A stretch of 58,464 bases of DNA from NCBI GenBank assembly GCA_018433595.1, contig JAHDQY010000042.1:1-58464 (forward strand), given 5' to 3'. A program made the position numbers and the translations under genes. Under the pieces are notes generated by a model that searched no databases, was not told the DNA's origin, and saw only the letters and a list, made by a program, of their open reading frames with translations. Below, piece after piece: positions 1 through 58,464 of the stretch (positions within the stretch are counted from its first letter, which is position 1; every line of letters starts with the position of its first letter). The DNA is from Synergistales bacterium (GTDB lineage: Bacteria; Synergistota; Synergistia; Synergistales; Aminithiophilaceae).

Positions 1-1
1 C

Positions 2-187
2 ACGACGGACGTGACGGGAGAGATCAAGCTGGCCGAGGGCGTGGAAATGGTCATGCCCGGCGACAATGCGACGTTCGAGGTGAAACTGATCGTTCCGGTG
101 GCCCTGGAGCCGGGTCTGCGCTTCGCCGTTCGTGAGGGCGGCCGCACCGTCGGCGCCGGCGTCGTCACCGAAATCCTCGACAAGTAA
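2..187 (+). CDS. tuf: Elongation factor Tu, C-terminal fragment
   Basis: This is the last 61 codons of EF-Tu, cut off by the window start. The frame shows the typical domain III end, with [28 protein letters not shown] and the closing TEILDK. EF-Tu delivers aminoacyl-tRNA to the ribosome. Its place directly before rpsJ is the classic str-S10 junction, so rpsL, rpsG and fusA are expected just upstream, outside the window. Confidence 0.97.
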
Positions 188-208
188 TCCCCGGAGGGGG
201 TTTTAGCC

Positions 209-514
209 TTGACGAAAAATATCCGCATCAAGCTGAAGGCCTTCGATCATCGCGTGCTGGACAGTTCGGCCGCCCAGATCGCCGATACGGCTCAGCGGAC
301 GGGCGCTCAGGTTTCAGGGCCCATCCCTCTGCCGACGGAAATCAACAAGTACACCATCCTCAAGTCGCCTCACAAGGACAAGGATGCACGGGAACAGTTT
401 GAAGTCAGAACTCATAAGCGGCTGATCGACATTGTCGGACCCACGCAAAAGACGATGGAGGCCCTTATGCAGCTGAATCTCCCCTCGGGCGTGGACATCC
501 AGATCAAGCTTTAA
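209..514 (+). CDS. rpsJ: 30S ribosomal protein S10
   Basis: This is the first gene of the S10 operon, 101 aa, which is the normal family length. It carries the S10 signature around ISGPIPLPT (here [11 protein letters not shown]) and the RTHKRLIDI segment. S10 sits in the 30S head and, as NusE, also takes part in transcription antitermination. The start is TTG, set by a purine-rich ribosome binding site (CCGGAGGGGG) 21 bases after the tuf stop. The gene is probably cotranscribed with tuf. Confidence 0.97.
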
Positions 515-545
515 GGGGAGCTCTGAGCAAAGGAGTGGAAGATCG

Positions 546-1172
546 ATGGCTATCGGCATCTTGGGGCGTAAACTGGGAATGACCCAGATCTTCGACGAGG
601 CGGGTCGGGCTATCCCCGTCACCGTCGTCGAAGCTGGCCCCTGCCCTGTCACCGCGTTGCGCACCGAAGAGAAGAACGGCTATACGGCCGTCCAGGTCGG
701 TTTCGGAGCCGTCAAGCCCCATAAGGTCACCAAGCCGGTGGGGGGACAGTTCAAAAAAGTGGGACTCGAGGCCTGCCGTTGGATCAGGGAGTTCCGCCTC
801 GATTCGCTCGAAGGTTACGAGATAGGGAAGGTGCTTGGCGTCTCCCTTTTCGAGGTCGGGGAAAAAGTGGATGTTACGGGCACCAGCAAGGGGAAGGGCT
901 TCGCCGGATTCATCAAACGCCATAACGGCAACCGCGGACCTTCAAGCCACGGGGCTTCCCGGTTCCACCGCAGGCCCGGCTCGAGCGGCGGGTCCAGCTA
1001 CCCCGGCAAGGTCTTCAAGGGCCAGGTCATGCCCGGTCAGATGGGCGATGAAAAGGTCACTGTCAAGAACCTTGACGTCGTTGCTGTCGACAACGAGAAC
1101 AACCTGCTCCTTGTCAAGGGAGCTATCCCCGGGGCCCGCAACGGACTTGTCGTGGTCCGGAAACAGAAGTAG
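546..1172 (+). CDS. rplC: 50S ribosomal protein L3
   Basis: The protein is 208 aa with the L3 N-terminus (GILGRKLGMTQIF) and the conserved GTSKGKGFAG loop that reaches toward the peptidyl-transferase centre. The glycine- and basic-rich stretch near residues 120-160 is the usual extension. The gene lies 31 bases after rpsJ with its own ribosome binding site (AAAGGAG), in standard S10 order. It is an early assembly protein of the 50S subunit. Confidence 0.97.
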   Translation: MAIGILGRKLGMTQIFDEAGRAIPVTVVEAGPCPVTALRTEEKNGYTAVQVGFGAVKPHKVTKPVGGQFKKVGLEACRWIREFRLDSLEGYEIGKVLGVSLFEVGEKVDVTGTSKGKGFAGFIKRHNGNRGPSSHGASRFHRRPGSSGGSSYPGKVFKGQVMPGQMGDEKVTVKNLDVVAVDNENNLLLVKGAIPGARNGLVVVRKQK

Positions 1173-1200
1173 CGGTCGTTTGAAAGGAGGATTAATGACG

Positions 1201-1827
1201 ATGCCTATCGTGAAGCAATACAATCTCCAAGGCGAAGTCGTCGGTGAGGTCTCCCTTTCGGACGCCGTCTTCTCGGCTCCTGTCCACGTTCCGGCCATGC
1301 ATCAGGTCGTCGTAGCTCAGCTGGCCAACCGACGTCAAGGGACCCATTCCTGCAAGCGCCGCGGAGAGGTGGCCGGCGGCGGAAAGAAGCCCTGGCGACA
1401 GAAGCACACCGGTCGGGCCAGGCATGGCAGCACCACATCGCCCATCTGGGTCGGTGGCGGTGTCGCCCACGGTCCTCACCCCCGCGACTACTACCAGAAA
1501 GTGAACCGCAAGGTTCGCCGGCTGGCGCTCAGAAGCGCCCTCACGCTCAAGGTTCAGGACGAGAGACTCCTTCTCATCGATTACACGGGCCTTGAGACTC
1601 CCAGGACCAAGGTCATGACGCAGTTTCTCGACAAGGTGGAAGCGACGAAAAAACCGCTTGTGGTGATTCATGAGTCCAACGACGCCGTGATCCGGTCCAC
1701 CAGCAACATCCCCGGCGCGCAGGTTCTTCACGTGGACAGCATAAACGTCTACGACATTCTCAACCACGAGCACCTCATCCTCAGTGCCGAGGCCGTCAAC
1801 AGACTGGAGGAGGTGTTCGGTCGATGA
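1201..1827 (+). CDS. rplD: 50S ribosomal protein L4
   Basis: L4 is 208 aa from the ATG at 1201, which gives the family-like start [12 protein letters not shown]. An in-frame ATG at 1195 would add two residues. The ribosome binding site AAAGGAGG ends at 1190, so spacing is 10 bases for 1201 and 4 for 1195, and the choice is not certain. The conserved loop [29 protein letters not shown] is visible in pieces. L4 lines the exit tunnel and represses the S10 operon in some bacteria. Its end overlaps rplW by 4 bases. Confidence 0.95.
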
Positions 1828-2120
1828 AGCTTTTGGCCCATGATATAATCGTCCGGCCCATCATCACTGAAAAAAGCAACCGGATGATGGAGCACAATAA
1901 GTACTCCTTCGAAGTGTTGCCCCAGGCCAACAAGATCGAGATCAAGGAGGCCGTCCAGGCTGTCTTCAAGGTGAAAGTCGAGAAAGTCAACACCATTCAG
2001 GTGCGTTCCAAGCCCAAGAGGCTGGGTGCCTTTCTCGGACGCACGCGCTCGTGGAAGAAGGCCATCGTGACGCTTGCTCCGGGCGAGCGCATCGAATTCT
2101 TCGAAGGCGCCAACGCTTAG
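1824..2120 (+). CDS. rplW: 50S ribosomal protein L23
   Basis: The protein is 98 aa with the L23 motifs [11 protein letters not shown] and KVEKVNT. L23 surrounds the tunnel exit and is a docking site for trigger factor and SRP. The start codon overlaps the rplD stop in an ATGA junction, which suggests translational coupling within the S10 operon. Confidence 0.96.
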
Positions 2121-2140
2121 AGTGAGGGGAGGATCTCGCC

Positions 2141-2968
2141 ATGGGAACCAAAGCATTTAAACCGGTAACTCCCGGGCGTCGGCACATGACGATCCCCTCT
2201 TACGAGGAGATCACCTGTGCAACCCCGGAGCGCAGCCTGCTGGAGCCTCTGCGTAAGAAAGGCGGCCGCAACAACACGGGGCGCATCACCATGCGCCATC
2301 GCGGAGGCGGGACCAAGCGGCACTATCGTGTCATTGATTTCAAGCGCAACAAGATCGGAGTCCCCGGCAAGGTCGCCACGATCGAATACGATCCCAACCG
2401 GTCTGCCCGGATCGCTCTTATCCATTACCTCGATGGGGAGAAGCGCTACATACTGGCTCCTATCGGTTTGGCTGTCGGCCAGATGATCCAGGCCGGGCCT
2501 GGCGTCGATATCAAGCCCGGCAACGCAGCCAAGCTCAAGGACATCCCCGTGGGGACCTTCGTGCACAACGTGGAAATGCAGCCCGGTCGGGGTGGAGCCC
2601 TGGTCCGTTCCGCCGGTGTGGCGGCTCAGATCATGGCCAAGGAGGGCAAATACGCCACCCTTCGCCTGCCCAGCGGCGAGATGCGCATGATTCTTGTCGA
2701 GTGCATGGCCACCGTCGGGCAGGTAGGCAACGAAGATCACGAGAACACCTCCGTAGGCAAAGCCGGCAAGACGCGTTGGCTCGGCCGGAGACCCAAGGTG
2801 CGTGGCATGGTGATGAACCCCGTTGATCACCCCATGGGAGGCGGAGAAGGGCGCAGCAAGTCCAACAAGCATCCTGTCTCTCCCTGGGGAACGCCGGCCA
2901 AGGGGTACCGGACCCGCAAGCGTAAGGTTTCGGATAAGTTCATCGTGCACCGCCGGAACGCCAAGTAG
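2141..2968 (+). CDS. rplB: 50S ribosomal protein L2
   Basis: L2 is 275 aa, the normal length. It shows the RNA-binding core ([14 protein letters not shown]) and the C-terminal signature [19 protein letters not shown], which includes the histidine of the conserved DHPxGGGEGR loop near the catalytic centre. The start is well supported by a GGGGAGGA ribosome binding site. It sits between rplW and rpsS as in nearly all bacteria. Confidence 0.97.
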
Positions 2969-2985
2969 GCTGAGGAGGGTCGGAT

Positions 2986-3267
2986 ATGGCTCGTTCCACG
3001 AAAAAAGGACCCTTTGTGGAGCTGAAACTGCTCCGAAAGGTCGAAGACATGAATGAATCGGGGACCAAAAGGGTCATCAAGACCTGGTCTCGCCGTTCGA
3101 CGATCGTTCCGCCCATGATCGGTCATACGATCGCCATTCACAACGGGAAGACGCACATCCCCGTCTACATCAGCGAGAACATGGTGGGGCACAAGCTCGG
3201 AGAGTTCGCCCCAACCCGCAAATTCGGCGGGCACGCGGGACAGGAACGCTCCACCCGCGTGAGGTAG
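2986..3267 (+). CDS. rpsS: 30S ribosomal protein S19
   Basis: The protein is 93 aa, beginning [12 protein letters not shown], with the family signature [13 protein letters not shown] near the C-terminus. S19 forms a complex with S13 in the 30S head next to the A-site tRNA. The gene lies 17 bases downstream of rplB with a GAGGAGG ribosome binding site. Confidence 0.97.
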
Positions 3268-3282
3268 CGAGGAGGTACGTCC

Positions 3283-3615
3283 ATGGAAGCCAAGGCCATT
3301 GCCAAACAGGTCCGTGTCTCGCCCACCAAGGCGCGGCAGGTTCTGGCTCTTATACAGGGCAAAAAGGTCGATGAGGCGCTTATCTCGCTTCGATATACGC
3401 CGAAGAGGGTCGCTGTCGTTATCGAGAAAGTGCTCAAGAGCGCTGCCGCGAACGCAGAGCATAATTACGGGATGGACCTGGACAAGCTTTTCGTCAAGCT
3501 CGCCTATGCCGATCAGGGGCCCAGCATGAAGCGTTTTCGCCCCGTCTCCATGGGTAGAGCCCATCCCTATCGCCATCGCACGAGCCACATCACCGTCGTC
3601 GTGGCGGAACGCTAA
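3283..3615 (+). CDS. rplV: 50S ribosomal protein L22
   Basis: L22 is 110 aa with the pattern VRVSPTKARQVLALI at the start and PSMKRFRPVSMGRAHPYRHRTSHI in the extended hairpin that lines the exit tunnel. It contacts all domains of 23S rRNA. Spacing to rpsS is 15 bases with a GAGGAGGT ribosome binding site. Confidence 0.97.
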   Translation: MEAKAIAKQVRVSPTKARQVLALIQGKKVDEALISLRYTPKRVAVVIEKVLKSAAANAEHNYGMDLDKLFVKLAYADQGPSMKRFRPVSMGRAHPYRHRTSHITVVVAER

Positions 3616-3628
3616 GGAGGGGTGACGA

Positions 3629-4297
3629 ATGGGTCAGAAAGTTCACCCGGTAGGCTACCGCATCGGCGTCATCCGCGATTGGGAATCCAAATGGTTCGCC
3701 GGTGGCAAGGATTACGCCAAGAAGCTTCATGAGGACCTCCGTCTCCGTGAGTGGCTCAAGAAGCGATGGGGGCATGCCGGTGTTTCCAGAATCGAGATCG
3801 AGCGAATCGGCAATGTGGTTCGTTTCACGGTTTGGACCGCCCGGCCCGGTGTCGTCATCGGCAAGGGCGGGCAGGAAATCCAGGATGTTCGTGACGAGCT
3901 TCAGAAGCTCACCGGTCAGCGGATCATGATCAACATCCAGGAGGTCAAGAGCCCCGACAAGGAAGCCCAAATCGTCGCCGAAGGCGTCGCTTCCTCTCTG
4001 GAACGGCGGATCAGCTTCCGCAGGGCGATGAAGCAGTCGATCTTCCGGGCGATGAAATCCGGCGCCAAGGGGATCAAGATCCAGTGCTCGGGCCGCCTCG
4101 GCGGCGCGGAAATCGCCCGGACCGAGTGGTACCTTGAAGGACAGCTTCCTCTTTCGACGCTGAGGGCGGACATCGATTTCGGCCTCGCCGAGGCCAAGAC
4201 CATCTACGGTGTCATCGGCGTCAAGGTCTGGATTTACAAAGGGAAGGCCCCTCTCCTCGTTGATCAGCGTCCTGTCGAGGAGAAGGAAAGGAGGTAA
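3629..4297 (+). CDS. rpsC: 30S ribosomal protein S3
   Basis: The protein is 222 aa. An N-terminal [13 protein letters not shown] is followed by the KH domain with the GxxG loop ([10 protein letters not shown]). The C-terminal S3 domain carries [14 protein letters not shown]3 lies at the mRNA entry channel and contributes to helicase activity of the ribosome. The reading frame is intact and the gene order is standard. Confidence 0.97.
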
Positions 4298-4303
4298 GAC
4301 GCC

Positions 4304-4726
4304 ATGCTGATGCCCAAGCGCGTCAAGTATCGAAAGCCTCACCGTCGTCCCCTGCGCGGCATGGCCAAGGGCGGCAAAGAGGTCCACTTCGGAGATTTCG
4401 GTCTTCAGGCCCTCCAGTGCGGCTGGATCACGGCTCGCCAGATCGAGGCCGCCCGTGTCTCCATCTCGCGCAAGATGAAAAAAGGCGGCAAGATCTGGAT
4501 CCGGATTTTCCCGGATCGCCCTTTCACGAGAAAGCCCATCGAAACCCGAATGGGTAAGGGCAAAGGGGCCACGGAGTACTGGGTGGCACCGGTCAAGCGG
4601 GGCCGGATCATGTTCGAAGTGTCCGGAGTCTCACGCGACGTTGTCGAGGCGGCCTTCCGTACGGCGGCTTACAAGCTGCCCATCAAGGTCCGCGTTGTGG
4701 CCCGCGAGGGAGTGGGTGGTGAGTAA
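4304..4726 (+). CDS. rplP: 50S ribosomal protein L16
   Basis: L16 is 140 aa. The start [14 protein letters not shown] has an ATG at 4304 and a second possible ATG at 4310. Conserved blocks include GFGLQAL-like FGDFGLQAL and [22 protein letters not shown]16 helps position the A-site tRNA and is assembled late. It follows rpsC by 6 bases after a GGAAAGGAGG ribosome binding site. Confidence 0.96.
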
Positions 4727-4728
4727 GG

Positions 4729-4944
4729 ATGCGTAACAAGGAGCTTCGTGACCTTACCCTGGACGAGCTTCAGGAGAAGCATCTCCAGTTCAAAGAGGAA
4801 CTTTTCAATCTGAGGTTCCAGAGCGCCATCGGGCAGCTTCAGAACACGAGCCGCATCAGAGAAGTGAAGCGGACAATCGCACGGATTCTCACTATCGCCG
4901 GTGAGAAGGAACGTGAGGCGGGTTATCCCGTCGTAAGGGGGTAA
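4729..4944 (+). CDS. rpmC: 50S ribosomal protein L29
   Basis: The protein is 71 aa with the L29 pattern: LRDLTLDELQEKHLQFKEELFNLRFQ, then QLQNTSRIREVKRTIARI. It is mostly helical, sits near the tunnel exit next to L23, and ends the classical S10 operon. The ribosome binding site lies inside the end of rplP, consistent with coupled translation. Confidence 0.95.
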   Translation: MRNKELRDLTLDELQEKHLQFKEELFNLRFQSAIGQLQNTSRIREVKRTIARILTIAGEKEREAGYPVVRG

Positions 4945-4950
4945 AGGGCG

Positions 4951-5265
4951 ATGGAGGAACGCAAGGCCCATCGGAAGGAGCGGATCGGCGTCGTCGTCAG
5001 TGACAAGATGGAAAAGACCATCGTCGTGCGCGTCGACACCATGTCCAAGCACCCGCTCTACGGGAAGCCGGTCCGCCGTTTCAAGAAATACAAGGCACAC
5101 GATGAGGAGAACACTTGTCGCACCGGCGACAAGGTCCGCATCGAGGAGACCCGTCCTCTGAGCCGCCACAAATGCTGGCGCCTCGCTGAGGTTCTCGAGC
5201 GCGCTCCGATTCTCACCGTCACCGTCCCCGGCAAGGCCGACGAGATTGCGGAGGAGGAGAAATAG
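4951..5265 (+). CDS. rpsQ: 30S ribosomal protein S17
   Basis: This 104-residue S17 has the OB-fold core ([38 protein letters not shown]). It is longer than the roughly 85 residues usual for S17. The extra length is an acidic C-terminal tail (about residues 88-104) ending in EIAEEEK. S17 binds 16S rRNA early in 30S assembly. Confidence 0.96.
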
Positions 5266-5268
5266 GCC

Positions 5269-5637
5269 ATGATCCAGCTTCGCACCGTAGTCAACGTGGC
5301 CGATAACTCGGGCGCCAAAAAGCTGATGTGCATTCAGGTGCAGGGTGGCAGCTTCAGGCGCTATGGTTCGGTGGGCGATGTTATCGTCGCCTCCGTCAAG
5401 GAGGCCATTCCCAACAGCAACATCGAAAAGGGGAAGGTCGTCAAGGCCGTCATCGTCAGAACGAAAAAAGAAGTCCGCCGTCGTGACGGTTCCTACGTCA
5501 GGTTCGACGACAACGCCGCCGTCATCATCGACAACAACGGTGACCCGAAAGGGACCCGCATTTTCGGCCCCGTAGCTCGGGAACTCCGGGAGAAGAAGTA
5601 CATGCGCATCGTCTCCCTGGCGCCTGAAGTTGTTTAG
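5269..5637 (+). CDS. rplN: 50S ribosomal protein L14
   Basis: The protein is 122 aa, exactly the family length, beginning [19 protein letters not shown] with the later signature [18 protein letters not shown]14 lies at the subunit interface and contacts 16S rRNA. Its start follows the rpsQ stop by only 3 bases, and the ribosome binding site (GGAGGAG) is inside rpsQ. Confidence 0.97.
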
Positions 5638-5650
5638 GAGGGCCTCACCT

Positions 5651-5977
5651 ATGGGCAAGATGAGAATCAAAAAAGGCGATACCGTCCGCGTCATCAGCGG
5701 TAAGGACGCCAAAAAAGAGGGCAAGGTTCTTCGCCGAATTCCCGATCGCGACCTTGTCGTCGTCGAGGGGGTCAACGTCGTCACCAAGCATGTCCGTCCT
5801 TCGGCCAAGAGCCCGCAGGGCGGCCTGGTCAAGCAGGAGGCTCCCATCTACGCTTCCAAGGTCCTGCTTGTCTGCCCCTCCTGCGGCAAGGCCACCCGCG
5901 TCGGTCGCGCCTTCCTTGAGGACAGCCGGAAGGTCCGTGTCTGCAAGAAGTGCGGCGAGATCGTGGATAAGGCCTAG
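5651..5977 (+). CDS. rplX: 50S ribosomal protein L24, zinc-ribbon form
   Basis: L24 is 108 aa from the ATG at 5651, which sits 8 bases after AGGAGG. An upstream in-frame extension is not needed. The KOW motif is [20 protein letters not shown]. The C-terminal half carries two CxxC pairs (C75/C78 in CPSCGK and C98/C101 in CKKCGE), predicted to bind zinc. Many familiar L24 proteins lack these cysteines. L24 nucleates 50S assembly. Confidence 0.96.
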
Positions 5978-5991
5978 GAGGGATTAGGATC

Positions 5992-6534
5992 ATGACTCCA
6001 CGTCTGAAACGGAAATACCAGGAGGAAACGGTCGGCAGACTGCAGAAGCAGTTCGGCCACAAAAACAGCATGGAGGTTCCCCGTCTCGTCAAGATCGTCG
6101 TCAACATCGGCGTCAACGAGGCCAAGACCGACATCAAATACATGGATGCCGCGATGGAAGAGCTGGGCATCATCACGGGACAGAAGCCCCTTCTCAAGCG
6201 TGCCAAAAAATCTGTCGCAGGCTTCAAGGTCCGCGAGGGGATGCCCGTAGGCTGTTCCGTTACGCTCCGGGGAGCCAAAATGTGGGAGTTCCTTGATCGG
6301 GTCATCTCGATGGCCCTGCCCCGCATCAAGGACTTTCAGGGAATTTCCCAGCGCGGTTTCGACGGTCGCGGCAACTACAACCTCGGTCTGAAGGAGCAGA
6401 TCATCTTTCCGGAGATCAACTACGACAAGGTGATCCGGCCTCGGGGGATGAACCTCTCCATCGTCACCACCGCCGAAAACGACGAAGAGGCTCTGGCCCT
6501 GCTCAGTGAGCTGGGCATGCCCTTCACCCGCTAA
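5992..6534 (+). CDS. rplE: 50S ribosomal protein L5
   Basis: The protein is 180 aa with the L5 motifs [39 protein letters not shown] and the C-terminal [14 protein letters not shown]5 binds 5S rRNA and contacts the P-site tRNA and S13. A GGAGGGATTAGG ribosome binding site precedes the ATG. Confidence 0.97.
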
Positions 6535-6547
6535 GGAGGCAGGCGAA

Positions 6548-6733
6548 ATGGCCCGTAAGGCAATAATGGTAAAGCAGCAGAGAGAGCCCAAGTTCAAGGT
6601 CCGCGCCTACACGCGCTGCCCTCTCTGCGGCCGTGTCCACTCCTATATGCGTAAATTCGACATGTGCCGTTGCTGCTTCCGCAAGCTGGCTCGCGAGGGG
6701 AAAATCCCCGGCGTGGTCAAGTCCAGCTGGTAG
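6548..6733 (+). CDS. rpsN: 30S ribosomal protein S14 type Z
   Basis: This short S14 is 61 aa from the ATG at 6548, beginning [10 protein letters not shown]. The zinc ligands are C24, C27, C40 and C43 (CPLC and CRCC), so this is the type Z, zinc-containing form. The ribosome binding site AAGGAGGC overlaps the rplE stop region. It is the only S14 gene in the window. Confidence 0.97.
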
Positions 6734-6761
6734 TGGGTAGGCGGCAAAGGAGGCAATATTC

Positions 6762-7166
6762 ATGTTCGTGAACGATCCTGTCGCGGATATGCTCACGCGC
6801 ATCAGAAACGGCAACATGGTCTACCACGACTCGGTTGACGTTCCTCTGAGCAAAATGAAGGTCGAGCTGGCCAAGATTCTCAAGGCCGAGGGGTACGTGC
6901 GCAACTTCAAGGTCATCAACGACGCGAAGCAGCCCTACTCCCTCGTCCGCATCTACCTCAGCTATGGCCCCAATCGTGAGCGGGTCATCCAGGGGCTCCG
7001 GCGCATCAGCAAGCCCGGACGCCGTATCTATGCAGGCAAGGACGAGTTGCCCAAAGTCATGGGCGGTCTCGGCGTCGCGGTCATCTCGACGTCGGAAGGG
7101 CTGATGACCGATTCGAACGCCCGGAAACGTGGATTGGGCGGCGAAGTCGTCTGCTTCGTCTGGTAG
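6762..7166 (+). CDS. rpsH: 30S ribosomal protein S8
   Basis: S8 is 134 aa, starting [17 protein letters not shown]. Its C-terminal signature is [34 protein letters not shown] in shortened view. In E. coli S8 is both a primary 16S rRNA binder and the repressor of the spc operon. No matching leader structure was established here. The ribosome binding site is AAAGGAGG. Confidence 0.97.
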
Positions 7167-7182
7167 CGGGAGGTGGAGAGCA

Positions 7183-7722
7183 GTGTCTCGCATCGGTCGT
7201 AAGCCCGTATCGCTCCCCAAGGGAGTCACGGCGGAAATCAAGGAGAGCAGCGTTCACGTCCGCGGTCCCAAGGGCGAGCTCTCCATGTCTGTTCTTCCTT
7301 CGATCACGATTGCGGCGGAAGGCCCTGTCCTTCACGTCACAAGGGCCAGTGACTCCAAGGCCGACAAGGCCTTTCACGGAATGACCCGGGCCCTTCTGGC
7401 CAATATGGTTCAGGGGGTAAGCCAGGGTTTTCAGAAGGATCTTGAGATCATTGGCGTTGGCTGGAGGGCTCAGATGCAGGGGCGGAAGCTCGTGTTGAAT
7501 CTCGGTTTCTCACACCCCGTCGAATACGATCCGCCTCAGGGCATCGAGATCGCAACCGACGGCCCGACGAAGATCTCCGTCAAGGGGATCGACCGCCAGG
7601 TCGTGGGACAGGTCGCTTCGGAAATCCGCGAGTTCCGTCCGCCTGAACCTTACAAGGGCAAGGGAATTCGCTATGTTGGCGAATACGTCATTCGCAAGGC
7701 CGGCAAGGCCGGTTCCAAGTAG
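7183..7722 (+). CDS. rplF: 50S ribosomal protein L6
   Basis: L6 is 179 aa from the GTG at 7183 (MSRIGRKPVSLPKG), which matches the family N-terminus and follows a GGGAGGTGGAG ribosome binding site. A longer frame reaching back to 7129 would overlap rpsH and is unlikely. The C-terminal signature RPPEPYKGKGIRYVGE is present. L6 lies near the factor-binding region of the 50S subunit. Confidence 0.96.
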   Translation: MSRIGRKPVSLPKGVTAEIKESSVHVRGPKGELSMSVLPSITIAAEGPVLHVTRASDSKADKAFHGMTRALLANMVQGVSQGFQKDLEIIGVGWRAQMQGRKLVLNLGFSHPVEYDPPQGIEIATDGPTKISVKGIDRQVVGQVASEIREFRPPEPYKGKGIRYVGEYVIRKAGKAGSK

Positions 7723-7739
7723 GAGGTAGGTGAACGCCG

Positions 7740-8105
7740 ATGAAGGCACGCAGCAGGAACGATATGCGATTCATCCGGCACCGTCGGCTCCGCCGTCACC
7801 TCTCTGGGACGGCCGGGCGTCCGCGGCTCTCGGTTTTCAGGAGTCTCAATCACATCTACGCCCAGGTCATTGACGACGAGCAGGGACGTACGCTCGTCGC
7901 CGCCTCGACGGTGGATCGTGAGCTCAAGGGGAAATTGGGTCACACCGGCGACGTCGAGGCCGCCATGGCCGTCGGCAAGCTCGTGGCGGAGCGCGCCACG
8001 GCCAAAGGGATCAAACAGGTCGTCTTCGACCGGGGCGGACACATGTTCCATGGCAGGGTGAAGGCCCTTGCCGAAGCCGCCCGCGAAGCCGGTCTCGAGT
8101 TTTAG
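7740..8105 (+). CDS. rplR: 50S ribosomal protein L18
   Basis: The protein is 121 aa with the L18 blocks [32 protein letters not shown] and [30 protein letters not shown] in part. L18 binds 5S rRNA together with L5. The gene follows rplF by 17 bases with an AGGAGGT ribosome binding site. Confidence 0.97.
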
Positions 8106-8119
8106 GGAGGGCTCCCAGC

Positions 8120-8635
8120 ATGGCAGGAAGGAAACCCATCAACGCCAAAGCCTCTGAATTCACGGAGCGCGTTGTCGCCATCAACCGCGTCAGCAAAGTT
8201 GTCAAGGGCGGCAAACGATTCCGCTTCAGCGTTCTCGTCGTCGTCGGCGACGGCCACAGCCGTGTCGGCCTCGGTATCGGGAAGGCCCGAGAGATCTCCG
8301 AAGCCGTCCGCAAGGGCATCGACAAGGCGACGAAGAATATGGTGGATCTCAAGCAGGTCGGAAGCACCATTCCTCATCCCATCATCGGTCGTTTCGGCGC
8401 CGCCGAAGTTCTCCTTCGGCCCGCCGCCCCCGGTACGGGTGTTATCGCCGGAGCCGTCGTGCGAGCCATCATGGAACTCGGTGGCGTCAAGGACGTTCTC
8501 ACCAAGGTTATCGGCCGCACCTCCAATCCCGTCAACGTTGCCTATGCGACGATGTCGGCCGTCAAGGCCATGCGCTCGCCCGAGGAAATCCTTCGCCTTC
8601 GCGGCAAGGATCGGGTCGAAGCCCAGGAAGCCTAG
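8120..8635 (+). CDS. rpsE: 30S ribosomal protein S5
   Basis: S5 is 171 aa. It has the N-terminal double-stranded RNA-binding-like domain (VVAINRVSKVVKGGKRF, VGLGIGKAREI) and the C-terminal domain (GTGVIAGAVVRAIMELGGVKDVL). S5 contributes to decoding fidelity and forms part of the mRNA entry helicase region with S3 and S4. Confidence 0.97.
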   Translation: MAGRKPINAKASEFTERVVAINRVSKVVKGGKRFRFSVLVVVGDGHSRVGLGIGKAREISEAVRKGIDKATKNMVDLKQVGSTIPHPIIGRFGAAEVLLRPAAPGTGVIAGAVVRAIMELGGVKDVLTKVIGRTSNPVNVAYATMSAVKAMRSPEEILRLRGKDRVEAQEA

Positions 8636-8647
8636 GAGGCCCCGCCA

Positions 8648-8833
8648 ATGGCACGGATTCGGATTACCTGGGTCAAAAGCTGCATCAGCAGGCCTGAGCG
8701 TCAGGCCCGGACCATCAGGGCCTTGGGCCTGCACAAGCTGAACCACACGGTGGAGCACGAAGACACCCCCCAGATCCGCGGGATGGTCGACTCCGTGAAC
8801 CATCTCGTCAAGTGGTCCTTCATCGAGGATTAG
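8648..8833 (+). CDS. rpmD: 50S ribosomal protein L30
   Basis: The protein is 61 aa, the normal size for bacterial L30. The motif begins RITWVKSCISRPERQARTIRALGLHKLN and ends with GMVDSVNHLVKW. It lies between rpsE and rplO as expected, with an AGGAGGC ribosome binding site. Confidence 0.96.
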   Translation: MARIRITWVKSCISRPERQARTIRALGLHKLNHTVEHEDTPQIRGMVDSVNHLVKWSFIED

Positions 8834-8850
8834 GTTAGGAGGTCAGCGCC

Positions 8851-9297
8851 ATGCGCATTCAAGACCTGCGTCCGGCGGACGGTGCCCGCAAGGCCAAGAA
8901 ACGGGTCGGTCAAGGTATCGGCAGCGGGCTGGGCAAAACCTCCGGTAAGGGGACGAAAGGCCAGAAGTCTCGTGCCGGCGGCGGGGTCCGCCCCGGTTTC
9001 GAGGGAGGTCAGATGCCTCTCTATCGCCGTACGCCCAAACGCGGATTCAGCAATTTCCGTTTCGCGAAAAACTATCAGATCGTCAATGTCGAATCCCTTG
9101 AAGCTCGCTTCGAGGCCGGCATGGAGATCACCGTCAACGAACTTTACAGGAGCGGTCTCGTCAAGAAGCTCACAGACCCCGTTAAAGTTCTTGGTGAAGG
9201 CGAGATAACCAAGAATCTCGACGTCAAGGTCGATGCCTTCAGCAAACAGGCCATCGAAAAGATAAAGGCGGCAGGCGGGAAGGCCGAGGTGATCTAA
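8851..9297 (+). CDS. rplO: 50S ribosomal protein L15
   Basis: L15 is 148 aa. The N-terminal glycine/arginine-rich extension ([25 protein letters not shown]) and the block [14 protein letters not shown] are typical. The stop codon is immediately followed by the secY GTG (TAAGTG), so the two genes are probably translationally coupled. Confidence 0.97.
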
Positions 9298-10590
9298 GTG
9301 ATCGACTCCTTCCGAGACGCCTTCCGGTTGCCCGATCTCAAACGGCGGATCCTGTTCACTCTGGCGGTTCTTTTCATCTATCGCCTCGGTGCCCACATTC
9401 CGACGCCGGGAATCGATACGGCGGCCATGGCCAAGCTCTTTGAGCAGGGAGGGGTTTTGGGCTTCCTCGATCTCTTTGCCGGAGGGGCTCTCAGCCGTTT
9501 CAGCGTTTTCGCGCTCGGCGTGGCTCCTTACATCAACTCCAGCATCGTCATGCAGCTCCTCGTTGTCGTCTTCCCGGCGCTGGAAAAGATGCAGAAGGAA
9601 GGCGAAGAGGGACGGAAAAAGATCGTCCAGTACACGCGGCTGGGCACCATCCTCTTTGCCGTCGTTCAGGCTCTGGGACTCACCTTCTGGCTCCGCAACC
9701 TGGGCATCTTCGGCGGCGGATTTCTGGCCACCCTCGTCGTCGTCGTCACCATCACGGCAGGATCGGTCGCTGTCATGTGGCTTGGCGAAGAGATCACCGA
9801 CCACGGGATCGGCAACGGCATCTCCCTTCTCATTTTCGCCGGAATCGTCGCCCGAGTCCCTGAGGCCATCATCAGAACCTGGACGATGCTGCGCCTGGGC
9901 GAGATGAACGTCATCGTCCTTCTCGTCGCGATCGCGCTCATGATCGTCGTCGTGGCCGGAGCCATCTTGCTCCAGGAGGGGCAGAGGCGTCTTCCCGTCC
10001 AGTACGCCAAACGAGTCGTCGGCAACCGCGTCTACGGGGGGCAGAGCACCTTCATCCCCCTGCGCGTGAACCAGTCGGGGGTCATTCCCATCATCTTCGC
10101 CTCGTCGATCCTCATGTTTCCCACCATGATTCTTCGCTTCTTCAAGGGAGACTGGGCGACGAGGATCATCAACCTGCTGGGCCCCGACTCGGTTGTTTAC
10201 ATGGTCCTCTACGTGGCGCTCATCGTCTTCTTCGCCTACTTCTACACGGCCGTCGTCTTCAACCCCGTCGACGTGGCGACCAACATGAAGAAGCACGGCG
10301 GTTTCATCCTGGGCATCCGCCCGGGACGCCCCACGTCGGACTACATCGAAAAGGTCATGACGCGCATCACCCTCGGCGGGAGCCTTTTTCTCGCTGTCAT
10401 CGCCCTCATTCCGACTCTGATGACGCGCGTCATGGGCATCACGAGCTTCTACTTCGGCGGGACGGCTGTTCTCATCGTCGTTGGCGTCGCTCTCGATACG
10501 GTGCACCAGATCGAGGCTCAGCTGTTGATGCGTCACTATGACGGTATCCTGAAGCGCCGCGACAAGGCCGGAAGCCTCCTGAGGCTCTAG
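9298..10590 (+). CDS. secY: Protein translocase subunit SecY
   Basis: SecY is 430 aa with about ten predicted membrane helices and forms the channel of the SecYEG translocon. Family motifs include YRLGAHIPTPGID near residue 25, GLGVAPYI-like ALGVAPYINSS, and the cytoplasmic loops with QEGQRRLPVQYAKR and YTAVVFNPVDVATNMKKHGGF in pieces. The start is the GTG directly abutting the rplO stop. Position in the spc operon is canonical. Confidence 0.97.
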   Translation: MIDSFRDAFRLPDLKRRILFTLAVLFIYRLGAHIPTPGIDTAAMAKLFEQGGVLGFLDLFAGGALSRFSVFALGVAPYINSSIVMQLLVVVFPALEKMQKEGEEGRKKIVQYTRLGTILFAVVQALGLTFWLRNLGIFGGGFLATLVVVVTITAGSVAVMWLGEEITDHGIGNGISLLIFAGIVARVPEAIIRTWTMLRLGEMNVIVLLVAIALMIVVVAGAILLQEGQRRLPVQYAKRVVGNRVYGGQSTFIPLRVNQSGVIPIIFASSILMFPTMILRFFKGDWATRIINLLGPDSVVYMVLYVALIVFFAYFYTAVVFNPVDVATNMKKHGGFILGIRPGRPTSDYIEKVMTRITLGGSLFLAVIALIPTLMTRVMGITSFYFGGTAVLIVVGVALDTVHQIEAQLLMRHYDGILKRRDKAGSLLRL

Positions 10591-10612
10591 GAAGTCCTGA
10601 GGAGATGGAAAA

Positions 10613-11257
10613 ATGCGAGTGATCTTCATCGGTCCTCCAGGAGCCGGCAAAGGGACTCAGGCGGCCAAGGTCGTCGAGCGGCACGGAGTGGCCCATATTT
10701 CAACGGGTGACATCCTTCGGGAGAACGTCAAGAGAAAGACGCCTCTCGGTCTCAAGGCTAAGGAATTCATGAACGCCGGTCGGCTTGTTCCCGACGAGCT
10801 GATCGTCGCCATGATGAAGGACCGCCTCCGCGAGAGCGACTGCGCCGGCGGCTTCATCCTTGACGGGTTTCCTCGCACTGTGCCTCAGGCTCAAGCACTC
10901 GACGCTCTCATGGTCGAACTGGACCTGGAGCTTGATGCCGCCGTTCTCTTCCAGGTCGACGACGAAACGGTCGTCGAACGTCTCAGCGGGAGGCGACTCT
11001 GCAGGAAGTGCGGCGCCATCTATCACGCCGTCTTTCATCCCACGGCCGCCGAGGGAGTTTGTGACGCCTGCGGCGGCGAGATTTACCAGCGCGACGATGA
11101 CAAGGAGGCCGTTATCCGCAACAGGCTGACTGTCTATCACAGCCAGACGGCTCCTCTCATCGACTACTACAGAAGCTGCGGCAGGCTCCTCGAAGTCGAT
11201 GCCGCCGGATCAAGCGATGCGGTCCTTGTCGCTCTGGAAAAACGGCTTGGAGCGTAG
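10613..11257 (+). CDS. adk: Adenylate kinase, zinc-lid type
   Basis: The protein is 214 aa and interconverts ATP + AMP and two ADP. The P-loop GPPGAGKGT is at residues 7-15, the AMP-binding block ISTGDILRE at about 29-37, and DGFPRT at about 84-89. The lid holds four cysteines (C130, C133, C150, C153) forming a zinc-binding site, as in many Gram-positive and thermophile enzymes. It lies between secY and map as usual. Confidence 0.97.
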   Translation: MRVIFIGPPGAGKGTQAAKVVERHGVAHISTGDILRENVKRKTPLGLKAKEFMNAGRLVPDELIVAMMKDRLRESDCAGGFILDGFPRTVPQAQALDALMVELDLELDAAVLFQVDDETVVERLSGRRLCRKCGAIYHAVFHPTAAEGVCDACGGEIYQRDDDKEAVIRNRLTVYHSQTAPLIDYYRSCGRLLEVDAAGSSDAVLVALEKRLGA

Positions 11258-11258
11258 G

Positions 11259-12029
11259 ATGGTCACACTGAAAAAAGACCATGAGATCCAGATCATGAAG
11301 CAGGCGGGCCGCATTGTTGCTGACGTGCTCCAGCTTCTTGAGGAGCTCGTCCGGCCCGGAGTCGATACGTTGACTCTCGACGAGGCGGCGGAAGATCTCA
11401 TCCGCAAGAGCGGCGGGATTCCTGCCACCAAAGGTTATCGCGTCCAAGGCATCGCGACGCCCTACCCGGCCAGCCTCTGTGTTTCCGTGAACGAAGAGGT
11501 CGTCCATGGGATCCCCAGGCGGGAGCGGGTCCTTCTGGAAGGCGACATCGTCAGCGTTGACGTCGTCGTCGGCGTAGGACGTTACTTCGGTGACGCAGCT
11601 CGGACCTATGCCGTTGGCGAGATTCCCGAGGCGCGTCGCCGCCTGCTTCAGGTCACCCACGAATCGCTTCACCGTGCCCTTGCCGCCGTCCGCGGCGGTG
11701 CAACTCTGGGCGATGTGGGATACGCTGTCGAGTCCTATGTCAAATCAGAAGGATTCGGTCTGGTCCGTGACTATGCGGGTCATGGAATCGGACGTCACAT
11801 GCACGAACCTCCTCAGGTGCCCAACTATGGTCGTCCCGGGAGAGGGATGGTCCTTAAGCCGGGAATGACCCTGGCCATCGAGCCGATGGTCATGGCCGGA
11901 GGGGAGCGGGTCGTCACCAAATCGGACGGATGGACCGTCGTCACCGCAGACGGATCGGATGCGGCCCATTTCGAAAAGACGGTGCTCGTCACGCCCCAGG
12001 GAGCCGAAGTCCTGACCCCCTGGGAGTGA
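11259..12029 (+). CDS. map: Methionine aminopeptidase, type I
   Basis: The enzyme is 256 aa and removes the initiator methionine from nascent proteins. The start is the ATG at 11259, one base after the adk stop, and a longer frame back to 11199 would overlap adk. The metal-binding pattern is visible as VSVDVVVGVGRYFGDAARTY, then GHGIGRHMHEPPQVPNYG, the acidic EPMV and the late HFEKTVLVT. No N-terminal SH3-type extension is present. Confidence 0.96.
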   Translation: MVTLKKDHEIQIMKQAGRIVADVLQLLEELVRPGVDTLTLDEAAEDLIRKSGGIPATKGYRVQGIATPYPASLCVSVNEEVVHGIPRRERVLLEGDIVSVDVVVGVGRYFGDAARTYAVGEIPEARRRLLQVTHESLHRALAAVRGGATLGDVGYAVESYVKSEGFGLVRDYAGHGIGRHMHEPPQVPNYGRPGRGMVLKPGMTLAIEPMVMAGGERVVTKSDGWTVVTADGSDAAHFEKTVLVTPQGAEVLTPWE

Positions 12030-12221
12030 AGAAACCGCAGGAAAAGGGCTCATTCGATCGACGGGATAGCCCCGGAAGCGCAATATCGTGTAAAATGATT
12101 GCTTGCGGTGTCGAAATCTCCTCACAAAAGCAAGGGGAGAAGTCCGTCACCCGGTCAGTCGGAGGCTCGGACCTCACCGGTCAAGGGCGAAACGGCAACC
12201 CAAGGAGGTTGGTGGAAGCGC
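12030..12221 (+). other. Gap between map and infA without a convincing gene
   Basis: This stretch of 192 bases has open frames only as upstream extensions of infA and neighbouring shadows, with no family likeness. In many bacteria a KOW-domain protein gene lies here, and I do not see one. A -10-like TAAAAT at 12091-12096 lacks a good -35. The end of the gap (AAGGAGG at 12202-12208) is the infA ribosome binding site. Confidence 0.5.
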
Positions 12222-12440
12222 ATGGCAAAAGATGACGTCATCGAGGTGCGGGGCAAGGTGGTGGAGCCGCTTCCCAATGCCATGTTCCGTGTGGAGCTCG
12301 AAAACGGGCATAAGGTTCTGGCTCACGTTTCTGGAAAGATGAGGATGCACTTCATTCGCATCTTGCCGGGCGATCGAGTCCTCCTCCAGATGTCACCCTA
12401 CGATCTGACACGTGCGCGGATCGTATATCGATACAAGTAA
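12222..12440 (+). CDS. infA: Translation initiation factor IF-1
   Basis: IF-1 is 72 aa, exactly the usual length, with the OB-fold sequence [25 protein letters not shown] and the S1-like block [16 protein letters not shown] in part. It binds the 30S A site during initiation. The start ATG at 12222 has AAGGAGG upstream. The upstream open frame back to 12099 is not family-like. Confidence 0.97.
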
Positions 12441-12515
12441 ATATTCTCAATTCAGGGCGTCCCCGCTTACCGCGGCTGGTAAGGGTCGATGTTTTTAGCA
12501 AGGAGCGTGACTGGC

Positions 12516-12641
12516 ATGAAGGTCAAACCGTCCGTAAAGCCCATGTGTGAGCATTGCCGCATCATCAGGCGGAACGGGGTGGTCAGGGTTATCTGCAGCA
12601 AGAACCCTCGCCACAAGCAGCGTCAGGGAGCGAGGAGGTAG
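12516..12641 (+). CDS. rpmJ: 50S ribosomal protein L36
   Basis: This small gene encodes 41 residues, [20 protein letters not shown] and onward. The zinc ligands C11, C14, C27 and H33 are all present, marking the C+ form. The end HKQRQGARR is about three residues longer than the usual 37-38 aa. It lies between infA and rpsM, the canonical place. The ribosome binding site is AAGGAG at 12500-12505. Confidence 0.95.
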
Positions 12642-12647
12642 AGAGGA

Positions 12648-13025
12648 ATGGCTCGAATCGCAGGAGTGGAGCTTCCTCGTGACAAGCGGATCGAATATGG
12701 ACTTACCTACATCTACGGTATCGGCATCTCGACGTCCCGCAAGATCCTGGCCCTTACGGGCGTCAGTCCCGACACACGGGTGAAGGATCTCACCGACGAC
12801 GAGGTTCAGAAGCTTCGCAACGAGATCCAGAACAACCATCTCGTTGAGGGTGATCTCCGTCGTGAGGTGACGATGAGCATCAAGCGCCTCGTTGAGATCG
12901 GCTGCTATCGGGGGCTTCGCCATAAGCAGGGACTCACGGTGCGCGGTCAGCGTACGAAGACGAATGCCCGTACCCGCAAAGGGCCCCGCCGGACCGTGGC
13001 CAGCAAGAAGAAGGCCGCAAAGTAG
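12648..13025 (+). CDS. rpsM: 30S ribosomal protein S13
   Basis: S13 is 125 aa, starting [26 protein letters not shown] in part, with the C-terminal basic tail [27 protein letters not shown] in part. It forms intersubunit bridges and contacts P-site tRNA through its tail. It is the first gene of the alpha group here, with a GAGAGG ribosome binding site 6 bases after rpmJ. Confidence 0.97.
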
Positions 13026-13049
13026 CCGGGAACAAGGAGGTAGACGCAG

Positions 13050-13442
13050 TTGGCCAAACGAGTCCAGCGCCGAGGCAAGCGCAAGGAAAGAAAGAACATC
13101 AATTACGGGGTGGTCCATATTTTCTCCACCTTTAACAACACGATCGTCAGCATCAGCGACAAACAGGGTAATCTCATCTCCTGGGCTTCCGGCGGCAACG
13201 TCGGCTTCAAGGGCGCCCGGAAATCGACGCCTTACGCTGCTCAGATGGCGGCCGCCCAGGCGGCCAAAGCGGCTCAGGATCACGGGTTACAGCAGATCGA
13301 CGTGGTCGTCAAGGGCCCGGGACCGGGTCGGGAGTCGGCTATCCGCTCTCTTCAGGCCGCCGGCCTTCAGGTCAATTTGATCCGCGACACGACGCCGATC
13401 CCTCACAATGGCTGCCGTCCTCCGAAACGGCGTCGCGTCTAG
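13050..13442 (+). CDS. rpsK: 30S ribosomal protein S11
   Basis: The protein is 130 aa from a TTG start preceded by AAGGAGGT. Signatures include [18 protein letters not shown] and the C-terminal [20 protein letters not shown]11 lies on the 30S platform near the Shine-Dalgarno helix. No better ATG or GTG start is available in frame. Confidence 0.96.
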
Positions 13443-13472
13443 GCCCAGTCAGCAAGGAGGTAGGAACACCGC

Positions 13473-14105
13473 ATGAGCAGATATACGGGACCGGTGTGTC
13501 GTCTCTGTCGGGCCGAGGGGAATAAGCTCTTCCTTAAGGGTGACCGCTGCTACACCGACAAGTGCGCCATGAACCGCAGAAATTCCAAGCCCGGCCAGGC
13601 AGGCACGTCCAGGAGACATTCAAAACAGAGTGAATATGGACTCCGCCTCCGGGAGAAGCAGAAACTTCGCCGCTACTACGGCATGAACGAAGCTCAGTTC
13701 CGGCGTTTCTACGCCAAGGCTCTTAAAATGGAAGGACAGACAGGCCATAACTTCCTTCAGGTTCTTGAGTGTCGCCTGGACAACGTCATCTGCCGCCTCG
13801 GTCTCGGCATCAGCCGTGCCCAGGCCCGCCAGCTCGTCTGTCATGGCCACTTTGCGGTAAACGGACGCAAGGTCGACATCCCCAGCTTCATCGTCAAGGC
13901 CGGAGATGTCATCTCCGTCGCTGAAGGAAGCCGTGACGTGGCTCTCATCAAGGATAACGCCGAGGTGGCCGGTGCCCGGGCGATTCCGCCCTGGATCGAA
14001 TACGGCGCCGACAGGCTTGAGGCCCGGATCATCTCCGTCCCGAGCCGCGATCAGATCGACACGCCTGTCAACGAACAGCTCGTTGTCGAATTCTATGCCC
14101 GTTAG
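13473..14105 (+). CDS. rpsD: 30S ribosomal protein S4, zinc form
   Basis: S4 is 210 aa. The N-terminal zinc site has C9, C12, C26 and C31. The S4 RNA-binding domain follows, with RLGLGISRAQARQLVCHGHFAVNG in part. S4 starts 30S assembly and in E. coli represses the alpha operon. It lies directly upstream of rpoA. Confidence 0.97.
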   Translation: MSRYTGPVCRLCRAEGNKLFLKGDRCYTDKCAMNRRNSKPGQAGTSRRHSKQSEYGLRLREKQKLRRYYGMNEAQFRRFYAKALKMEGQTGHNFLQVLECRLDNVICRLGLGISRAQARQLVCHGHFAVNGRKVDIPSFIVKAGDVISVAEGSRDVALIKDNAEVAGARAIPPWIEYGADRLEARIISVPSRDQIDTPVNEQLVVEFYAR

Positions 14106-14124
14106 TGAGCGAAAGGTGGGGGGA

Positions 14125-15120
14125 ATGATGGAGCCTATTCGTCCGGAAATTCGGATTGAGGAGAGCACCCCCCGCTTCGGCAGGATCGTTGTCGAGCCCC
14201 TGGAAAGGGGCTTCGGCGTCACCTTGGGCAACGCCCTCAGGAGGGTCCTGCTGTCATCGGTGCGAGGTGCGGCCATCACGGCCGTCCGCGTCGAGGGAGT
14301 GCTTCACGAGTTCAGCACCATTCCCGGGATCCGGGAAGACGTGATCGAGCTCGTCTTGAACCTCAAACACGTTCCCGTTCGCTGCTATGTCGAGGAAGAG
14401 TTCCGTATCCTGCGTCTTGAGGCTCAGGGACCCGGCAAGGTGACGGCGGCACAAATTCAGCCGGATAGCGAAGTCGAGTTCGTCGATCCCGATGCTTACA
14501 TCTGCGAGCTCGAAGAAGGAGCCCATCTCGCCATGGACCTTTATGTGGCGCAGGGCGTCGGCTACACTCCCAGCGATGGACCCCGCCCGGCCTATCTGCC
14601 CTTGGATTCGCTTCCCATCGACGCTCTTTACTCGCCGGTGGAACGTGTCAAATATGACGTTCAGGCGGCTCGTGTCGGTCAGCGTACGGACTACGACAGC
14701 CTTGTCCTCCAGATCTGGACTAACGGCGTTGTCTCGCCGGAAGAGGCGGTGGCTGAGTCGTCGCAGATTCTGAAGGGTTATTTCTCTCAGATGGCCTGTG
14801 ATCTCGGCAGGACCGCTCCGGCCGAAACCGAGGAGGACAACGTTTCCGCCGAGGGAGAAGAAGCTGCCGGAACCTACGGTGAGGAAGACGTCTTTCTTGC
14901 CCGCCCTGTGCGTGACCTGGAGCTTTCGATCCGAAGCGAGAACTGCCTCCTTCGGGGCGGGATTCTCACCATCGGCGATCTTGTCGCCCGGAGCCGGGAG
15001 GACCTTCTGAAAATTCGCAACCTGGGCAAGATCTCCCTCCGTGAGATCGAAGAAAAACTTGAAAAGGCGGGTTTGAGTCTCATCTCCGCCGAAACGGAAA
15101 AGGAAACGAAGGAGGAATAA
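14125..15120 (+). CDS. rpoA: RNA polymerase subunit alpha
   Basis: The alpha subunit is 331 aa from the ATG at 14125. A second ATG directly follows at 14128, and the ribosome binding site AAAGGTGGGG fits either. The N-terminal dimerization domain has RIVVEPLERGFGVTLGNALRRVLLSS. A long acidic linker (about residues 232-255) leads to the C-terminal domain, which has LELSIRSENCLLRGGI and the helix-hairpin-helix LLKIRNLGKISLREI. This domain contacts UP elements and activators. Confidence 0.97.
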   Translation: MMEPIRPEIRIEESTPRFGRIVVEPLERGFGVTLGNALRRVLLSSVRGAAITAVRVEGVLHEFSTIPGIREDVIELVLNLKHVPVRCYVEEEFRILRLEAQGPGKVTAAQIQPDSEVEFVDPDAYICELEEGAHLAMDLYVAQGVGYTPSDGPRPAYLPLDSLPIDALYSPVERVKYDVQAARVGQRTDYDSLVLQIWTNGVVSPEEAVAESSQILKGYFSQMACDLGRTAPAETEEDNVSAEGEEAAGTYGEEDVFLARPVRDLELSIRSENCLLRGGILTIGDLVARSREDLLKIRNLGKISLREIEEKLEKAGLSLISAETEKETKEE

Positions 15121-15125
15121 GCCTC

Positions 15126-15479
15126 ATGAGGCATCGCGTAGACAGACGGACCCTTGGCCGTTACGGCAGTCACCGCATGGCCATGCTGGCCAACATGACG
15201 TCAAGCCTCTTCCTCGAGGGGAGCCTTACCACGACGGTGACGCGGGCCAAGGAGCTCCGGAGAGTGGCCGAAAAACTGATTACCCGGGCCAAGGGAGCAA
15301 GCCTCCACGATCGGAGAATCATCCTCTCCCGGCTCCCGCACAAGCCTGCCGTCGCCAAGCTGTTCGACGAGCTTGCGCCTCGCTATGCCAACCGACCCGG
15401 CGGCTACACCCGGATCGTCAAGCTCGGCTATCGCAAGGGCGACGCTTCGCCGATGGCGGTCATCGAGCTGGTCGAATAG
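15126..15479 (+). CDS. rplQ: 50S ribosomal protein L17
   Basis: L17 is 117 aa, beginning MRHRVDRRTLGRYGSHRMAM, with the block TTVTRAKELRRVAEKLITRAK. The C-terminal GGYTRIVKLGYRKGDASPMAVIELVE is standard. It is the last ribosomal gene in the cluster. The ecfA1 start follows the stop by one base. Confidence 0.97.
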   Translation: MRHRVDRRTLGRYGSHRMAMLANMTSSLFLEGSLTTTVTRAKELRRVAEKLITRAKGASLHDRRIILSRLPHKPAVAKLFDELAPRYANRPGGYTRIVKLGYRKGDASPMAVIELVE

Positions 15480-15480
15480 C

Positions 15481-16311
15481 ATGACAGAAGGCTTCGTGTC
15501 GGTCCTGGAGGGGGTACGCTTCAGTTACCCCCGGACCGACACCGCCGCCTTGGACGGCGTCGACCTCGAGATCAGGGCAGGGGAGTGGTTGGCTCTCCTC
15601 GGGCCCAACGGTTCGGGGAAGTCGACTCTCGCTAAACATCTCAACGCCCTGCTCGCGCCAACGCAGGGCGTTTGTCTTGTCTGCGGGCTCGACACGAAAA
15701 ACGAGAAAAACCTCTACGATATCCGGCGTCTCGTCGCAATGGTTTTTCAAAACCCCGACAACCAGCTCGTTGCGGCCGTGGTCGAAGAGGATGCCGCCTT
15801 CGGTCCTGAGAATGCCGGCCTTTCCTCGGAGACGATCCGCCGGCGCGTTGACTGGGCGCTTGGTGTCTGCGGCCTGAAAGGCAAGGAGCGTTCCCCCGTC
15901 TACACTCTCTCGGGAGGTCAGAAACAGCGTCTCGCCGTCGCCGGGGCGCTTGCCATGGAACCTCCCTGTCTGGTCCTCGACGAAGCGACGGCCATGCTGG
16001 ATCCCCAGGGACGAAGGGAGATCATGGATGTCGTCACCGACCTTAACCGGCGGGGGATGACCATCGTTCAGATCACCCATCGGCTGGAAGAAGTCGTCAA
16101 CTGCACTCGTGTCGCCGTCATCGACGGCGGTGTCTTGCGATGGCAGGGAAAGCCCCTTGACCTTTTCGCTCTCGGCTCCGAACGCCTTGCGTCATGGGGA
16201 CTTGAATCGCCTCCCTTTGTCCGGCTCTGGCAGGTGCTGCGCGCCTCGGGTTCCCTCTCCCTCGATATTCCCCCCGGTCCCAAGGAGGTGCTCGACGCCC
16301 TATGTCGTTGA
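15481..16311 (+). CDS. ecfA1: ECF transporter ATPase, first copy (EcfA1)
   Basis: This ABC ATPase is 276 aa. It has Walker A GPNGSGKST at residues 41-49, a Q-loop at FQNPDNQ, signature LSGGQ at 143-147 and Walker B LVLDE at 164-168. It powers an energy-coupling-factor vitamin importer with EcfA2 and EcfT. The start ATG at 15481 follows the rplQ stop by one base. The longer open frame into rplQ is a shadow. The gene overlaps ecfA2 by 10 bases. The older name is cbiO. Confidence 0.93.
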   Translation: MTEGFVSVLEGVRFSYPRTDTAALDGVDLEIRAGEWLALLGPNGSGKSTLAKHLNALLAPTQGVCLVCGLDTKNEKNLYDIRRLVAMVFQNPDNQLVAAVVEEDAAFGPENAGLSSETIRRRVDWALGVCGLKGKERSPVYTLSGGQKQRLAVAGALAMEPPCLVLDEATAMLDPQGRREIMDVVTDLNRRGMTIVQITHRLEEVVNCTRVAVIDGGVLRWQGKPLDLFALGSERLASWGLESPPFVRLWQVLRASGSLSLDIPPGPKEVLDALCR

Positions 16312-17153
16312 TCCTTCGCAATGTCAGTCACAGCTACCATCGAGGCACGCCTCTGGAGACGATGGCTCTCAGGGATGTCAACCTCACCGTCGAGCCCTTC
16401 CAGTGGGTTGCCGTCGTCGGCCACACTGGCAGCGGAAAATCCACGCTGGCCCAGCATCTGAACGCGCTTCTTCTTGCCGATGAGGGGAGCGTGCTTGTCG
16501 ATGGAATTCAGGCCGTCAAGGGGAGCAAGGACCTGCGGGAGATCCGAAGGCGCGTCGGACTCGTCTTTCAGTACCCAGAACAGCAGCTCTTCGCCGAAAC
16601 CGTCGAGGAGGAGATGGCTTTCGGACCTCACAACTGGGGGGTGCCGTCTGAAGAGATCCCCCGGGCCGTCGACGAGGCCCTGGCCCTCGTCGGCCTCTCC
16701 GCCCTGCCCCGGGACCGCAGCCCCTTCTCCCTCTCAGGGGGGCAGAAACGACGCCTGGCCATCGCCTCCGTGCTGGCTGTCCGTCCCGCCTACCTTGTCC
16801 TCGACGAGCCGACGGCAGGGCTTGACTCTCAAGGGAGGAGGGGCCTGATGACCCTTATCGCAGGCCTTCGCCGTGAGGGAATCGCCGTCGTCCAGGTTAC
16901 CCACGACCTGGAGCTTGCCCTGGCCTACTGCGACAAGATCTGTGTTCTCGAAAGAGGCAGGGCCCTCTTCTGGGGAACTCCCCAGGTCGTCGTCGAGCAA
17001 TTGCTGGACCGTCCTGTCCAGGGGCTCATTCTTCCGGAAGTGCTCGCTTTTGCCCGGAATCTGCGCGAGCGGGGCTTTGACGTACCTCTATCCTGGGATC
17101 CCGAAGAAGTGGCTCGGGCCATCGTCAGGGAGGTGGGAAAATGCAGTTCATGA
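16302..17153 (+). CDS. ecfA2: ECF transporter ATPase, second copy (EcfA2)
   Basis: This second ABC ATPase is 283 aa. Walker A GHTGSGKST is at residues 40-48, signature LSGGQ at 144-148 and Walker B LVLDE at 165-169, followed by PTAGLD. A Q-loop FQYPEQQLF is typical of EcfA proteins. It is expected to pair with EcfA1 as a heterodimer on the cytoplasmic face. It overlaps both neighbours, so the three transporter genes form one translationally linked unit. Confidence 0.93.
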   Translation: MSLILRNVSHSYHRGTPLETMALRDVNLTVEPFQWVAVVGHTGSGKSTLAQHLNALLLADEGSVLVDGIQAVKGSKDLREIRRRVGLVFQYPEQQLFAETVEEEMAFGPHNWGVPSEEIPRAVDEALALVGLSALPRDRSPFSLSGGQKRRLAIASVLAVRPAYLVLDEPTAGLDSQGRRGLMTLIAGLRREGIAVVQVTHDLELALAYCDKICVLERGRALFWGTPQVVVEQLLDRPVQGLILPEVLAFARNLRERGFDVPLSWDPEEVARAIVREVGKCSS

Positions 17154-17950
17154 ACCACATGACGCTGGGGCAGTACGTCCCGGCCGATTCCTTCGTCCAT
17201 CATCTCGACCCGCGGTGCAAGATCCTGGGGACGGTGACCCTCCTGACGGGCATCTTCCTTGTCGGCGATCTTCGCGTCTTCTTCGGCTGGGCCCTGCTCT
17301 TCGCCGCTGTCACGACTCTGGCGCGGGTCCCGCTGACCATGGCTCTCCGTTCGGCCCGGCCCGTCGTGTTCCTCGTCCTCTTCACCGCCCTGATTCACGT
17401 CTTTCTCACCAAAGGGGAGCCGATCTGGGAGTGGGGGATACTGACCGTCACCGTCGAAGGTGTCGTCATGGCCTCCCGCATGGCCCTGCGTCTCCTCTTT
17501 CTCGTCCTTTTCGCGGGATTCCTCACCCTTACGACGAGCCCGATGGAACTCTCCGACGGCCTGGAGCGGCTTTTTTCCCCGCTGACGCCTCTTGGCTTTC
17601 CGGCTCATGATCTGGCCATGATGATGACCATCGCTCTCCGCTTCATCCCCACCCTTCTCGACGAGACGGACCGGATCATGAAGGCCCAGCTCGCCCGCGG
17701 CGCAGACCTCGATCGGGGCAACATCGTCCGCCGCCTTCGAGCCTTTGTCCCCGTTCTGGTTCCGCTTTTCGTCATCGTCTTTCAGCGTGCCGACGACCTC
17801 GCCACGGCAATGGAGGCGCGCGGCTATCGCGGCGGCAAGGGGCGAAGCCGTCTCAACCCGCTGAAGTGGCGTCTTGGCGACGGAGCGGCCCTGGCGGTGC
17901 TGGTCGCCGTCGTTGCCCTTATCGTCCTCGTCGATCGCGGTCTTTCTTAA
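17141..17950 (+). CDS. ecfT: ECF transporter transmembrane protein EcfT
   Basis: The protein is 269 aa with several predicted membrane helices in the N-terminal half. It has the two coupling-helix motifs of the family, seen here as LARGAD (about residue 186) and ARGYRGG (about 226). EcfT joins the ATPases to a substrate-binding S component. No S component gene is next to it, which fits the shared-module (group II) arrangement. It overlaps ecfA2 by 13 bases if the first ATG is used. A second ATG lies at 17150. Confidence 0.92.
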   Translation: MQFMNHMTLGQYVPADSFVHHLDPRCKILGTVTLLTGIFLVGDLRVFFGWALLFAAVTTLARVPLTMALRSARPVVFLVLFTALIHVFLTKGEPIWEWGILTVTVEGVVMASRMALRLLFLVLFAGFLTLTTSPMELSDGLERLFSPLTPLGFPAHDLAMMMTIALRFIPTLLDETDRIMKAQLARGADLDRGNIVRRLRAFVPVLVPLFVIVFQRADDLATAMEARGYRGGKGRSRLNPLKWRLGDGAALAVLVAVVALIVLVDRGLS

Positions 17951-17956
17951 ACGATC

Positions 17957-18781
17957 ATGCGTTGGGCCGCCGAAATCGCCTATCTGGGGAATGCCTTTGC
18001 CGGCTGGCAGCGTCAAAAGGAAGTGGACACGGCTCAGGGCGTTTTTGAAGAGGCTTTGAGCCGCCTCAACGGCGTCTTCTCCGCCGTCGAAGGGGCGGGT
18101 CGGACAGACAGCGGCGTTCATGCCAGAGGGCAGGTCGTCTCCTTCGATACGTCGCGTCCCTGGGAGGCTTCCCGTCTCCGTCTCGCCCTTGAGGCTCACC
18201 TTCCTCAGGCTCTGAGGGTTCTCCGGATCGCTCCTGTCGCTTCAAATTTTCGAGCCCGTCATGACGCTCTCTTCAGGGAGTACGTCTACTTTCTCTGGAC
18301 GGGGGACTCCTGCTACCCTCACGTGGCCCCGTACACCTGGCATAACAGGCGATGGCGGAACCTGGAACCGCTCAAGGAATGCTGCCGCCTTCTCGAAGGG
18401 ACTCACGACTTCCGGGCCTTCTGTCGAGCCGTCGACTGTCCGAGAGAGAGCCGGCGCACCCTTTATGCCGTCTCTCTCTGCCGCAGGGGGCCGCTGGTTC
18501 GCCTCCGCGTCAGGGGACGGGGTTTTTTGACCAACATGGTCCGCATCATCGTCGGCAGCCTTGATGCCGTCGCCTCAGGCAAAGGAAATCCGGCCTGGTT
18601 CGCCTCTCTTCTGGAGGGCGGTCCCCGGGAGGAAGCGGGACGCACCGCCCCGCCTCAGGGGCTCTTCTTATGGAGAGTCGGCTATGACCCCTCGCCTTGG
18701 GGCCGGGAGGCTGACCCCGCCCTTGCCCCGCCCAACCTCGACTTCGGTCCAACTTGTAGCGGAACATCGATCGAGCTATAG
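17957..18781 (+). CDS. truA: tRNA pseudouridine synthase A
   Basis: TruA is 274 aa and makes pseudouridines at positions 38-40 of tRNA anticodon stem-loops. The catalytic aspartate is D51 in GAGRTDSGVHARGQV, and RAVDCPRESRRT and VRGRGFLTNMVRIIVG follow as expected. The C-terminal residues after about 250 are variable. The last bases of the gene hold the predicted mreB promoter. The common downstream partners rplM and rpsI are not here. Confidence 0.95.
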   Translation: MRWAAEIAYLGNAFAGWQRQKEVDTAQGVFEEALSRLNGVFSAVEGAGRTDSGVHARGQVVSFDTSRPWEASRLRLALEAHLPQALRVLRIAPVASNFRARHDALFREYVYFLWTGDSCYPHVAPYTWHNRRWRNLEPLKECCRLLEGTHDFRAFCRAVDCPRESRRTLYAVSLCRRGPLVRLRVRGRGFLTNMVRIIVGSLDAVASGKGNPAWFASLLEGGPREEAGRTAPPQGLFLWRVGYDPSPWGREADPALAPPNLDFGPTCSGTSIEL

Positions 18782-18782
18782 T
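18754..18782 (+). promoter_or_regulatory. Predicted sigma70-type promoter for mreB-flg operon
   Basis: A -35 TTGTAG at 18754-18759 is separated by 17 bases from -10 TATAGT at 18777-18782. The element lies inside the last codons of truA. Transcription would begin near 18789, right at the base of the hairpin at 18790-18810. This is a motif match only. Confidence 0.6.
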
Positions 18783-18789
18783 CATACGT

Positions 18790-18810
18790 GCGGTTTCTTT
18801 TGAAAACCGC
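18790..18810 (+). other. Hairpin at predicted 5' end of mreB transcript
   Basis: Arms GCGGTTT (18790-18796) and AAACCGC (18804-18810) pair around a 7-base loop. No U-run follows, so it does not look like a terminator. Its place at the predicted transcription start suggests a 5' stabilizing stem. Confidence 0.4.
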
Positions 18811-18842
18811 GAGCTGAATGCGAAATTAAGGAGGTCAAGAGG

Positions 18843-19886
18843 ATGTGGGGCAAGGACATCGGTATCGACCTCGGCACCGCCACGGTCCTCATCTATATTA
18901 GGGGTAAAGGCGTCGTCATGCGTGAACCTTCTGTTGTCGCCGTCGATCAGAACACGGGAAAGGTTCTCGCCGTTGGGTCCGAAGCCAAGCGCATGCTGGG
19001 TCGGACGCCGGGACACGTGATCGCCGTACGCCCCTTGAGGGATGGCGTCATTGCCGACTACACCATCACGGAGGTCATGCTCCACTACTTCCTGAGAAAA
19101 GTCACCTCGGCGGTTGGCCGGCTTTTCCGCAACCGCGTCATGATCTGTGTCCCCTCGGGGGCGACGGACGTGGAGCGTCGTGCCGTCCTCGAGGCCGCCA
19201 TTGAAGTGGGCGCCAAGGAGGCCTATCTCATCGAGGAACCTATGGCTTCCGGCATCGGTGCCAATCTTGACGTCGCCGAGCCGCGGGGCAATATGGTCGT
19301 CGACGTCGGAGGCGGCACCACCGATATCGCCGTCATCTCTCTCGGAGGGATCGTCGTCGCCGAATCGCTTCGCGTCGGAGGCGACCGTTTCGACGAGGCC
19401 ATTACCCGCTATGTCCGGAAGCAGTTCAATCTCGCCATCGGTGAACAGACGGCCGAAGATCTCAAGATTCAGATCGGGACCTGTTTTCCCAAGGAAGAGG
19501 AAACGAGCCTGGCCATCCGGGGGCGCGACCTGATACACGGTCTTCCCCGGCAGATCGACATCACTAGCATCGCCGTCTCCCAGGCCATTGAGGAGACGGT
19601 GCAGCAGATCATCGAAGGAATTCGAAAGGTCCTGGAGCTAACGCCTCCCGAGCTGGCAGCCGATATCATAGACAGGGGAATCGTTCTCACCGGCGGAGGT
19701 GCCCTTCTCAAGGGGTTGTCCGAGCTGGTCATGGAAGAGACCGATATCTCCTGTTACATCGCAGACCACCCCATGGAGTGCGTCGCCCTCGGCACGGGCA
19801 AGGCGCTGGAGGAGCTTGATCGCCTTCGCGTCTCCGGCACGGTGATTCCCGCCATCCGCAAGGGAGGAAGGCGCCTCAGGGGCTAA
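18843..19886 (+). CDS. mreB: Rod shape protein MreB/Mbl family
   Basis: This actin-like protein is 347 aa. It has the phosphate-1 motif DIGIDLGTATVLIY at the start, phosphate-2 DVGGGTTDIAVIS near residue 158, and the adenosine motif ILTGGGALLKGL near residue 281. MreB-type filaments guide cell wall synthesis along the rod. It heads an operon with the distal-rod genes flgF and flgG, a linkage also seen for mbl-like genes in Firmicutes. The N-terminus lacks a long membrane helix. The ribosome binding site is AAGGAGGT. Confidence 0.93.
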   Translation: MWGKDIGIDLGTATVLIYIRGKGVVMREPSVVAVDQNTGKVLAVGSEAKRMLGRTPGHVIAVRPLRDGVIADYTITEVMLHYFLRKVTSAVGRLFRNRVMICVPSGATDVERRAVLEAAIEVGAKEAYLIEEPMASGIGANLDVAEPRGNMVVDVGGGTTDIAVISLGGIVVAESLRVGGDRFDEAITRYVRKQFNLAIGEQTAEDLKIQIGTCFPKEEETSLAIRGRDLIHGLPRQIDITSIAVSQAIEETVQQIIEGIRKVLELTPPELAADIIDRGIVLTGGGALLKGLSELVMEETDISCYIADHPMECVALGTGKALEELDRLRVSGTVIPAIRKGGRRLRG

Positions 19887-19900
19887 AAGGAGGCCCTCTC

Positions 19901-20695
19901 GTGTTCAGAGGCATCTACACCGCCGCATCGGCTATGCTTGTCCAGAACGCTTCAGTCGACGTTGCCGCCAACAACCTGGCCAATGTCGGTACCAGCGGAT
20001 TCCGGGGAAGGCGGGCTGTCAACAAGGCTTTCCCCGTCCTCCTCATGAGCCGTATCGAGGCCGCGGAAAAAAGAGAAGAACCGGAGCGCCTCTTCCGTGC
20101 TGGCGGGAAGATCCCCATCGGGGATGCCGCCCTCACGACGGTCCTTTCCGAGACAGCCCTCCGCACGGCGGCTGGCTCTCTTGCCGTCACGGGCAATCCT
20201 CTCGATGTCGCCCCGGGCGAAGAGGGCTACTTTGTCGTCGCCGACGGAAGGGGCAACCTCTTTTACACTCGATCGGGGCACTTCACACGTGACGGCCAGG
20301 GCCGCCTCGTCACCCATGACGGCTATTTCCTGCAGGGTGACGGCGGCAATATCGAGCTCGGCGAAGCGGAACGCGTCGTCATAGGAGACGGCGGCCAGAT
20401 CTCGGCCGACGGTGAAGTCATCGGCAACCTGCGTTTCGTCTCTTTCGAAAGTCCCACCTGGCTCCGCCATGTCGGCAAGAGCCTTGTCGCCGAGACGGAG
20501 GCGTCGGGAAACCCTCGGGAGCTGGAGAACTTCCGCCTCGTCCCCGGCGCGTTGGAACTGTCCAATGTTCATGTCGTCGAAGAAATGGTCCGCATGATCG
20601 ATGCCCACAGGGCCTACGAGGCGTCGTCCAAATGTGTCACCGCCCAGGACGAATCGGCCTCCCGCCTGACGACATCGTTCGGAAGAAGCGGTTAG
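19901..20695 (+). CDS. flgF: Flagellar basal-body rod protein, FlgF-like
   Basis: The protein is 264 aa with the N-terminal rod/hook motif (LVQNASVDVAANNLANVGTSGFRG) and the matching C-terminal coil (ELSNVHVVEEMVRMIDAHRAYEASSK). It is shorter and less conserved than the following FlgG and is therefore called the proximal-rod paralogue FlgF (FlhO-like in Firmicutes). The start is GTG at 19901 with AAAGGAGG upstream. It probably lies between the inner rod and the FlgG distal rod. Confidence 0.85.
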   Translation: MFRGIYTAASAMLVQNASVDVAANNLANVGTSGFRGRRAVNKAFPVLLMSRIEAAEKREEPERLFRAGGKIPIGDAALTTVLSETALRTAAGSLAVTGNPLDVAPGEEGYFVVADGRGNLFYTRSGHFTRDGQGRLVTHDGYFLQGDGGNIELGEAERVVIGDGGQISADGEVIGNLRFVSFESPTWLRHVGKSLVAETEASGNPRELENFRLVPGALELSNVHVVEEMVRMIDAHRAYEASSKCVTAQDESASRLTTSFGRSG

Positions 20696-20718
20696 GACGA
20701 CAGAGGAGGTAGGAACAG

Positions 20719-21507
20719 ATGCTGAGATCCTTATGGACGGGCGCTTCGGGCATGGTCGCCCAGCAGACTCATCTCGACGTCGTCGCCAACAACCTTTCCA
20801 ACGTCAACACGACGGGCTTCAAGAAGGTCCGTGCCGACTTTGAAGACCTTCTCTACCAGATCGACAGGGAACCGGGAGCTCCCGTCGAGGTGGGCGCCGT
20901 GATCCCGACGGGCATTCAGGTCGGATTGGGAGCCCGCGTCGTTGGCACCAACCGGATGATGACGGCCGGCAACCTTGTCGAGACCAACGGCGACTTCGAC
21001 ATGGCCATCGAGGGCGACGGTTTTTTCCAGGTCACCCTTCCCGACGGCGAAGTTGCCTACACCCGGGACGGTTCCTGGCGCCGTGACGGCCAAGGACAGA
21101 TCGTCACCTCCAACGGCTACCTCCTCGAACCTAATATCGTTATCCCCGATGACGCGACCAGCATCACCATAAGCCCCACCGGCGTCGTCTCCATCACCAC
21201 CATTGACGATACGGCCCAGCAGGAAGTGGGGCAGCTTGAACTCGTCCGCTTCGTCAATCCCGGAGGTCTGCGGGCCATCGGAAAGAACCTCTTCCGCGAG
21301 ACCGACGCCAGCGGAGAGGCCATCGCCGGAGCTCCGGGCGAAGAGGGTTTGGGGCTCGTCCTCCACGGCTTCATCGAAATGTCCAACGTTCAGGTCGTCG
21401 AGGAGATGGTCAACATGATCGTCGCCCAGAGGGCCTACGAGGCCAACTCCAAGACCATCCAGACTGCCGATGACCTCCTGCGCATCGCCAACGGCCTGAA
21501 GCGCTAG
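20719..21507 (+). CDS. flgG: Flagellar distal rod protein FlgG
   Basis: FlgG is 262 aa, the normal length. The N-terminal block is MLRSLWTGASGMVAQQTHLDVVANNLSNVNTTGFK in part and the C-terminal block is IEMSNVQVVEEMVNMIVAQRAYEANSK in part. The internal segment RDFxxGxxxxTGNxLDxAI-like reads GNLVETNGDFDMAIEGDGFFQV. It builds the distal rod that passes through the P and L rings. The ribosome binding site is GAGGAGGT. Confidence 0.93.
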   Translation: MLRSLWTGASGMVAQQTHLDVVANNLSNVNTTGFKKVRADFEDLLYQIDREPGAPVEVGAVIPTGIQVGLGARVVGTNRMMTAGNLVETNGDFDMAIEGDGFFQVTLPDGEVAYTRDGSWRRDGQGQIVTSNGYLLEPNIVIPDDATSITISPTGVVSITTIDDTAQQEVGQLELVRFVNPGGLRAIGKNLFRETDASGEAIAGAPGEEGLGLVLHGFIEMSNVQVVEEMVNMIVAQRAYEANSKTIQTADDLLRIANGLKR

Positions 21508-21517
21508 AGGTGCCGCC

Positions 21518-22396
21518 GTGAGAGCCGCCCTTCGCCTTGCACCTCTTCTTCTGGCCCTCATGCTTTCGGCGGAGGCTGTCTCGGCAGTCGAGCTCAGCCT
21601 TGAAATCGCCTCTCCCGTCCATGCCAGGGGTGGGGTCGTCCTGCTGGGCGAGGCTGCGAAAATCACGGGAAGAGACGACCTGGTCCGCATCGCCTCGGGC
21701 CTTGGCCTTCATCCCGACGAAGAGGGACGTCTCTCCCAAAGAGCCGTCATCGAAGCGCTCCAGGAGGCAGGGATCGGCGGCATCCGGCTTCGCCTCACGA
21801 TGGCAGAAAGCGTCGATGTGGCTGGAGCGGGAACGACGGCGGCTCTCATCAAGGCCCTTTCCGGCTGGCCCTGGGGCGTTGAGGCGAGCCCCGTCAATCT
21901 CCCCGGCGGTGCCACCCTTGCCGGGACTCTGACCGTCCGCGTCGGCGACCCCTCGGTGACGCTGAGGCTTCGTCTTCCCAACGGCGCCGAGCGGGCCCTT
22001 CCCGTGCGCCTCCGCTGGTATCAGCCCGCACCTGTAGCGGTGCGGGCTCTCAAACGGGGCGAGGTGATCGGAAAATCGGACCTGGTCCTCCGCACCGTCG
22101 AGCGGGACAGCCTGCGCGACCTCCCGTCCTCTCTGGAAAGCCTCGTCGGAAGCCGTCTCTCCCGGGATATCCAGGCCGGATTCCCCCTCAGCCGCAACGA
22201 TTTCGAGGCCCTTCCCCTTGTTGAACGGCGGGACCGGGTCGTCCTGAGGGCCCGATCGGGTTCTCTCGTCGTCGTCGCCACGGCCCAGGCTCTCGACAGC
22301 GGCGTGCTGGGCCAGACGGTGCGCGTACGCAACCTGGAAAGCAGGGCCGTCGTCGAAGCCGTCGTCGTCGGTCCCGGAATGGTGGAAGCGAGATGA
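21518..22396 (+). CDS. flgA: Flagellar P-ring assembly chaperone FlgA
   Basis: This is a secreted protein of 292 aa from a GTG start, with a signal peptide (hydrophobic stretch about residues 5-19, ending near SAVEL). A C-terminal SAF domain covers roughly residues 170-290 (VRALKRGEVIGKSDLVLRTVER, then GQTVRVRNLESRAVVEAVVVGPG in part). FlgA assists P-ring formation in the periplasm. It sits directly before flgH and flgI as in diderm flagellar operons. The region before the SAF domain is divergent. Confidence 0.88.
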   Translation: MRAALRLAPLLLALMLSAEAVSAVELSLEIASPVHARGGVVLLGEAAKITGRDDLVRIASGLGLHPDEEGRLSQRAVIEALQEAGIGGIRLRLTMAESVDVAGAGTTAALIKALSGWPWGVEASPVNLPGGATLAGTLTVRVGDPSVTLRLRLPNGAERALPVRLRWYQPAPVAVRALKRGEVIGKSDLVLRTVERDSLRDLPSSLESLVGSRLSRDIQAGFPLSRNDFEALPLVERRDRVVLRARSGSLVVVATAQALDSGVLGQTVRVRNLESRAVVEAVVVGPGMVEAR

Positions 22397-22986
22397 ACGC
22401 CATGAAAGCACTGAAAAAAACGGCGATGCTCCTTGCCGCCCTGCTGATCTTCCTCGGTGCGGTCCTTCCGGCCGGAGCCGCTTCCCTCTGGAGTGACGAG
22501 GCCAACCTCTTCAGTGATCAAAGACCTACCCGTGTCGGCGACATCGTCACCGTCACTGTTGCCGAAAAAACGTCGACGAAGGACGAAGGCAAAACGGATC
22601 TCTCCAAAACGAACGACACTCAGGTCGAAGACGGTGTCGGCATCTTCGATTTCATCAAGAAGCTCGGCTTCAACAGCCGGAGCAACATGGCCGGTGACGC
22701 CTCGACGGAACGTAAGCACACCTTGACGACGACCATCACCTGTCTCGTCATTGAAGTTCTCCCCAACGGGAACCTCGTCATCGAAGGCAGTCGCAACGTC
22801 CGAACGCACGATGAGACGCTGCGCCTCCGCATGGAGGGCGTCATCCGCCCCCAGGATGTTGGCCCCGACAACACCGTCGAAAGCGACCGCGTCGCCAACG
22901 CCACCCTCGCCGTCGAAGGGCGGGGGAGCGTCGGGCGTCTCCAGAAGCCGGGTATCCTCACCCAGATCCTCCAGGCCATCTTTTGA
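22393..22986 (+). CDS. flgH: Flagellar L-ring protein FlgH without lipobox
   Basis: The protein is 197 aa with the FlgH pattern SLWSDEANLFSDQRPTRVGDIVTVTVAE and the C-terminal GNLVIEGSRNVRTHDETLRLRMEGVIRPQDV in part. FlgH forms the outer-membrane L ring. The signal peptide ends in LPAGAAS with no cysteine, so the usual lipoprotein processing site is missing. The only cysteine lies internally (TITCLVIEV). The gene overlaps flgA by 4 bases. Confidence 0.9.
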   Translation: MNAMKALKKTAMLLAALLIFLGAVLPAGAASLWSDEANLFSDQRPTRVGDIVTVTVAEKTSTKDEGKTDLSKTNDTQVEDGVGIFDFIKKLGFNSRSNMAGDASTERKHTLTTTITCLVIEVLPNGNLVIEGSRNVRTHDETLRLRMEGVIRPQDVGPDNTVESDRVANATLAVEGRGSVGRLQKPGILTQILQAIF

Positions 22987-23005
22987 TGAGAAGGGGAGTT
23001 TTGTC

Positions 23006-24118
23006 ATGAAAGGGATGCTTCGGTCGATCGCAGGCCTGATCCTGCTTCTCCAGTTTCCTCTGAGTCTCCTGGCGGCCGATGTTAGTCCCCGGGTGCGTCT
23101 CAAGGATCTTGCCGTCGTCGAGGGCGCCCGCTCCAACCAGCTCGTCGGCATGGGACTCGTCGTCGGCCTTCAGGGCACGGGTGACCGGGGCGACCTTGTC
23201 CAGCGCATGATGAAAAACATGGTCGACCAGTTCGGCATCGCCATCGATGCCGGCAGCCTCAAAAGTCGTAATGTCGCCGTCGTGACTGTCACCGTCGATC
23301 TTCCCCCCTTCTCCCGGCCCGGCCAGGCCATCGATGCCCGCGTCTCTGCCATGGGAGACGCCAAAAGCCTTGAAGGGGGCGTCCTGGTCCAGACCCCCTT
23401 GAGAGCCGCCAACGGAGGCGTCTATGCCGCCGCCCAGGGGCCTGTTCTTGTCGGCGGCTTTTCCGCCGGAGGGCAGGCGGCGACCGTTGCAAAGAACGTC
23501 ACGACCACGGGACGCGTGGCGGGAGGCGTTCTTGTCGAACGGGAGGTCCCCGCCGCCTTTACCGGGCCCGGCGGCACCCTCTCCCTTCTTCTGAACCGGC
23601 CCGATTTCACCACGGCCCGACGCATGGCTGAGGCGATCAACGCCAAATTCGGTGCCGTGGCCCGTCCTGACGACGCCGGCTGCGTCGAAGTGGCCATCCC
23701 GGCCGCCTATGCCGCTCAACCTTCCGTCTTCATCGCCGAACTGGAGGCTCTCCCCGTCCGTCCCGACACGGCGGCCCGCGTCGTCGTCAACGAACGGACG
23801 GGCACCGTCGTCATGGGGGGCAACGTCCGGATCGGTACCGTCGCCGTCGCCCACGGCAACCTTACCGTCCAGGTCGTCGAAGAGCCTCAGGTCGTTCAGC
23901 CTCAGCCTTTCGGGCAGGGGCAGACGGCGATCGTCCCCCGCACCGGCGTCGCCGCTCAAGAGGGGGGAGGACAGCTTATCACGGTTCCCCAGGCCGGCAC
24001 CGTCGACGAACTTGTTTCGGCCCTCAACGGCGTCGGAGCCTCGCCTCGGGACATGATCGCCATCCTCCAGGCCATCGACGAAGCCGGAGCCCTTCATGGA
24101 GAACTGGTGGTGATGTGA
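23006..24118 (+). CDS. flgI: Flagellar P-ring protein FlgI
   Basis: FlgI is 370 aa from the ATG at 23006. A signal peptide (about residues 1-23, ending LLAAD) is followed by the conserved VRLKDLAVVEGARSNQLVGMGLVVGLQGTGD in part. Later motifs include VVVNERTGTVVMGG and the C-terminal LINGVGASPRDMIAILQAI-like block. It forms the periplasmic P ring. An apparent longer frame starting at 22751 runs over flgH and is discarded. Confidence 0.94.
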   Translation: MKGMLRSIAGLILLLQFPLSLLAADVSPRVRLKDLAVVEGARSNQLVGMGLVVGLQGTGDRGDLVQRMMKNMVDQFGIAIDAGSLKSRNVAVVTVTVDLPPFSRPGQAIDARVSAMGDAKSLEGGVLVQTPLRAANGGVYAAAQGPVLVGGFSAGGQAATVAKNVTTTGRVAGGVLVEREVPAAFTGPGGTLSLLLNRPDFTTARRMAEAINAKFGAVARPDDAGCVEVAIPAAYAAQPSVFIAELEALPVRPDTAARVVVNERTGTVVMGGNVRIGTVAVAHGNLTVQVVEEPQVVQPQPFGQGQTAIVPRTGVAAQEGGGQLITVPQAGTVDELVSALNGVGASPRDMIAILQAIDEAGALHGELVVM

Positions 24119-24432
24119 TGGAAAGCCTGAAAGGGGTTGCCTCCGGGGCCTTTCCCGCCGGGAAGCGGCAGATCGATGAGCGCGACAGGGCCAGACTGGA
24201 AGAGGCCTGTCGCAGCTTTGAGGGGCTTTTTCTTGCCGATCTCTGGAAAAACATGATGAAAAGTGCTAGGGCTCTCGGCGGCGGAGACGAAAGGACCTAC
24301 GCCGCCTTGGAAGACACGGCCGTCGAGATGTCCTGCGAAAGCCTCAGTCAGGGGGAGGGCATCGGCCTCTGGAAAATTCTCTACGATCAACTCGTCGCGG
24401 GCCTGCCCGACAGAGAAGAGAAAGAAAACTGA
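24118..24432 (+). CDS. flgJ: Rod-binding protein FlgJ, short form
   Basis: This 104-residue protein matches the N-terminal rod-binding half of FlgJ: LEEACRSFEGLFLADLWKNMMKSAR, then YAALEDTAVEMSCESLSQGEGIGLWKILYDQL in part. It has no C-terminal muramidase domain, so it should only scaffold rod assembly, with peptidoglycan cutting done by another protein. The start is ATG at 24118, overlapping the flgI stop. A GTG one codon upstream (24115) is possible. Confidence 0.88.
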   Translation: MESLKGVASGAFPAGKRQIDERDRARLEEACRSFEGLFLADLWKNMMKSARALGGGDERTYAALEDTAVEMSCESLSQGEGIGLWKILYDQLVAGLPDREEKEN

Positions 24433-24443
24433 GATCGCCGCAG

Positions 24444-24480
24444 AGAAAAGGTCCCGACCGACGAGGCCGGGACCTTTTCT
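24444..24480 (+). terminator. Rho-independent terminator after flgJ
   Basis: A perfect 13-bp stem pairs AGAAAAGGTCCCG (24444-24456) with CGGGACCTTTTCT (24468-24480) around an 11-base loop. The descending arm contains TTTT. It closes the mreB-flgJ operon. Confidence 0.85.
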
Positions 24481-24538
24481 TAACCCCCCGACCTGACATT
24501 AGCTCTCTGCACGAGTGAACCGAAAGGAGACGACATTA

Positions 24539-24976
24539 ATGGAAGACCTTGAAAGAAAGGAACCCTGGTGGGCCGACGGGTTAAGATTTGAGTGTCTCGG
24601 CTGTGGTCGATGCTGCCGTGGTGAACCGGGAGCGATCTGGTTCACCGAAAGGGAAGAAAAAGTGCTCGCTCAAAGGCTCTCCCTCTCTCCTGATGAGTTT
24701 CGCCGTCGCTTCGTCACCTCGCGCTACGGCCGTCCCAGCATCTCCGAAAGGCCGAACGGCGAATGCTCCCTTCTCGACGGCGATAAGGGACGCTGCACCG
24801 TCTACGCCGTCAGACCCCTGCAATGCCGTCTCTTCCCCTTCTGGCCTTCTCTGTTGGAATCACCGGAAGCCTGGGAGGAAGGGAGTCACCGCTGTCCCGG
24901 CATGAATCAGGGCAGGCTTCGCCCGTCGTGGCTCATTGAACGCCTCCTCAAGGCTTCTCCTTTCCCGGAGCTTTGA
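24539..24976 (+). CDS. YkgJ family cysteine-cluster protein
   Basis: The protein is 145 aa with the N-terminal CxxCxxCC cluster (C19, C22, C25, C26) and later cysteines in GECSLLD, GRCTVYAVRPLQCRLFPFW and HRCPGM. This is the YkgJ/UPF0153 pattern, thought to bind zinc or an iron-sulfur centre. The molecular function is unknown. The start ATG at 24539 has AAAGGAGA 7-8 bases upstream. It stands alone after the flgJ terminator, with no clear promoter seen. Confidence 0.85.
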   Translation: MEDLERKEPWWADGLRFECLGCGRCCRGEPGAIWFTEREEKVLAQRLSLSPDEFRRRFVTSRYGRPSISERPNGECSLLDGDKGRCTVYAVRPLQCRLFPFWPSLLESPEAWEEGSHRCPGMNQGRLRPSWLIERLLKASPFPEL

Positions 24977-25051
24977 TCCGATGTTTTGGAAGGGTTCAAT
25001 CGTGAAGACGAGAGTTTGACCTAATGGATATCTTAGGGTCCGAAAATGGGG

Positions 25052-25080
25052 TTGCAAGAACGATGTGCATAGCCTAGAAT
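25052..25080 (+). promoter_or_regulatory. Predicted promoter P1 upstream of lat
   Basis: The -35 TTGCAA (25052-25057) and -10 TAGAAT (25075-25080) are separated by 17 bases. The region 24990-25140 is clearly more AT-rich than the surroundings. It lies in tandem with a second promoter 34 bases downstream. Confidence 0.6.
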
Positions 25081-25085
25081 CAGAC

Positions 25086-25114
25086 TTGAGTAGTGAAGCT
25101 TATAAACTTATAAT
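25086..25114 (+). promoter_or_regulatory. Predicted promoter P2 upstream of lat
   Basis: The -35 TTGAGT (25086-25091) and consensus -10 TATAAT (25109-25114) are 17 bases apart. Transcription would start near 25121, about 45-50 bases before the lat start. It is the better of the two tandem candidates. Confidence 0.7.
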
Positions 25115-25164
25115 CCGTATTGGTTGATCGATTGGTTTTTTCAGGGTATCTGCGGAAGGAGGAA

Positions 25165-26529
25165 ATGGCAAGAATGACTCAGGTGAAGTGGTCCGTCGCT
25201 CCCGATCAGGTCTTCGACACCATAGCGAAATGGGTACTTCGAGACGGTTTCGACATCGTCATCGACATGGAGAAATCGAAGGGTAGTCACATCGTAGACG
25301 CCCGTAACGGTGACCAGTGGCTCGACTTCTACACCTTCTTCGCCTCGTCGCCCTTCGGCATGAACCACCCCAAACTGGCCAACGATGAATTCAAGGAAAA
25401 GATCTTCCGTGCCGCCATCAACAAGGTGGCCAACTCCGACATCTACACCGTCGAAATGGCCGAATTCGTCAAAACCTTCGCGGAAGTGGCCAAGCCGGAA
25501 GGCTTCAATCACCTCTTCTTCATCGACTACGGCACGCTGGCCGTCGAAAACGCCTTCAAGGTCGCCATGGACTGGAAGGTCCGCAAACTACTGGCCAAGG
25601 GCAGGATCAGCAAGGGAGATGCCGTCCGCGGCAAGAAGGGGACCAAGGTCATCCACTTCAACGACGCCTTCCACGGTCGCAGCGGCTACACCCTCTCCGT
25701 CACCAACACCAACGATCCCAACAAGTACCAGTACTTCGCGCAGTACGACTGGCCCCGCGTCCTCAACCCCAAGATCACCTGGCCTCTGGAGGATCACCTC
25801 GGAGTCGTCCAGTGGCTTGAGAGCGTCGCCGAAAAGCAGATCCGTCAGGCTCTCGCCGCAGACCCCGACGACATCTGCGCCATCATCATCGAGACGATCC
25901 AGGGAGAGGGCGGCGACAACCACTTCCGCACCGAATTCATGAAGAAGCTCCGTCAGATCGCCGACGAAAACGACATCCTCCTCATCTTCGACGAAGTTCA
26001 GTGCGGCATGGGAGTCACGGGCAAGATGTGGGCGTGGCAGCACCACGGAATCAAGCCCGACATCTTCTGCTTCGGCAAGAAGGCCCAGGTCTGCGGCATC
26101 TGCGCCGGCCCCCGCGTCGACGAAGTGGAGGACAACTGCTTCAAGGTCTCGAGCCGCATCAACTCCACCTGGGGCGGCACCGCCGTCGACATGGTCCGCT
26201 CGGCGCGGTACCTCGAGATCTACCGGGACGACCACATCCTCGACTACGTGGCGAACACGGCGGGCCCGCGTCTTTACAACGGCCTGAAGGACCTGGAGAA
26301 GGAATTCCCCGAGCTCCTCTGCAACGTCCGCGGCAAGGGCCTCATGTGCGCCTACGACCTTCCCGACGGCGCCACCCGCGACAAGGTCGTCAAGGCCCTC
26401 TGGGCGAAGAAGATGCTCATTCTCCCCTGCGGCAACGTCTCCATTCGCTACCGTCCGGCCCTCAACGTCCCCGTCGAGGATCTCGACAGGGCCACCGAGG
26501 TCACCCGGGAGGTTCTCAAGAGTCTCTAA
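25165..26529 (+). CDS. lat: L-lysine 6-aminotransferase
   Basis: The protein is 454 aa and resembles L-lysine epsilon-aminotransferase, a PLP class III enzyme moving the 6-amino group of lysine to 2-oxoglutarate. Family-like segments are DGFDIVIDMEKSKGSHIVDA, YTFFASSPFGMNHPKL, the acidic DEVQCGMGVTG and the PLP-lysine region FGKKAQVCGICAG (lysines 305-306). The product would be 2-aminoadipate semialdehyde, suggesting lysine degradation. AAGGAGG lies only 2 bases before the ATG at 25165 and 11 before the ATG at 25174, so either start is possible. Other class III aminotransferase substrates cannot be excluded. Confidence 0.85.
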   Translation: MARMTQVKWSVAPDQVFDTIAKWVLRDGFDIVIDMEKSKGSHIVDARNGDQWLDFYTFFASSPFGMNHPKLANDEFKEKIFRAAINKVANSDIYTVEMAEFVKTFAEVAKPEGFNHLFFIDYGTLAVENAFKVAMDWKVRKLLAKGRISKGDAVRGKKGTKVIHFNDAFHGRSGYTLSVTNTNDPNKYQYFAQYDWPRVLNPKITWPLEDHLGVVQWLESVAEKQIRQALAADPDDICAIIIETIQGEGGDNHFRTEFMKKLRQIADENDILLIFDEVQCGMGVTGKMWAWQHHGIKPDIFCFGKKAQVCGICAGPRVDEVEDNCFKVSSRINSTWGGTAVDMVRSARYLEIYRDDHILDYVANTAGPRLYNGLKDLEKEFPELLCNVRGKGLMCAYDLPDGATRDKVVKALWAKKMLILPCGNVSIRYRPALNVPVEDLDRATEVTREVLKSL

Positions 26530-26557
26530 GCTCTTCGTAAGGGAGAGGCCGATCCAA

Positions 26558-26599
26558 AGAAGCGCGAGGGGCGCCGAAGTCGGCGTCCCTCGCGCTTCT
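26558..26599 (+). terminator. Long hairpin after lat
   Basis: Arms AGAAGCGCGAGGG (26558-26570) and CCCTCGCGCTTCT (26587-26599) pair perfectly. The interior CGCCG/CGGCG extends the stem around an AAGT loop. There is no good U-run on the plus strand, so termination strength is uncertain. Confidence 0.6.
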
Positions 26600-26682
26600 G
26601 AGAATGGCTTACGATCTTTTGCCGATGGCGTCAATGTCTCCTTTGTGGTAGCTTTTACCTTAAAGACAAAGGGGGCGGTGAC

Positions 26683-27861
26683 ATGACCCAGACCCTGGGC
26701 GAGATGAACTGGCAGCTCATCATCGGTGTTCTCCTCGTCAGCTGTCTCGTCGCCTACGTCGGTGACCGGGTGGGGATGCGCATCGGAAAGAAGCGCATCT
26801 CCCTTTTTGGGTTGCGCCCCCGGGATACCTCTTCGATCATCACCGCCGTCACCGGCTTTCTCATCGCCCTGGGAACCCTCACCGCTCTTGCTGTCGCCTC
26901 CGACAGCGTCCGGACGGCCCTTTTCAGCATGAAGTACGTCCAGCGGCAAATCACGGAACTGACCGGACAGCTTCAGGAGAGCCGTGAAGAGTTCGCCGAC
27001 ATGGAGCAGCAGCTCTTTGAAAGCCAGAACGCTCTTCTTGCCAAGCAGCAGGAACTTTCCGAAATTGAAGGCCGCCTCAAGGCCGCCCAGGGTGACCTTT
27101 CCGACGTGAGGGCGCGTCTGGAACAGGCCGAATCGGAGAAAAACGTCCTGGAAGAGGAGACGGCGGCCCTGCGGAAAAACCGCGAAGAGCTTCAAACGGC
27201 CGTCGCCTCCCTCAAGGCCGAAGCCGAGGGGCTTCGAGAGGGGCTTGACGAGGTCCGGGAAGGCCGCATCGTCGTCTTTGCCGGTGAACTGCTCTCTCAA
27301 ATCGCTGTTCCGGCAGGAAGCAGGCGCCCTGATGTGGAGATCCTCCTGACGGAGGCTAAGAACAGGGCACGTCATTTCGTCGCCCTTCGTTTCGGAGGCT
27401 CTATCGATGACGTTGAGATCGATCTGTCAAGGGCGGCGGAAGGGCACGTCCTCGAGGCCCTGACGGGCTCTCCCTATCGGCAGGTTTTGCGTTTTCTCGC
27501 CGCTTCCAATGCCCTCAGGGGGGAGACGATTTCCCTGGACAGCAGGACTCACGTCAGCAGCAGTGTCTATAAGGCGGGCCAGGTTCTTCTGGAACGGACC
27601 TTTTCGCAAGGTCTCGATCGGGACAAGGCGGAGGGAGAGCTCTATGCCCTCCTGCGTCAGGTCAACGCGCTGGCCGTCTCTGACGGAGTCCTTCCCGACC
27701 CCCTTCACAAAACCGTCGGCAACCTGACGGCGACGGAATTCTTCGAGACTATCGAGGCCCTTTCCGATCGCGCCGCCGAGGCTCGGGTTACCGTCATTGT
27801 CGAAGAGGAAACCTTCAGCGAAGGGCCCGTCAAGATCCGTCTTCGCGTTGAAGATGCCTGA
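26683..27861 (+). CDS. DUF3084 membrane and coiled-coil protein
   Basis: The protein is 392 aa. Two membrane helices (about residues 10-30 and 49-70) flank the conserved segment GKKRISLFGLRPRDTSSIITAVTG in part, which is typical of DUF3084. A coiled coil of about 110 residues follows (roughly 85-200, rich in Q, E and L). The globular C-terminal half begins near EGRIVVFAGELL. It is probably anchored in the inner membrane with the coil in the cytoplasm or periplasm. Function is unknown. It lies after the lat hairpin with no strong promoter found. Confidence 0.8.
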   Translation: MTQTLGEMNWQLIIGVLLVSCLVAYVGDRVGMRIGKKRISLFGLRPRDTSSIITAVTGFLIALGTLTALAVASDSVRTALFSMKYVQRQITELTGQLQESREEFADMEQQLFESQNALLAKQQELSEIEGRLKAAQGDLSDVRARLEQAESEKNVLEEETAALRKNREELQTAVASLKAEAEGLREGLDEVREGRIVVFAGELLSQIAVPAGSRRPDVEILLTEAKNRARHFVALRFGGSIDDVEIDLSRAAEGHVLEALTGSPYRQVLRFLAASNALRGETISLDSRTHVSSSVYKAGQVLLERTFSQGLDRDKAEGELYALLRQVNALAVSDGVLPDPLHKTVGNLTATEFFETIEALSDRAAEARVTVIVEEETFSEGPVKIRLRVEDA

Positions 27862-27889
27862 GAACTGAAACTGATGAGGAGATGACGTC

Positions 27890-28114
27890 ATGCTTATCGT
27901 CGCCTGCCAAGTCTGCGGCGAAATGAAGGTCCTGGCCGGGATGCCCGACATGGACGGCGTTGCGCGCGCCAACTGGATCTGTCCCGGCTGCGGCACGGGC
28001 CAGATCGTCCAGCTTCCCGTCAAAAGCGATGCCCGCGGGGACCTTCGGAAGATCGTCCAGGGCCTTTCTCTGGGGTGCCAGGAGGGCTACGTGAGGATCG
28101 GCGACCTTGGATAG
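27890..28114 (+). CDS. Small zinc-ribbon protein, function unknown
   Basis: This 74-residue protein has two CxxC pairs (C6/C9 in CQVC and C31/C34 in CPGC), a pattern expected to hold one zinc ion. No family is recognised beyond a generic zinc ribbon. The start ATG at 27890 has GAGGAG upstream. Its stop overlaps the start of the next gene by 8 bases, so the two are probably translated together. Confidence 0.65.
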   Translation: MLIVACQVCGEMKVLAGMPDMDGVARANWICPGCGTGQIVQLPVKSDARGDLRKIVQGLSLGCQEGYVRIGDLG

Positions 28115-28541
28115 AGTCTTTCTGCCCGGGGATTACCTTTTTTACGACAGCAAGCTTGCCGTCGCCCCGGCTGAACTGATCGATCTCTATCGGTTCACTC
28201 ACTGGGGCAAGAGCCGTACTCTCGAACAGATCGACAAGATGCTCCAGGGGAGCAGCCTCTGCTTTTCCGTGCGTCACAACGACCGCCTTGTCGCCTTCTG
28301 CCGGATCCTGACCGATTTCGTCTTTCGCGCCTCCCTCTGGGATATTCTCGTCCACCCCGACCATCAGGGGCGAGGGCTCGGAACGGCGCTGATGCGCTAT
28401 ACCCTTGACCATCCCGCCGTCAAACCCATCCCCCTCATCGTGACCTACAGCAGCGATCTCATCCCCTTCCTGAAACGGCTGGGATTCGCTTCCAATGAGG
28501 GCAACCTGCAGCTTCTGAGGGTTCCCATCGAATACTCGTGA
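28107..28541 (+). CDS. GNAT family N-acetyltransferase
   Basis: The protein is 144 aa. It shows the acetyl-CoA binding motif A of GNAT enzymes (ILVHPDHQGRGLGTALMRYTL) preceded by DRLVAFCRILTDF and followed by the C-terminal FLKRLGF. The start is TTG at 28107, inside the end of the preceding zinc-ribbon gene. The substrate cannot be told from sequence. The metK promoter begins just after its stop. Confidence 0.8.
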   Translation: MDRVFLPGDYLFYDSKLAVAPAELIDLYRFTHWGKSRTLEQIDKMLQGSSLCFSVRHNDRLVAFCRILTDFVFRASLWDILVHPDHQGRGLGTALMRYTLDHPAVKPIPLIVTYSSDLIPFLKRLGFASNEGNLQLLRVPIEYS

Positions 28542-28545
28542 TTCA

Positions 28546-28574
28546 TTGACAGCCTCTTTACTGGAGGGTATAAA
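28546..28574 (+). promoter_or_regulatory. Strong predicted sigma70-type promoter for metK
   Basis: The -35 is consensus TTGACA (28546-28551), the spacer is 17 bases and the -10 is TATAAA (28569-28574). Transcription would start near 28581, leaving a leader of under 50 bases. That is too short for a SAM riboswitch. Confidence 0.8.
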
Positions 28575-28627
28575 CAATTCTTAAAGGGTTGTTGCTCTGC
28601 GAATCAAGGAAAGGTTGTGACCAGCCC

Positions 28628-29830
28628 GTGAAAAAGGAACGCCATCTTATCACCTCCGAGTCCGTCACGGAGGGGCACCCCGACAAACTGGCCGATCAGA
28701 TCTCCGACGGTGTTCTTGACGCGATTCTGGCTCAGGACCCGATGGGGCGTGTGGCCTGTGAGACTCTGGTCACGACGGGCCTTGTCGTCGTCGCCGGTGA
28801 GATCAGCACCGACTGCTATGTCGACATTCCCCGGCTGGCCCGGCAGATCACCAAGGAAATCGGCTATACCCGGGCCAAATTCGGCTTCGACGGTGACACC
28901 TGCGCCGTCATCACCGCCATCGACGAGCAGTCGGGAGACATCAAAGAAGGCGTCGACAAGGCCTTTGAAGCCCGCGGCAACGGTGACTCCGCCGAGGACC
29001 TCGACAGTCTGGGCGCCGGTGACCAGGGAATGATGATCGGTTATGCCTGCAACGAGACCGAGGAATTTCTCCCTCTGCCCATTGCCCTGGCCCATCGTCT
29101 TTCGAGACGTCTGGCGGCGGTCCGCAAGGAGGGTGTCCTGCCCTACCTGCGCCCCGATGGCAAGACTCAGGTCACTGTAGAGTATGAAAACGGCGAGGCC
29201 GTCCGTGTCGATGCCGTCATCGTCTCCACCCAGCATGGTCCCGAAGTCGAGCAGGACCGGATCCGCCGTGACATGATCGAGCACGTCATTCGTCCCGTCA
29301 TCCCCGCCGTGCTCCTTGACGACAAAACCCAGATCTTCGTCAATCCCTCGGGGCGCTTCGTCATGGGTGGCCCCATGGCCGACACGGGCCTGACGGGGCG
29401 CAAGATCATCGTCGACACCTACGGCGGTCTCATCCCCCACGGCGGCGGGGCCTTCTCCGGCAAGGACCCCACCAAGGTCGACCGATCGGCGGCCTACATG
29501 GCCCGCTATGCCGCCAAGAACGTCGTCGCCGCCGGTCTGGCTGAAAAATGCCAGATCCAGGTGGCCTATGCCATCGGCGTCGCCCACCCCGTCTCCATCA
29601 TGACCAACAGCTACGGCACGGGCAAGATTTCCGACGAGGCCATCACCCAGACCATCCGCAAGATTTTCGACTTCCGCCCCGCCGCCATCATCCGCGACCT
29701 GGAGCTTCGCAAGCCTCAGTACCGCAGGCTGGCTGCCTACGGCCACATGGGCCGCATCGACCTCGATCCCCTTCCGGCCTGGGAGCGGATCGACCGGGTC
29801 GACGCCCTGCGTTCCGCCGCCGGACTCTAG
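28628..29830 (+). CDS. metK: S-adenosylmethionine synthetase
   Basis: MetK is 400 aa from the GTG at 28628 ([20 protein letters not shown]). A longer TTG frame from 28589 would begin too close to the promoter. Motifs are GAGDQG near residue 130 and the P-loop-like GGGAFSGKD near residue 275. The enzyme makes SAM from methionine and ATP. It has its own promoter and terminator, so it looks like a single-gene transcription unit. Confidence 0.96.
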
Positions 29831-29846
29831 AAAAAGCCTCTTTCAC

Positions 29847-29884
29847 CGCCCGACCCTGCCGTCATGGGGCCGGGCGATTTTTTG
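29847..29884 (+). terminator. Rho-independent terminator after metK
   Basis: The outer stem CGCCCG (29847-29852) pairs with CGGGCG (29871-29876), with additional CCC/GGG pairing inside, and is followed by ATTTTTTG. This is a good intrinsic terminator. Confidence 0.85.
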
Positions 29885-29975
29885 AACGGCCGGTGCCGAC
29901 AGGGTTGGGACCCCCGGCTTCCGGTGGCCTCAGCCCTTCCCGATGGGAGTGCCGTCCCCTGCAAGGAGGAGGTTC

Positions 29976-30635
29976 GTGACCGTGACGATCGTCGATTACC
30001 TTCTGCACTTCCTCTGGCCCGTTCAGTGTCCCCTGTGCGGTCGCCCGGCCTCCACTGTCTGCTCCGGATGCCTCGACATCCTTCTCCGAAACTCCCGGAG
30101 CCGCTGTTTTTCCTGCCACGGCGAGTATCCCTGCCCCCTGCATGTCGGTCCTCCCCTTCTTGCCGGTGCTTCCCATCTCGATAAGGCACGGGAGCTTCTG
30201 ATGCTGTTAAAATATGAAAACAGCCGCTCCATCGGTCTCAGCTTGGGCGAGGCCCTGGGGCGGGCCTTTCCTGTCCCGGAGAGTGATTTTCTTGTCCCCC
30301 TGCCGCTTCATCGGAACAGCTCCAGGGGCTACAATCAGGCCCTCCTCATCGCCAGGGGGCTGAGCAGGATCTGGGCGCTTCCCGTCTTGGACGGCCTCTC
30401 ATGGTCCGCCTCTTGGCCGAACCAGACGGGGCGGAGTGCCGCTGAAAGACGACAGCTGCCCCGAGAGGCTTTCTTCTGGAGAGGGCCGCCCATCAGCGAA
30501 AAACGGACGGTCATCGTCGACGACGTCTCCACCACGGGAACCACCCTCTCCCGGGCTGCGAGGGCCCTGGAGAAGGCAGGAGCTTCCGTTGCCGCCTTCG
30601 TCGTCTGGACCGTCGCGGAGGTGAAAAAAAGATGA
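29976..30635 (+). CDS. comF: ComF family phosphoribosyltransferase-like protein
   Basis: The protein is 219 aa from a GTG at 29976 after AAGGAGGAGG. A GTG two codons downstream is also possible. An N-terminal zinc-finger-like part has CPLC, CSGC and CFSC pairs. The C-terminal phosphoribosyltransferase domain has the PRPP loop VIVDDVSTTGTT near residue 180. ComF proteins act in DNA uptake in some bacteria. In Firmicutes comF and yvyF are often neighbours, as here. Confidence 0.88.
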   Translation: MTVTIVDYLLHFLWPVQCPLCGRPASTVCSGCLDILLRNSRSRCFSCHGEYPCPLHVGPPLLAGASHLDKARELLMLLKYENSRSIGLSLGEALGRAFPVPESDFLVPLPLHRNSSRGYNQALLIARGLSRIWALPVLDGLSWSASWPNQTGRSAAERRQLPREAFFWRGPPISEKRTVIVDDVSTTGTTLSRAARALEKAGASVAAFVVWTVAEVKKR

Positions 30636-31018
30636 ACGTGGAGCTTCGCAACTGCTGGATCTGCAACAGAGTCTATCCCCATCAGGGGGGACGCCCGATC
30701 TGCGGCGAATGCCGCGAGGAGTTGGACCGCCTTTTCGTTGAAGTGCGCGACTTCCTGCGGGATCATCCCCAGTTCACCCCCAATGTCCCCGAACTGGCGG
30801 AGGTCATGGGCGTCGACGAGAAGAAGATCCAGGCCCTCAAAGACGACGGCCGCCTTTTCGTCGTGGGTCCGGGGACGGGTGACGGCCGGTGCCAGATCTG
30901 CGGCAAAAACTGTGGAAGCGGTCACATCTGCGCCGAATGTGTCGAGGCTCTCAGCGGGGAGGCCCGCGGTCCATCGTCGCAGATGTTCGCCTGGCGTCGA
31001 TGGGGCAAGGGGTCCTAA
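30632..31018 (+). CDS. yvyF: YvyF-like flagellar-region zinc-finger protein
   Basis: This 128-residue protein has cysteine pairs at both ends (CWIC and CGEC near the start, CQIC and CAEC near the end) around a helical middle (VPELAEVMGVDEKKIQALKDDG in part) that resembles a small DNA-binding or regulatory fold. The same architecture is seen in TIGR03826/YvyF proteins found beside flgM. It overlaps comF by 4 bases. The stop codon lies inside the predicted sigma28 -35 element. Confidence 0.82.
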   Translation: MNVELRNCWICNRVYPHQGGRPICGECREELDRLFVEVRDFLRDHPQFTPNVPELAEVMGVDEKKIQALKDDGRLFVVGPGTGDGRCQICGKNCGSGHICAECVEALSGEARGPSSQMFAWRRWGKGS

Positions 31019-31043
31019 AGCCTTTCTTCTGAAGGGCCGATAA
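31016..31043 (+). promoter_or_regulatory. Predicted sigma28 promoter for flgM operon
   Basis: The -35 TAAA (31016-31019) is 16 bases from a full consensus -10 GCCGATAA (31036-31043). This is the flagellar sigma28 (FliA/SigD) pattern, whose spacer is usually about 15. It lies 34 bases before flgM and would drive flgM through maf. Confidence 0.75.
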
Positions 31044-31076
31044 CGTCATTGAAAGTGGTACGACTCTGGGGGGATC

Positions 31077-31382
31077 ATGATGATTGACCGCATCCATAAA
31101 ATCTACGGCACCGGAGGTGTCGAACCCGTCAAGCGGAAGATCGGCCGCAGGGCCGAAGGGGACGGGGCCGCCATCGAGGGCGCGAGAGACGGCGTAGAGG
31201 TCAGCTCTTTCAGCCGTGAGATGGCCCATGCCCTGTCGGAGCTTCGCAAGGTGTCCGATGTCCGTTCCGACAGGGTGGAAAGCCTCAAGGGGCGAATCGA
31301 TCGGGGAGAGTATCGCATCGACAGCGTCGGTCTGGCCTCTCGTCTCATCGAAGCCGGTCTCCTGAAGGACCTGGGGGAGTAG
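31077..31382 (+). CDS. flgM: Anti-sigma28 factor FlgM
   Basis: The protein is 101 aa with the FlgM C-terminal pattern: SELRKVSDVRSDRVESLKGRIDRGEYRIDS, then VASRLIEAGLL-like. FlgM holds sigma28 inactive until it is exported after hook completion. The first ATG is 31077, directly followed by a second at 31080. GGGGGG upstream serves as ribosome binding site. It sits under a predicted sigma28 promoter, the classic feedback arrangement. Confidence 0.9.
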   Translation: MMIDRIHKIYGTGGVEPVKRKIGRRAEGDGAAIEGARDGVEVSSFSREMAHALSELRKVSDVRSDRVESLKGRIDRGEYRIDSVGLASRLIEAGLLKDLGE

Positions 31383-31386
31383 GCCT

Positions 31387-31833
31387 TTGATTTCCGCCGA
31401 TATGATCGGCCTCCTCGAGCGGCAGGAAAAACTGCTGCGCGAGGTGGTTGATATTGCGCTCAGACAGCGCGAGGCGCTCCGCCAAGGGCGCCTCGACCTT
31501 TTACAGGACCTTCTCGACCGGATGCGTCAGGCTGCCTTCGAGGTCCAGCAGGTCGAATCGGAGCGGAATACCGCCGCTCAGGCATTGGCGGCGTCTCTCG
31601 GCGTCGAGCCCAGGCTTGACGCCCTTGCGGAATCCATCGGCGGCGCCGAGTCGCGACGCCTCCTCGAGGCCGGTGGAGCGTTGACTCTGGCCGTGGCCGC
31701 CGTCAAGTCGGAAATGCAGATCCTGACGCGCCTCATGGAGGAAAGCTCCACGTTGAACGACATGCTTCTTTCGGAGTGGCACCGCCTGCAGGGAGGAGTT
31801 CCCTTCCCTGGAGGCTTTGACGCCCGAGGATAG
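31387..31833 (+). CDS. flgN: FlgN-type flagellar export chaperone
   Basis: This 148-residue, almost fully helical protein starts with TTG at 31387 and has the FlgN-like beginning LLERQEKLLREVVDIALRQREAL. FlgN proteins chaperone FlgK and FlgL, whose genes follow here directly, so the neighbourhood supports the call. Sequence conservation is low, as normal for this family. The downstream ATG at 31402 is an alternative start. Confidence 0.8.
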   Translation: MISADMIGLLERQEKLLREVVDIALRQREALRQGRLDLLQDLLDRMRQAAFEVQQVESERNTAAQALAASLGVEPRLDALAESIGGAESRRLLEAGGALTLAVAAVKSEMQILTRLMEESSTLNDMLLSEWHRLQGGVPFPGGFDARG

Positions 31834-31848
31834 GAGGGACCAGGGACG

Positions 31849-34374
31849 ATGAGCACCTTTTCGGGCCTCGAAATGGGAAGACGGGCCATGAACTACTACC
31901 GCCTCGGCATGGAGACGGCAGGGCATAACATCGCCAACGCCGATGTCGAGGGCTATTCGAGGCAGCGCGTCGAGGCGTCGACGACGGATCCCTTCACCGA
32001 CCCCGGCCTGAGCCGCCCCTGGCTGCCGGGTCAGGTCGGGACGGGCGTCAAAGTCGATGCCATCGTGCGCCTCCGTGACGCCTTCCTCGACGCCCAGTAT
32101 GTCGAGGAGACGACGCTTCAGGGCTACTGGGAGCGCATCGAACAGGCCCTGCGGCACGCGGAGGTTTTCGTCAACGAACCTCTCGTCAACGAAAACGGCG
32201 GAACTCTCAAGACGGCCCTGGACAGCTTCTGGGCCAACATGCAGGAGCTCTCCAAACGCCCCGACAGCACCGCCGTCCGAGACGCCCTCCTGGAAGAGAC
32301 GCGGAGCCTCACCGTCTTCCTGGACCAACTGGCCACCAACTACAGCCAGTACCGCGACTCCCTCAATCAGGACCTCGAGATGAAGGTCAAAGAGGCCAAT
32401 ACCTATATCGACCAGATCGCCGCCCTCAACGTCAAGATCAAGAAGATCAAGGGAGTCGGCGGCAACCCCAATGACCTTCTGGACCGACGCGACCTTCTCG
32501 TGGAGAAGCTGGCCGGCCTTGCCGATATCACCGTCTCCTCGTCGGCCTACGACCTCGACGGCGACTTCAAGATCGACCTCAACGGCAAGCTTCTCGTCCA
32601 GGGCGATCAGACCCGACACCTCGTCCTTGCCTCCGTCGGCGGCAACAGCGGCTACTACGATGTTCAGGTCGAGGACAACACCTTCGATTACGTCGACAAC
32701 CCCGACGTCCTCACCATCGGCTTCAGCCAGGCTACGGGAGAGGCCGTCCATGACGTCTTCGTCCGCCGCATCGCCACCGAGACGGCCTGGAAGATCGGTC
32801 AGGCCGCCGACCCCGCGACGGGACTGGGGCGCATCAAACCTCAGAGCGCCGACGAGGCCCTGGGCATCAAGGGCAACTTTTCCCTTCAGGTGGGCAGCTC
32901 GGGGACGCGCGTCTCTTCCGTTGCCCAGAAGACGGGCGGCGTCGACGGTGTCGTCCTGGGCAGCCCCGGGGTGGGGGAGCCGACGGAATACGGCTTCCGC
33001 GTCGCCTGGGATGACAAGGACCGTATCGTCAACGTCGTCTGGAACGCCGGCACGAATCGCTGGGACATCTCCGACAACGCCGGCAACGCGGCCGCCTCGG
33101 CAGGGACGGACCTCACCGTCGGCGACCTCCAGTCCTTTTTCGCCTCCGGCTATCCCGGCCTCACCGCCGGAAGCGACGGCACGCATTTTTCCCTCTCTTC
33201 CGACGACAGCCACCTGATCTCCCTGACGGACATCAAGGGCGATCTTCTCTCGGACAGGCTCAAGATGGCCAACGGAGCTCCCATCGTCGCCATCGAAGTC
33301 ACCGAAGCGGACAGCCTCGTGACGATCCGCAACAAGATCAACAGCGCCTACGGAGCCGAAGGCGGTCCGGAAGATCCCGAAGAGTGGCTTGTCGCCTCCG
33401 TTGCCGAAATGGCCGACGGCACCTTCTCCCTCGTTCTCGAAAGCCAGGTCGTCGGCGAGGCCGCCAGGATCAACGTCATGGGCGACGAGCAGGGAAGCCT
33501 CTATGTCGCCCAGCGCCTGGGCCTCGTTGCGGGAGGCCCCGACGGCGGCTCCGCGGCGGTGCTCACGGAATCCCGGGACGCTCTCGTCACCGTCGACAAC
33601 TTCACCTTTCTCTCGGCCGAGAACAATTTCGGCAAGGCCCGTCTCATCACCGCCGCCAACGGCTACCGGGCCGATACGCTCCAGGAGGTCGTGCCGGGAG
33701 TCCATTTCCACATCAACGGCGTCGGCAGGGCTTCGGCCGTCATCCGCCATGCCGTCAAGGGCGGCCAGATCTCCGGCATCATGACGGCCCGCGATGACTA
33801 CCTATTGAGCCACCTGGCGAGCTTCGACGAAATGGCCTACGCTCTCGCCCTGGAGATGAACGCCGTCCATTACGCCGGACATGGCACGGGAACGAACTCC
33901 GACGTGACGGGCACGGCCTTTTTCGACCCCATCACCACGCGGTGGGGTGCGGCGACGAAACTCGACGTCAACGGGGCCCTTTTCGAGGACTCGACTCTCA
34001 TCGCCGCCTCCGGCGGCGACGGGACGGGCCACACCCTCGGCGTCGGTGACGGTAGCAACGCCCTCCGCATGGCCCAGCTCAAGCAGGCGCCCGTCTTGGA
34101 AAATGAGAGCGCCAGTTTCGACGAATTCTACGAGGCGTTCCTCGCCTCCCTCGGAACCCAGGGACAGCGCGCCCGGACTATGTCCGCCAATCAGAAAGCC
34201 CTCACCGGGCAGATCGACGCTCAGCGCCAGTCCGTCATGGGCGTCAATATCGACGAAGAGATGATGGACATTCTCAAGTTCCAGCAGGCCTTCAACGCCA
34301 TGGCGCGGCACATGACCACCATCGACGAGATGCTGGACCGGCTCATCAACGGCATGGGCCGAGTCGGCCTGTAG
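31849..34374 (+). CDS. flgK: Flagellar hook-associated protein 1, long FlgK
   Basis: FlgK is 841 aa, against roughly 550 in E. coli. The N-terminus has the family block METAGHNIANADVEGYSRQRVE and the C-terminus has GVNIDEEMMDILKFQQAFNAMARHM in part. These coiled ends form the hook-filament junction. The extra length is in the middle, including a flagellin-IN-like unit near residues 480-560 (VTEADSLVTIRNKINSA, then LYVAQRLGL). It follows flgN by 15 bases. Confidence 0.93.
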   Translation: MSTFSGLEMGRRAMNYYRLGMETAGHNIANADVEGYSRQRVEASTTDPFTDPGLSRPWLPGQVGTGVKVDAIVRLRDAFLDAQYVEETTLQGYWERIEQALRHAEVFVNEPLVNENGGTLKTALDSFWANMQELSKRPDSTAVRDALLEETRSLTVFLDQLATNYSQYRDSLNQDLEMKVKEANTYIDQIAALNVKIKKIKGVGGNPNDLLDRRDLLVEKLAGLADITVSSSAYDLDGDFKIDLNGKLLVQGDQTRHLVLASVGGNSGYYDVQVEDNTFDYVDNPDVLTIGFSQATGEAVHDVFVRRIATETAWKIGQAADPATGLGRIKPQSADEALGIKGNFSLQVGSSGTRVSSVAQKTGGVDGVVLGSPGVGEPTEYGFRVAWDDKDRIVNVVWNAGTNRWDISDNAGNAAASAGTDLTVGDLQSFFASGYPGLTAGSDGTHFSLSSDDSHLISLTDIKGDLLSDRLKMANGAPIVAIEVTEADSLVTIRNKINSAYGAEGGPEDPEEWLVASVAEMADGTFSLVLESQVVGEAARINVMGDEQGSLYVAQRLGLVAGGPDGGSAAVLTESRDALVTVDNFTFLSAENNFGKARLITAANGYRADTLQEVVPGVHFHINGVGRASAVIRHAVKGGQISGIMTARDDYLLSHLASFDEMAYALALEMNAVHYAGHGTGTNSDVTGTAFFDPITTRWGAATKLDVNGALFEDSTLIAASGGDGTGHTLGVGDGSNALRMAQLKQAPVLENESASFDEFYEAFLASLGTQGQRARTMSANQKALTGQIDAQRQSVMGVNIDEEMMDILKFQQAFNAMARHMTTIDEMLDRLINGMGRVGL

Positions 34375-34389
34375 GGGAGGGAACCGCCC

Positions 34390-37300
34390 ATGGCCAACCG
34401 CGTCACCAACAGCATGATGCACAATCTCTTCCTCGGCGACATGCATACGAACCTTCAGCGCCTTCTCGACCAGCAGCGCCAGATCACGACGGGCAAGAAA
34501 TTCAGCGCCCCTTCGGACAACCCTGTCGACGTCGTCCGCCAGGTGGCCCTGGAGACGACCCTGCGGGAAAACGTCCAGTACCGGCGCAATATGGACGACG
34601 CTCTCACCTGGCTGAAAAACAGCGAGACGGCCCTGAACCAGATTACCGACGTCACCCAGCGGATCCGCGAACTGGTCATCAAGGCCGGCAACGGCTCTTA
34701 CAAGGCCGACACTGACATGGCTGCCATCGCCCGGGAAGTGGAGGAACTCAAAGAGGAGCTCCGCAACACGGCCAACTACTCCGTCGAGGGCCGCTACCTC
34801 CTGGCCGGCCTTGCCACAGGCAAGCCCCCCTTCATCCTCGGTACCGACGGTCAGGTCGCCTATGTCGGCAACGACGGCAAGGTGCAGTACGAGATGGAGC
34901 GGGGCGTCGTCGGAAACGTCTCCCTCAACGGGCGGGAGGTCTTTCCCGTCGTCCACCGGGCCTACAGCATCACCAGCGTCGAAGTTCCCTCGGGCTTCAC
35001 CTGGCAGGGTCGGGACGAGATCATCCAGATCCGCGTCGGCGACCGCACCGTCAAGGTCCGCATTCCCGAACGGGGTTGGACCGATAACGACTTTTCGACC
35101 GTCACCGATGGCGCTGCTTGCAACCCCGATTACAACTGGTTCCGCGACCCGGGCGAGATGGATGGCTACAGCCTCGACGACATCGCCGGACTCATCAGCG
35201 ACTCCCTCGAAATGGGTGACGTCGGGCGCCTCGTCACCGTCGAAGTTCTCAAGGACGAAGCCGCCGGAACTCAGCGGCTCCAGATCCGCAGCCACACCGG
35301 CGAGCCCGTATCTCTCACTACCTGGCAGGAGACGGACCCCCAGGCCATGAACCAGATGATCGAAGTCGGCGCCATCGACGACTCGGTACCGGGTTTCTCT
35401 CTGGCCGACGCCGGAACCCTGACTTTTATCGTCGGCGAGGAGGGTAAACCCGTCACCGTCGACCTCGCCGCAGGAAGCAGCCTCGAAGCCATCCGGGCCA
35501 AGATCGACCTTGTCGACGGCCTCAACGCCCGCATCGAAGGGGCCGGCACGGCCTCGGCCCGGCTCCTCGTCATCGCCGAAACGGCGGGCGAGCCGATCTC
35601 CCTCAGCGCCGCCGAGGGGGCCACGGAAATCTTCCCGACCAGCGCCGCCTCGGAACCGATCCACAAGGCCTACGACCTGAGTCACATCGACCTCATGTCC
35701 CGCCTCGGCATGGGGACCTCGGTTCAGTCCGTCGAGTTCGCCTCGGGCTCCGACGTCGCCACGGGCCTGGGTGCGGATAACGCTATTCACTGGTACCTGG
35801 AAAGCGGTGGGAAAAAGGCCGAGCTTCTCATCAACTCCGGCGCCCCCCTCACCCTCGATCAGCTGGCCAACCAGCTTCGCGCCGTTGCCGGCGAATGGCT
35901 CGACGTGGTCGTCCAGACCGACGCAGGAGACACCGGCTCCCCCTCCGCCGGCGATGACGCGGAAGGGCCGACCCAGCGCCTGGTCCTTCGCGCCCGCGAC
36001 GGCGGCGCCGTCAACGTCGTCGATCTTTCGCCGGATAAGGGCGTCAACGGCACTCTTGCCCAGCGGATGGGACTTTCGACGGCCCTTCAGGGCACCTCGG
36101 GCGGCGTCTTCCCCGTCGGCGACGACCTCGATCCCCGCATGCCCGGCTACATGACCGTCACCGTCGGAGAGAAGCAGTACACCGTCAGTCTCTTCCCGGA
36201 AGACGTCCGCGTCGATCCCTCCGACCCCGCCTCGGCCATCGACGTCGCCAAGGTCGCCCGGCAGATCCAGAAACAGGTGGGGAAGGGGGCCGACGGCAAC
36301 TACCTTGTCCAGTACAAAGAGACCACCACCGGCGTCTCCTTCTACGCCTCCACCGGCGAGCCGCTGCGCTTCGTCGACCGCCCCTTCGGCGACCCCGCCT
36401 TCAGCGACTTCAGCGCCGGCGTCGCCCGCTCCCTGGGCATCAGCGCCGGCATCGCGACGACCGTCGATGAGGACCTTGCCGTCGACGCGGGCAGCTCCGG
36501 CTCCATCCGCATCGAATCGAGCGGCCGGGCCATCGACATCCCCGTTGCCGAAGGCGACACCCTCAAAGAGATCGCCGGCAAGATCAGAAAATATGCCGGC
36601 ACCTGGCTTGATGTCGCTTATGTCGACCCCGATCTGAGCGCTTCTCCGAGCCAGGTCTCCCTTACGCTGGCAGCCAAGGACGGCTCGCCCCTGACGATCT
36701 ACGACGATACGCCCGCCCAGGCCGGCGGCGCCAACGCCGCTGAAGCCTTCGGCGTCAGCACCGTCGTCCGGGGTCCCGATCTCTCGTCGGTGACGGTCGA
36801 CCTCTCGACGAACCATACCATGACCTTCACCGTCGCCGGCTACGAACACACCATCGACCTCCGCCAGCTCGATCTCGACGGCAACAGCCAGCTCAACGCG
36901 ACCGAACTGGCCAAACTGCCCGGTCTCATCAACTCTCGCTTCCAGGGCCAGGACATCGACGCCCGCGTCGCCGCCGACGGCAGTCTCATCCTCTCGTCGC
37001 CCAGAGGCTATGATTTCACCGTCCAGTGTGACGCCGCAGGACTTGTCTTCGACCCCGCCACGACGGGGAAAAGCCCCGAAGTCAGCGCCCAGGCGGCCAA
37101 CAGTCCCTACGGCCAGACGGTGACCGTCCGCAGCGGCCCCGACAAGAAGGACACCGACTTCTTCGGGCTCCTCGACCAGATCTCCGACGCCATGTGCAGC
37201 GAAGACAGGGAGGGACTCTCTCACAGTCTCCTCGGCGAGGTCGATGGCTTCGTCGACAACCTCCTCCGCAGCCGCACTCAGGTCGGTGCCCTCACTCGCC

Positions 37301-37488
37301 GCTACGAGACGAGCCAGGCCCGCCTCGTGACGAATCACACCAACACCACCGATCTCTACAGCAAGATCGCCGACACCGACCTGGCCGAGGCTTCGGCCAA
37401 CCTCATGATGGCTCAGGCCGTCTATCAGGCCAGCCTTGCCGTCATCGCACGTATCGTCCAGCCGACGCTGGTCGATTTCCTCCGTTGA
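34390..37488 (+). CDS. flgL: Flagellar hook-associated protein 3, giant FlgL
   Basis: FlgL is 1032 aa, over three times E. coli FlgL (317 aa). Residues 1-150 are a normal FlgL/flagellin N-terminal coil (LQRLLDQQRQITTGKKFSAPSDNP) and the last 100 residues are the matching C-terminal coil ending VQPTLVDFLR. Between them lie about six degenerate modules (residues 209-309, 341-405, 464-546, 586-663, 704-773, 809-878), each a beta strand pair, a helix and an LxLxxxxGxPL-type end, like flagellin IN motifs. Module 6 holds an EF-hand-like loop at residues 828-839. It sits between flgK and fliW. Confidence 0.9.
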   Translation: MANRVTNSMMHNLFLGDMHTNLQRLLDQQRQITTGKKFSAPSDNPVDVVRQVALETTLRENVQYRRNMDDALTWLKNSETALNQITDVTQRIRELVIKAGNGSYKADTDMAAIAREVEELKEELRNTANYSVEGRYLLAGLATGKPPFILGTDGQVAYVGNDGKVQYEMERGVVGNVSLNGREVFPVVHRAYSITSVEVPSGFTWQGRDEIIQIRVGDRTVKVRIPERGWTDNDFSTVTDGAACNPDYNWFRDPGEMDGYSLDDIAGLISDSLEMGDVGRLVTVEVLKDEAAGTQRLQIRSHTGEPVSLTTWQETDPQAMNQMIEVGAIDDSVPGFSLADAGTLTFIVGEEGKPVTVDLAAGSSLEAIRAKIDLVDGLNARIEGAGTASARLLVIAETAGEPISLSAAEGATEIFPTSAASEPIHKAYDLSHIDLMSRLGMGTSVQSVEFASGSDVATGLGADNAIHWYLESGGKKAELLINSGAPLTLDQLANQLRAVAGEWLDVVVQTDAGDTGSPSAGDDAEGPTQRLVLRARDGGAVNVVDLSPDKGVNGTLAQRMGLSTALQGTSGGVFPVGDDLDPRMPGYMTVTVGEKQYTVSLFPEDVRVDPSDPASAIDVAKVARQIQKQVGKGADGNYLVQYKETTTGVSFYASTGEPLRFVDRPFGDPAFSDFSAGVARSLGISAGIATTVDEDLAVDAGSSGSIRIESSGRAIDIPVAEGDTLKEIAGKIRKYAGTWLDVAYVDPDLSASPSQVSLTLAAKDGSPLTIYDDTPAQAGGANAAEAFGVSTVVRGPDLSSVTVDLSTNHTMTFTVAGYEHTIDLRQLDLDGNSQLNATELAKLPGLINSRFQGQDIDARVAADGSLILSSPRGYDFTVQCDAAGLVFDPATTGKSPEVSAQAANSPYGQTVTVRSGPDKKDTDFFGLLDQISDAMCSEDREGLSHSLLGEVDGFVDNLLRSRTQVGALTRRYETSQARLVTNHTNTTDLYSKIADTDLAEASANLMMAQAVYQASLAVIARIVQPTLVDFLR
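35014..37023 (+). repeat. Six degenerate IN-like modules within flgL
   Basis: Read at protein level, the modules share an opening strand (TVxVGxxxxTV), a helix (SLEAIRAKI, TLDQLANQL, VAKVARQI, TLKEIAGKI) and a closing strand with a G-x-P/A-L/V turn (HTGEPVSL, TAGEPISL, DGGAVNVV, STGEPLRF, DGSPLTIY). Nucleotide identity between modules is low, so this is an old repeat array. Module borders are approximate. Confidence 0.6.
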
Positions 37489-37503
37489 CCGAGGTGATGT
37501 GAG

Positions 37504-37974
37504 TTGCAGAGCTTCAAGACCGCCCGATTCGGCGATCTCCGCTACGGCGAGGACGATATCCTGCGCTTTCCCAGGGGCATCCCCGGTTTCGAGGCCCACA
37601 CCCGCTGGGTCCTGGCGGGCGAGGACGATCACCCCGTCAAATGGCTCCAGAGTCTCGACGACGGAGAGGTGGCCCTACCCGTCACGGCGCCGGGGCTCTT
37701 TTTCCCCGACTACCATGTCAACCTCCCCAAGGGGGAGCTTGATGTTCTCGAACTCGACGACGAAGCAGACATGGCTCTCCTCGTCGTCGTCGCCGTCCCC
37801 GACGGCGACCCCTTGAGGGCAACGATCAACCTGAGGGCTCCCATCGTCGTCAACGGCAGGAAACGCCTGGCCCGGCAGGTCATCTCCCTTGACGAACAGT
37901 ACGAGGTGAGGCATCTCCTCTTCGCACGGGAGCAAAAAGAGGCTGCCGCCGGCCCTCTGGCCGAGGAGAAGTAG
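37504..37974 (+). CDS. fliW: Flagellar assembly factor FliW
   Basis: FliW is 156 aa from a TTG start after GAGGTGA. It has the family core ILRFPRGIPGFE, then NLRAPIVVNGRKRLARQVI near residues 112-131. FliW binds newly made flagellin or CsrA, releasing CsrA from flagellin mRNA when flagellin is low. It lies one base before csrA, the standard FliW-CsrA pair. Confidence 0.94.
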   Translation: MQSFKTARFGDLRYGEDDILRFPRGIPGFEAHTRWVLAGEDDHPVKWLQSLDDGEVALPVTAPGLFFPDYHVNLPKGELDVLELDDEADMALLVVVAVPDGDPLRATINLRAPIVVNGRKRLARQVISLDEQYEVRHLLFAREQKEAAAGPLAEEK

Positions 37975-37975
37975 C

Positions 37976-38236
37976 GTGCTGGTCCTTGCCCGCAAAGCCG
38001 GAGAAAAAATCCTCATCGGCTCCGATATCGAGGTCGAGGTCCTGGAGGTCCGCGGAGATGCCGTCAAGCTCGGCATCAATGCCCCTCGTGAGGTGCCGGT
38101 CTGGCGGGGCGAGCTGCTCCTTGCCGTGGCCGACGCCAACCGGGAGGCCCTCCGTCCGGCTGCCCTTCCCCTCGGGGAGGTCGAACGCCTCTTCGAAAAA
38201 CTGGCCGAAGAAAAGAAGAAGGAGGAAGGCCGTTGA
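37976..38236 (+). CDS. csrA: Translational regulator CsrA
   Basis: CsrA is 86 aa, starting MLVLARKAGEKILIG, with the RNA-binding arginine region PREVPVWRGE. The C-terminal tail (about residues 60-86, rich in E and K) is longer than in E. coli CsrA (61 aa). Such extensions are typical where FliW is the antagonist. The GTG start follows fliW by one base. Its expected target is the flagellin leader about 2.8 kb downstream. Confidence 0.94.
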   Translation: MLVLARKAGEKILIGSDIEVEVLEVRGDAVKLGINAPREVPVWRGELLLAVADANREALRPAALPLGEVERLFEKLAEEKKKEEGR

Positions 38237-40956
38237 AAGAGACGCCCCAGCTTTTGGCAAGCAACATGGAAATCCTCCGCCGAATCCAGCCCGGCCTGGC
38301 ACGGCGTCTTAAGGAGCGCATCGACGCCGTCGAAAGCCTCCCCGAGCCTGTCATCAAAGAGACGCCCAAGGGCCGCTGGATCTCGGGACTCACGGAAAAG
38401 CCCTTCTTTGAACCCGCCCAGGAGAAGACGACGAAAAAGCGCAAGGGCTCGGCCTTTATCGTTTTCGGCGTCGGCTCGCCACCTTACCTTTTCCAGGTCT
38501 TCCGCTCCCTCTCCCGGGAGGCCCTGGCCGTCATCGTCGTCGAGCCCGACCTCGATCTCCTGCTGAGGACTTTGAGCCTTACCTCCGTCTACCGCGCCCT
38601 CCCTCAGGGGTGCCGCCTCACCTTCATCGCCGAAGACGATCGCGCCCTCATCGACGAAGCTCTGGCACACAACGTCGTCCCCCTGGGCATCTTCCCCTTT
38701 GCCCGGGCCGAGACGATCGTCCATCGGGGTCTCGCCGAATCCCGGGGCGACATGGCCCTCTTCGAGGGAGTGAAACGGGAAATCCTCTACCGACTCAGCC
38801 AACTGGGCAATTCGCCGGAGGATACCCTTCTCGGCGTGCGTCACGGTGCCCTCAACGTCCTTCCCATTCTCAGAAGCCCTTCCCTGGACAAGCTGAAGGA
38901 AATGGTCGGCGGTCGTCCTCTCGTCAGCGTCGCCTCGGGCCCCTCGCTGGAAAAGAACGTCCACCTCCTCAAGGGGATGGAAGACCGCTGCGTCATCGTC
39001 GCCTGCGACACCGTCCTGCTCCCGCTGCTGAGACGGGGCATCCGGCCTCACGTCGTGACGACCATCGAACGGCCCCTCAAGACCTACGAGACCTGGCTTG
39101 TCCCCGTCCTCAGAGAGTTTCCCGAGGAGTGCAGAAACATCCTCCTTCTCTCCCAGTCCGTCAGCTACCCCGCCACGGCGGGACGCTGGCCGGGGCCCAA
39201 GATCGTCATCGGCAAGCTCGATAGCCCCGCCGATCGCTGGCTTGCCGTGGAGGTCCTGGGCAAGGCGGTCTTCCTCTCGGGCATGTCTGTCGCCCACATG
39301 GGGTTGACCCTGGGATTCGCCCTCGAATCCCAGGCCATCGCGCTTATCGGCCAGGACCTCGCCTACGAGGGGGAAGCCACCCATGTCGGCGGTGCCGTGA
39401 CCGACGACATCAGCCAAAAGGAGCGTTCCTACGCCAGGACCACCGTTCCCGGCTCGCTGACGGAGACGGTTGAAACGCACCACATGTGGCACTACTTCCT
39501 CCAAATCTTCGAGCGCTTCATCAGCTGCTATGCCAAAGAGGGGCAGGTCCACGACTGCACCGAAGGAGGAGCCCGCATCGAGGGGGCCGTCACTGAGCCT
39601 TTTCGGGTCTTTCTGGACCGCGAGACGAAGGATCCGGTGTCTCCGGCCTGGGACCCGGAGGCCCTCAGGCCCCTTGCGTTCACAGGAGAAATGTCAGAGG
39701 CCCTTGCCGTCCGCCTCGAAGAGGCCTTCCGTGCACTCGACGGCTGCGACGAAAGCCTCGATGAAATGGCGAAACTCGTCGAGCGCGCCGTCTCTCCGGC
39801 TCTCACTCCGGCCCGTCGCCGGGATCTGGCCTTTCGGGTCGCTGAACTCCTTGACGATATCCACGGCCGCAACGAAGTGCTTGCCTTCATCGGCCAGAGC
39901 TACACCTATCTGGCCGGGGCCTCCCTGGCCGAGACGCGTTTCATGGAGACCGTCGAGCAGGTCCGCTCCTGGGGCGATCTCCATTGCGAAATCATCGACT
40001 CCCACCGGGCCAACGTCGCCTTCCTGCGCCAGTGGCTCCGCTACGTGGAGCGCCTCGCCTCGCCGGAACTTCGGGAAGACCTTCTCCTGCTCGAAAGGAT
40101 CAAAGGCTCTGATGAAGCCCAGGAAAAGATCACTCGGCTTCGCTCAGCCATCGATCAGGAAAAAGGTTTCGATCCCCTCGGCCGGGAAGCACTTCTTTTC
40201 TCGGAACTTCTCTGCCGCTTTGACCCGGCCGAGCCGGGGTGGAGCAACGAGGCACGCTGGATCGCCGCCCGCTTCTTCCTCCTCCAGGGGCGGGCTTTCG
40301 ACGGCTCCCGCCTCATGAGGCGGGTCTACGAGGAGCTTGAGGGTCAGGAGCTCCCCCGGGAAGCGATCGACGCCTTCTTCCTCGACTGGGCCGAGATTGA
40401 GGCCTCTCACGACCTTTGCGAGGAGCCCCGCTACCAGACGGCCCTCACGCTGCTTGAAAACGTTCAAGCCGAAGGGAAGAGCAGAGAGGCCGTCGAGACG
40501 CTTCGCAGCAAGGTCCTCCGCTTGCAGCGGGAGTACTTCCGCCGCCATTCCCTCTTCGGCACCTCGCAAGACCTGAAGCTTCGTCTGCTCCTGAAGCGCA
40601 ACGGAGCCGAAGAGGCCCTGAGCGCGAAGGACCTTCCCCGGGCTCTACTCCTCATCGAATCGATGATCGACGAAGGCCTGGAAGCCTTCCCCGGAACCGT
40701 CCTGCCTCACCTGGACTGGCTGGCCAAAACGGCCCTCGACTGCCGCGAGGCCGCCGACCCCGCCATCGTCGGCACCTCAAGGGAGATCCTCCGCCGTCTC
40801 TGGCGGGAACAGGCCCGCCTCGCCGAGGCCGGTTTCGCCTGGCCCGCCCAAATCGCCGACTATCTTCGCGAGGAGGGGCTACAGGTCGTGCTGGAAACGG
40901 CCGAAAACAGAAAAGAGCAGTCGTCCGAGGAGGTGAGGCCTCGCCAGGGTGCTTGA
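38233..40956 (+). CDS. maf: Motility-associated factor glycosyltransferase (Maf, MptE-like)
   Basis: The protein is 907 aa and belongs to the Maf/DUF115 family, with the MptE-like core around residues 215-400 (GRPLVSVASGPSLEKN, VIVACDTVLLPLLRRGIRPH, ALIGQDLAY). Maf proteins transfer nonulosonic acids such as pseudaminic acid to flagellin. This one is followed by flagellin and a Pse pathway. The roughly 450 residues after the core are mostly helical and longer than in most Maf proteins. The TTG start overlaps the csrA stop and has AAGGAGG upstream. Confidence 0.87.
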   Translation: MKETPQLLASNMEILRRIQPGLARRLKERIDAVESLPEPVIKETPKGRWISGLTEKPFFEPAQEKTTKKRKGSAFIVFGVGSPPYLFQVFRSLSREALAVIVVEPDLDLLLRTLSLTSVYRALPQGCRLTFIAEDDRALIDEALAHNVVPLGIFPFARAETIVHRGLAESRGDMALFEGVKREILYRLSQLGNSPEDTLLGVRHGALNVLPILRSPSLDKLKEMVGGRPLVSVASGPSLEKNVHLLKGMEDRCVIVACDTVLLPLLRRGIRPHVVTTIERPLKTYETWLVPVLREFPEECRNILLLSQSVSYPATAGRWPGPKIVIGKLDSPADRWLAVEVLGKAVFLSGMSVAHMGLTLGFALESQAIALIGQDLAYEGEATHVGGAVTDDISQKERSYARTTVPGSLTETVETHHMWHYFLQIFERFISCYAKEGQVHDCTEGGARIEGAVTEPFRVFLDRETKDPVSPAWDPEALRPLAFTGEMSEALAVRLEEAFRALDGCDESLDEMAKLVERAVSPALTPARRRDLAFRVAELLDDIHGRNEVLAFIGQSYTYLAGASLAETRFMETVEQVRSWGDLHCEIIDSHRANVAFLRQWLRYVERLASPELREDLLLLERIKGSDEAQEKITRLRSAIDQEKGFDPLGREALLFSELLCRFDPAEPGWSNEARWIAARFFLLQGRAFDGSRLMRRVYEELEGQELPREAIDAFFLDWAEIEASHDLCEEPRYQTALTLLENVQAEGKSREAVETLRSKVLRLQREYFRRHSLFGTSQDLKLRLLLKRNGAEEALSAKDLPRALLLIESMIDEGLEAFPGTVLPHLDWLAKTALDCREAADPAIVGTSREILRRLWREQARLAEAGFAWPAQIADYLREEGLQVVLETAENRKEQSSEEVRPRQGA
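40880..40907 (+). promoter_or_regulatory. Candidate sigma28 promoter for flagellin inside maf
   Basis: TACA (40880-40883, one mismatch to TAAA, within CTACAG) and GCCGAAAA (40900-40907, one mismatch to GCCGATAA) are 16 bases apart, the same spacing as the flgM promoter. A start near 40915 would give a leader of about 130 bases before flagellin. Confidence 0.45.
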
Positions 40957-40989
40957 TCCGTTCAGTAACGCCGCGTCCTTCCCATTTTT

Positions 40990-41034
40990 GGAAGAAGGGC
41001 GGCAGGGACGCCGCCCCTATCGACACAAGGAGGT
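40990..41034 (+). promoter_or_regulatory. Flagellin leader with predicted CsrA sites
   Basis: A 7-bp stem GGGCGGC (40997-41003) / GCCGCCC (41010-41016) presents a 6-base loop AGGGAC that contains GGA at 41006-41008. The ribosome binding site AAGGAGG (41027-41033) carries a second GGA at 41029. A further GGA occurs at 40990. Two GGA sites 23 bases apart, one in a loop and one in the Shine-Dalgarno, match known CsrA target design. Confidence 0.6.
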
Positions 41035-41042
41035 AAGATATC

Positions 41043-43397
41043 ATGCGCGTGTACCATAACGTACCGGCCCTTTTCGCCTACAACTCCGTAAGCGCCACCA
41101 ACAACTCCCTGCAGAAGTCGATCCAGAAGCTCTCTACGGGGCTCCGGATCAACTCCGCCGCCGACGACGCCGCTGGCCTTGCCATCTCCGAGAAGATGCG
41201 CGCCCAGGTCCGCGGCCTCGACCAGGCCACGAACAACGCCCAGGACGGCATCTCCATGATCCAGACCGCCGAGGGCGCCCTCAACGAGACCCACTCCATC
41301 CTCCAGCGCATGCGCGAGCTCTCCGTCCAGTCGGCCAACGACACCCTCACCAGCCAGGACCGGGGCTACATCCAGCTCGAGGTGGACCAGCTCAAGGAAG
41401 AGATCTCCCGCATCGCCACGACGACCCAGTTCAACAAAAAGAAGCTTCTCGATGGCAGCGCCGCCGTTCTCTGGTCTTCCGACAGGCTCGAGACGAAGGC
41501 CCTCATCCGCGGCGCCCTCCGTCAGATCGACCAGTTCGGCCAGAAGTCGGCCGCCGAGGGCAACTACAAGATCAGCGTCATCGCCGATCCCGGCCAGGCC
41601 GAAATCCAGAAGAGCGACATCTTCAAGATCAAGCACGAGAATGTCATCATGGACGTCACCAAGAACGAGGCCAAGGGTGTCCAGGCCATCCGCGTCGACA
41701 ACCTCCCCGCCGGTACCTACAACATCACCAGCGTCTCCGGGGCGGCTGCTGCGGCGGTTTTTGAAGTGGTCCAGCAGTTCGGCACGACTGCGGCTCTGAC
41801 TCTCGGTACCGCCTCGACGGATGGCGTGGCCGGAGCTTCCATCTACCTGGAAGTCATCGCTCCCCCCAGCACCGGCACGAATACCGTCACTTTCAGGGTC
41901 ATCGCCAACCTGCTCCTGACCGACGGCAAGGTGGTGACCAGGGAAAACAGCAACCTCGTCGTCGGAACCGCTGCAGTCGGCCTCAGCTCCCTGGGGCTCA
42001 ACTCCGGCAACACGATCAGGCTTTCCGCCGCCGGCGCCGCTGCCAACTACGCCATCGGCAACAAGGTCGTTCTCCAGCACGTGAGCGTCGGCGCTACGAC
42101 GACCGCGTGGGGTGCGACCGCCGCCGCGAACGTCCATGTCCAGATCTCCGGAACGACCAACCCCGACTGGCCCGGCCATTGGGGCGCTGCGGCCGGACAG
42201 AATCTGGGGGACAGGACGTTCTCCCTTAACGCCGCCGCCGTGGCCGAGAACGACGTCCATTTCCGCAACTTCTACCTCAACACGGCCAACGGCACCCTCT
42301 ATGAGTCGGACCTCGTCCTCCAGCTCAACAGCAAGTTCACCAACACCAGTGCCGTCCTTGCCGGATTCGAGGCCGCCTATGTCGGCCAGGTGGCCAAGGG
42401 CGACGTCCAGCTCCGCGACCTCGAGAAGTTCTGGGATGCCAACGGCCGCTTCATGATCGAAGATTCCCAGGTGCTCACTCTTACCCAGGGCAACGGCAAG
42501 CAGACCCGGGTCACCCTCAATTCCACCGACACCCTGCGGGACGTCGAGTTCAAGCTCAACAACGCCATCGCCTTCGAACTCGGCCAGGCCAAGTACCTCG
42601 ACAGCCATACCGACCGCTTCGTCGACTTCATCGAGGAGGAGACGCCCAACTCTCCCGAATCGGTCGAAGGCACCTTCGTCATCCGCTCGGCTGTCGCCGG
42701 CAAGGCCGGGACGTTGAACTTCGCCGGCGACGAAGACGTCATCAAGGCCCTGAGCCTCAACGTCATCCAGGATTCGACGGAGAGCCAGTACCGCGTCAGC
42801 GTCACCGACGCCCACGATGGAAGCACCGTCGCCTCCAACGTGAAGGTGACGGGCAACATGCTCTACGGCATCGTCCACGCCAACGTCGACGTCGAGTTCG
42901 ACGCCATGGCCAACGTCAAGCTCGAGTGGTCCGATAGCGCCAAGAGCTTCCGCCTCTCCCGCGACGCGGACAACATCTACGAGACGGTCGTTCACCTCGC
43001 TGACAACACCACCGTCTTCCAGATCGGAGCCAACGAGAAGGAAGACATGGGCATCGATATCGGCGACATGGGCGCCAAGGCCCTCGGCGTCAGCAACGTC
43101 CTCGTCACCGACCGCGAGTCGGCGGCCCGCTCCATCACCGTCATCGACAACGCCATCGACCGCGTCTCCAGCCAGCGCGCCAAGCTCGGCGCCTACCAGA
43201 ACCGGTTGGAGCACACCATCAACAACCTCACCGTGGCCAGCACCAACCTCACTGCCGCCGAGAGCCGCATCCGCGATCTCGACATGGCCAAGGAAATGAT
43301 GAACTTCACCAAGCTCAACATTCTCATGCAGGCCGGTAACGCCATGCTGGGCCAGGCCAATCAGCTGCCCCAGAATGTCCTGCAGCTCCTCCGCTAA
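41043..43397 (+). CDS. fliC: Flagellin, long form
   Basis: The protein is 784 aa. The conserved N-terminal D0/D1 region (about 1-145) has [30 protein letters not shown] in part, and the C-terminal region (about 685-784) ends [17 protein letters not shown]. The long middle is variable and surface exposed, with one IN-like segment near residues 475-570. Asn/Ser/Thr-rich loops there could carry nonulosonic acid. It is the only flagellin in the window. Its leader has a predicted CsrA-binding hairpin. Confidence 0.95.
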
Positions 43398-43413
43398 CGC
43401 CTGGTGACTGTTT

Positions 43414-43445
43414 GAAGGGAGAGGGGCAAGCCCCTCTCCCTTCTC
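43414..43445 (+). terminator. Terminator after flagellin
   Basis: GAAGGGAGAGGGGC (43414-43427) and GCCCCTCTCCCTTC (43430-43443) are perfect complements with two bases between, so the top pairs must open. Only a short T content follows. It probably ends most flagellin transcripts. Confidence 0.7.
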
Positions 43446-43479
43446 GTGACCCTCGCGTTTAAGGGAGGAGGCGAGAGTT

Positions 43480-43833
43480 TTGGAGAGGATCACCGATGCC
43501 GTGTCGGCCCTGTCGGGTCTTTTTTGCGGCACCCCCCCTTCGTCGCAGCATCTCGCCCCCTTGGGCCGTGAAAGCCGGAGCGGCAACGAAAGCAAGATGG
43601 GACATGCCGGCGTCGAGCAGATCAGGAAGGCCGCACGCCAGGCTCAGGAGATAGCCCAGGCTTTTGATCGTAGCCTTCGCTTTGAAGTCCGCGAAGAGGC
43701 CGGTCTCGTGCAGGTCTCCGTCGTTGACACCGTCACGGACAGCGTGGTGCGCAAGATCCCGCCCGATTACATCGTCCACTTTATGGCTCACGTAAGGGAG
43801 ATGTTCGGCGCCATGCTCGATACGGAGGCGTGA
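43480..43833 (+). CDS. flaG: FlaG family flagellar protein
   Basis: The protein is 117 aa from a TTG start after GGGAGGAGG. The C-terminal half has the FlaG pattern LRFEVREEAGLVQVSVVDTVTDSVVRKIPPD in part. FlaG influences filament length and often lies beside flagellin and fliD. Here fliD and fliS do not follow. The N-terminal 35 residues are low in similarity to anything I recognise. Confidence 0.88.
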   Translation: MERITDAVSALSGLFCGTPPSSQHLAPLGRESRSGNESKMGHAGVEQIRKAARQAQEIAQAFDRSLRFEVREEAGLVQVSVVDTVTDSVVRKIPPDYIVHFMAHVREMFGAMLDTEA

Positions 43834-43850
43834 AAGCAGTCAATAGGTCG

Positions 43851-43890
43851 GAAGGGCTGCCTCTGGAGGTGGCCCTTCATGGTTGTTTTA
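43851..43890 (+). terminator. Possible terminator after flaG
   Basis: The stem GAAGGGC (43851-43857) / GCCCTTC (43872-43878) has an inner CCTC/GAGG continuation and is followed by a T-rich stretch (GGTTGTTTTA). It could separate flaG from the sugar genes. Confidence 0.5.
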
Positions 43891-43925
43891 CCTGAGGTCT
43901 TTCTTGTGGAAGGGGATATGTCGAC

Positions 43926-44648
43926 GTGGCAGGCAATGTGGTTTTCATCACTCAGGCCCGGAGCGGTTCAACTCGCCTGCCAGGCAAGGTGCTTAAGAAA
44001 GTCCAGGGCCGTTCCCTGCTGGAATGGTTTCTCGCCAGGGCGCGCAGGACCGTCTGCACCTCTCTCTGCGTGGCGACGACTACGAATGAGGCCGATGACG
44101 ACCTCGCCGCTCTTGTCCGAGAGGAAGGTGATGTGCACCTGACGCGGGGCAGTGAGGCGGATGTCTTGGGCCGCTATGTCCAGGCTGCCTCGGAGACGGA
44201 GGCCGATGTGATTGTCCGCGTCACCTCCGATTGCCCCGTTTTCGACTGGCACCTTATCGACAGGGCCGTCGAAATCCTTGCCCGTACAGGAGCCGATGCG
44301 GTACGGACCGGCTACAGGGCCTATCCCCTCGGGCTTGATGTCGAGGTCTACAGCAGGCAGATTCTGGAACGGATGGAGCGTGAGGCCAAAGAACAGGCTG
44401 AACGGGAGCATGTGGGCCCCTATCTTTTTCAGAATCACCCCGATCTTTTCGGTATCCGATGGCTTGTCCCCGATGTCGGTGAGTTGCCTTGGCCCGACTG
44501 CCGCCTCACGCTGGATTATCCCGAAGACCTGGCCTTCGTCGAGGCGCTTTTCGCCGCCCTCGGCCCTCTTGCCGAGGCTGAGGATTACAGGCGCTACCTT
44601 CTTGTTCACCCCGAGGTTGCTGCCATCAACGGTCATCTCCTGCGTTAA
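43926..44648 (+). CDS. SpsF-type cytidylyltransferase, probable CMP-nonulosonate synthase
   Basis: This 240-residue protein has the nucleotidyltransferase opening VFITQARSGSTRLPGKVLKK, then RGSEADVLGRYVQAA and VRVTSDCPVFD. It resembles SpsF and acylneuraminate cytidylyltransferases rather than the usual PseF. In this cluster the step still missing is CMP activation of the nonulosonic acid, so that is the inferred role. The start is GTG at 43926 with AAGGGGAT upstream. Confidence 0.72.
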   Translation: MAGNVVFITQARSGSTRLPGKVLKKVQGRSLLEWFLARARRTVCTSLCVATTTNEADDDLAALVREEGDVHLTRGSEADVLGRYVQAASETEADVIVRVTSDCPVFDWHLIDRAVEILARTGADAVRTGYRAYPLGLDVEVYSRQILERMEREAKEQAEREHVGPYLFQNHPDLFGIRWLVPDVGELPWPDCRLTLDYPEDLAFVEALFAALGPLAEAEDYRRYLLVHPEVAAINGHLLR

Positions 44649-44718
44649 CCCTTTTCCCCGATTACCCCCTTATCTCTCTTCCCCCTTCTTCCGATACAAA
44701 AGGCAGCACAACCATTGA

Positions 44719-45726
<1,008 letters not shown>

Positions 45727-45730
45727 AGGC

Positions 45731-46786
45731 TTGAGCAGTAGAGACGTTGTCATCAAGAGAGCTTTCCTTGAAGGAGATCACCGTATCCTTGGCTCGGGAC
45801 ATCCCTGTTTCATCATCGCCGAGGTGGGGGCCAACCATAACCGCTCCCTCGACCTGGCCAAGGCTCACATCGACGCCGCCGTGGCGGCCGGAGCCGACGC
45901 CGTCAAGTTCCAGATCTACAGCGCCGAAGGGCTTTATTCACGCAGGACGCCGCGGCACTCGGGCTACGAGAAGGATCTCTTCTCCCTCATCAAGGAGATT
46001 GAGACGCCCCGTTCCTGGCTGCCCGAGCTGAGGCGCTACTGCGACGAGCGGAAGATTCTCTTTTTCGCCACGCCCTTCGACTTTCAGGCCGTCGATGAAC
46101 TCGATGCCGTGAGCGACCTCTTCAAGATCGCCTCCTTCGAGCTCGTCGATCTGCCGCTGATCCGCCACTGCGCCTCGAAGGGAAAGCCCATGATCCTCTC
46201 CACCGGCCTGGCGACGATGGAGGAGATCGAAGATGCCTACCTCGCCTGTCGGGAGGCCGGCAACGAGCAGGTGGTCTTCTTGCAGTGCGCCTCCGTCTAT
46301 CCCGCACCGGCTCACATTATCAACCTGCAGGCCATGGAGACGATTTCACGGGCTTTCAGCGTTCCTTCAGGGCTATCCGATCACACCGAGGGTATCCATG
46401 TCTCCCTCGCCGCCGTCGCCATGGGCGCTTCCGTGATCGAGAAGCACTTCACTCTCGACCGGACGATGGAGGGCCCCGATCACCCCTTTGCCATCGAACC
46501 CGACGAGCTGGCCGAACTGGTCCGTTGCGTCCGCGAGATCGAGTCGGCCATGGGCGACGGGCGCAAGCTGGGGCCCTCACCGGAAGAGGCGGAATTCTAC
46601 GAGAAGGCCCGGCGGAGCCTTCATGCCGCCTGTGACATCCCTGCGGGGACGGTCCTGACCGAGGCCATGCTCGTCTGCAAGCGCCCCGGCTACGGCATCC
46701 GCCCCAAATTCCTGCCTCTTATCCTGGGGCGGCCTGTGAAGGTGGATGTCTCGGCTGACCGGTGGATCACTTGGGAGATGGTTTAG
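45731..46786 (+). CDS. pseI: Pseudaminic acid synthase PseI
   Basis: The protein is 351 aa from TTG at 45731, 7 bases after GGAGGG. An upstream TTG at 45716 overlaps pseB and is less likely. The NeuB TIM-barrel has PCFIIAEVGANHNRSLDLAK, GLSDHTEGIHVSLAAVAMGA and EKHFTLDRTMEGPDHPFA. A SAF (antifreeze-like) domain ends the protein. It condenses phosphoenolpyruvate with the hexose from PseG. NeuB-family members differ in substrate, but the context favours Pse. Confidence 0.9.
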   Translation: MSSRDVVIKRAFLEGDHRILGSGHPCFIIAEVGANHNRSLDLAKAHIDAAVAAGADAVKFQIYSAEGLYSRRTPRHSGYEKDLFSLIKEIETPRSWLPELRRYCDERKILFFATPFDFQAVDELDAVSDLFKIASFELVDLPLIRHCASKGKPMILSTGLATMEEIEDAYLACREAGNEQVVFLQCASVYPAPAHIINLQAMETISRAFSVPSGLSDHTEGIHVSLAAVAMGASVIEKHFTLDRTMEGPDHPFAIEPDELAELVRCVREIESAMGDGRKLGPSPEEAEFYEKARRSLHAACDIPAGTVLTEAMLVCKRPGYGIRPKFLPLILGRPVKVDVSADRWITWEMV

Positions 46787-47341
46787 GTGGTGAACCTGTC
46801 GTTTCATCCCATTGCCGAAGAAACGGAGGAAATGTGGCGGCTTGTTCTCGAATGGCGAAACTCGCCGCCGGTCCGTTTTCAGATGCTGGACCAGTCTCCC
46901 ATTGACTGGGAGACGCACTGTCGGTGGATCGGTAGCCAGAAAGAGCCTTCACCGAACAGTTTAGCTCGCGTTGCTTACGGCGGTGGAAGGCCCTTGGGCG
47001 TCATCTCGCTGAACCGGATCGATCGAAAGCAGAGCCATTCTGATTGGGGAATGTATATCGGTGTCCCTGAGCTTAGAGGCCGCGGTTTCGGGAACGCGAT
47101 GGTCGATGAAATCCTCCGGTGGGGCTTTGACGAGGAGCGGCTGGCTAGACTCTACACTTCCGTTCTCTCTGATAACGTGGCTGCTTTGGGTCTTTACCTG
47201 AAGAAGGGTTTTCGTTTGGAGGGGAATTGGAGAAATCATGTGATGGCCCGTGACGGGCGGTATCTGGATCTTTTATGGTTGGGCCTTCAGAGAGCGGAGT
47301 GGTCGGAGAAAAGGGGTCAAACGCCTTCGTCGCCGCAGTGA
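46787..47341 (+). CDS. pseH: PseH-like GNAT acetyltransferase
   Basis: This 184-residue GNAT protein has [46 protein letters not shown] (acetyl-CoA motif) and NVAALGLYLKKGFRLEG in short form. In the pathway PseH acetylates the 4-amino group after PseC. The start is GTG at 46787, directly at the pseI stop, with a second GTG one codon later. Confidence 0.85.
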   Translation: MVNLSFHPIAEETEEMWRLVLEWRNSPPVRFQMLDQSPIDWETHCRWIGSQKEPSPNSLARVAYGGGRPLGVISLNRIDRKQSHSDWGMYIGVPELRGRGFGNAMVDEILRWGFDEERLARLYTSVLSDNVAALGLYLKKGFRLEGNWRNHVMARDGRYLDLLWLGLQRAEWSEKRGQTPSSPQ

Positions 47342-47375
47342 GAGCAATCTTGATCCATTGGAGTGATGACGTTTA

Positions 47376-48380
47376 ATGAGTCTTCAGGTCTTCACCTACG
47401 GAGGCCCAGGCATCGGCGGGGGGCATGTCTCGCGCTGTCTCGCCCTGGCGTCGGCACTGGATGAGCTCGGCTATTCCATCTCCTTCGCCATCAATCCCGG
47501 CGGGGTGGGGCTCCTTGGGGCGAGAGCGGAGGGAGCCTTCGTCAGCGACAAACTCTTTGTCTCCGATCCCGCCGGTCTTCCGGGGCTGATGGGAGTGCTG
47601 AACGGTTGTGATTTCGCCGTCGTCGACTCCTACGCGGCTTCTCCGGAATGGCTCGCCTCTCTGGCCTCCTGTCGTCCTCTCGTCGTGATCGACGATCTGG
47701 CTGACCGGCCCGTCGGACCTCACGTGGCGGTTCTGCTCAATCACAACCTTGGGGCCGATAACCTGCGCTACGATCTGGGACCTTCGTCGCTGGCCCTCCT
47801 GGGGCCTGACTACGCCCTTCTGCGGCCGGAGGTCTCTTTCTGGTCACGCCGGCTTGGGGAGGGCGAGGTCTTGCAGGAGGAGGCCGTCTTTTTCGTGGCC
47901 GGGGCCTCCGACGTGGCCGGGGTGACGGAAAGGGTCATCGACTGGTGGTGCCCGCGATGGCCTCAGCTGAAGGCCGTCGTGGGGCCTCTGACGGATGAGG
48001 AGAGCCGTTTCCGCTGTCGGGCCAGGGCAGAGGGAAAGACAAACGTGACCCTTCTGGAGGCCCCCGGGAACTTCCTGGAGGAGATGGCCCGGTCTGAGCG
48101 TGTGATCTGCACCTCCAGCGTCACGGCCTACGAGGCGCTGGCCCTGCGCAAGCCCCTGGCCGTCTTTCAGGTGGCCTCCAATCAGGAGGGGATCGGCGTG
48201 GCCATCGAAGAGCTTCGTCTGGGGTGCAATCTGGGGCGCTTCAGTTCCTTCGGCGCTGAAGCGGTGGAAGAGTATCTCGCGGCGCCCTCTCTGGTGCCGC
48301 GGCCTCTGGTGAACCCCGAGGGAGCCAAGGCGGCGGCCTCGGCTCTGGCGGCGTTTTTCGAGAGAGGAGAACGACGATGA
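47376..48380 (+). CDS. pseG: UDP-sugar hydrolase PseG
   Basis: PseG is 334 aa with a GT-B-like fold. Motifs are GIGGGHVSRCLALASAL near the start and VVIDDLADRP and ERVICTSSVTAYEALALRKP later. It removes UDP from the diacetamido hexose to give the substrate of PseI. It overlaps pseC by 4 bases. Confidence 0.88.
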   Translation: MSLQVFTYGGPGIGGGHVSRCLALASALDELGYSISFAINPGGVGLLGARAEGAFVSDKLFVSDPAGLPGLMGVLNGCDFAVVDSYAASPEWLASLASCRPLVVIDDLADRPVGPHVAVLLNHNLGADNLRYDLGPSSLALLGPDYALLRPEVSFWSRRLGEGEVLQEEAVFFVAGASDVAGVTERVIDWWCPRWPQLKAVVGPLTDEESRFRCRARAEGKTNVTLLEAPGNFLEEMARSERVICTSSVTAYEALALRKPLAVFQVASNQEGIGVAIEELRLGCNLGRFSSFGAEAVEEYLAAPSLVPRPLVNPEGAKAAASALAAFFERGERR

Positions 48381-49504
48381 CGTCCTATCTGCCTTACGGG
48401 CATCAGTGGATCGATGACGACGATGTGGCCGCCGTGGCCGCGGTCATGCGCGGCGACTGGCTGACTCAGGGGCCTGCCGTCGAGGTTTTCGAGAAGTCCG
48501 TGGCCGATTATGTCGGCGTCGCTCACGCCGTGGCCTTCTGCAACGGCACGGCGGCCCTCCACGGAGCCTATTACGCGGCCGGCGTGGGCGAGGATGACGA
48601 GGTGATCGTTCCGCCCCTTACCTTCGCCGCTACGGCCAATGCCGCCTGCTACCTGGGCGCCCTGCCGGTCTTCGCCGATATTGCGCCCGAGACTTTCTGC
48701 CTTGATCCGGTTGAAGTTGCCCGAAAGGTTACGGCGAAGACGAAGGTGGTTGCTCCCGTAAGCTACGCCGGTTACCCTGCCGATGTGGAAGGATGCCGAC
48801 GGGCCGCTCCAGGAGCCGTCGTGGTCGAAGACGGTTGTCACGCCCTGGGAGGTGATCGGAGAGGGTGCAAGATCGGTGCCGAGGCGGACATGACCGTTTT
48901 CAGCTTCCACCCTGTCAAGCACGTGACGACAGGCGAGGGGGGGATGGTCGTTACTGACGACGAGCTCTTTGCCCGCAGACTTCGTCTCTTTCGCAGCCAC
49001 GGCATCACGAAAGAGCCCGGCGAGATGGAAGCGAAGGACGAGGGTCCCTGGTACTGCGAGATGGTTGACCTGGGTTACAATTACCGGATGACCGAACTCC
49101 AGGCCGCTCTGGGCCGAAGCCAGATGAAGAAACTTGATGCCTTCGTGGCCCGCCGCCGGGAGTTGGCCTGTCTCTACGATGAGGCCATGGCCGAGCTGGA
49201 GGGAGTCACACTTCCGCCCCGCCATGAGGGGCATGCCTACCATCTCTACCCGATCCAGGTCGACGGCTCCCGGCGGAGGGCTCTTTTCGAAGGGCTCCGG
49301 GCGGCTTCCATCGGTGTTCAGGTCCACTACGTTCCCGTCCACTTCCATCCCTATTACCGGCGTCGCTTTGGCTGGTCCGAGGGGGATTTCCCCTGTACTG
49401 AAGCCCTTTACCGGCGGGAGATCTCGTTGCCCCTTTTTCCCGCCATGGACGACGGCGATGTGGACCGCGTCGTTGCCGAGCTGTTTCGGTTTTTGAGAGG
49501 CTGA
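48377..49504 (+). CDS. pseC: UDP-4-keto sugar aminotransferase PseC
   Basis: PseC is 375 aa of the DegT/DnrJ/EryC1 PLP family. The PLP lysine is K181 in FSFHPVKHVTTGEGG. EDGCHALGG and NYRMTELQAALGRSQ are further family motifs. It aminates the PseB product at C4. It is the last gene of the pathway cluster, and the order F-like, B, I, H, G, C covers every step from UDP-GlcNAc. Confidence 0.92.
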   Translation: MTSYLPYGHQWIDDDDVAAVAAVMRGDWLTQGPAVEVFEKSVADYVGVAHAVAFCNGTAALHGAYYAAGVGEDDEVIVPPLTFAATANAACYLGALPVFADIAPETFCLDPVEVARKVTAKTKVVAPVSYAGYPADVEGCRRAAPGAVVVEDGCHALGGDRRGCKIGAEADMTVFSFHPVKHVTTGEGGMVVTDDELFARRLRLFRSHGITKEPGEMEAKDEGPWYCEMVDLGYNYRMTELQAALGRSQMKKLDAFVARRRELACLYDEAMAELEGVTLPPRHEGHAYHLYPIQVDGSRRRALFEGLRAASIGVQVHYVPVHFHPYYRRRFGWSEGDFPCTEALYRREISLPLFPAMDDGDVDRVVAELFRFLRG

Positions 49505-49592
49505 CCGAATCGCTTTTATGACTTTCTCTTGGGCTCCGATAGGCTATACTGTCCTCGTTCCGTGATCATTGCAACGGAGAGGAGGTGTGCCC

Positions 49593-49895
49593 GTGCGTCC
49601 CGATCCCGTCATGCCCCGCTTGTTCCGGCGGGTCCTCATGGTCCTGGCTGCCGTCGTCGTCGCCGGGTGGGTCTTCCGCTATTTCGGCCGGCCCGGGGGT
49701 TTTCGCCCCTCCGGAGTGCCCATGAGGCGCCTCACGGAAGGATTCGGTTCCTTCCCCGGCGGATTGCTGGGAGTCTCCGTCGCCCTTGTCGCTTTGGGGC
49801 TGATCGGCTGGTGGCTTCTTTCGGCCCTCTTCTGGCGCAAATATTTCCCTACTCAGGGGCCGCCCCGGTCGCCGGAAAGAAGGGATCGCTCCTAG
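49593..49895 (+). CDS. Small protein with two membrane helices
   Basis: This 100-residue protein begins at a GTG (49593), 6 bases after GGAGAGGAGGT. It has a basic N-terminus, one helix near residues 10-28 (VLMVLAAVVVAGWVF) and a second near 58-80 (GVSVALVALGLIGWWLL), and a polar tail. No family is recognised. It lies between pseC and the EIIC-like gene. A -10-like TATACT at 49544-49549 is a weak promoter hint. Confidence 0.6.
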   Translation: MRPDPVMPRLFRRVLMVLAAVVVAGWVFRYFGRPGGFRPSGVPMRRLTEGFGSFPGGLLGVSVALVALGLIGWWLLSALFWRKYFPTQGPPRSPERRDRS

Positions 49896-49896
49896 C

Positions 49897-50001
49897 TTGT
49901 TCCGCCGCTTTTTCTCCAGTCTGGAAAGCCTTCCCGGGGCGCCGTTTTCGAAAGAAGACGCCGCCTCGGCTTTTACCGCGATGAAAGAGAGATTGAGATG
50001 A
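49897..50001 (+). CDS. Possible 34-residue ORF coupled to EIIC-like gene
   Basis: A TTG at 49897 opens a 34-codon frame, LFRRFFSSLESLPGAPFSKE and onward, ending in TGA that overlaps the next gene's ATG as ATGA. It starts one base after the stop of the preceding small gene. The product has basic and aromatic residues followed by a predicted helix (AASAFTAMKERLR). No family is recognised and the ribosome binding site (AAGGGAT) is 11-12 bases away, so it may be a chance frame. Confidence 0.35.
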   Translation: MFRRFFSSLESLPGAPFSKEDAASAFTAMKERLR

Positions 50002-51032
50002 GATCCTTTCTGGCACGGAAAAACATCGAGTTTTCCCTGAGGCGCTACGGCATCGAGGCTCTCGGTGCCATGGCGATGGGACTTTTCGCTTCGCTGATTG
50101 TCGGGTTGATCCTGAATGTCCTGGGAACGCGGCTGGGGCTGCCGCTGCTGGGCACGCTGGGAACGCGGGCCATGGCGATGGCGGGGCCCGCCATTGGCGT
50201 GGCGGTGGCCTACGGGCTCAAATCCCCGTCGCTGGTCCTTTTTGCCTCCACTGTGACGGGCATGGCCGGCTACGAGCTGGGCGGCCCGGCGGGCTGCTTC
50301 TTGGCGACCGTGATCGGAGCCGAGTTCGGCAAGGCCGTCTCGGGCGAGACGAAGGCTGACATCATCGTCACACCCGTCATGACCATCGCTGCCGGCGTCC
50401 TGGCCGGGATGGCCGCCGGTCCTGCCATCGGCGATTTCATGACCTGGATCGGCTCAGTGATCATGGCGGTGACGGAGATGCATCCGGTCCCGATGGGAGT
50501 TCTCATCTCCGTCATTGTCGGCATGGCGTTGACGGCGCCCATATCGAGTGCCGCCTTGTGCATCATGCTGGGCCTGGGCGGAACGGCGGCAGGGGCCGCC
50601 ACGGTGGGCTGTTCGGCCCAGATGATCGGATTTGCCGTGGCGAGCTACCGCGAGAACGGCTGGGGAGGGCTGGTCTCTCAGGGGCTGGGGACGTCGATGC
50701 TCCAGATCCCCAATATCGTCAGAAATCCGCTGATCTGGATTCCGCCCACCCTCGCCGGGGCCCTGTTGGGTCCTCTGGCGACGACGGTGCTGCGGATGGA
50801 GAACGTTCCCTCCGGCGCCGGCATGGGCACCAGCGGCCTCGTGGGGCAGTTCGGCACGATCGATGCCATGGGCGCCGGTCTCGACGTGCTGGCCAAGATT
50901 GTCCTCCTTCATTTTCTTCTGCCTGCCCTGGTGACACTTCTCATCTGTGAACCCATGCGCCGTCTGGGCTGGATCGGACCGGAAGACATGAAACTCCCCA
51001 CGCCGAAGCGGCCGGAGGAGGACGAGAGCTGA
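49998..51032 (+). CDS. PTS EIIC_2-like membrane protein
   Basis: The protein is 344 aa with about eight to ten membrane helices, glycine- and alanine-rich, with the conserved-looking GPAGCFLATVIGAEFGKAVSGETK and GMGTSGLVGQFGTIDAMGAG in part. It resembles the PTS_EIIC_2 group of orphan PTS IIC proteins. No EIIA, EIIB, HPr or enzyme I gene is nearby, so transport by phosphorylation cannot be assumed. The substrate is unknown. Confidence 0.75.
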   Translation: MRSFLARKNIEFSLRRYGIEALGAMAMGLFASLIVGLILNVLGTRLGLPLLGTLGTRAMAMAGPAIGVAVAYGLKSPSLVLFASTVTGMAGYELGGPAGCFLATVIGAEFGKAVSGETKADIIVTPVMTIAAGVLAGMAAGPAIGDFMTWIGSVIMAVTEMHPVPMGVLISVIVGMALTAPISSAALCIMLGLGGTAAGAATVGCSAQMIGFAVASYRENGWGGLVSQGLGTSMLQIPNIVRNPLIWIPPTLAGALLGPLATTVLRMENVPSGAGMGTSGLVGQFGTIDAMGAGLDVLAKIVLLHFLLPALVTLLICEPMRRLGWIGPEDMKLPTPKRPEEDES

Positions 51033-51054
51033 CTTGTGGGGTCTGCCTTCCGGC

Positions 51055-51327
51055 CTAGCCGCCTGCCAGAGGCGGGAAGAGGTCAACGGCGTCGCCGTCG
51101 CTGAGGGGCGTCTCCCGCCCGTTGAGGTGGGCGATGTGGCGGCCGTTGACGAGGACGATCACTCCCGGCAGGAGCCGGCCCTCGTCGTCGACGATCTGGT
51201 CGTCGAAGGCCTTGCCCCACCGTCGGGAGAGCTCATCCAGAAGGGCACCCGCCGTCGGCGGAGCCTCCATCTCCAGCTCCCTTGCTCCGGCCAGGTTTCT
51301 CAGCGCGGCGAAGAGGCGCAGCTTCAT
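51055..51327 (-). CDS. MoaD/ThiS family sulfur-carrier protein
   Basis: This 90-residue protein has the beta-grasp pattern of MoaD (MKLRLFAALRNLAGARELEM, then PGVIVLVNGRHIAHL, DGDAVDLFPPLAGG) and ends in the diagnostic GG, which is activated for sulfur transfer. It could serve molybdopterin, tungstopterin or another sulfur pathway. No moaE is adjacent. It overlaps the upstream DUF3343 gene by 4 bases on the same strand. Confidence 0.85.
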   Translation of the reverse strand: MKLRLFAALRNLAGARELEMEAPPTAGALLDELSRRWGKAFDDQIVDDEGRLLPGVIVLVNGRHIAHLNGRETPLSDGDAVDLFPPLAGG

Positions 51328-51554
51328 TTTTCCTCGTTTCCAAGGCGGTGGTATTCAAGGATGTCGATGTGATGTTCCTTGACGAGGTTGGTCACGCTCT
51401 CTTCTGCCTCGCAGGGATAACGGCAGGCCAGCCCGCAGGAGGCCGAAAGTTCCCGGGGGACGGGGACGATTTTCACGGCCAGTCCGGCCTGGCGGCAGAC
51501 TTTTTCGAAGCGCAGAGCCATATGGGTCGTATCGAAGGTGGCGAGGCATTCCAA
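51324..51554 (-). CDS. DUF3343 protein, putative Se/S carrier-like
   Basis: The protein is 76 aa from a TTG at 51554 that has GGGAGGG 7 bases upstream, giving the family-like start MECLATFDTTHMALRFEKV. A longer frame to 51605 would begin inside the promoter -10. The signature VPVPRELSASCGLACRYP contains the CGLA cysteine of DUF3343. Such proteins are proposed sulfur or selenium carriers. The overlap with moaD supports a joint role in sulfur transfer. Confidence 0.78.
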   Translation of the reverse strand: MECLATFDTTHMALRFEKVCRQAGLAVKIVPVPRELSASCGLACRYPCEAEESVTNLVKEHHIDILEYHRLGNEEK

Positions 51555-51604
51555 AGGGGTACCCTCCCTATAAAAGATCAGTTTGAGCTTTTTTGTTTTC
51601 AGCA

Positions 51605-51641
51605 ATTATACCTGTACGATGACAGGTGGTGCAGGTATAAT
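51605..51641. promoter_or_regulatory. Palindromic divergent promoter region
   Basis: ATTATACCTG (51605-51614) and CAGGTATAAT (51632-51641) are a perfect 10-bp inverted repeat 17 bases apart. Each arm holds a consensus -10 TATAAT, one for each strand. An inner repeat CCTGT/ACAGG lies at 51611-51615 and 51622-51626. The -35 positions are weak on both strands. It sits between the DUF3343-moaD pair and the ompH-like gene. Confidence 0.65.
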
Positions 51642-51678
51642 CGCCTAGCGAGGTCAGAAAACAGGAGGAGGTCGTTCC

Positions 51679-52122
51679 ATGGTGATTTTCAGGAGATCCG
51701 TTCTTGCCGTCGTGGCTTTTGCTTTCGTGCTTGCCCTCGGTGCCGGCGCTGCTCAGGCGGCGGAGAAAATCGGCATTATCGACATGCAGAAGGTGGTTTT
51801 CGGCCACCCCAAGTTCGAGGAGACGCAGAAGCAGATCGGCGCCACGCTGACGACAAAGCAGCAGGAGGCCAAGATGGCCATCGACGCCGAGAAGGATCAG
51901 GACAAGAAGGCCGAGATCTACCGTACCAAGCGGATGGAGATGGCCCAGGAGGAGAACCGCCTCATGGCGCCCATTCTCAAGGACGTCGACATGGCCATCC
52001 GCACCGTGGCCAAGGCCAAGAGTTTCACCGTTATCTTCGAGAAGAGCACCGTCATCTTCGGGGGCACGGAGATCACCCAGGATGTGATCACCGAGCTCAA
52101 GAAGATCGGGGCAGGCAGTTAG
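51679..52122 (+). CDS. OmpH/Skp family periplasmic chaperone
   Basis: The protein is 147 aa with a signal peptide (VLAVVAFAFVLALGAGAAQA, cleavage near residue 27), then the family start EKIGIIDMQKVVFGHPKF, a helical charged middle (about 55-110) and the end ITQDVITELKKI. Skp proteins guard outer-membrane proteins in the periplasm. The usual bamA and lpxD neighbours are absent. The ribosome binding site is GGAGGAGGT. Confidence 0.85.
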   Translation: MVIFRRSVLAVVAFAFVLALGAGAAQAAEKIGIIDMQKVVFGHPKFEETQKQIGATLTTKQQEAKMAIDAEKDQDKKAEIYRTKRMEMAQEENRLMAPILKDVDMAIRTVAKAKSFTVIFEKSTVIFGGTEITQDVITELKKIGAGS

Positions 52123-52142
52123 AGGCTTCTATCGTTCATTTG

Positions 52143-52175
52143 AAAAGGACCCCCGTCAAAGGGGGTCCTTTTTTT
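52143..52175. terminator. Terminator between ompH-like gene and livF
   Basis: AAAAGGACCCCC (52143-52154) pairs with GGGGGTCCTTTT (52161-52172) and is followed by more T. Because A-runs flank the other side, it can work for both converging units. Confidence 0.9.
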
Positions 52176-52197
52176 GTGGCTTTCTTCAGCGGCGGCC

Positions 52198-52935
52198 TCA
52201 GAGTTTCCGATGGCCGCCGCCGAGGTAGGCGGCTTCGATGTCGGGATCGCGGAGGAGATCCGCTGAAAGCCCCTCCTTGATAAGGTGACCCGTCTGAAGC
52301 ACGTAGGCCCTGTGGGAGAGAAGCAGTGCCTGCCGGGCGTTCTGCTCGACGAGGAGGATCGTCGTGCCCTGTTCGTTGATGAGCTTCAGCTCCCGGAAGA
52401 TCTCCTTGATGATGATCGGGGCGAGTCCAAGAGAGGGCTCGTCGAGGAGGAGGACCCGGGGCCGGGACATGAGGGCCCGTCCGATGGCGAGCATCTGCTG
52501 TTCGCCGCCGGAGAGAGTTCCGGCGTACTGCTCCCGGCGCTCCTCAAGGCGGGGGAAGAGGGTGAAGACCCGCTTCAGGTCATCGTCGATTCCGCTTCGG
52601 TCGTTCCTGGGGAAGGCACCCATCATGAGGTTTTCAAAGACCGTCAAGGGGGCGAAGACCTTCCGCCCTTCCGGGGCGAGAGAGAGTCCCTGGGTGACGA
52701 CCTGAAAGCTCTTTTTCGCCAGCACCTTGCCGTCGAGGAACACGTCGCCGCTCTCGCGGCGGACGTCGCCCATGACGGCGCTCATTAGCGTCGACTTGCC
52801 GGCGCCGTTGGCGCCGATGACGGAGACGATCTCGCCGGCGAAGACGTCGATGGAGACGTTCTGGACGGCCTTGATGGCGCCGTAGCTGACGCAGAGGTTG
52901 CGGACGGAGAGCAGGGGGGTTTGAGAATCGGTCAT
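52198..52935 (-). CDS. livF: Branched-chain amino-acid ABC transporter ATPase LivF
   Basis: LivF is 245 aa: Walker A GANGAGKST near residue 38, signature LSGGEQQML near 142 and Walker B VLLLDEPSLGLAP near 162, the usual LivF end. It is the second ATPase of the Liv system on the cytoplasmic face. It overlaps livG by 4 bases and is the last gene of this minus-strand operon. Confidence 0.93.
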   Translation of the reverse strand: MTDSQTPLLSVRNLCVSYGAIKAVQNVSIDVFAGEIVSVIGANGAGKSTLMSAVMGDVRRESGDVFLDGKVLAKKSFQVVTQGLSLAPEGRKVFAPLTVFENLMMGAFPRNDRSGIDDDLKRVFTLFPRLEERREQYAGTLSGGEQQMLAIGRALMSRPRVLLLDEPSLGLAPIIIKEIFRELKLINEQGTTILLVEQNARQALLLSHRAYVLQTGHLIKEGLSADLLRDPDIEAAYLGGGHRKL

Positions 52936-53720
52936 TCGTCGACGACCTCCTCTCCCAGATAGGCCTTGAGGACCTCGGGGTGGTTCTGGATCTCCTCAGG
53001 TCCTCCCTCGGCGATCTTGGCACCGAAGTTCATGCAGACGATATGGGGGCAGATTTCCATGACCAGGTCCATGTGGTGCTCGATGACGAGGATCGTCAGG
53101 GAGAAATCGCGATGGATGTCGCTGATCAGGCCGTTGAGGGCCTGGACCTCTTCGGGGTTCATCCCTGCCGCGGGCTCGTCGAGAAGGAGCAGTTCCGGTT
53201 CCAGGGCCAGGGCCCGGGCGATCTCCAGTCGTCGCTGATAGCCGTAGGGGAGCGTTCCCGCCGCCTGGTAGGCCCTGTCGGCGAGTCCGACCCGCTCAAG
53301 GAGTTCCAAGCTCTTTGCGGAGATGACCTTCTCTTCTTTTTTCCATCGCCCCAGGTGGGAAAGGGCCTCGAAGAAGCTGTAGCGATGATGGTGCTGGCAG
53401 GCCGTCATCACGTTCTCCAGTACAGTCGAGCGGTGGAAGAGGCGGAGGTTCTGGAAGGTCCTGGCGATCCCCAGATGGATGATGTCGTGGGATTTGCGTC
53501 CCACCAGAGAGCCTCCCTTGAAGAGGATCTCGCCGGAATCGATGGGGTAGACGCCGGTGACGAGGTTGAAGATCGTCGTCTTGCCCGCCCCGTTGGGGCC
53601 GATGAGACCGGTAAGGCCGCCCTTTTCGACGGAGAAGGTCATTTCCGCGACGGCGTGGACGCCGCCGAAGAATTTGTTCACCCTGGAGAGGGACAGAACG
53701 GCGTTGTCGGAAGCGTTCAT
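52932..53720 (-). CDS. livG: Branched-chain amino-acid ABC transporter ATPase LivG
   Basis: LivG is 262 aa with Walker A GPNGAGKTT, the LivG-specific stretch VARTFQNLRLF-like IARTFQNLRLFHRSTVLENV, and Walker B LLLDEPAAGMNPEE. The signature region GYQRRLEIARAL replaces LSGGQ with LPYGYQ, which is normal for LivG. Its ATG is just past the livM stop. Confidence 0.93.
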   Translation of the reverse strand: MNASDNAVLSLSRVNKFFGGVHAVAEMTFSVEKGGLTGLIGPNGAGKTTIFNLVTGVYPIDSGEILFKGGSLVGRKSHDIIHLGIARTFQNLRLFHRSTVLENVMTACQHHHRYSFFEALSHLGRWKKEEKVISAKSLELLERVGLADRAYQAAGTLPYGYQRRLEIARALALEPELLLLDEPAAGMNPEEVQALNGLISDIHRDFSLTILVIEHHMDLVMEICPHIVCMNFGAKIAEGGPEEIQNHPEVLKAYLGEEVVDE

Positions 53721-53721
53721 G

Positions 53722-54606
53722 CTAGTGTGGCCCCCTTTCTTCCCGTTGAGGCGCCGGGTGCCTGCCGATCAGCTGCCGGAAGAGGGCCGGACCCACTTCA
53801 TGACGCCCCAGGAGTCCCTCGGGGCGGAAGACCATGACGAGAACAAGGACCAGTCCGTAAATGAGCATCCGGTACTGGGAAATGGGGCGGAAGAGCTCGG
53901 TGACGAGGGTGATGATCGTCGTTCCCAGAAGGGCGCCGCTCATCGACCCCAGGCCGCCGAAGACGACGACGGAGGTCATCTCCGTCGATTTGAGCATGTC
54001 GAACATGACAGGCTGGATGAAGGAGATGAATCCCGCGTAGAGGCCGCCGGCGATGCCGACATAAAAAGCCGAGATGGAGAGGCTCAGGACGCGGTACCGA
54101 GGGGTGTTGAAGCCGAGCAGGGAGGCGGCGACGTGATCGTCGCGGCAGGCCTTGAAGGCCCTCCCGATGCGGCTGTTGATGAGGCAGAAGGCGCCGTAGG
54201 CCATGACGACGAAAAAGAGCGCCGTAGTGGGCAGAGTGGTGAAGGTGTCGATGCCGGGGATGCCCCTGGCGCCGTTGGTGACGCTCTGCCAGTTTTCGAT
54301 GATGAGCCGTATCGATTCAGCCAGGCCGATGGAGGCGATGGCGTAGTAGTCGCCCATCAGCTTCAGTGTCGGCAGGCCGACAAGATAGCCGATGATCATG
54401 GCCAGGGTTCCGCCGAGAAGGACGGCGGGGAGCCAGTGGAGGCCGTAGTCGAGGGTGAGGATGGCCGTCGTGTAGGAGCCGATGGCCAGGTAGGCGGCAT
54501 GGCCGAGGGTGAAGATGCCTGTGAATCCCGTCAGGAGGGAGACGCCCATGGCGGCGATGCCGTTGATCATGAGAAGGATGAGGATGCCTTCGGTATAGTT
54601 CGACAC
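53722..54606 (-). CDS. livM: Branched-chain amino-acid ABC permease LivM
   Basis: This permease is 294 aa from a GTG with AAGGAGGCGA upstream. It has about eight membrane helices and the typical VSLLTGFTGIFTLGHAAYLAIGSY and GLGSMSGALLGTTIITLV motifs. It pairs with LivH to form the channel. The C-terminal FRPEGLLGR is a family mark. Confidence 0.92.
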   Translation of the reverse strand: MSNYTEGILILLMINGIAAMGVSLLTGFTGIFTLGHAAYLAIGSYTTAILTLDYGLHWLPAVLLGGTLAMIIGYLVGLPTLKLMGDYYAIASIGLAESIRLIIENWQSVTNGARGIPGIDTFTTLPTTALFFVVMAYGAFCLINSRIGRAFKACRDDHVAASLLGFNTPRYRVLSLSISAFYVGIAGGLYAGFISFIQPVMFDMLKSTEMTSVVVFGGLGSMSGALLGTTIITLVTELFRPISQYRMLIYGLVLVLVMVFRPEGLLGRHEVGPALFRQLIGRHPAPQREERGPH

Positions 54607-54618
54607 GGGATCGCCTCC

Positions 54619-55500
54619 TTAGACCTTTTCCTTGATGTCTTTCCCGAAGAGCCCCGAGGGGCGGACGATGAGGGTGATGACGAGGAGGGAGAAGACGACG
54701 AGATCTCGGAGCTGGCTCGAGAGAAAGCCGGCCGTGAGCATCTCGGCCAGACCGAGGATGAGGCTGCCCACGACGGCGCCGGGCAGGGATCCCAGTCCGC
54801 CGATGACGGCGGCGACGAAGGCCTTGATGGTGATGGCGCCGAGCTGGGGGTAAAGGGTGTAGCGGACGGAGAGGAAGATGCCCCCGACGGCGGCGAGCAG
54901 GCCGGCGACGAAGAAGACGATGGAGATGAGCCGTCCCACGTTGACGCCCATGAGGCCGGCAACGCGCAGGTCATAGGCGGCGGCGCGGATGGCCAGTCCC
55001 CATTTGGTGCGGGTGAGGAAGAGTTGGAGCCCGCCGAGGAAGACGACGGCCGCGGCGAGGGAGAGGAGGTCGAAGGCGCTCGTCGTGGCCAGGCCGAAGA
55101 GATCAACGGGGGCCGTGGGGATGACCGGAGGCAAGGCGCGGAACCGGCCGCCGGCGATGATAACGAAGAGATTTTCGATGACGATGCTCATTCCCATGGA
55201 GGCGATGAGCAGGTAGAGAGTGACGCTGGTCCGCTCCCGGATCGGCTTGTAGGCCAGGCGTTCGGTGAGGACGGCGCAGAAGCCGGCTCCGATGAGGGCG
55301 GCGAACCCGGCCAGCCAGATGTTGGCGCCCATGAGGTTGAGTGTGTAGTAGCAGATGTAGCCACCGATGACGAGAAAGCCGCCGTGGGCGAAGTTGGAAA
55401 AAAGAAGGATCGAATAGACCAGGGAGTAGCCGACAGCGATGAGGGCGTAGACGGAGCCCAGGGAGAGGCCGTTGATGATCTGCTGGATGAACGTGCCCAA
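54619..55500 (-). CDS. livH: Branched-chain amino-acid ABC permease LivH
   Basis: LivH is 293 aa from the TTG at 55500 (MGTFIQQIINGLSLGSVYAL), 8 bases after GAGGTGA. A longer frame to 55572 adds a stretch with no family likeness. Motifs are LVYSILLFSNFAHGGFLVIGGY and AAVIGGLGSLPGAVVGS. About eight membrane helices are visible. Confidence 0.9.
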   Translation of the reverse strand: MGTFIQQIINGLSLGSVYALIAVGYSLVYSILLFSNFAHGGFLVIGGYICYYTLNLMGANIWLAGFAALIGAGFCAVLTERLAYKPIRERTSVTLYLLIASMGMSIVIENLFVIIAGGRFRALPPVIPTAPVDLFGLATTSAFDLLSLAAAVVFLGGLQLFLTRTKWGLAIRAAAYDLRVAGLMGVNVGRLISIVFFVAGLLAAVGGIFLSVRYTLYPQLGAITIKAFVAAVIGGLGSLPGAVVGSLILGLAEMLTAGFLSSQLRDLVVFSLLVITLIVRPSGLFGKDIKEKV

Positions 55501-55574
55501 AAAGGTGTCACCTCGTTTCTCGATGAAAGCGGCCCTTGAGGGACAAAGGTCCGGGTGTTCGGCTGAGGGCAAGG

Positions 55575-55605
55575 GTAAGAGGCGGACGGAAAGTCCGCCT
55601 CTTAC
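55575..55605 (-). other. Perfect hairpin between livK and livH
   Basis: A 13-bp perfect inverted repeat (GTAAGAGGCGGAC at 55575-55587, GTCCGCCTCTTAC at 55593-55605) with a 5-base loop sits in the 126-base gap. No U-run follows on the minus strand. It could stabilise the livK message or attenuate the permease genes. Confidence 0.65.
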
Positions 55606-55626
55606 CGACGTGGCTGCGGATGGCGG

Positions 55627-56781
55627 CTATTCGGGCTTGATCTTGGTGAAGAACTGGCCCCGTCCGTCCTTGGCGATAAGGACGACACCGTCCTTGTCTT
55701 TGGGATTGTGGAACTCGTCCATGGTCAGAACGGCATGGTGGACCTGGAGGTTTTCCGTGGTGGCCAGGGCCTTGGCGATGTTTGCCGGCGTGGGGTCGCC
55801 GGCGCGGGCGATGGCGTCGAAAAGCCAGTACATGGCGTCGTAACCGAGGATGCCGTTGACGAACTCCTTGCACTCATCGTTGTACTTGGTCTTGTAGTCG
55901 GCGAAGAACTTGGCCATGGCCGGGTCTTCGGGGGCAACGTGGTTGATCCAGTAGGAGCCCTCCATGGCCTCTCCCGCGATCTCCCACATGAACTCGGCGT
56001 AGCCGTCGCCGCCGATGAAGGTGATCTCCTTCATGCCCAGTTCTCGGGCCTGCTTCATGATAAGGGCCATTTCCTTGCCCATGTTGGGCAGGACGAGGAC
56101 GTCGGCGCCGGCGTCGCGGATCTTCGTCAGCTGGGCCCGGAAGTCGACGTCCTGGCCGCCTTTGAAGGCTTCGTCGGCGACCACTTTCCCGCCGTACTCG
56201 GCGTAGGATTTCATGAAGAACTCACGCAACCCCTGGGAGTAGTCGCTGGCGATGTCGTAGAGAATGGCGCCCTTCGTCAGTTTCAGCTCGTGGGCGGCGA
56301 AGTAGGCGATGAGCTTACCCTGATAGGGGTCGGTGAAGCAGACGCGGAAGGAATAGGGGCGAACCTTGCCGTTGCGATCGACGGTGACGGCGGGGTTCGT
56401 CGACACCGTGCCGATCTGGGAGACGCCGGCTTTGTTGACGAGGGCCGCCGTGGCGATGTTGATTCCGCTGGCGTTGGCGCCGACGATGGCGGCGACCTTG
56501 TCCTCTTCGATCATGCGGCGGACGGCGTTGACGGCGTCTTCCTGGCGGCCGCGGAAGTCGTAGACGACGAGCTCGATCTTCCTGCCGTTGATGCCGCCCT
56601 TGGCGTTGATCTCATCGACGGCCAGCATGGCCGTGTTCCGCTCCGTCTGACCGTAGGCGGCCCAATCACCGGTCAGAGCTGCCAGGTAACCCACCTTGAT
56701 CGTGTCGGCCGCGATGGCCATGCCGGAGAGGGTTACCACCAATAATGCCGCGAGGAACAGGACGAACTTTTTCAAAATCAT
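55627..56781 (-). CDS. livK: Branched-chain amino-acid binding protein LivK/LivJ-like
   Basis: This substrate-binding protein is 384 aa from the ATG at 56781, with GGGAGGTG just upstream. The signal peptide covers residues 1-24 (KKFVLFLAALLVV, cleaved after AIA). The mature start DTIKVGYLAALTGDWA and the later GANASGINIATAALVNKAGVSQIG mark the Leu/Ile/Val periplasmic-binding family. The real ligand may be another amino acid. It is the first gene of the Liv operon. Confidence 0.92.
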   Translation of the reverse strand: MILKKFVLFLAALLVVTLSGMAIAADTIKVGYLAALTGDWAAYGQTERNTAMLAVDEINAKGGINGRKIELVVYDFRGRQEDAVNAVRRMIEEDKVAAIVGANASGINIATAALVNKAGVSQIGTVSTNPAVTVDRNGKVRPYSFRVCFTDPYQGKLIAYFAAHELKLTKGAILYDIASDYSQGLREFFMKSYAEYGGKVVADEAFKGGQDVDFRAQLTKIRDAGADVLVLPNMGKEMALIMKQARELGMKEITFIGGDGYAEFMWEIAGEAMEGSYWINHVAPEDPAMAKFFADYKTKYNDECKEFVNGILGYDAMYWLFDAIARAGDPTPANIAKALATTENLQVHHAVLTMDEFHNPKDKDGVVLIAKDGRGQFFTKIKPE

Positions 56782-56974
56782 TGCACCTCCCTGAGATGAA
56801 TGATGATATGATGCGCATAGAGTTATCTTACCAGAATCCAAGAAAGAAGAACATATCGAACAAAAAGATCTTGAACAAAAACAGGTTTGAGATTCATTTT
56901 CCCGCCGGGTTCAGGACTCTGCTAAAATACTAGAATAGGCGGCTGTCATGCCGTCGCGACAAGGAGGGGCGAAG
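56782..56974. other. AT-rich divergent gap, livK to HAD gene
   Basis: This gap separates two divergent units and is AT-rich. On the minus strand TTGTTC (56870-56875) and TATGTT lie 17 bases apart as a weak livK promoter candidate. On the plus strand TAAAAT and TAGAAT near 56923-56937 could be -10 elements but lack good -35s. No gene is seen in it. Confidence 0.4.
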
Positions 56975-57859
56975 ATGGGCCTGAAAATCCTGGTGAGCGA
57001 TTTCGACGGCACCCTGGCCCACAGGGATCATGTGCCGTTCGCCGTGAGCCAGGCCTTATCCTCTCTGGTTGAGGCCGGCTGGGAGCTGATTCTGGCGACG
57101 GGGCGGATCTATGCCTCCGTCAGATCTCACCTTGAATCCGTCCCGACGACGATGCCGCTGATTCTCTATGACGGCGCCCGGATCGTCTCCTCCGACGGGG
57201 GGGACGTTCTTTTTGAGAGGCTCCTGGCGGGTGAGACGGCTTCCGAAGCGCTTCGGATCGGCTGGGATTCGGGCCTGGAGATTCAGGTCTATGGTGACGA
57301 GGAGATTCTGATCCGCCCCGACGAATCTGATTCGGAGCGTTATTTCCGCAAACTGGCCGTGCCGGTCCGCGACGATCTTGTCGAACCTCGCGTCGACGAG
57401 GATGTCTATCGGGTCATTTTTTACGGCGATCCTGCCGTCGTGCGCCGCCTGGCCCGGCGCATGGCTTCGGCCCTGGGCGGAGCGGCTGCGGTGACCCTGG
57501 CCGGAGACGGTTTTCTCGATGTCCTGGCGCCGGGCGTTTCCAAGGGAGCGGCCCTGGAACATCTTCTCGCTTCGATGGGTCGTCCGGGGTGCCTGGTCTG
57601 TGCCGGAGACCATCACAACGATCGGGAGCTGCTTCTTTTGGCCGATTTGGCCGCCGTTCCCGAGGACGCAGCCGATGAACTGAAGGCGGTCAGCCGTTTC
57701 ATTTTTCCCTCCGCCTCAGAGGAAGGTTTCGTCAGCCTCGCCCGCTTCCTGCTCGAGTCGGACGGAGTTCCTTGCAAGGGGGACGTTGTCCTGACGGCGC
57801 CTCTGATGGAGGAGGGGGCTGCTGGTGCGGGGTGTCGCCGATCCATTGACAATGGCTGA
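56975..57859 (+). CDS. Cof-type HAD hydrolase
   Basis: The protein is 294 aa from the ATG at 56975 after AAGGAGGGG. HAD motif I is D9-F-D11-G-T, motif II lies at ILATGR, the conserved lysine is in APGVSKGAALEHLL and motif IV is GDHHNDRELL. A C2-type cap lies between about residues 85 and 190. Such proteins dephosphorylate sugar phosphates or flavin intermediates. The substrate is unknown. Confidence 0.85.
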   Translation: MGLKILVSDFDGTLAHRDHVPFAVSQALSSLVEAGWELILATGRIYASVRSHLESVPTTMPLILYDGARIVSSDGGDVLFERLLAGETASEALRIGWDSGLEIQVYGDEEILIRPDESDSERYFRKLAVPVRDDLVEPRVDEDVYRVIFYGDPAVVRRLARRMASALGGAAAVTLAGDGFLDVLAPGVSKGAALEHLLASMGRPGCLVCAGDHHNDRELLLLADLAAVPEDAADELKAVSRFIFPSASEEGFVSLARFLLESDGVPCKGDVVLTAPLMEEGAAGAGCRRSIDNG

Positions 57860-57874
57860 GGGGAGTCGTACTCT
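57846..57874 (+). promoter_or_regulatory. Possible promoter before DUF3798 gene
   Basis: A consensus -35 TTGACA (57846-57851) lies 17 bases before TACTCT (57869-57874), a poor -10. The element overlaps the end of the HAD gene. A TAATAT at 57894-57899 is an alternative -10. Confidence 0.35.
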
Positions 57875-57918
57875 TGGTTCGTCAGATCCATAATTAATAT
57901 CTTGAGGGGGAAAATCAC

Positions 57919-58464
57919 ATGAGAAGAATGAGGTTTGTTGCGCTCGCTCTCGTTGCTGTGTTGGCCTTGGCGGGAAGCGCCTTCGCCGAAGCGAAGTTCC
58001 ATATCGGCATCTGCACGGGTACCGTTTCCCAGTCCGAAGACGACCTCCGCGGCGCCGAGCGGATGATCGAGGAGTACGGCAATGTCGTCGACGGCGGCGT
58101 GATTCAGCACATCACCTATCCCGACAACTTCATGCAGGAGATGGAGACGACCATCAGCCAGATCGTCGGCCTCGCCGACGATCCCCTGATGAAGGTGATC
58201 ATCGTCAACCAGGCCATCCCCGGCACGACGGAGGCCTTCCGTCGCGTCAAGGAAAAACGTCCTGACATCCTCTGCTTCGCCGGCGAGGCCCATGAGGATC
58301 CAGGCGTCATCGAGTCGGCCGCGGATCTCGTCATCAACGCCGACAACATCGCCCGGGGCTACCTTATCATCGCGGCCGCCAAGAAGATGGGCGCCACCGA
58401 TTTCGTCCACATTTCCTTCCCCCGCCACATGAGCTACGAGCTGCTTTCGCGGCGTCGCAACATC
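57919..58464 (+). CDS. Secreted DUF3798 protein, N-terminal part
   Basis: The first 182 residues are present and the window end cuts the gene. A signal peptide (MRFVALALVAVLALAGSAFA, cleavage near residue 23) leads to FHIGICTGTVSQSEDDLRGAERMIEEYG. The sequence then resembles a periplasmic-binding-protein fold (VIIVNQAIPGTTEAFRRVKE). This matches DUF3798, which is frequent in Synergistota. A role in sensing or solute binding is inferred only. The ribosome binding site is GAGGGGG. Confidence 0.8.
   Translation, partial: MRRMRFVALALVAVLALAGSAFAEAKFHIGICTGTVSQSEDDLRGAERMIEEYGNVVDGGVIQHITYPDNFMQEMETTISQIVGLADDPLMKVIIVNQAIPGTTEAFRRVKEKRPDILCFAGEAHEDPGVIESAADLVINADNIARGYLIIAAAKKMGATDFVHISFPRHMSYELLSRRRNI

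Follow-up and report, generated by a model that had tools for sequence, protein, structure and literature searches.

The window, a 58,464-nucleotide stretch of DNA from a Synergistales bacterium, encodes a set of flagellar proteins on its forward strand. The gene flgL lies directly downstream of flgK, separated from its end at 34374 by 15 bases, a pairing that is the same in relatives, and is itself followed by fliW and a flagellin gene of 784 aa. The features are listed below, with the modules of the FlgL middle region numbered M1 to M6.

31849-34374, + strand: flgK, 841 aa, moderately enlarged, with about two predicted IN-like folds at roughly residues 380-463 and 479-544 (TIGR02492, 313.7 bits; model pLDDT 74.4)
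34390-37488, + strand: flgL, giant hook-filament junction protein, 1032 aa (TIGR02550, 248.5 bits; orthologues in ten families of the order)
34390-34944, + strand: FlgL N-terminal D0/D1 helices and hairpin, residues 1-185 (Flagellin_N at 13-142; model helices 7-34, 45-101 and 108-128)
35005-35337, + strand: M1, residues 206-316, conserved as the core (model, module-pair comparison, conservation)
35401-35628, + strand: M2, residues 338-413, the least conserved module, missing or doubled in some relatives, alone above the Pfam Flagellin_IN cut-off (Pfam, model, module-pair comparison, conservation)
35773-36036, + strand: M3, residues 462-549 (model, module-pair comparison; M3-M5 at 98.7-99.0% probability)
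36133-36396, + strand: M4, residues 582-669 (model, module-pair comparison)
36487-36717, + strand: M5, residues 700-776, with M2 nearest to the single FlgL module of the sister order (model, module-pair comparison)
36805-37041, + strand: M6, residues 806-884 (model, module-pair comparison)
36871-36906, + strand: EF-hand-like loop DLDGNSQLNATE within M6, residues 828-839, possible calcium site (pattern recurring at this position in about a third of 79 distinct FlgL)
37132-37485, + strand: FlgL C-terminal D1/D0 helices, residues 915-1032 (Flagellin_C at 950-1030; model helices 940-994 and 998-1031)
37504-37974, + strand: fliW (PF02623)
41043-43397, + strand: flagellin gene, 784 aa (Flagellin_N and Flagellin_C)

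The flgL frame starts with ATG and is unbroken, and its score against the curated FlgL equivalog TIGR02550 lies above the family cut-off of 127.2 bits; positions 1-190 of that profile align to the N-terminal part of the protein. Flagellin_N and Flagellin_C at the termini, together with the long terminal helices of the AlphaFold model, identify the D0/D1 core, in agreement with the original prediction of an FlgL with ordinary ends; judged from the alignment, residues from about 190 to 910 occupy the place of the small outer domain in ordinary FlgL. The same-genus relatives include Synergistota strain L-13. Differences from same-genus orthologues fall mainly at the third codon position, showing that flgL is a real coding sequence, and orthologues of the same length rule out a frameshift, fusion or assembly artefact as the origin of its size; a frameshifted insert here set against relatives of normal length was not seen within the order. 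The 1032-residue frame is thereby confirmed as an intact, conserved FlgL. A 1276-aa antisense frame spanning flgK and flgL (33802-37632, − strand) was rejected: it merely shadows the coding frame, which is GC-rich, and contains stops in three of the four orthologues tested.

The sizes originally given for FlgK and flagellin are correct. Comparison of the FlgK profile with itself found no self-repeats (best cross-match to FlgL, 38%), and with only about two IN-like folds in its model, the possibility that FlgK carries the same repeat array as FlgL was rejected. The flagellin gene is flanked, at 38233-40956 and 43926-49504, by a pseudaminic acid flagellar glycosylation set comprising a 907-aa PseD/Maf-like protein, a cytidylyltransferase-like gene, PseB, a NeuB/PseI-type synthase, PseH, a PseG-like protein and PseC.

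Modules of the FlgL middle region

At the level of sequence profiles and of a predicted structure, the FlgL middle region was confirmed to repeat one beta-beta-alpha-beta-beta-beta fold six times in diverged form. Comparison of the order-wide FlgL alignment with itself gave internal matches in the middle at 95-99% probability, such as residues 260-661 onto 487-878 (99%). When the modules were compared pairwise, 10 of the 15 pairs matched at more than 50% in at least one direction and all six modules were connected; besides M3-M5, the matches included M1-M3 (95.9%), M2-M5 (95%), M2-M6 (up to 87%), M1-M4 (83%) and M4-M5 (up to 71%), against a column-shuffled control in which 1 of 130 trials exceeded 6%. 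The other five pairs were weak in both directions and no DNA-level tandem repeats of module size were found in flgL, both of which indicate that the modules and their kinship are old.

The AlphaFold model, predicted as a monomer from a 45-sequence alignment (mean pLDDT 84.5, pTM 0.77), places the six units at residues 210-312, 342-409, 466-545, 586-665, 704-772 and 810-880. Judged by strand and helix order, the strand-strand-helix-further-strands arrangement of the Flagellin_IN/beta-grasp fold recurs six times, and the predicted module pattern fits the beta-grasp Flagellin IN (PF07196), a domain reported in FliD, FlgL and FlgK in 2007 (PMC1949818). Pfam Flagellin_IN exceeded its cut-off once in the 1032-aa protein, at residues 343-373 in M2 (24.1 bits versus 22.7), and matched 16 of 23 orthologues; M1 and M3-M6 score below it and are tied to M2 by profile-profile comparison. 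The FlgL array shares its fold pattern with the known domain and differs from it in comprising six divergent copies one after another, of which five in this protein score under the cut-off. The originally proposed set of six degenerate IN-like modules in an ordered fold was in this way borne out by the controlled profile matches and by a structure prediction in which the fold repeats, the resemblance to Pfam Flagellin_IN itself being significant for M2 and falling short for the other five. Pfam ubiquitin also gave weak matches in a few orthologues.

The EF-hand-like loop of M6 is suggestive only of a possible calcium site. EF-hand_5 matched 6 of the 23 orthologues, and over whole FlgL proteins calcium-loop patterns numbered 106 compared with 87 in shuffled sequences, not clearly above that control.

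Array architecture across Synergistota

A length survey of FlgL across the phylum, suggested alongside the original prediction, drew on 41 relatives, 66 loci with named records and 122 genomes. Complete frames in the order of the window, where orthologues span ten families, measured 890-1503 aa, plus one of 1787 aa, across about 50 named Synergistota loci and the whole-genome surveys; those in three genomes of the sister order measured 402-406 aa and matched TIGR02550 from end to end. About ten shorter frames of 177-664 aa were also present in the order of the window, including at least one cut by a contig end (G013) and one frame-broken MAG copy (L097). Four genomes (G063, G081, G086 and G094) each carry two giant FlgL genes.

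The modules are colinear from M1 to M6 in all complete FlgL of the phylum that were scanned, apart from cases in which a single module, or one pair, has been lost or duplicated; as the module HMMs were built from the same FlgL family, the departures from this order are the informative part. M2 is absent from three Acetomicrobium-type loci (L048, L049 and L068; FlgL 890-904 aa) and duplicated in another (L047; 1123 aa), and the M5-M6 pair is duplicated in L050/L072, L069, L077, L090 and L111 (1355-1389 aa). Among cultivable members, Acetomicrobium hydrogeniformans has five modules and Fretibacterium fastidiosum six. Other additional length is accounted for by the M1-M2 and M6-C linkers, and the loops between modules differ greatly in length.

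In L124, the one sister-order FlgL that was scanned, Flagellin_IN matches once, over positions 2-55 of 55, with a score of 21.3 bits, just under the cut-off. By profile, this domain is nearest to M5 (92.6%) and M2 (90.1%), with a reversed control at 9% or less. Because the sister order has a short FlgL with one such module, amplification of the ordinary FlgL outer domain would be the simplest reading of how the array arose. Ordinary FlgL likewise sets its outer domain between the two terminal helical regions of a D0/D1 core and differs in having none or one, there being no D2 in Bacillus cereus and one in Xanthomonas campestris (PMC6155364), versus six modules in the FlgL of the window.

FlgL size and a candidate junction collar

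We compared FlgL size with that of the other axial proteins. The sister order, with its normal FlgL, has flagellins of 789-841 aa, FliD of 782-792 aa, FlgK of 698 aa and FlgE-type hook proteins of 440-456 aa; in the order of the window the flagellin beside flgL has 756-1014 aa, FliD 481-1850 aa, FlgK 829-1528 aa and the FlgE-type proteins, chosen by family match and length, mostly 628-985 aa. Within this order the correlations with FlgL length, which come from few genomes and several tests and are uncorrected for relatedness, were strongest for FliD (rho 0.78 over 16 genomes; over nine family means rho 0.77, p 0.016, or 0.67, p 0.07, without family f3), followed by FlgE (rho 0.48), flagellin (rho 0.44, p 0.07, n 17) and FlgK (rho 0.29, p 0.06). 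A length coupling between FlgL and FlgK was rejected as weak overall and nil inside the larger group; of the original suggestion that FlgK had been co-enlarged, its greater size than in the sister order therefore stands and the correlation does not. These lengths suggest that FlgL size goes loosely with that of the hook and cap proteins rather than with flagellin size.

Two side observations concern these proteins. Giant FliD of 1535-1850 aa occurs in three rumen or gut Synergistaceae (G022, G036 and G005), several other families of the order having 481-627 aa, and two genomes (G008 and G017) encode an ordinary FlgE-like hook protein of 462-480 aa alongside enlarged ones of 636-786 aa.

By analogy with solved junctions, we give a probability of about 60% to the reading that the amplified D2 array is a functional junction collar, reinforcing the joint and docking hook-side and cap proteins. 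The D2 domain of FlgL would have begun as a single beta-grasp IN module and have been amplified, in the ancestor of one Synergistota order, into six modules in fixed succession. Some 11 copies of FlgL would form a single ring joining FlgK to the filament, as in the solved junction of 11 FlgK and 11 FlgL (PMC12221982), and their modules would form a thick collar around the joint at the filament base; with just 11 subunits, the array would be a local collar only. M1, the most conserved module, is probably packed onto the core or onto adjacent subunits, and the outermost position probably belongs to M2, which varies most and is the most dispensable. The collar would most likely stiffen the joint and offer a docking surface to the enlarged FlgE/FlgK side and to the FliD cap, its size following these partners rather than flagellin. 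Cap size alone would be insufficient as an explanation, since the sister order combines a FliD of 782-792 aa with normal FlgL. The outer-domain function of junction proteins has not been determined experimentally according to PMC6155364, and no experiments on any Synergistota flagellum or junction were found in the searched literature.

A stricter version is doubtful: across the order FlgE, FlgK/FlgL and FliD would have grown together, FlgL by multiplying one interface fold, with flagellin size evolving on its own, and the collar would be a size-matched gauge for docking between the hook and the cap.

It is unlikely that the array instead matches a thick filament, FlgL having followed the enlarged outer domains of flagellin so that the outer layer runs unbroken across the joint. 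Flagellins in this order are large, and giant flagellins, which resemble the array as an enlarged outer domain of an axial protein, give thick filaments elsewhere, with Synergistetes among the listed carriers (PMC6248924); they differ in forming a filament subunit in thousands of copies rather than a junction ring. Against this, the sister order shows that a large flagellin is possible without a large FlgL, FlgL in the window's own genus remains at 1014-1037 aa while flagellin spans 777-1014 aa, and the correlation between the two lengths is weak. The same observations contradict the earlier view that the outer domains of FlgL and flagellin had co-evolved.

Constraint, alternatives and precedents

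Conservation bears on the remaining alternatives. Identity to other families is 55% for M1, equal to that of the helical core (55%), 40-46% for M3-M6 and 27% for M2; in the most distant family, M1 reaches 44% against 30% for the N-terminal core. With M1 conserved like the core and third codon positions differing most, the profile is that expected, from sequence, of a structural element in which one module is variable and can be lost, and not of a variable adhesive face. The surface decoration or adhesive layer originally envisaged, an exposed structure binding surfaces or partner cells, is accordingly quite improbable: the array would be surface exposed, is acidic (pI 4.3) with Ser/Thr somewhat above the N-terminal core and adjoins the glycosylation genes, but no adhesin-type Pfam family matched FlgL or its 23 orthologues, most modules are conserved nearly as well as the core, which a variable surface layer would not be, and about 11 copies per flagellum would make a poor adhesive layer. 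Neutral growth, a tolerated module duplication drifting without a function of its own, could account for the loss and gain of M2, the duplicated M5-M6 pair and the variable loops, but is very unlikely given a module order kept across ten families and clearly constrained module sequences.

Campylobacter offers a parallel to the enlarged FlgL. The best structural match of the FlgL model is Campylobacter FlgL in the junction complex (PDB 9GSX, E 2.5e-15), and the C. jejuni protein, of 750 aa, has a 'bulky D2 domain' (PMC12221982, PMC5691160) situated close to the cap (PMC12221982). Among Campylobacter and related organisms FlgL of 750-950 residues occurs with extra hook domains and a diverged FlgK (PMC5691160), so that the single small variable domain originally taken as the norm for FlgL already had large exceptions. 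Both proteins combine ordinary ends with a greatly enlarged outer domain; the FlgL of the window is larger and has the fixed six-module architecture, and whole-chain superposition is poor (TM 0.29-0.39). As the inserts also show no sequence match, even by profile, the two enlargements are probably independent and convergent.

The fold, the FlgL protein and oversized FlgL are thus already known, and the giant FlgL is a genuine, heritable enlargement of a feature already known, which probably makes a bulkier collar around the joint rather than a new machine. No account was found in the searched literature of the row of six modules fixed in this order, of how modules were gained and lost in it, or of the sister order's form with a single module. 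Together these provide a clean natural series, from one module in the sister order to five, six, seven or eight in this one, for probing the role of the junction outer domain, and they set junction size apart from flagellin size, two things easily assumed to be linked.

The window's own genome also encodes, on another contig (C38; L054:4523-10375), a flagellin of 1950 aa whose ends are normal and whose middle, of 1700 residues, contains one weak IN match; similar frames of 1953-2073 aa occur in several relatives of the order.

Follow-up and report, generated by a model that had tools for sequence, protein, structure and literature searches.

The palindrome at positions 51,605–51,641 of the window (the whole stretch of 58,464 nt that was analysed) very probably marks two overlapping, back-to-back promoters of the housekeeping sigma factor, one serving a leftward DUF3343-moaD pair and the other a rightward ompH-like gene; these promoters would be mutually exclusive, and no dedicated regulator would be needed. 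The geometry of the site is conserved in the order, and the minus-strand TATAAT is associated with the presence of a near divergent gene. The arrangement is of an ordinary kind, with unusually clean comparative support.

Architecture of the probable divergent promoter region

Pfam matches identify the flanking genes as they were given in the preliminary description, namely Se_S_carrier (DUF3343) and ThiS/MoaD genes leftward and an OmpH gene rightward (Table 1). DUF3343 has been proposed to act in Se or S trafficking (accessible part of PMC5322559). The DUF3343 gene probably starts at the TTG at 51,554, behind AGGGAGGG, rather than at the TTG at 51,605 of the ORF list, because its relatives begin at the equivalent residue (the ribosome-binding site and start were compared with those of relatives by eye); the listed TTG falls inside the minus-strand -10 box.

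The inverted repeat is exact, as had been claimed: ATTATACCTG (51,605–51,614) and CAGGTATAAT (51,632–51,641) form perfect 10-bp arms around a 17-bp loop, with an inner pair of CCTGT (51,611–51,615) and ACAGG (51,622–51,626). It is the sole match within the window at three or fewer mismatches (0/100 shuffles yield any), and a genome-wide search for the exact pattern returned one site in 2.53 Mb. The pattern ATTATA-N15-35-TATAAT has two sites in the genome versus none in the reversed control, the second lying within a 660-aa open frame. In each arm, the outermost 6 bp correspond to a -10 box, TATAAT on the minus strand for DUF3343(-moaD) and TATAAT on the plus strand for the ompH-like gene, and the two boxes are 25 bp apart, without overlap. 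The perfect palindrome appears to arise because both -10 boxes are consensus in this genus, together with a 4-bp CCTG/CAGG match that looks like chance. The site shows that a conspicuous inverted repeat between divergent genes can amount to the sum of two -10 boxes.

Two housekeeping-sigma promoters would therefore stand back to back, with almost complete overlap in 37 bp, such that the putative DUF3343-moaD -10 lies directly upstream of the predicted ompH -35, and the predicted ompH -10 lies just past the hexamer proposed as the minus-strand -35. Sigma region 2 would melt each TATAAT for its own gene, with predicted start sites ~49 bp apart. Both promoters would need the same roughly 60–80 bp of DNA for the polymerase footprint; because the footprints overlap, one bound polymerase would shut out the other, and the two genes would be coupled by steric competition.

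Table 1. Features of the divergent promoter region, in window coordinates (near, far and none are the locus classes defined in the next section).
Feature	Position	Strand	Remarks
MoaD/ThiS-like gene	51055..51327	-	Pfam PF02597, 60 bits; 4-nt overlap with DUF3343 stop
DUF3343 (Se_S_carrier) gene	51324..51554	-	Pfam PF11823, 88 bits, residues 19-86 of listed ORF
DUF3343-moaD predicted transcript start, A	51599	-	Same position in 16/16 near genera, one representative each
AT block GCAATTATAC (GYA-W4-TAC)	51602..51611	+	Just upstream of ompH -35; includes minus -10
DUF3343-moaD putative -10 TATAAT, outer left arm	51605..51610	-	40/40 near, 0/8 far, 7/53 none
ompH predicted -35 TGTACG	51613..51618	+	Same place relative to -10 across the 101-locus comparison
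DUF3343-moaD candidate weak -35 TGCACC	51628..51633	-	17-bp spacer; position only
ompH predicted -10 TATAAT, outer right arm	51636..51641	+	TANAAT in 91/101 loci; TATAAT in 7/101, 4 from this genus
ompH predicted transcript start, A or G	51647..51648	+	6-7 nt past -10; placed by spacing
OmpH/Skp-like gene	51679..52122	+	Pfam PF03938; the genome's only PF03938 match

Conservation of the two probable promoters in the order

Hits to ompH were found in 171 of the 180 genomes of the order, and hits to DUF3343 in 123. One ompH locus from each of 102 genomes was compared, of which 101 were scorable (10 families, 43 genera); G137 fell below the promoter-score cut. Because loci were taken mainly down the ompH hit list, genus g16 of family f5 is thinly sampled. 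Five loci without a blast hit to the query, one of insufficient length, a repeated G161 entry, L029 (which is a second ompH copy in G176), and L003 and L004, named duplicates of G003 and G001, were dropped before counting. The comparison covers one ompH copy per genome. G134 was scored as lacking the pair via one ompH copy, although the shared-promoter pattern is present at its DUF3343 on a different contig; G096 and G154 fall outside the 101 loci, though both keep ATTATA at ompH. Loci were classed as near where a divergent DUF3343 or MoaD hit lies no more than 194 bp from the start of ompH, as far where a divergent hit lies at 197 bp or more (8 loci), and as none where neither occurs within 450 bp (53 loci), the 194/197 bp cut being set after the data were seen. 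The window genus is represented by four genomes, including that of the window, with G001 and G002 identical at the site; two relatives are public under a name, Synergistota bacterium L-13 and a Synergistaceae MAG.

For the plus promoter, each locus was assigned its highest-scoring hexamer pair, under a score that prefers TNGAC/TANAAT and biases toward that form; on this basis TNGAC occurs in 87/101 loci, TANAAT in 91/101, both in 83/101, and both at 17 bp in 73/101. The -35 is TGGAC or TAGAC in 85/101 loci (commonest hexamers TGGACT, 35; TGGACG, 19; TGGACA, 12; TAGACG, 9; TAGACT, 8), and the commonest -10 hexamers are TAAAAT (39), TAGAAT (25), TACAAT (20), and TATAAT (7). This gives a usable picture of the housekeeping promoter for the order, TNGAC-17-TANAAT. 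A literature search (Synergistota, transcription start site, promoter) found no mapped transcript starts for the order.

Among the 101 loci, TGTACG is restricted to the window genus and invariably accompanied by TATAAT; in all four genomes, TGTACG and the two TATAATs occupy matching positions. The three congeners have CGGGTATAAT as their right arm and a different loop, in which ACAGG is lost; the 17-bp spacers differ among the three distinct versions in the genus, with both TATAATs kept. The -35 positions had been described as poor on both sides, and this holds in the window: the hexamers at 17 bp, TGTACG (plus strand) and TGCACC (minus strand, 51,633–51,628), each match TTGACA at 3/6 positions, and a sigma-70 scan at 9/12 returned no promoter in 51,000–52,300. 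An activator or a repressor handling both promoters had been suggested on this ground, but a poor plus -35 need not imply an activator: relatives mostly have TGGAC or TAGAC there, and what this genus offers in its place is a -10 at consensus. The consensus -10 may offset the weaker plus -35, in which case no activator would be required.

On the minus strand, TATAAT abuts or nearly abuts the plus -35, and its presence is strongly associated with near loci against the rest (Table 1; Fisher p ~3e-21 over the 101 loci, uncorrected for relatedness). The 40 near loci that carry it span 16 genera and 6 families. The contrast recurs within family f8 (16/16 near, 0/6 far, 7/17 none), and within genus g42, where the near species has ATTATA and the species without the gene has TTTATA. 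In three far loci (G118, G119, and G158) a TATAAT lies 57–59 nt from the DUF3343 start and 80–99 bp from the ompH -35; the median distance from TATAAT to the DUF3343 start in near loci is 42 nt (40 values, including outliers of -15, 315, and 1123). In 5/8 far loci, TATAAT is not among the three best DUF3343 candidates. The best candidate minus -10 of two far loci, G128 and G129 (L077, L075; TATATT and CATAAT), is degenerate and still beside the ompH -35. Seven genomes of genera g40 and g41 retain the minus TATAAT without a DUF3343 or MoaD hit within 450 bp; in the four g41 loci the longest upstream frame is co-directional with ompH, and in G145 (g40) another gene is divergent.

With one representative per near genus, the mean top-base frequency is 1.00 for ATTATA, 0.85 for the -35, 0.92 for the -10, 0.51 for the spacer, and 0.48 upstream (-35, -10, and spacer from the 14/16 genera with a 17-bp spacer). 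An invariant position six bases beyond ATTATA coincides with the predicted minus-strand A start, a position also kept in 8/10 anchored genera without the pair. For 36 distinct minus promoters, the best -35 score at 16–18 bp averages 3.56 versus 2.47 in shuffled sequence (0/500 reach it), a difference that relatedness inflates. Of 20 regions upstream of DUF3343 that were sampled away from the ompH loci, one contains GTATAATT, at a contig end and with the shared-promoter pattern, and six contain plain TATAAT. Taken together, the near/far/none contrast, its recurrence in f8, the TATAATs of far loci, and the invariance of ATTATA make it most likely that the minus TATAAT is the -10 of the divergent gene.

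The identity of that gene bears on the suggestion that a sulfur-carrier pair is linked to an envelope chaperone. DUF3343 hits within 450 bp upstream of ompH occur in six families (f1, f2, f3, f4, f8, and f10), and MoaD hits only in f1, f3, and f9; the DUF3343 part of the suggestion thus recurs, and the MoaD part was too wide. The recurrent partner of ompH is DUF3343. Conserved adjacency of DUF3343 and ompH does not by itself prove a functional link to the OmpH-like protein.

Alternative readings of the palindrome and the AT-rich block

The preliminary description had treated the inner CCTGT/ACAGG repeat of the palindrome as a possible operator, had suggested an activator or a repressor acting on both promoters at once, and had proposed aligning relatives and searching the genome for further sites. 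The palindrome is indeed perfect in the window, but its arms match at 10/10 positions only there, at 9/10 in the three congeners, and at 5–8/10 in the other 36 near loci; the alignment thus keeps both TATAATs in 4/4 genomes of the genus and loses the palindrome as such. The CCTGT/ACAGG pair is missing in all three congeners and in every other of the 101 loci, ACAGG alone occurring in the plus spacer of 10/40 near loci. The exact palindrome is confined to one genome site, and searches of the genome with the exact palindrome, its half, ATTATA/TATAAT pairs, and a 15-mer with three mismatches revealed no regulon. With the palindrome neither conserved in relatives nor repeated elsewhere in the genome, we regard a shared operator of one regulator as extremely improbable. 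The same applies to CodY, which in Synergistetes is reported to recognise AT-rich arms separated by a spacer of variable length (accessible part of PMC9318921), a layout that the site shares: the CodY box AATTTTCWGAAAATT has no match near the site at three or fewer mismatches, its sole window match is at 15,001 (36/100 shuffles carry at least one), and the extended arms in that part of the source are unlike ATTATA/TATAAT by eye, so that a CodY-type operator is scarcely credible. These comparisons give no support to an operator or to a dual regulator. Support is good for the reading as divergent -10 elements: both TATAATs are kept in all four genomes of the genus, and the minus box goes with a divergent gene that is present and close by.

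Several further observations were made during these searches. Beyond the site, the own-genome motif searches found, by eye, a TATAAT upstream of a response-regulator-like gene, and GYAATTATAC occurs at two other sites of the congener G001, where visual inspection suggests the -10 of a promoter ahead of a gene. Five sites in the window genome (G000: C15:62520, C29:164, C29:7871, C58:1173, and C58:149797) carry CATTATCCCTGTCCG, which resembles a repeat family. In four g3 genomes (L218, L219; G013:C1:727377, G014:C17:4384), TATGTAAATTTACATA is a perfect palindrome, located between divergent open frames in both loci read; it could be a candidate operator. RNA-family searches of 51,200–52,200 gave four matches, none close to its gathering score. 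In our opinion, the per-genus CodY motifs of Synergistetes, with spacers of 12–21 bp in the accessible part of PMC9318921, may partly be -35/-10 boxes rather than a single operator.

The AT block that contains the minus -10 extends beyond it. GYA-W4-TAC is present in 40/40 near loci, 0/8 far loci, and 21/53 loci without a divergent gene (9 genera). A promoter-wide pattern including the block gives 48 matches in 47/180 genomes, where its reversed control gives one. Coordinates or blast place 44 of these matches at an ompH hit, which is more in keeping with an element specific to ompH than with a general feature of strong promoters; the others are at the DUF3343 of G134, at a site common to G032 and G035, and at one site in G068. 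The site in G032 and G035 (L190, L191; g14) is promoter-like, with GCATAAATAC, TTTGACC, and TATAAT upstream of an unidentified gene. Since the block persists without the pair, and the minus-start position is kept there too, it probably also has some role for ompH.

What that role might be was considered in two forms. The block may be an UP-like element of the ompH promoter, bound by alpha-CTD beside the -35 and doubling as the DUF3343 -10 where that gene is adjacent. Such a division of labour accords with W4, which is fixed as ATTA in 40/40 near loci and varies in the 21 no-pair loci (ATTA 7, AATT 4, TTTT 3, AATA 3, ATAA 2, ATTT 1, and TTTA 1), but the pattern is almost confined to ompH rather than spread across other promoters, and to our knowledge the GYA and TAC ends are atypical of UP elements. 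We consider an UP-like element possible, if on the unlikely side; it is compatible with, not opposed to, the two-promoter explanation. Less credible, and in our view quite improbable, is that the block, centred at ~-41.5 of ompH, is an operator for a transcription factor, possibly a 6-4-6 palindrome TANGTA-W4-TACNTA, that controls ompH and perhaps DUF3343. The excess of the promoter-wide pattern over its control and its concentration at ompH would fit a bound factor, as would a looser form of the block in 27/44 better-scored no-pair loci (10 genera), counted under a stricter score threshold (40 near, 8 far, and 44 none) and with an anchor that presets most block positions; the looser block is missing in the remaining 17/44. 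A T three bases before the block, which is unanchored, is kept in 8/10 no-pair genera and 16/16 near genera. Across the order, TANGTA-W4-TACNTR has a match in 97/180 genomes and exceeds the reversed control in several (for example G092, 8/5 versus 0/0, and G129, 6/7 versus 1/0). Against this, none of the four window-genus genomes contains the palindrome pattern, the 15-mer with three mismatches gives 6/6 versus 9/6 in the control, and no coherent regulon was seen among the sites inspected. By their flanks, fetched sites are often dispersed repeats as judged by eye, and others are scattered; among 20 stretches fetched from the matches listed, a set that leaves outside the multi-copy sites of G114, G129, and G138, repeat-like flanks were seen in 5/5 of G085, 3/5 of G092, 1/1 of G094, 2/3 of G095, and both of G054.

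The f5 genomes G085, G092, G094, and G095 contain dispersed repeats with TACGTAAAAATACCTA / TAGGTATTTTTACGTA or close variants (L243-L250, L253, L255, and L256), in several copies per genome with flanks alike by eye.

A dual use of GYA-W4-TAC, as an ompH-specific control element (UP-like or factor-bound) that is tuned to ATTA as the opposite -10 beside DUF3343, is a tentative proposal that we judge unlikely. If true, expression of a Se/S carrier and of an outer-membrane chaperone would be in hard-wired competition across much of the order.

Comparison with known promoter arrangements

Overlapping, back-to-back divergent sigma-70 promoters are a known general class. The site shares with this class two outward-facing genes and, as predicted, overlapping polymerase footprints; it differs in that neither gene is known to encode a regulator, in showing no sign of an operator or of looping, and in that a single order retains the near-gene layout across 16 genera and 6 families. 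Outward-facing -10 boxes are conserved for the divergent genes in 4/4 genomes of the genus and 40/40 near loci; a -35 at 16–18 bp is clear on the plus strand in relatives (TNGAC as counted above), reduced to 3/6 in the window, and weak on the minus strand. With a minus -10 that goes with the neighbour across 16 genera, the two overlapping promoters may provide an unusually well-conserved natural case in which to ask if selection favours steric competition between polymerases as a means of coupling genes.

The bidirectional promoters of Warman and Grainger resemble the site in their -10 symmetry and in polymerase binding in one orientation at a time (accessible part of PMC12825309). They have shared or overlapping -10 elements, with starts 7–25 bp apart (accessible part of PMC10268837), whereas here two separate -10 boxes lie 25 bp apart without overlap. 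Because the predicted starts are ~49 bp apart, the site is better described as an overlapping divergent pair than as a bidirectional promoter in that sense. In E. coli, the five bidirectional promoters tested were too weak basally for competition, which emerged once one direction was substantially activated (accessible part of PMC12825309). The CodY motifs described for Synergistetes have AT-rich inverted arms in common with the site, and come from the same phylum; they differ in arm sequence as given in the accessible part of the source (PMC9318921), the outer arms here being -10 hexamers.
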